The notes beneath the pieces were generated by a model, which was given only the letters and a program-made list of their open reading frames with translations, searched no databases and was not told the DNA's origin. From the NCBI GenBank assembly GCA_003242115.1, contig QBMP01000004.1, forward strand, positions 38,965-50,802: 11,838 nucleotides of DNA, read 5' to 3'. A program made the position numbers and the translations under genes. The stretch is from Phormidesmis priestleyi (GTDB lineage Bacteria; Cyanobacteriota; Cyanobacteriia; Phormidesmidales; Phormidesmidaceae). Of this stretch, positions 1 through 11,838 are shown in pieces (the first letter of the stretch is position 1; every line of letters begins with the position of its first letter).

Positions 1-432
1 GCTGAAGCTGAGCTAGAGGCTAAATGCAAAGAAATGGTGGAGGGGTTGCGATCGCACCTTAAAAACATGGAATTTCGCAAAGCCACTGAAGCCCTCAATG
101 CCTTATGGTCAGCCGGGAACCAATATATTGACATCCGCGCTCCCTGGACGCTGTTTAAGCAAGACAAAGCCGAAGCAGCCGTCGTGATTCGCACCTGCAT
201 TAACCTGATTCGACTGTATGCAGTAGCCTCGGCTCCTTTTATTCCGAGCACCGCCGAGCAGCTATTTGAGGCGCTTCAGCTCACACCCGCTGAGCGGCAA
301 AGCACCATGACCGCTGCCACTGATTTGACAATTTTGAAAGCAGGCCGAGCCTTTGAGGTGCCGCCTGTATTGATTCAAAAAATTGATGATGACCGCGTAG
401 CTGAGCTGAAGGCTCAATATGGAGGCGATTGA
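1..432 (+). CDS. metG: Methionyl-tRNA synthetase, C-terminal part (5' end outside window)
   Basis: Cytoplasmic class I aminoacyl-tRNA synthetase that charges tRNA-Met with methionine. The frame is open from base 1, so only the last 143 residues are seen; the true start lies upstream. The visible part is the alpha-helical anticodon-binding domain. It contains the family-typical stretches NQYIDIRAPWTLFK and, further on, RLYAVASAPFIPSTAEQLF, where the apolar helix-proline pattern is characteristic of bacterial MetRS. The protein ends soon after this domain (AELKAQYGGD, stop TGA 430-432). It therefore lacks the C-terminal EMAP/Arc1p-like tRNA-binding extension present in E. coli-type MetRS. A HIP1 octamer lies inside the coding region (48-55). 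The catalytic HIGH and KMSKS motifs cannot be checked here. The assignment is secure from the anticodon-binding domain alone. Confidence 0.93.
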   Translation, partial: AEAELEAKCKEMVEGLRSHLKNMEFRKATEALNALWSAGNQYIDIRAPWTLFKQDKAEAAVVIRTCINLIRLYAVASAPFIPSTAEQLFEALQLTPAERQSTMTAATDLTILKAGRAFEVPPVLIQKIDDDRVAELKAQYGGD

Positions 433-645
433 AAGGGCGGCGATGGAGCCCTCAGCTCGTTGCTTTATTGACAGCTAGCCAACCGCACACTACCGAGAAA
501 CGATGCTCAATCAGGGCTAGATCAGGTGCATCACAAAGCCTAAAGCAAGCGATCCTCTCAGCCAGAAATCAGCTAATATAACCGGAGTCCGGGATAAGCA
601 CTTTATGCTGTGTAGTCAAAAGCGCTGACGAACTTGATAGGGGCT

Positions 646-1713
646 ATGCGTTCTTTACTGCTGTTTGTAAAGCTGCTTATGGGGCGATCTGTGAGCCGTG
701 TGGGGTTTATGGCGCTAGCGCTTGTAGGGATAGCGATCGCTCTGAGCACGACCTTAATTAGCGGCGAAAATGCCGCACAGACCGTCGCTGGACTAGACGA
801 TGTGCCGTTTATCGCCGTGACCCAATTTATAGAACAGCCTGACTCAAATGCGGTGCGGAGCGGACTGCACGCAGCGCTAGTAGAAGCGGGCTACAAAGAA
901 GGAGAAAATCTACGCTGGGAGTGGAAAAGCGCTCAAGGCGTCCCGGTAACGGCGATGCAAATTGCCAAAAAGTATGTGTGGGCAAAACCGGATGTAATCG
1001 TGGCCATTTCTACCTTGAGCGCTCAAGCGGTTGCCTCATTATCTGGAAATGTTCCTGTTATCTTTTCAGCCGTTGCCGATCCCGTGGAAGCCAAGCTAGT
1101 CAAGGAGGCGAATAGGCCGGGTAAGAATGTGAGTGGGGTGAGCGATCGCACCCCGATTGATCAGCATATGGCCCTGATCAGAGAGATTTTACCAGAAGCA
1201 AAAAGGCTAGGCGTGATTTATGACGCTGAAGAAGATCATTGGGAAGAGATGATGGCACTGATTCATACGCAGGCGCAACAGCAAGAATTTACCGAGGTAA
1301 AAGAGATTGCTATTTTCTCTTCTGGTGAGGTCGTAGGCGCAGCGCGTGGCCTAGTCGGCTCAGTCGATGCGATTTATATGCCTGCCGATATTCGGCTAAA
1401 TTTGGCTTTACCAGCGGTTGTGCAGGTAGGCCAGAACAATAACTTGCCTGTATTTGCGGGAGACGCAGATGGCGTGAGAAAGGGAGCGATCGCAGGCATC
1501 AGCTTCAGCTACTATGACATTGGCCGCCAAACAGCCAGTATGGTGATTAAAGTCCTCAAAGGTAAAAATCCAGAAGATTTGCCGGTGGAATTTGTCAATG
1601 TAGTAAATCTGTTTGTCAATCCAACTTCAGCAGAAAAAATGGGTGTTTCCTTGCCCACAGCGGTAATTGAGAGAGCTGATGAAGTCATCAAAGAGGGCGG
1701 GAAAGTAAATTAA
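646..1713 (+). CDS. Solitary ABC-type substrate-binding protein (PF04392, TrpX/YtrX-like)
   Basis: Probable periplasmic or membrane-anchored solute-binding protein; the ligand is unknown. From ATG 646 (355 residues) it opens with a basic, hydrophobic segment (MALALVGIAIALSTTLISG) that is a signal peptide or anchor. The two-lobed PF04392 pattern follows: a GLHAALVEAGYKEGENLRWEWK region, then PDVIVAISTLSAQAVA, PVIFSAVADPVEAKLV, GKNVSGVSD, LPEAKRLGVIYD, VDAIYMPAD, NLPVFAGDADGVRKG, SYYDIGRQTASM and a C-terminal LFVNPTSAEKMGV. The length is near the family norm. Family members are usually encoded beside an ABC permease and ATPase, but none is present here: the upstream gene is metG and the downstream gene is convergent. 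Start choice is uncertain. TTG 634 extends the frame by four codons, ATG 646 has AGGGG only two bases upstream, and ATG 679 would give a more standard short signal peptide. Family assignment is firm; substrate and start are not. Confidence 0.82.
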   Translation: MRSLLLFVKLLMGRSVSRVGFMALALVGIAIALSTTLISGENAAQTVAGLDDVPFIAVTQFIEQPDSNAVRSGLHAALVEAGYKEGENLRWEWKSAQGVPVTAMQIAKKYVWAKPDVIVAISTLSAQAVASLSGNVPVIFSAVADPVEAKLVKEANRPGKNVSGVSDRTPIDQHMALIREILPEAKRLGVIYDAEEDHWEEMMALIHTQAQQQEFTEVKEIAIFSSGEVVGAARGLVGSVDAIYMPADIRLNLALPAVVQVGQNNNLPVFAGDADGVRKGAIAGISFSYYDIGRQTASMVIKVLKGKNPEDLPVEFVNVVNLFVNPTSAEKMGVSLPTAVIERADEVIKEGGKVN

Positions 1714-1721
1714 ATAGCGGC

Positions 1722-1746
1722 CAAATAGTTATCAAACAACTATTTG
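1722..1746. terminator. Bidirectional hairpin between convergent genes
   Basis: A perfect 9-bp inverted repeat, CAAATAGTT (1722-1730) and AACTATTTG (1738-1746), encloses a 7-base loop (ATCAAAC). It lies in the 34-bp gap between the stop codon of the + strand binding-protein gene (1711-1713) and the end of the - strand membrane-protein gene (1748). The position and symmetry fit a terminator shared by both directions. The stem is AT-rich and there is no long T run, so its efficiency is doubtful. Confidence 0.55.
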
Positions 1747-1747
1747 T

Positions 1748-2494
1748 TCAGCCTAGCAATAGCAATAGTCCCGCATAGCCTAATGCCCCCAGAAAAAATG
1801 TTCCAAAGCGGCTTTCTCTTGCCTGCGGCAGCTCTTCTTTGAGTATGTTTAGAATGATGCTGCCTGCTAGAAAGGCAAACAGCGTAGCGGTCGCCGCAGT
1901 TGTTATTTCGGTTTGGCTACCGACGATCCAGCCACAGATAATAGCCGATGCGAGAATCCATCGGCCCTTTTTCTCATAGGATGCTTTGTGATCCTCACTT
2001 AGACTGTAGTCATTGACAACAAAGTGCACAGCCATTGCGATCACATAGACTACCAAGTTTCCTACTCCGGGTTCTTCACGATGCGTGAGCAAATAGCCAA
2101 TCAACGCATTGTAGAGCGCAAAAGAGGTCATATGCAGCCAAAAAACAGCAGGCTGAGTTGCATCACCCTTGCCCTCCATACGGCTCTGTTGACGAGATGT
2201 TTTAGCTGCCCGCTCTAGCCCGTAAAAGGTTAGCAGCCCCAGCAGTGCCATCACGTACAGGTGATGCTCAATCGCTGCCAATAGCGTAACTTGATTTTGA
2301 AAGTTCTCCTGAGCTGCGCTGAGATCAGGCAGAACATGAACAAAAACATAAGCCACTGAAATCCCACTACCCAGCGACAGCCACCGACTGCGCGGCTTTC
2401 TTTTCAAAAACTTTAGCTGGCTGGCTTGGATATGTATCAGCGCTAGCAATAAAGCTGCTAGCGCCGATACCCACCACAGAGGAATATCGGTCAT
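1748..2494 (-). CDS. Eight-helix integral membrane protein, distantly ZIP-like
   Basis: A 248-residue inner-membrane protein with about eight hydrophobic segments, near residues 7-26, 41-58, 78-95, 116-136, 145-165, 178-195, 198-216 and 228-247. The helix count, the N-terminal pattern GSGISVAYVFVHVLPDL (residues 42-58) and the late LAGSIILNILKEELP (209-223) recall the ZIP divalent-metal transporter fold. The canonical ZIP metal motifs (HNxxD and HExPH types in TM4 and TM5) are not recognisable; the equivalent region reads AVHFVVNDYSLSEDH. A transport role is therefore not established, and the protein may be a degenerate or specialised ZIP relative. A small lipoprotein gene on the same strand ends 30 bp upstream, so the two may be cotranscribed. 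The ATG at 2494 is preceded by only a weak GAG. Membrane localisation is well supported; family and function are tentative. Confidence 0.6.
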   Translation of the reverse strand: MTDIPLWWVSALAALLLALIHIQASQLKFLKRKPRSRWLSLGSGISVAYVFVHVLPDLSAAQENFQNQVTLLAAIEHHLYVMALLGLLTFYGLERAAKTSRQQSRMEGKGDATQPAVFWLHMTSFALYNALIGYLLTHREEPGVGNLVVYVIAMAVHFVVNDYSLSEDHKASYEKKGRWILASAIICGWIVGSQTEITTAATATLFAFLAGSIILNILKEELPQARESRFGTFFLGALGYAGLLLLLG

Positions 2495-2524
2495 CTCATT
2501 GACTCAATCGACCTTAGTGACAGT

Positions 2525-2836
2525 CTAGGGCGAGGCCATGCCACCATCACTCTGCCTTGCTCGTGATACACCTTGCTGGGAAAGCACATCCTCATCGACC
2601 GCCTGATCGCTAAGGTTTTCCCTAGCTCTTTCGACAGCAGCCTCTGTCTTTTCTGGCACCTGCTGAGCAGATGGCTGGTTCGCTTTGGCACTGGCCATTG
2701 TATTAGGCTGAGCGCAAGCTGTTGTCACCCACAGCAAGCCTGCGGCTAAGACGATGCCCAAACGGCGAATGCTAAACCCTTCAAGACAGGCGCTAATGAC
2801 TGACGAGATAGTATTGGGTAAACTATTCATATTCAT
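2525..2836 (-). CDS. Small lipoprotein-like secreted protein, function unknown
   Basis: A 103-residue protein if read from ATG 2836; ATG 2830, two codons on, is equally possible. The N-terminus has a basic stretch (SIRRLG) and a hydrophobic segment IVLAAGLLWVTTAC that ends in a cysteine, resembling a lipobox although the -3 position is Thr. The mature part is short, hydrophilic and probably disordered or helical, rich in Ala, Gln, Glu and Ser (for example VPEKTEAAVERARENL). Small proteins of this design, with a lipobox-type leader and a charged tail, are common in cyanobacteria and mostly uncharacterised. The frame stays open to an ATG at 2917, but the added 27 residues carry no leader features and would overlap the tandem repeat upstream; GAG four bases before ATG 2836 supports the shorter form. 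It lies just upstream of the membrane-protein gene on the same strand. Reality of the gene is likely; function is not known. Confidence 0.6.
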   Translation of the reverse strand: MNMNSLPNTISSVISACLEGFSIRRLGIVLAAGLLWVTTACAQPNTMASAKANQPSAQQVPEKTEAAVERARENLSDQAVDEDVLSQQGVSRARQSDGGMASP

Positions 2837-2907
2837 ATTCTCAACGCTACTTCTAATTAACTTCGGCACCAGCCTATAGAGTTTGCGGTCATAAGTCGTC
2901 CAACTGA

Positions 2908-2935
2908 AGACAGACATCGGGAGACAGATATCGGG
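2908..2935. repeat. Tandem direct repeat of 14 bp in a divergent intergenic region
   Basis: AGACAGACATCGGG (2908-2921) is followed immediately by AGACAGATATCGGG (2922-2935), with 13 of 14 bases identical. The repeat lies between the divergent lipoprotein-like gene and the DUF1877-like gene, about 70 bp from either start. Position and spacing would suit a regulator-binding site read by one or both promoters, but no known operator was recognised. Confidence 0.5.
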
Positions 2936-2998
2936 TACTTGGCCCTGTTAGATCCTATTGCTGAAATAGACTCACTCAAATAAACTCCACTCAATAAG

Positions 2999-3712
2999 AT
3001 GTCACATTCTGTTGCTAAACAAGCCATTACGATAGAGCTACTCGAACAAATTCGAGCTGACGAGAAGCTGAAAATACTGATCGAAGATTTGTGGAGCTAT
3101 GGCAGCGATGGTATGTTCAATTGGTTTCAGTCGCCGCCTGCAACACCGTCTGGATATGTTCGCAATTCTGTTGTAGTTGAATATAAGAAAGATTATAGAG
3201 CTGATTATCCAGATTCGGAAAGTGAGCGAAATCACCGTCACTTTCCGTTTGAGCTTGAGCATGAATTAGACAGCTACTGCACAAAATTAGAACAGCTACT
3301 AACCCCTGTGAAATTAGCTGATCCAATGATTGCGCAGCGCAAGGTGTATTTACGCTCTCGCACAGACGAGCAAATTCATTCGTGCCTGACGGCTTACTTG
3401 ACAAAAAGACCTAAAGCGAGTTTTCCAGATCTAGAGAATGATTTTGCTAGTAACGTGATCTGGGGCGGTGAGCAACTCGATTTTGAGTCTGAGCTGATTT
3501 ATCTTATGCCGGATCAAGTTGGGGCGATCGCGCAAGTCCTTCACACAATCAATATAAAAGGGCTGCTCAGCTACTTTGACACTTCACAATACAATCTTGC
3601 CGACTGGCTCGAAGACTGGCTCAAAGATTGTGAGACCGCTGCTCACGCTCTCACAAAATGCTTTGTAGACGCTGCCGAAAAAGGACAGATTATAATGACA
3701 ATAGTCATTTGA
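2999..3712 (+). CDS. Protein with DUF1877-like C-terminal part, function unknown
   Basis: A soluble protein of 237 residues with no signal peptide or membrane segment. The first ~140 residues are acidic and helical and were not recognised. From about residue 155 the pattern NVIWGGEQLDFESELIYL, then MPDQVGAIAQVLHTINIKGLLSYFD, and finally FVDAAEKGQIIMTIVI resembles the DUF1877 family: a GGE motif, a Pro-x-x-Val-x-x-Ile-Ala helix, a Tyr-Phe-Asp segment and a final Ala-Ala-x-x-Gly-x-x-Ile strand. DUF1877 proteins often occur in toxin-immunity or polymorphic loci, but no toxin is seen here, so that role is only a possibility. The ATG at 2999 has a weak upstream AATAAG; no other start fits better. 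The stop codon overlaps a TTG that opens a short frame (3709-3843). The gene is probably real; the domain call is from memory of the family pattern. Confidence 0.55.
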   Translation: MSHSVAKQAITIELLEQIRADEKLKILIEDLWSYGSDGMFNWFQSPPATPSGYVRNSVVVEYKKDYRADYPDSESERNHRHFPFELEHELDSYCTKLEQLLTPVKLADPMIAQRKVYLRSRTDEQIHSCLTAYLTKRPKASFPDLENDFASNVIWGGEQLDFESELIYLMPDQVGAIAQVLHTINIKGLLSYFDTSQYNLADWLEDWLKDCETAAHALTKCFVDAAEKGQIIMTIVI

Positions 3713-3843
3713 TCGCCGCCGCCAAGCAATTTTTGAAAAGATTTTCAAGCGGCGCGATTCCCTTGGAAAGCTTCGCCACCGCATTCAAAAATCAGCCTGC
3801 AAGACCATTTCCTACGTATTTAACGGATACATTTAAACGATGA
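3709..3843 (+). pseudogene. Short reading frame or gene remnant after the DUF1877-like gene
   Basis: Directly behind the DUF1877-like gene, in another frame, 44 codons stay open from TTG 3709 (overlapping the previous stop TGA at 3710) to TGA 3843. The peptide begins LIAAAKQFLKRFSSGAIPLE and continues SFATAFKNQPARPF. The pattern of a helix, a short Ser-Gly-Ala-Ile turn and a Phe-rich helix looks protein-like and loosely recalls the start of small colicin-immunity-like proteins. There is no ribosome-binding site and no ATG start within these codons. It could be a translationally coupled small protein, a decayed downstream gene, or chance. Included at low confidence because it occupies the otherwise empty gap before the next hairpin. 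Confidence 0.2.
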
Positions 3844-3901
3844 AGCATCCGTGAGCCAACTTAAAAACAAGCTGAAGTAGGCAAACAACGCTGTATTCTT
3901 G

Positions 3902-3933
3902 TAGGGGATCACTGAACTTTACAGTGGCCCCTA
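3902..3933 (+). terminator. Strong inverted repeat upstream of the flavoprotein gene
   Basis: TAGGGG (3902-3907) pairs with CCCCTA (3928-3933), and CACTG (3910-3914) pairs with CAGTG (3922-3926). The arms are separated by a 2x1 internal loop and closed by a 7-base loop (AACTTTA). It lies 190 bp past the DUF1877-like stop codon and 50 bp before the flavoprotein ATG. It may terminate upstream transcription, although the T run that follows is interrupted (TAGTGTTGTATTG), or it may act in the leader of the downstream gene. Confidence 0.45.
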
Positions 3934-3982
3934 TAGTGTTGTATTGATCTAGCTGGTTAGTGCTGGAATAGAGATTGTTTTT

Positions 3983-5947
3983 ATGAGAGAGTTCCTACTT
4001 TCTTTTTATGTCGGTGCGACGCTCATTGTAGGCTTAGGCCAAACGCTCCCTGCTAAAGCTCAAGCAACCTCGAATGCTCCTGATCTGGCCAGATCAGCAG
4101 TCCCGTTGTCAGAGCCCCCTGCTCCCACCTGTCCGGCCATCAGAAACGCCCGCAGCTACGATGTGATTGTGTTTGGCGATGAAGTGCCGGGGGTGATGAG
4201 CGCCCTCAAGGTGCAAAGGGAATTGCAGGCGCGCAACCACAGCAGTAAAGTGGCGCTCATCACTGAAGGCGATACGGCCAATGGCATTGGCGGGCATTTA
4301 GTGCGGGGCGGACTCGCCTATTTAGACCGCAATCAGGTGCCACAGAGCCTTCGATCGCGCTACGGCGTTTTTGGTCAGCCCAGCCGCCTCTATCAAGAAT
4401 TTTTGAATCTGGGTCAAGTCCGCGAAATCGCCCTAGATCGCCTGACCGCCGCCCGCAACTTTCAGCAGGCGCTCAGCCGAGCGGGCGTTGATGTAATCGG
4501 CAAAGCAGATTTAGGCGCGGTGCAAACCTCTGGGTCTTTGGTATGCGCGTTCACAGCAGGCGATCATACCTACGCCGCCAAGCAGTTTATTGATGCGAGT
4601 CAAAGCGGTGAGCTTGCAGCCGCTAGCGGCGTCGAAATGATGCAGGGCCTAGAAGCACTGGGTTTTCCTAATAGCTCTTTGAGCATCGGTTTGATCCTGG
4701 ATATGTACGGGGTCAATATCGATCAGCTTAGAACGGTAGAATCTCAGCTGATCAAAAGGTTTTTTGATCCGCAGGATGCAGCGGCGCAAAAGTGGCTGAC
4801 AGCAGCTAGCGGCAATGACCCCACTAAGCGTCAGGAGCTGCTGCAAGGCTTGCTTGACTATTACGGTCAGCCCAAGCTGATGTACCAGGGAACGCCGGAT
4901 TCTGCCGATGTGCGATCGCTGGCCTTTAGCATTTTGGTGCATGGCTACTTGGGCAAAGAATACGACATCAAATCATCCGGCTTTTTGTTTGATCGGGCCA
5001 ATATTGCGATTTTGCCCGACCGGCTGAGCTTTAACGCGCTGCTGTTTTACGCCAATTCTGAAACGGCTCAGCAGCTCAGCACCAATGGAGCCAAACCCAC
5101 CCGCGAAATGCGCTCTACCGCCGAAGCGATCGCTGATCTGTTCAAGCGCATGGGGGTTGAGCGGGTAGAAATCATGCAGGAGCTATACATTCGCAACGCT
5201 GGCCAAATTGCCCATCCGATTGATGAGCTGTCGGCCACACTGATGGCGGCTGGTGGCATTCCGGGCAATGCAGCGCTGGGCACGTTTAGCTATCACCTCG
5301 ATGATCGCGGTGGCATTGAAGGCTTAGCGGAGCGGGTGAATGATTCAGCCCTGAGGCTGCTGAACTTCCGGCAAATGCCCGTGTTTAACTACGGCTTTCG
5401 CCAAACCCTACCGAGAGAGCGGCAAAATCTGTCGGTGCTTGGCCCCGCTTCTGGCTTCGGCGGCTTGGGCACCACCGCTGGCCGGATTGTAGAGCTGAAT
5501 GTGAGCGTCGGCGAAGGGCTTTCGATTGCGGTTGCCAAAGCCATTACCGAAAATCGCTCCTTGCAAACCATCAGCAACGCTGAAGTGGTTCGAGCCAAAG
5601 GCTATAGCTTAGAGACCTACGGCTATCGCACCGACAGCTATGGCGCAATCTCGACGCTAGAGCGACGGTTTCGCGGCGTTAACTACGAGCAGAACTATTT
5701 AGACGAAACCCAAGCCTACCTCGACCAGAAAAACTATGAAGAAGCCGCCCAAACCATTGCGCGGGCGCTGATTATCAACCCTCGCAACGCCTACGCTTAC
5801 TATCTCAGAGGCGTCATTCAAGCAGGAGCAGGCGACCATACGCAGGCCCGCGCTGATCTAGAGCAGGCGATCGCGCTCTATCAAGGCCAAGGTGATTCAT
5901 CTGCGGCTAGCAAAGCTAGAACCACGCTCGATGCCCTACCCAATTAG
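3983..5947 (+). CDS. Secreted FAD-dependent oxidoreductase with C-terminal TPR repeats
   Basis: A 654-residue flavoprotein. Residues 1-28 form a signal peptide (hydrophobic core FYVGATLIVGLG, likely cleavage after AKAQA), followed by a Pro/Ala-rich linker. The dinucleotide-binding strand is YDVIVFGDEVPG (59-70), where the usual GxGxxG appears as GxExxG. Then come ALITEG and the family-typical GIGGHLVRGGLAYLDR (101-116). Near residues 490-520 the stretch LGPASGFGGLGTTAGRIVEL matches the second FAD contact of the FAD_oxidored group (PF12831). From about 573 two TPR units follow (NYEEAAQTIARALIINPRN; AYAYYLRGVIQAGAGDHTQA), suggesting a protein partner. The substrate is unknown. Start ATG 3983 has no clear ribosome-binding site. 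The gene converges on the guanidine-transporter ATPase with a 12-bp overlap of coding ends and no terminator between them. The family call is good; export and FAD retention are inferred. Confidence 0.8.
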   Translation: MREFLLSFYVGATLIVGLGQTLPAKAQATSNAPDLARSAVPLSEPPAPTCPAIRNARSYDVIVFGDEVPGVMSALKVQRELQARNHSSKVALITEGDTANGIGGHLVRGGLAYLDRNQVPQSLRSRYGVFGQPSRLYQEFLNLGQVREIALDRLTAARNFQQALSRAGVDVIGKADLGAVQTSGSLVCAFTAGDHTYAAKQFIDASQSGELAAASGVEMMQGLEALGFPNSSLSIGLILDMYGVNIDQLRTVESQLIKRFFDPQDAAAQKWLTAASGNDPTKRQELLQGLLDYYGQPKLMYQGTPDSADVRSLAFSILVHGYLGKEYDIKSSGFLFDRANIAILPDRLSFNALLFYANSETAQQLSTNGAKPTREMRSTAEAIADLFKRMGVERVEIMQELYIRNAGQIAHPIDELSATLMAAGGIPGNAALGTFSYHLDDRGGIEGLAERVNDSALRLLNFRQMPVFNYGFRQTLPRERQNLSVLGPASGFGGLGTTAGRIVELNVSVGEGLSIAVAKAITENRSLQTISNAEVVRAKGYSLETYGYRTDSYGAISTLERRFRGVNYEQNYLDETQAYLDQKNYEEAAQTIARALIINPRNAYAYYLRGVIQAGAGDHTQARADLEQAIALYQGQGDSSAASKARTTLDALPN

Positions 5948-6721
5948 CGCCTGATCGACCGCCTGATCAGCGGAATGCGTCAGCAGATCAATTACCTGAT
6001 CTTGATACGCTTTAAAGCGGGGGTCTTCACGAGTGGCCGCAGTTCGCGCTGTGCCTAAGGCCACCTCAATTTCGGCGCGCACGGTGCCGGGTCTAGCCGT
6101 CATCACATAAATGCGCTGAGAGAGAAAAACGGCCTCTCTGACATCGTGAGTGATCATTAAAATGCTAGTGCCCGTGCGCGCCCAAAGATCCAGCGTAAAC
6201 TGCTGCATGGTCTCTTTGGTTTGGATATCGAGCGCGCCAAAGGGCTCATCCATCAGCAATATTTTGGGTTGACTCGCTAAGGCGCGGGCGATCGCAACTC
6301 GCTGCTTCATGCCGCCCGATAGCTGCTTTGGTAACGACTGGGCAAACGCGCTGAGCCCAACCATATCCAAATAGTAAGATGCCTGCTCTCGCCGCGCTTT
6401 AGCACTCACGCCTTGCAGCTTCAGGCCAAATTCCACATTTTTTTGCACCGTTAGCCACGGGTACAGCGTGTAGTCTTGAAAGACCATGCCCCGATCAGCT
6501 CCGGGGCCAATGACCGACTGTTGATCAACCGTAATGGTGCCGGTTGTAGGCTGATCGAGCCCCGCAACTAGCCTGAGCAGCGTAGACTTGCCAGAACCCG
6601 AAGCGCCGACGACACATACAAACTCACCTTGCTCCACATACAGATTGAGATCTTTAAGCGCAATCACCTTTCCTTTGGCCGTTGAAAAGTGTTTGTTGAG
6701 TTCAGAAACTTCGAGGTGCAT
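5936..6721 (-). CDS. ABC transporter ATP-binding protein of the guanidine operon (SsuB/TauB/NrtD type)
   Basis: Cytoplasmic ATPase that drives the permease encoded just upstream. It has 261 residues and every nucleotide-binding element: Walker A GASGSGKST (39-47), Q-loop Gln82 in VFQDYTLYPWL, signature LSGGMKQR (134-141), Walker B ILLMDEP (154-160) followed by the D-loop FGALD, and the H-loop His192 in MITHDVREA. Family resemblance is to nitrate/sulfonate/taurine importers. It is the last gene of the six-gene - strand cluster, 50 bp after the permease. By position it corresponds to the ATPase of the Synechocystis sll1080-sll1082 transporter, for which guanidine uptake has been proposed; specificity here is inferred from context. 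A 10-bp palindrome, TGAGATCTCA (6725-6734), precedes the ATG, where no good ribosome-binding site is seen. Its 3' end overlaps the convergent flavoprotein gene by 12 bp. Confidence 0.92.
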   Translation of the reverse strand: MHLEVSELNKHFSTAKGKVIALKDLNLYVEQGEFVCVVGASGSGKSTLLRLVAGLDQPTTGTITVDQQSVIGPGADRGMVFQDYTLYPWLTVQKNVEFGLKLQGVSAKARREQASYYLDMVGLSAFAQSLPKQLSGGMKQRVAIARALASQPKILLMDEPFGALDIQTKETMQQFTLDLWARTGTSILMITHDVREAVFLSQRIYVMTARPGTVRAEIEVALGTARTAATREDPRFKAYQDQVIDLLTHSADQAVDQALIG

Positions 6722-6771
6722 AAGTGAGATCTCAATTATTCAAGTGTCATTAACTGCCTCAATCAGCGCCG

Positions 6772-7626
6772 CTAATCAACCGCCCATTTGCAGGTCGCTC
6801 TCAGTACCCAGCGCAGCAGCAGATCGAACAAAAAGCCAATTACGCCCAGCAAGATTAAGTAGGCGAAGATTTCGTCTGTTCTAAAGAATTTTTGAGCGAT
6901 CGCAATCCGTTTACCCAAGCCCTCAGTGGCCGCAATCAGCTCAGCAACGACCACCAAATTCCAAGCCGATGCCATATTAATGCGAAAAGCATCGAGAATA
7001 TTGGGCACCACAAACGGCGTAATTACCTGCATCAGCGTTTGCCGCCGCGACCCGCCCAACGTGTAGGTAGCCTCTAATAAATGCTTCGGCACAAACTTGA
7101 CAGCATCCATAATCATCAGCGTATTAAAGAAAATCACGCCGATAAAAATCAGCGCAATCTTCGGTGCTTCGTCTAGGCCCAGATAGATAATCAGCAGCGG
7201 AATAAAAGCCGGAGCAGGCATATAGCGCACGATGCCCATGATGGGTTCGAGCAGCGATCGCACCGTCGCAAACGCCCCCATCCCAATGCCCAAAGGCACC
7301 GACAGCACCGCCGCCAGCAAAAATCCTAGCCCCACCCGCGTCACACTTGCGCGCACATCTTCCAGCAAATAGCCCTCAGCCCACAGCCGCCCAAACGCTT
7401 GCGCCACCTCTACCGGCGAGGGCAAAAACTTCGGATTCACCACCCCACTCGCCGACAGCGCCCACCACAGACAAAAAGGCACCACTATCGAGAGAATGCG
7501 CAGTCCCAAACTCAAATGGCCTGGAATCGGTTCACCCATTCGCCAAAAGGTTCTAGGCTTCCAGACTTTGTGATTAATCGTCTCACGCTGTAAAAGCGGC
7601 GGTGAAAATCCTTCAAGCTCGATCAT
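6772..7626 (-). CDS. ABC transporter permease of the guanidine operon (SsuC/TauC/NrtB type)
   Basis: Inner-membrane permease of 284 residues with about six hydrophobic segments. The first is near residues 40-60; others are near 97-118, 136-150, 157-173, 224-234 and 253-275. The cytoplasmic EAA-type coupling loop is EATYTLGGSRRQTLMQVITP (185-204), the contact site for the ATPase. The sequence is typical of the BPD_transp_1 domain in nitrate/sulfonate/taurine-type importers. ATG 7626 was chosen because AAGGAG (7638-7633) lies six bases upstream. An in-frame GTG at 7653 would place that Shine-Dalgarno sequence inside the coding region. It sits between the binding-protein gene (54 bp upstream) and the ATPase gene (50 bp downstream), completing a one-permease ABC importer that presumably works as a homodimer. 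Substrate assignment to guanidine rests on the riboswitch and gdmH in the same operon. Confidence 0.9.
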   Translation of the reverse strand: MIELEGFSPPLLQRETINHKVWKPRTFWRMGEPIPGHLSLGLRILSIVVPFCLWWALSASGVVNPKFLPSPVEVAQAFGRLWAEGYLLEDVRASVTRVGLGFLLAAVLSVPLGIGMGAFATVRSLLEPIMGIVRYMPAPAFIPLLIIYLGLDEAPKIALIFIGVIFFNTLMIMDAVKFVPKHLLEATYTLGGSRRQTLMQVITPFVVPNILDAFRINMASAWNLVVVAELIAATEGLGKRIAIAQKFFRTDEIFAYLILLGVIGFLFDLLLRWVLRATCKWAVD

Positions 7627-7632
7627 AAAACT

Positions 7633-7651
7633 CTCCTTGCTCCTTCCCTCC
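7633..7651 (-). promoter_or_regulatory. Clustered Shine-Dalgarno sequences deciding the permease start
   Basis: On the - strand the permease ATG (7626) is preceded by GGAGGG (7651-7646), AAGGAG (7645-7640) and AAGGAG (7638-7633). The nearest is six bases from the ATG, close to ideal spacing. This fixes the start at 7626 and argues against the upstream GTG. Other genes of the operon show weaker signals, so the permease may be translated independently and well. Confidence 0.7.
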
Positions 7652-7680
7652 ACTTCTTAGAGAGTAGAGATAACGGTGAA

Positions 7681-8724
7681 CTACGGGTTAGCTGCGGCAT
7701 AAGCTTTAACGAACTGATCGTCTAAAATAGGCGCTAGTTCCGGCGCTTCAGGAATAAACCCAACCCCTACCATAAAGTCAGCCATCTCTTTGGCGGCATA
7801 CGGCATATGCTCCATTCCTTCACCGTCACTAAAGGCTTTGAGATTATCTTCTATCGTAAAAAATCGGGTACCTACCTTGAGCTGTTGTAGTTCTTCAAGC
7901 GGGACACCGGCACGCTTCGCCATAATCTCATCGGCTTTCTCAGGATTTTCTTCCATAAATGCCAGCACATCGAACCAAGTCTTCACAATCGCCTGCACAT
8001 CTTCTGGGCGCTGATCAATGATGGTTTTACTCATCACTAACAAATCAGGAATCGCCCCCGGAAAATCAGCAGAAGTCACCAGTTCCTTGCTGCCCTCACG
8101 CTCTAGTGCCGTTAGCCAAAAAGGTGGGAAAGCGCCTACCGCATCGACTTGGCCTGCCGCAAACGCCGCTGCTGCGGCCCCGGTTTCTAACGGCACAATT
8201 TCCACATCATCGCGAGAGAGTCCTTCTTTTTCAAGCGCTAAGCTCAGCAAAAAGTCATCAACCACGCCTTCTTCAACAGCAACTTTTTTGCCCTTTAAGT
8301 CCGCTACGGTATTGATCTCTGCGGTTACAATAATTTTGTCATTACCAGCCGAGTTGTCGTTCACCAGCACGGCCACTTCGCCATTAATGGCATCAGCAGC
8401 AAATGAAATAGTGTCATTGAGGGTTTGGCAATTGCCATCAAGCTGTCCGGTGGCAAAAGCTTCCATCGATTCAATGTAGCCATCGAACCACTTCATTTCT
8501 ACATTCACATTATTGGCAGCAAAAAGCCCTTCTTGTTCGGCAATAGCCCAAGGCCACCAGCCTGCCCAATTGCTGTAGCCAATGACAATAGCTTTGGTGG
8601 GTTCTGTTGGGGCTGAACCGCTATCGGCAGCGCTGTCGCTTTTGGGCGCAGCGCCACAGCTTACTGTCACTAGCAGGGTACAAAGGAAAGCTAAACAAAG
8701 AGAAATGAGCTGGCGTCTTTTCAT
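7681..8724 (-). CDS. ABC substrate-binding lipoprotein of the guanidine operon (NMT1/SsuA-like)
   Basis: Solute-capturing protein of the importer, 347 residues, tethered to the outer face of the inner membrane. The leader MKRRQLISLCLAFLCTLL ends in VTVSC (Cys23), a lipobox-type site, followed by an Ala/Ser/Pro linker. The mature protein begins AIVIGYSNWAGWWPWAIAEQ, then EGLFAANNVNVEMKWFDG. Later come GQLDGNCQTLNDTISFA, the hinge region DLKGKKVAVEEGVVDDFLL and FAAGQVDAVGAFPPFW. This is the periplasmic type II fold of NMT1/THI5 and sulfonate/nitrate binders. Tryptophans at the mature N-terminus are typical of this subgroup and could form part of a pocket for a planar cation, which is inference. 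The gene lies 51 bp after hypB and 54 bp before the permease. ATG 8724 has no recognisable ribosome-binding site; upstream sequence is pyrimidine-rich. Guanidine as ligand is inferred from operon context and from the Synechocystis cluster. Confidence 0.88.
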   Translation of the reverse strand: MKRRQLISLCLAFLCTLLVTVSCGAAPKSDSAADSGSAPTEPTKAIVIGYSNWAGWWPWAIAEQEGLFAANNVNVEMKWFDGYIESMEAFATGQLDGNCQTLNDTISFAADAINGEVAVLVNDNSAGNDKIIVTAEINTVADLKGKKVAVEEGVVDDFLLSLALEKEGLSRDDVEIVPLETGAAAAAFAAGQVDAVGAFPPFWLTALEREGSKELVTSADFPGAIPDLLVMSKTIIDQRPEDVQAIVKTWFDVLAFMEENPEKADEIMAKRAGVPLEELQQLKVGTRFFTIEDNLKAFSDGEGMEHMPYAAKEMADFMVGVGFIPEAPELAPILDDQFVKAYAAANP

Positions 8725-8775
8725 AGCGGAAAAAAGGAATGAGGATTAGGAAAGTGGGAAAGCTTTAAAGCCGTG

Positions 8776-9477
8776 CTAGACCATCTGGGCAATCGACCGA
8801 TTAGCACAGGCCGTTACGGTCTGACGAATCCAGGTATACCAGTCTTCTAGGCCTTCGCCGGTTTTCGCCGATACGGAAATAATCGCGGCCCTTGAGTTAA
8901 TCTGCCTGACGTTGGCCACAATTTTGTCGATATCGACTTCTAAGTAAGGGGCCAAGTCTGTTTTGGTGATCAACAAGCAATCCGCTTCACGAAACATCAG
9001 CGGATATTTGAGCGGTTTGTCTTCGCCTTCGGTGATGCTCAAGAGCGCGACTTTGGCATGTTCTCCTACCTCAAATTCTGCGGGGCAAACCAAATTGCCG
9101 ACGTTTTCAACAAACATTAAGTCAAAGGCTTCGGGCTGCTGCTCATGCTCGAACTGATGCAAGCCCCCGGCGACCATTTTAGAGTCGAGATGACAGGCTC
9201 TGCCGGTGTTAATCGCGATCACCGGGGTGCCGCCTTTACGTAGTCGTTCGGCGTCTAGCTGCGTGGTCATATCGCCTTCAATCACGGCCATCCGCAGTTC
9301 GGCTTGCAGCGATCGCAACGTTTCTTCCAATAGCTGAGTTTTACCCGAACCCGGGCTGCTCATGATATTTAGGCAGGTGATGCCCCAGCGATCTAGGCGA
9401 TCGCGATTCGCATCTGCCCCCGCCTGATTGGCATGAAGCAAATTCATCTCTAAAACAGCGTCAAATGTTTGGTGCAT
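8776..9477 (-). CDS. hypB: HypB-type GTPase for nickel insertion
   Basis: GTP-dependent nickel metallochaperone, 233 residues from ATG 9477, acting with HypA. Visible elements are the P-loop SSPGSGKT (40-47), [15 protein letters not shown], the metal/switch region NTGRACHLD with Cys95 and His96, [18 protein letters not shown] with Cys131 (the nickel/zinc site of the G domain), a GTP-specificity motif TKTD (171-174) and SAKTGEG. The N-terminus lacks both the CxxCGC high-affinity nickel motif and the His-rich stretch found in many hydrogenase HypB proteins, so this is a minimal HypB2-type protein. No hypC, D, E, F or hydrogenase gene is nearby; its client is presumably the nickel enzyme GdmH two genes upstream. 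ATG 9477 follows AGGAG at seven bases; TTG 9480 is the less likely alternative. The gap from hypA is 51 bp. Confidence 0.95.
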
Positions 9478-9528
9478 CAATCATCTCCTAATTTAGTTTC
9501 CTAATTTAGAGTCTTTCAACTCAATCTT

Positions 9529-9891
9529 TTATGCAGCCACAGACTGCGAAAATTCCACCCGCTCAATCTTCAGCTCACGCCCAGAGCGAATATCGTCCAT
9601 CGGCGATTGGCAGCACGCGCAGCTATACTGCCTCCCGATGTCAGGGCGATATTCCTGCTGACAGGGGTGACAAAATGCAATCAAAGGCGTTTTTTTAATC
9701 ACCAGCTCAGCGCCATCTAAAAAAGTTCCTTGCGTCTGCACCTGAAACGCAAACTGAAGACTCGCAGGCTCCACCCCGGCAAAGTCTCCAACGGTCAAAT
9801 GTACTCTCTCCACCGTGGCCTGCTCAGGCTGCTGAGCCAGCCAGCCTTTCACCGTCAAAATCAGCGCCTTTGTCATATCGGTTTCATGCAT
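9529..9891 (-). CDS. hypA: HypA-type nickel metallochaperone
   Basis: Small nickel-binding chaperone of 120 residues that passes nickel to a target enzyme with HypB. It begins Met-His-Glu, with the N-terminal nickel-binding His2 next to Glu3. A zinc-ribbon follows with two CxxC pairs: CHPC (Cys74, Cys77) and CACC (Cys91, Cys94). Between them the HLTVGDFAGVEPASLQFAF segment is typical of the HypA fold. The start is fixed by TAAAGGA eight bases upstream, which overlaps the gdmH stop codon; only 12 bp separate the genes, implying coupled translation. In Synechocystis the paralogous hypA2 sits at the same place beside the guanidine hydrolase gene, and HypA/HypB are needed for active enzyme; that dedicated role is assumed here. 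Confidence 0.95.
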   Translation of the reverse strand: MHETDMTKALILTVKGWLAQQPEQATVERVHLTVGDFAGVEPASLQFAFQVQTQGTFLDGAELVIKKTPLIAFCHPCQQEYRPDIGRQYSCACCQSPMDDIRSGRELKIERVEFSQSVAA

Positions 9892-9903
9892 TTCTGTTGT
9901 CCT

Positions 9904-11088
9904 TTACTGCCATTCATCGCTGCCCAAGCTCATATCGGCAGCTTCATTGATATAGTCAGGCTTAGCACTGCGCGGCAACTGTTCAGAAAGCACCAGATGG
10001 GCTAGCGCATCACAAATTACTCTGGTGGCCAGCAGCGAGGTCATATCGCTCACATCGTAGGGTGGCGACACCTCAACAATTTCTAAGCCACAGACTTTTA
10101 CCTTCGAGACAATTTTGCCTAGCAGATAAAGCGCTTCACGCGGCAGCAGTCCACCCGGTTCAGGCCAACCGGTACCCGGTACAAAGCCTGCATCAATGCA
10201 GTCAATATCGAAGCTGATATAAACGCAGTCAGTGCCGTCAGTTGCCCTTTCGACCGCAAAGTCTACCGCTGCATCTAGGCCCATTTCGGTAATATCAGTC
10301 ACCGTGAGAATATTAGTGGCCCGCTCACGGCATACTTTCACCCCAGGGCGAGGCACTTGCCAGCCGCCAATGCCGAGCTGCACCAGATTTTTTGCCGGGG
10401 CATTCACGATGTTGGTGGCATGAAACCAAGGGCAGGTGTGCATCCGCTCATCAAGATCGGTTTCTTGCGTATCGACATGGCGATCAAAGTGAATAATGCC
10501 GACTTTTTTGTCGCCCAAGTGACGACAGACGCCGCGCACGGTGGGAAAGCCAATAGAATGGTCGCCACCGAGGATAATCGGTAAGGCTCCTGAGCTAAAA
10601 ATATGGGCAATGCCCTTTGAAATTTGGTCGAAAGATTTTTCGTTGTTGGCGGGAATGGTGAAAATATCGCCCACATCGCACATCGTGATGCTTTCGCGCA
10701 AATCCACGCCTAGCTCAAAGTTATAGGGCGTATACAGCGCTGAAATTCGGCGAATGCCCTGCGGCCCAAAGCGTGTGCCCGGACGGTAAGTAGTCCCTGA
10801 ATCGTGCGGCACGCCGACAATCGCGACATCATAATCTCCTACCTTACGGACATCCTCGATATAGGGCGCTTTGAGGAAGGTGTTGATGCCTGCATAGTGA
10901 GGCAGTTCGCCGCGAGAGAAGGTGGGGATGGTGCGATCGCGAATACTCTCAGCCGCTTCTAGGCCATACATCAGGCCCTGATCGACTTCTTGCTGCCAGC
11001 CGGTCATCGGCAGCCGAGCTTCTTTTTCTAAGGCGGAGTTAGCCTCACTGCGGCCATCTTGGCTGCGAAAGGTGGGTTGATCGCTCAT
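9904..11088 (-). CDS. gdmH: Nickel-dependent guanidine hydrolase (ureohydrolase family)
   Basis: Cytoplasmic enzyme, 394 residues, that hydrolyses guanidine to ammonia and urea. The arginase/agmatinase fold is clear: GGDHS with metal ligand His177, FDRHVDTQ supplying Asp202, His204 and Asp206, SFDIDCID supplying Asp294 and Asp296, and EIVEVSPPYDVSD near the C-terminus. An N-terminal extension of about 70 residues precedes the core, so it is longer than typical agmatinases and close to the 390-residue Synechocystis Sll1077. Agmatinases usually read DAHxD and GTGTPEPGG; here the equivalents are DRHVD and GTGWPEPGG. Together with the guanidine-I riboswitch upstream and hypA/hypB downstream, this supports guanidine hydrolase rather than speB. 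ATG 11088 was chosen; TTG 11160 also keeps the frame but lies at the T run of the leader hairpin. The ribosome-binding site is weak. The substrate is inferred from homology and context. Confidence 0.9.
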   Translation of the reverse strand: MSDQPTFRSQDGRSEANSALEKEARLPMTGWQQEVDQGLMYGLEAAESIRDRTIPTFSRGELPHYAGINTFLKAPYIEDVRKVGDYDVAIVGVPHDSGTTYRPGTRFGPQGIRRISALYTPYNFELGVDLRESITMCDVGDIFTIPANNEKSFDQISKGIAHIFSSGALPIILGGDHSIGFPTVRGVCRHLGDKKVGIIHFDRHVDTQETDLDERMHTCPWFHATNIVNAPAKNLVQLGIGGWQVPRPGVKVCRERATNILTVTDITEMGLDAAVDFAVERATDGTDCVYISFDIDCIDAGFVPGTGWPEPGGLLPREALYLLGKIVSKVKVCGLEIVEVSPPYDVSDMTSLLATRVICDALAHLVLSEQLPRSAKPDYINEAADMSLGSDEWQ

Positions 11089-11158
11089 AACGCTTACGCC
11101 TTTGGTTCGTGCCAAAGGAAATGGGTGTACAGGTGCAAAGCTACCCCTTTCCAATAGC

Positions 11159-11223
11159 AAAACCCGGTGAGGGAGCTATGGCGGCACCTTTACAACGGCA
11201 CCTGGTAGCTTCACTCTCCCGGG
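11159..11223 (-). terminator. Terminator-like hairpin of the riboswitch expression platform
   Basis: On the - strand CCCGG (11223-11219) and the following GAG pair with CTC and CCGGG (11171-11169 and 11167-11163). AGCT (11210-11207) pairs with AGCT (11177-11174), giving a long imperfect hairpin followed by TTTT (11162-11159). Its 5' arm is the last conserved segment of the aptamer (CCCGGGAGAG), so aptamer and hairpin cannot form together. Ligand binding should block this hairpin and let transcription reach gdmH, an ON switch. The T run is short, so termination strength is uncertain. Confidence 0.7.
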
Positions 11224-11378
11224 CTTTTATCCCTCCGTGTACTAAAGCGCTGCAAACCTAAGTTTACGGACTCTAGCGGTTTCTCTTGGACCAGACATTA
11301 GGCGATCGCTCACAAAAAGCAGCTTCAGTTAAAAAAGCCACTTATTCACAGCGTCACAGCTAATCGGAACCCTAGAAA
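11214..11378 (-). promoter_or_regulatory. Guanidine-I (ykkC class) riboswitch aptamer
   Basis: Cis-acting RNA that binds free guanidinium and controls the downstream operon. The - strand carries the conserved blocks of the class in order: TTTCTAGGGTTCCG (11378-11365), CTGGTCCAAGAGAAA (11294-11280) and ACGGAGGGATAAAAGCCCGG (11238-11219) running into GAGAG. P1 can form from TCT and GGG with the AGA and CCC of the 3' block. P2 is closed by ATTAG (11364-11360) with CTAAT (11301-11297) and is long, with a HIP1 octamer inside it. P3 is formed by CTAGAG with CTTTAG, capped by GTAAAC-TTAG-GTTTGC. At about 165 nt it is larger than usual, through P2. The gdmH ATG lies 125 bp downstream. Identification rests on remembered consensus blocks, which match almost exactly. 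Confidence 0.93.
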
Positions 11379-11492
11379 CAATCTTCTAGCTGATTAGTTT
11401 AAGAAAGCTACACATACGACCAAACTTAGGGCAAAGAAACCTCTTAACCTCACTTTGAGTTGCACAATAGCACCCAAACCTTAACGAGAAGT

Positions 11493-11521
11493 ACAATAGG
11501 CAAAAGTGTCAAAAGATACAA
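11493..11521 (-). promoter_or_regulatory. Candidate promoter for the guanidine operon
   Basis: On the - strand TTGTAT (11521-11516) and TATTGT (11498-11493) are spaced by 17 bp, three and four matches to the -35 and -10 consensus. A start near 11485 would give a leader of about 400 nt that includes the entire riboswitch. A second TATTGT (11469-11464) lies nearer the aptamer but lacks a partner. Weak evidence only. Confidence 0.25.
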
Positions 11522-11580
11522 AACGGATCGATTTTTCTAATTTTTTCAAAGTTTCAAATTCGTAGAGAGAGGCGACGTCG

Positions 11581-11637
11581 AAAAAATCCTTGTTGAAATA
11601 ACAGCATTAAGGCAAAGCGGATTTTTTGTTACTCAAT
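11581..11637. repeat. Perfect 9-bp inverted repeat with long loop
   Basis: AAAAAATCC (11581-11589) and GGATTTTTT (11629-11637) are exact complements across 39 bases. A smaller TGTT/AACA pairing lies inside the loop. The 8-bp palindrome CGACGTCG directly abuts the left arm. The T run at the right end gives it the look of a weak terminator for a rightward transcript, but no gene precedes it on that strand in the window. Confidence 0.35.
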
Positions 11638-11768
11638 GACAGAATTAAGAAATAAAATCGCTCGCGCAAACTGCCTTATGTACTGATAGTAAATCGCGCT
11701 ATAGTTTCACCTAAATGCGTTGTGCCGTACATCACATCGGCCAAATCGGTAAAGAAGGAACCCCTCAC

Positions 11769-11838
11769 ATGCGCCAAACCAGACTCATCCAGCGAGGGCT
11801 CACCCTCCTTACCACCGGCCTTTTTACGAGTGCCTTCC
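11769..11838 (+). CDS. N-terminus of an exported protein, truncated by the window edge
   Basis: From ATG 11769 the frame stays open to the end of the window. It encodes 23 residues that begin MRQTRLIQRG and continue LTLLTTGLFTSAF. The basic start followed by a hydrophobic stretch is a typical signal peptide or lipoprotein leader. AAGGA lies 10 bases before the ATG, a usable ribosome-binding site. It is transcribed away from the guanidine operon and shares its upstream region. Too little is visible to name the protein. Confidence 0.6.
   Translation, partial: MRQTRLIQRGLTLLTTGLFTSAF

Follow-up and report, generated by a model that had tools for sequence, protein, structure and literature searches.

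The window (the whole analyzed stretch of 11,838 nucleotides of Phormidesmis priestleyi) very likely carries a guanidine-inducible operon of the Synechocystis sll1077-sll1082 kind that serves nitrogen scavenging and also detoxification. We observed six ORFs on the minus strand, between positions 5936 and 11088 and 3' of a guanidine-I aptamer, in the order gdmH, hypA, hypB and the genes for the lipoprotein, the permease and the ATPase of an ABC importer (Table 1). All six are present in the ORF table with the order and strand given in a preliminary description of this DNA. That description had set the extent of the unit at 5936..11378; the ORFs indeed run from 5936, but the aptamer reaches 11386, 8 nt beyond 11378. 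The unit itself is not new. It is a well-supported further instance of a published pathway, in a cyanobacterium, and it shows how default annotation masks a guanidine pathway.

Table 1. Features of the operon and its control region, with positions in the window
Feature	Positions	Strand	Basis
Guanidine-I (ykkC) riboswitch aptamer	11214..11386	minus	RF00442, 71.9 bits, gathering score 63, E 1.5e-11
Expression-platform hairpin, predicted	11159..11227	minus	closed by AAAGCCCGG (11227-11219) and CCGGGTTTT (11167-11159)
gdmH, probable guanidine hydrolase (guanidinase)	9904..11088	minus	394 aa from ATG 11088; 85% identity to 7esr/7oi1, 68% to 9fek; residues and tree
hypA (ghaA-type), nickel metallochaperone	9529..9891	minus	TIGR00100 113.2 bits, cut-off 88.1; PF01155
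hypB (ghaB-type), nickel GTPase	8776..9477	minus	TIGR00073 303 bits, cut-off 121.2
Substrate-binding lipoprotein of ABC importer, SsuA/NMT1 family, putative guanidine binder	7681..8724	minus	TIGR01728 298 bits, cut-off 163.5; PF13379 and PF09084
ABC importer permease, TauC-like	6772..7626	minus	PF00528; likely start ATG 7626 behind GGAG
ABC importer ATPase, TauB/NrtD-like	5936..6721	minus	PF00005

The genes are closely packed. If the permease gene is taken to begin at 7632, the intergenic gaps are 12-51 nt; counted from its likely ATG at 7626, the gap before it widens to 54 nt. The 3' end of the ATPase gene overlaps a convergent ORF (3983-5947) by 12 bp. A generic terminator scan, which takes loops of 3-8 nt only, found no intergenic terminator-like site in 5700-11838; the three sites that it listed there were all intragenic and fewer than the shuffle mean of 7.3. 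The six genes would appear to share a single transcript. Upstream of the aptamer, the scan listed no sigma-70-like promoter on the minus strand; the window stops at the end of the contig, so sequence farther upstream is outside view. The NtcA-type motif GTAN8TAC had no exact match in the window, and the 28 matches with one mismatch allowed are close to the shuffle mean of 25.5; therefore, a nitrogen-control site is not claimed.

The ureohydrolase, described earlier as GdmH-type, has its close relatives in two characterized enzymes with solved structures, Synechocystis GdmH and the guanidinase 9fek. In the alignment its specificity residues Thr100 and Trp308 match T97 and W305 of Synechocystis, on which the guanidine specificity of that enzyme is reported to depend (PMC11410670). 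The counterpart of Trp308 was Thr in all five other ureohydrolases compared, none of which has Trp; Thr100 alone does not discriminate, as 3-guanidinopropionase also has Thr. Residues H177, D202, H204, D206, D294 and D296, which we take to be the metal ligand positions of the arginase fold, were identical in all 20 sequences compared. In a tree of 20 rows, with bootstrap not settled and long outgroup branches, the protein fell in the guanidinase clade (support 100/100), apart from the branch that holds SpeB, the agmatinase of E. coli. This placement and the RF00442 match (Table 1) both agree with the preliminary description. The enzyme is probably a guanidinase that splits guanidine into urea and ammonia with nickel.

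Automatic annotation points instead to polyamine or arginine metabolism, with the enzyme as an agmatinase or a different ureohydrolase of guanidino acids. The Pfam family is indeed Arginase, and the best NCBIfam name is agmatinase, with a score barely below the cut-off of the equivalog TIGR01230 (172.0 vs. 174.3 bits). A PHROGs search with the protein gave no match. Against this assignment stand the guanidine aptamer upstream, the Trp308 difference and the 85% identity to Synechocystis GdmH, an enzyme reported to prefer guanidine to agmatine (PMC8390497). The genome also encodes a second ureohydrolase (C102) of the Thr type, which groups with SpeB at 94/93, below the starred level and on a very long branch; it could fill the agmatinase role. 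We consider an agmatinase in the operon hardly credible. The earlier forecast of misleading names held: the best NCBIfam names were agmatinase, taurine ATPase and TauC, all below cut-offs, with the SsuA family, HypA and HypB above theirs.

The HypA and HypB assignments, also made beforehand, held as well (Table 1); we take sll1078/1079 to be hypA/hypB in Synechocystis numbering. HypA has the MHET N-terminus and two CxxC pairs, and no other HypA match was found in the genome. The operon HypB is without the N-terminal CxxCGC that is present in a second, non-gdm HypB of the relative G007. The search for the large subunit of NiFe hydrogenase (PF00374) gave no match in this draft genome, which is 92.8% complete, so that the absence is not certain; in the control, matches appeared in 5 of 14 genomes, four of them above cut-off. 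Synechocystis 6803, in contrast to the genome here, in which none was detected, has a NiFe hydrogenase. With no hydrogenase match and a single HypA, GdmH is the obvious client of the pair.

We observed that across 58 genomes the HypA copy number followed the sum of GdmH and hydrogenase nearly one for one. Both proteins match hydrogenase maturation equivalogs above cut-off, as would be expected if they served a hydrogenase (or urease) and the linkage to gdmH were incidental. On the other hand, the only HypA lay within 3 kb of gdmH in 22 of the 23 genomes positive for GdmH and negative for hydrogenase. The 10 genomes scored as lacking both enzymes (one of which, G017, holds a 63-residue gdmH fragment) had no HypA above cut-off, and G007 has a further, non-gdm HypA with only 29% identity to the operon HypA. 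Together with the missing hydrogenase match, these observations make an incidental linkage very improbable, and HypA and HypB are likely to load nickel into GdmH. Given the copy-number relation across the 58 genomes, hypA and hypB genes next to a ureohydrolase should not be taken for a sign of hydrogen metabolism.

The guanidine-I aptamer had been proposed from the sequence alone, and the covariance model search found it above the gathering score (Table 1). The match spans the full RF00442 model (1-107 of 107 positions) and is the single one in the whole genome; the first helical domain has a 58-nt loop vs. 7 in the model. The 3' strand of the aptamer, AAAGCCCGG, is reused in the predicted expression-platform hairpin; as both structures need it, the two folds are mutually exclusive. 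The hairpin has a folding energy of -34.4 kcal/mol (z -3.4), and an equally stable fold was seen in 1 of 200 shuffles. It is followed by GCTATTGG, with its four U all paired, and then by GCUAUUGG; with no unpaired U-run, it departs from the textbook intrinsic terminator, and for this reason our confidence in a guanidine-inducible operon is slightly lower than it was. The generic terminator scan, given its loop range, does not list the hairpin.

The hairpin has counterparts in relatives: a downstream complement of the aptamer 3' strand was present in all 42 motif-selected aptamers, though for 5 of these at least 5 of 50 shuffles reached an equal complement. A hairpin that reuses the aptamer strand fits a guanidine-ON switch, even with no unpaired U-run. 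Two congeners retained the whole operon with no aptamer detected, and guanidine control is therefore not a fixed part of it; the aptamer search was repeated with laxer filters for G001 and G002, and G004, matched before, was matched again. The aptamer counts across the other relatives come from stricter filters that lost weak matches, and absences there are weak.

From the sequence and the reported behavior of the riboswitch class we infer a readthrough switch. When guanidine is absent, the aptamer 3' strand would pair with its downstream complement into a strong hairpin and transcription would halt before gdmH; when it is present, the aptamer would retain the strand, no hairpin would form and RNA polymerase would read through. 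The importer would then bring guanidinium into the cell, HypA and HypB would supply nickel to GdmH, as reported for a homologous system elsewhere, and GdmH would convert guanidine to urea and ammonium. The urea would be handled by one of the two ureases of the genome. Two urease alpha genes were found; a contaminant origin of the second is unlikely, since two are likewise present in G001, G003 and G005, half of the six congeners searched.

A full ABC importer had been claimed, and its three parts, an SsuA/TauA-type lipoprotein, a permease and an ATPase, were found. The sequence family is that of sulfonate, nitrate and taurine importers, and the PDB sequences nearest to the binding protein are named binders of nitrate, sulfonate and taurine, none of guanidine. 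Gene context and statements on Synechocystis suggest that the importer carries guanidine; reviews describe the operon's ABC transporter as the route of guanidine uptake there (PMC12186494; PMC12930504). Alternatively, the main substrate could be methylguanidine, taurine, nitrate or a creatinine-type compound, with guanidine secondary or its product. The sequence family would fit this, as would some relatives (L114, L115 and L125) in which homologous importer genes, accompanied by a glutamine-synthetase-like and a Rieske-oxygenase-like gene, stand behind a guanidine-I aptamer at a site apart from gdmH. Here, however, the importer genes directly follow gdmH-hypA-hypB under one aptamer, in an order shared by 43 of the 80 related loci, and with the accounts from Synechocystis this leaves another main substrate rather improbable.

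The main role could also be detoxification of internally produced guanidine, which we consider unlikely. Guanidine is reported to inhibit Synechococcus 7942, with tolerance upon expression of Sll1077 (PMC8390497), but pure detoxification would hardly call for an importer in the operon, and the genome has ureases that can use the urea.

Of 80 related loci, 45 contained all six genes, 43 of them with order and strand unchanged; many of the others sit on short contigs. In some relatives we observed a sodium:solute symporter, which frequently has a guanidine-I aptamer to itself and frequently replaces the ABC importer. We lean slightly toward a modular arrangement, in which GdmH-HypA-HypB would be the core, with a dedicated nickel-insertion pair independent of hydrogenase, and the importer and control element would be exchangeable even within the genus: either the ABC importer or the SSF symporter, frequently under a separate aptamer of the guanidine-I class, would supply guanidine, and some congeners would drop the riboswitch. 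If so, the symporter would import guanidine, a role that the literature searched does not assign to its family, and cyanobacteria would have a second guanidine uptake route.

The preliminary description had spoken of a hidden pathway. Default annotation does mask it, but the cluster has already been described for Synechocystis (PMC8390497) and, with its guanidinase, for marine picocyanobacteria (PMC10119275). The synteny proposed with Synechocystis is borne out: sll1077-sll1082 of Synechocystis sp. PCC 6803 is reported with the same gene families and the same riboswitch class (PMC8390497), and in Synechocystis salina the six genes stand in identical order at locus L076, with importer proteins 62-72% identical to those here. 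The picocyanobacterial cluster speB2-hypA-hypB-TauABC-like shares the ykkC riboswitch, the guanidinase, hypA, hypB and a TauABC-like transporter. A Rieske Fe-S protein gene is reported downstream in most Synechococcus/Cyanobium genomes with that cluster (PMC10119275), whereas the scan of 10 window proteins here gave none.

The comammox Nitrospira locus (PMC11410670) likewise has a guanidine-I riboswitch, and its guanidinase is a homologue with 68% identity to GdmH here. Unlike here, comammox loci are reported to be without ABC transporters or nickel chaperones in the vicinity of the riboswitch, and they are predicted to rely on an APC-family permease. The MefH/DmgH metformin/dimethylguanidine hydrolases are reported to be nickel-dependent ureohydrolases as well, with hypA and hypB adjacent; unlike GdmH, they are heteromeric, from two ureohydrolase genes (PMC11399263). 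Their PDB chains scored 133-144 bits against GdmH here, compared to 777 bits for Synechocystis GdmH.

In the source genome the window corresponds to G000:C384:38965-50802 and runs to the contig end; the assembly is a 4.78 Mb draft of 439 contigs, 92.8% complete. The only Rfam family found in the window in a search with E up to 1 was RF00442, and this match is also the only one genome-wide. The guanidine-I aptamer named in the preliminary description was thus confirmed, above the gathering score and over the full model. The gene set claimed with it (ureohydrolase, HypA, HypB, ABC importer) is indeed present on the same strand, downstream of the aptamer, as six minus-strand ORFs coding for the ureohydrolase, HypA, HypB, an SsuA/NMT1-type lipoprotein, a TauC-like permease and a TauB/NrtD-like ATPase. 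The intergenic gaps are 12, 51, 51, 48 and 50 nt if the permease start is taken at 7632; with its likely ATG at 7626 the gap before the permease is 54 nt. The ATPase gene ends at 5936, in a 12-bp overlap with the convergent ORF 3983-5947.

Guanidine-I aptamer in the window and aptamer-associated SSF symporters in related loci
Feature	Position	Orientation	Details
Guanidine-I aptamer	window 11386..11214	minus	RF00442, 71.9 bits vs gathering score 63, whole model covered
SSF symporter with own guanidine-I aptamer	L108:6741-8486 (G003)	divergent from gdmH	
SSF symporter with own guanidine-I aptamer	L110:3167-4932 (G010)	divergent from gdmH	
SSF symporter with own guanidine-I aptamer	L112		
SSF symporter with own guanidine-I aptamer	L113		
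SSF symporter with own guanidine-I aptamer	L116		
SSF symporter with own guanidine-I aptamer	L117		

Outside the operon, the plus-strand ORF 3983-5947 codes for an FAD-dependent oxidoreductase with C-terminal TPR repeats and, by eye, a signal-peptide-like start. The plus-strand ORF 634-1713 codes for a TrpX-like PF04392 ABC substrate-binding protein (249.7 bits; TrpX cut-off 390); the scanned adjoining ORFs of the window showed neither a permease nor an ATPase domain to accompany it.

The ureohydrolase (394 aa from the ATG at 11088) is, over the aligned stretches, 85% identical to Synechocystis GdmH (7esr/7oi1) and 68% identical to the guanidinase of Nitrospira inopinata (9fek); beyond these structures the PDB scores fall from 580 to 174 bits. 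Guanidine specificity of the Synechocystis enzyme depends on Thr97 and Trp305, according to PMC11410670; Thr100 and Trp308 are their counterparts in the window protein. A comparison of 20 sequences found both residues in this protein, the two characterised guanidinases and 12 relatives picked from the 80 related loci described below. Trp is replaced by Thr in E. coli SpeB, proclavaminate amidinohydrolase, guanidinobutyrase, guanidinopropionase and the second ureohydrolase of the source genome; the first Thr also occurs in guanidinopropionase, with Ser in the other four. The guanidinase clade had 100/100 support in the 20-sequence tree, which, given unsettled bootstrap values and very long outgroup branches, we used for the split between guanidinases and other enzymes alone. 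Together, the identity, the two residues and the clade bear out the earlier assignment of a GdmH-type enzyme. The protein scored slightly under the cut-off of the NCBIfam agmatinase equivalog.

The source genome has two urease alpha genes and a single HypA gene, the one in the gdm operon; no match to NiFe hydrogenase (PF00374) was found in this 92.8% complete draft. We compared 58 genomes, the source genome and its relatives, counting as GdmH-positive 39 with a full-length gene and four with a partial or frameshifted one (G028, G029, G038, G041); sub-threshold matches were scored as absent for hydrogenase in G038 and as zero for HypA in G046 and G049. Exactly one HypA was found in 23/23 genomes with GdmH and no hydrogenase, and two in 17/20 genomes with both (one in G010 and G012, three in G022). 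Genomes with neither had no HypA (10/10), and those with hydrogenase only had one (5/5). Two genomes scored GdmH-negative carry short gdmH fragments of 63 residues (G017, 75% identity) and 69 residues (G037, 86%); rescored as positive, they change the four figures to 23/24, 17/21, 9/9 and 4/4, with G017 becoming a GdmH-positive genome that lacks HypA, perhaps because a contig is missing. In all but one of the 43 GdmH genomes (42/43) gdmH has a HypA gene no more than 3 kb away; in G004 the two genes are on different contigs. The second, non-gdm pair in G007 is 29% (HypA) and 51% (HypB) identical to the window's, and this HypA and the hydrogenase match are on different contigs. HypA number clearly adds up as GdmH plus hydrogenase, across genomes that are related, partly incomplete and not independent samples.

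Among the best 80 of 567 confirmed related loci, 79 are titled as cyanobacteria, with Adonisia and Leptolyngbya as the best; the remaining one (L044) is titled Candidatus Gracilibacteria. HypA and HypB were detected in 76 and 75 of these 80 loci; for the importer the numbers were 50 (binding protein), 49 (permease) and 46 (ATPase). The full six-gene set was present in 45, with the window's order and strand in 43 of them; contig ends cut many loci, so missing partners are partly artefacts. In L027 (filamentous cyanobacterium LEGE 07170) gdmH has no HypA, HypB or importer match within 8 kb on either side (tblastn E <= 1e-5).

Of the 43 GdmH genomes, 32 have RF00442 in the 600 nt preceding gdmH, G040 among them with a sub-threshold match only; the count was made with strict filters that lose weak matches, and some gdmH genes begin at contig ends (G005). 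In G008 (L111:5712-6986) the aptamer and gdmH are separated by ORFs, one of which encodes an IS1595-type transposase zinc ribbon. In the congeners G001 (L119) and G002 (L120), which keep all six genes, a search of 16 kb apiece with laxer Rfam filters still gave no guanidine-I aptamer; control has therefore changed within the genus. The same search gave two matches in G004, the second being divergent and facing a contig end (L109:6069-6179), while contig G004:C17 begins with hypA and the binding protein gene. Judging from these contig ends, gdmH and the hypA/importer genes of G004 are perhaps transcribed apart, each with an aptamer of its own.

Within the window's leader, the aptamer strand AAAGCCCGG (11227-11219) is complementary, with one G-U pair, to CCGGGTTTT (11167-11159). 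The hairpin segment has -34.4 kcal/mol (z -3.4; 1/200 shuffles equally stable) and is part of the minimum-energy fold of the full leader; no unpaired U-run follows it 3', which counts against reading it as a switch. A helix of at least 7 pairs between this aptamer strand and a complement 36-58 nt downstream occurred in 42/42 aptamers of related loci matching a fixed 3' motif, compared to 71/2100 simple shuffles; motif-selected and often related, these are not 42 independent tests. No shuffle matched the real helix in 29 of the 42, and at least 5/50 did so in five (L016, L021, L085, L093 and L124, the last with 28/50).

Glutamine-synthetase-like genes occur in the guanidine-I/gdm clusters of L115 and L019 (3092-4468), assigned by PF00120 scan, and of L114 and L125, assigned by similarity alone. 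In L114, L115 and L125 this gene is the first after the aptamer, followed by a binding protein gene and, at a greater distance, a gene homologous to the one for the L115 Rieske/ring-hydroxylating oxygenase; the L019 gene lies between hypA and hypB. In G040 (L118:8387-14771) an aptamer divergent from gdmH precedes genes for an ATPase, a binding protein (26% identical), an MBL-fold hydrolase, a creatininase (PF02633), a GS-like protein and a permease, possibly a route for creatinine or a substituted guanidine.

A 500-aa SSF (PF00474) symporter was present in 14 of the 58 genomes (E <= 1e-60), all GdmH-positive (gdmH being partial in G028). In 7/14 the symporter gene is preceded, on its own strand, by a guanidine-I aptamer at a distance of 95-153 nt; in G042 and G057 the symporter, by coordinates, follows hypA on the same strand at about 1.1-1.2 kb. 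No adjacent aptamer was found in G005, G009, G016, G021 and G022 with the strict filters, which may lose weak matches. The 39 full-length GdmH genomes divide into 8 with the symporter only, 22 with the window-type binding protein only, 5 with both and 4 with neither (Fisher p 0.008, relatedness uncorrected); adding the four partial ones gives 8, 24, 6 and 5 (p 0.013). The binding protein is missing from 8 of the 14 symporter genomes. The symporter is a candidate second guanidine importer. A narrow search, covering sources in part, found no literature joining a guanidine riboswitch with a solute symporter, which by itself does not prove novelty.

The operon itself has published counterparts. 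Sll1077 is a guanidinase preferring guanidine over agmatine, and such genes often lie in riboswitch-governed operons with hypA, hypB, SsuA_fam (sll1080), TM_PBP2 (sll1081) and NrtD/SsuB (sll1082) genes (PMC8390497). Two further papers describe the maturation proteins and uptake through the ABC transporter (PMC12186494, PMC12930504). With the cluster published for Sll1077-type and picocyanobacterial systems, the operon was correctly read and is of a kind already known: it has the gene families and guanidine riboswitch of Synechocystis sll1077-sll1082 (PMC8390497), and the gene cluster described in picocyanobacteria is of the same kind (PMC10119275).
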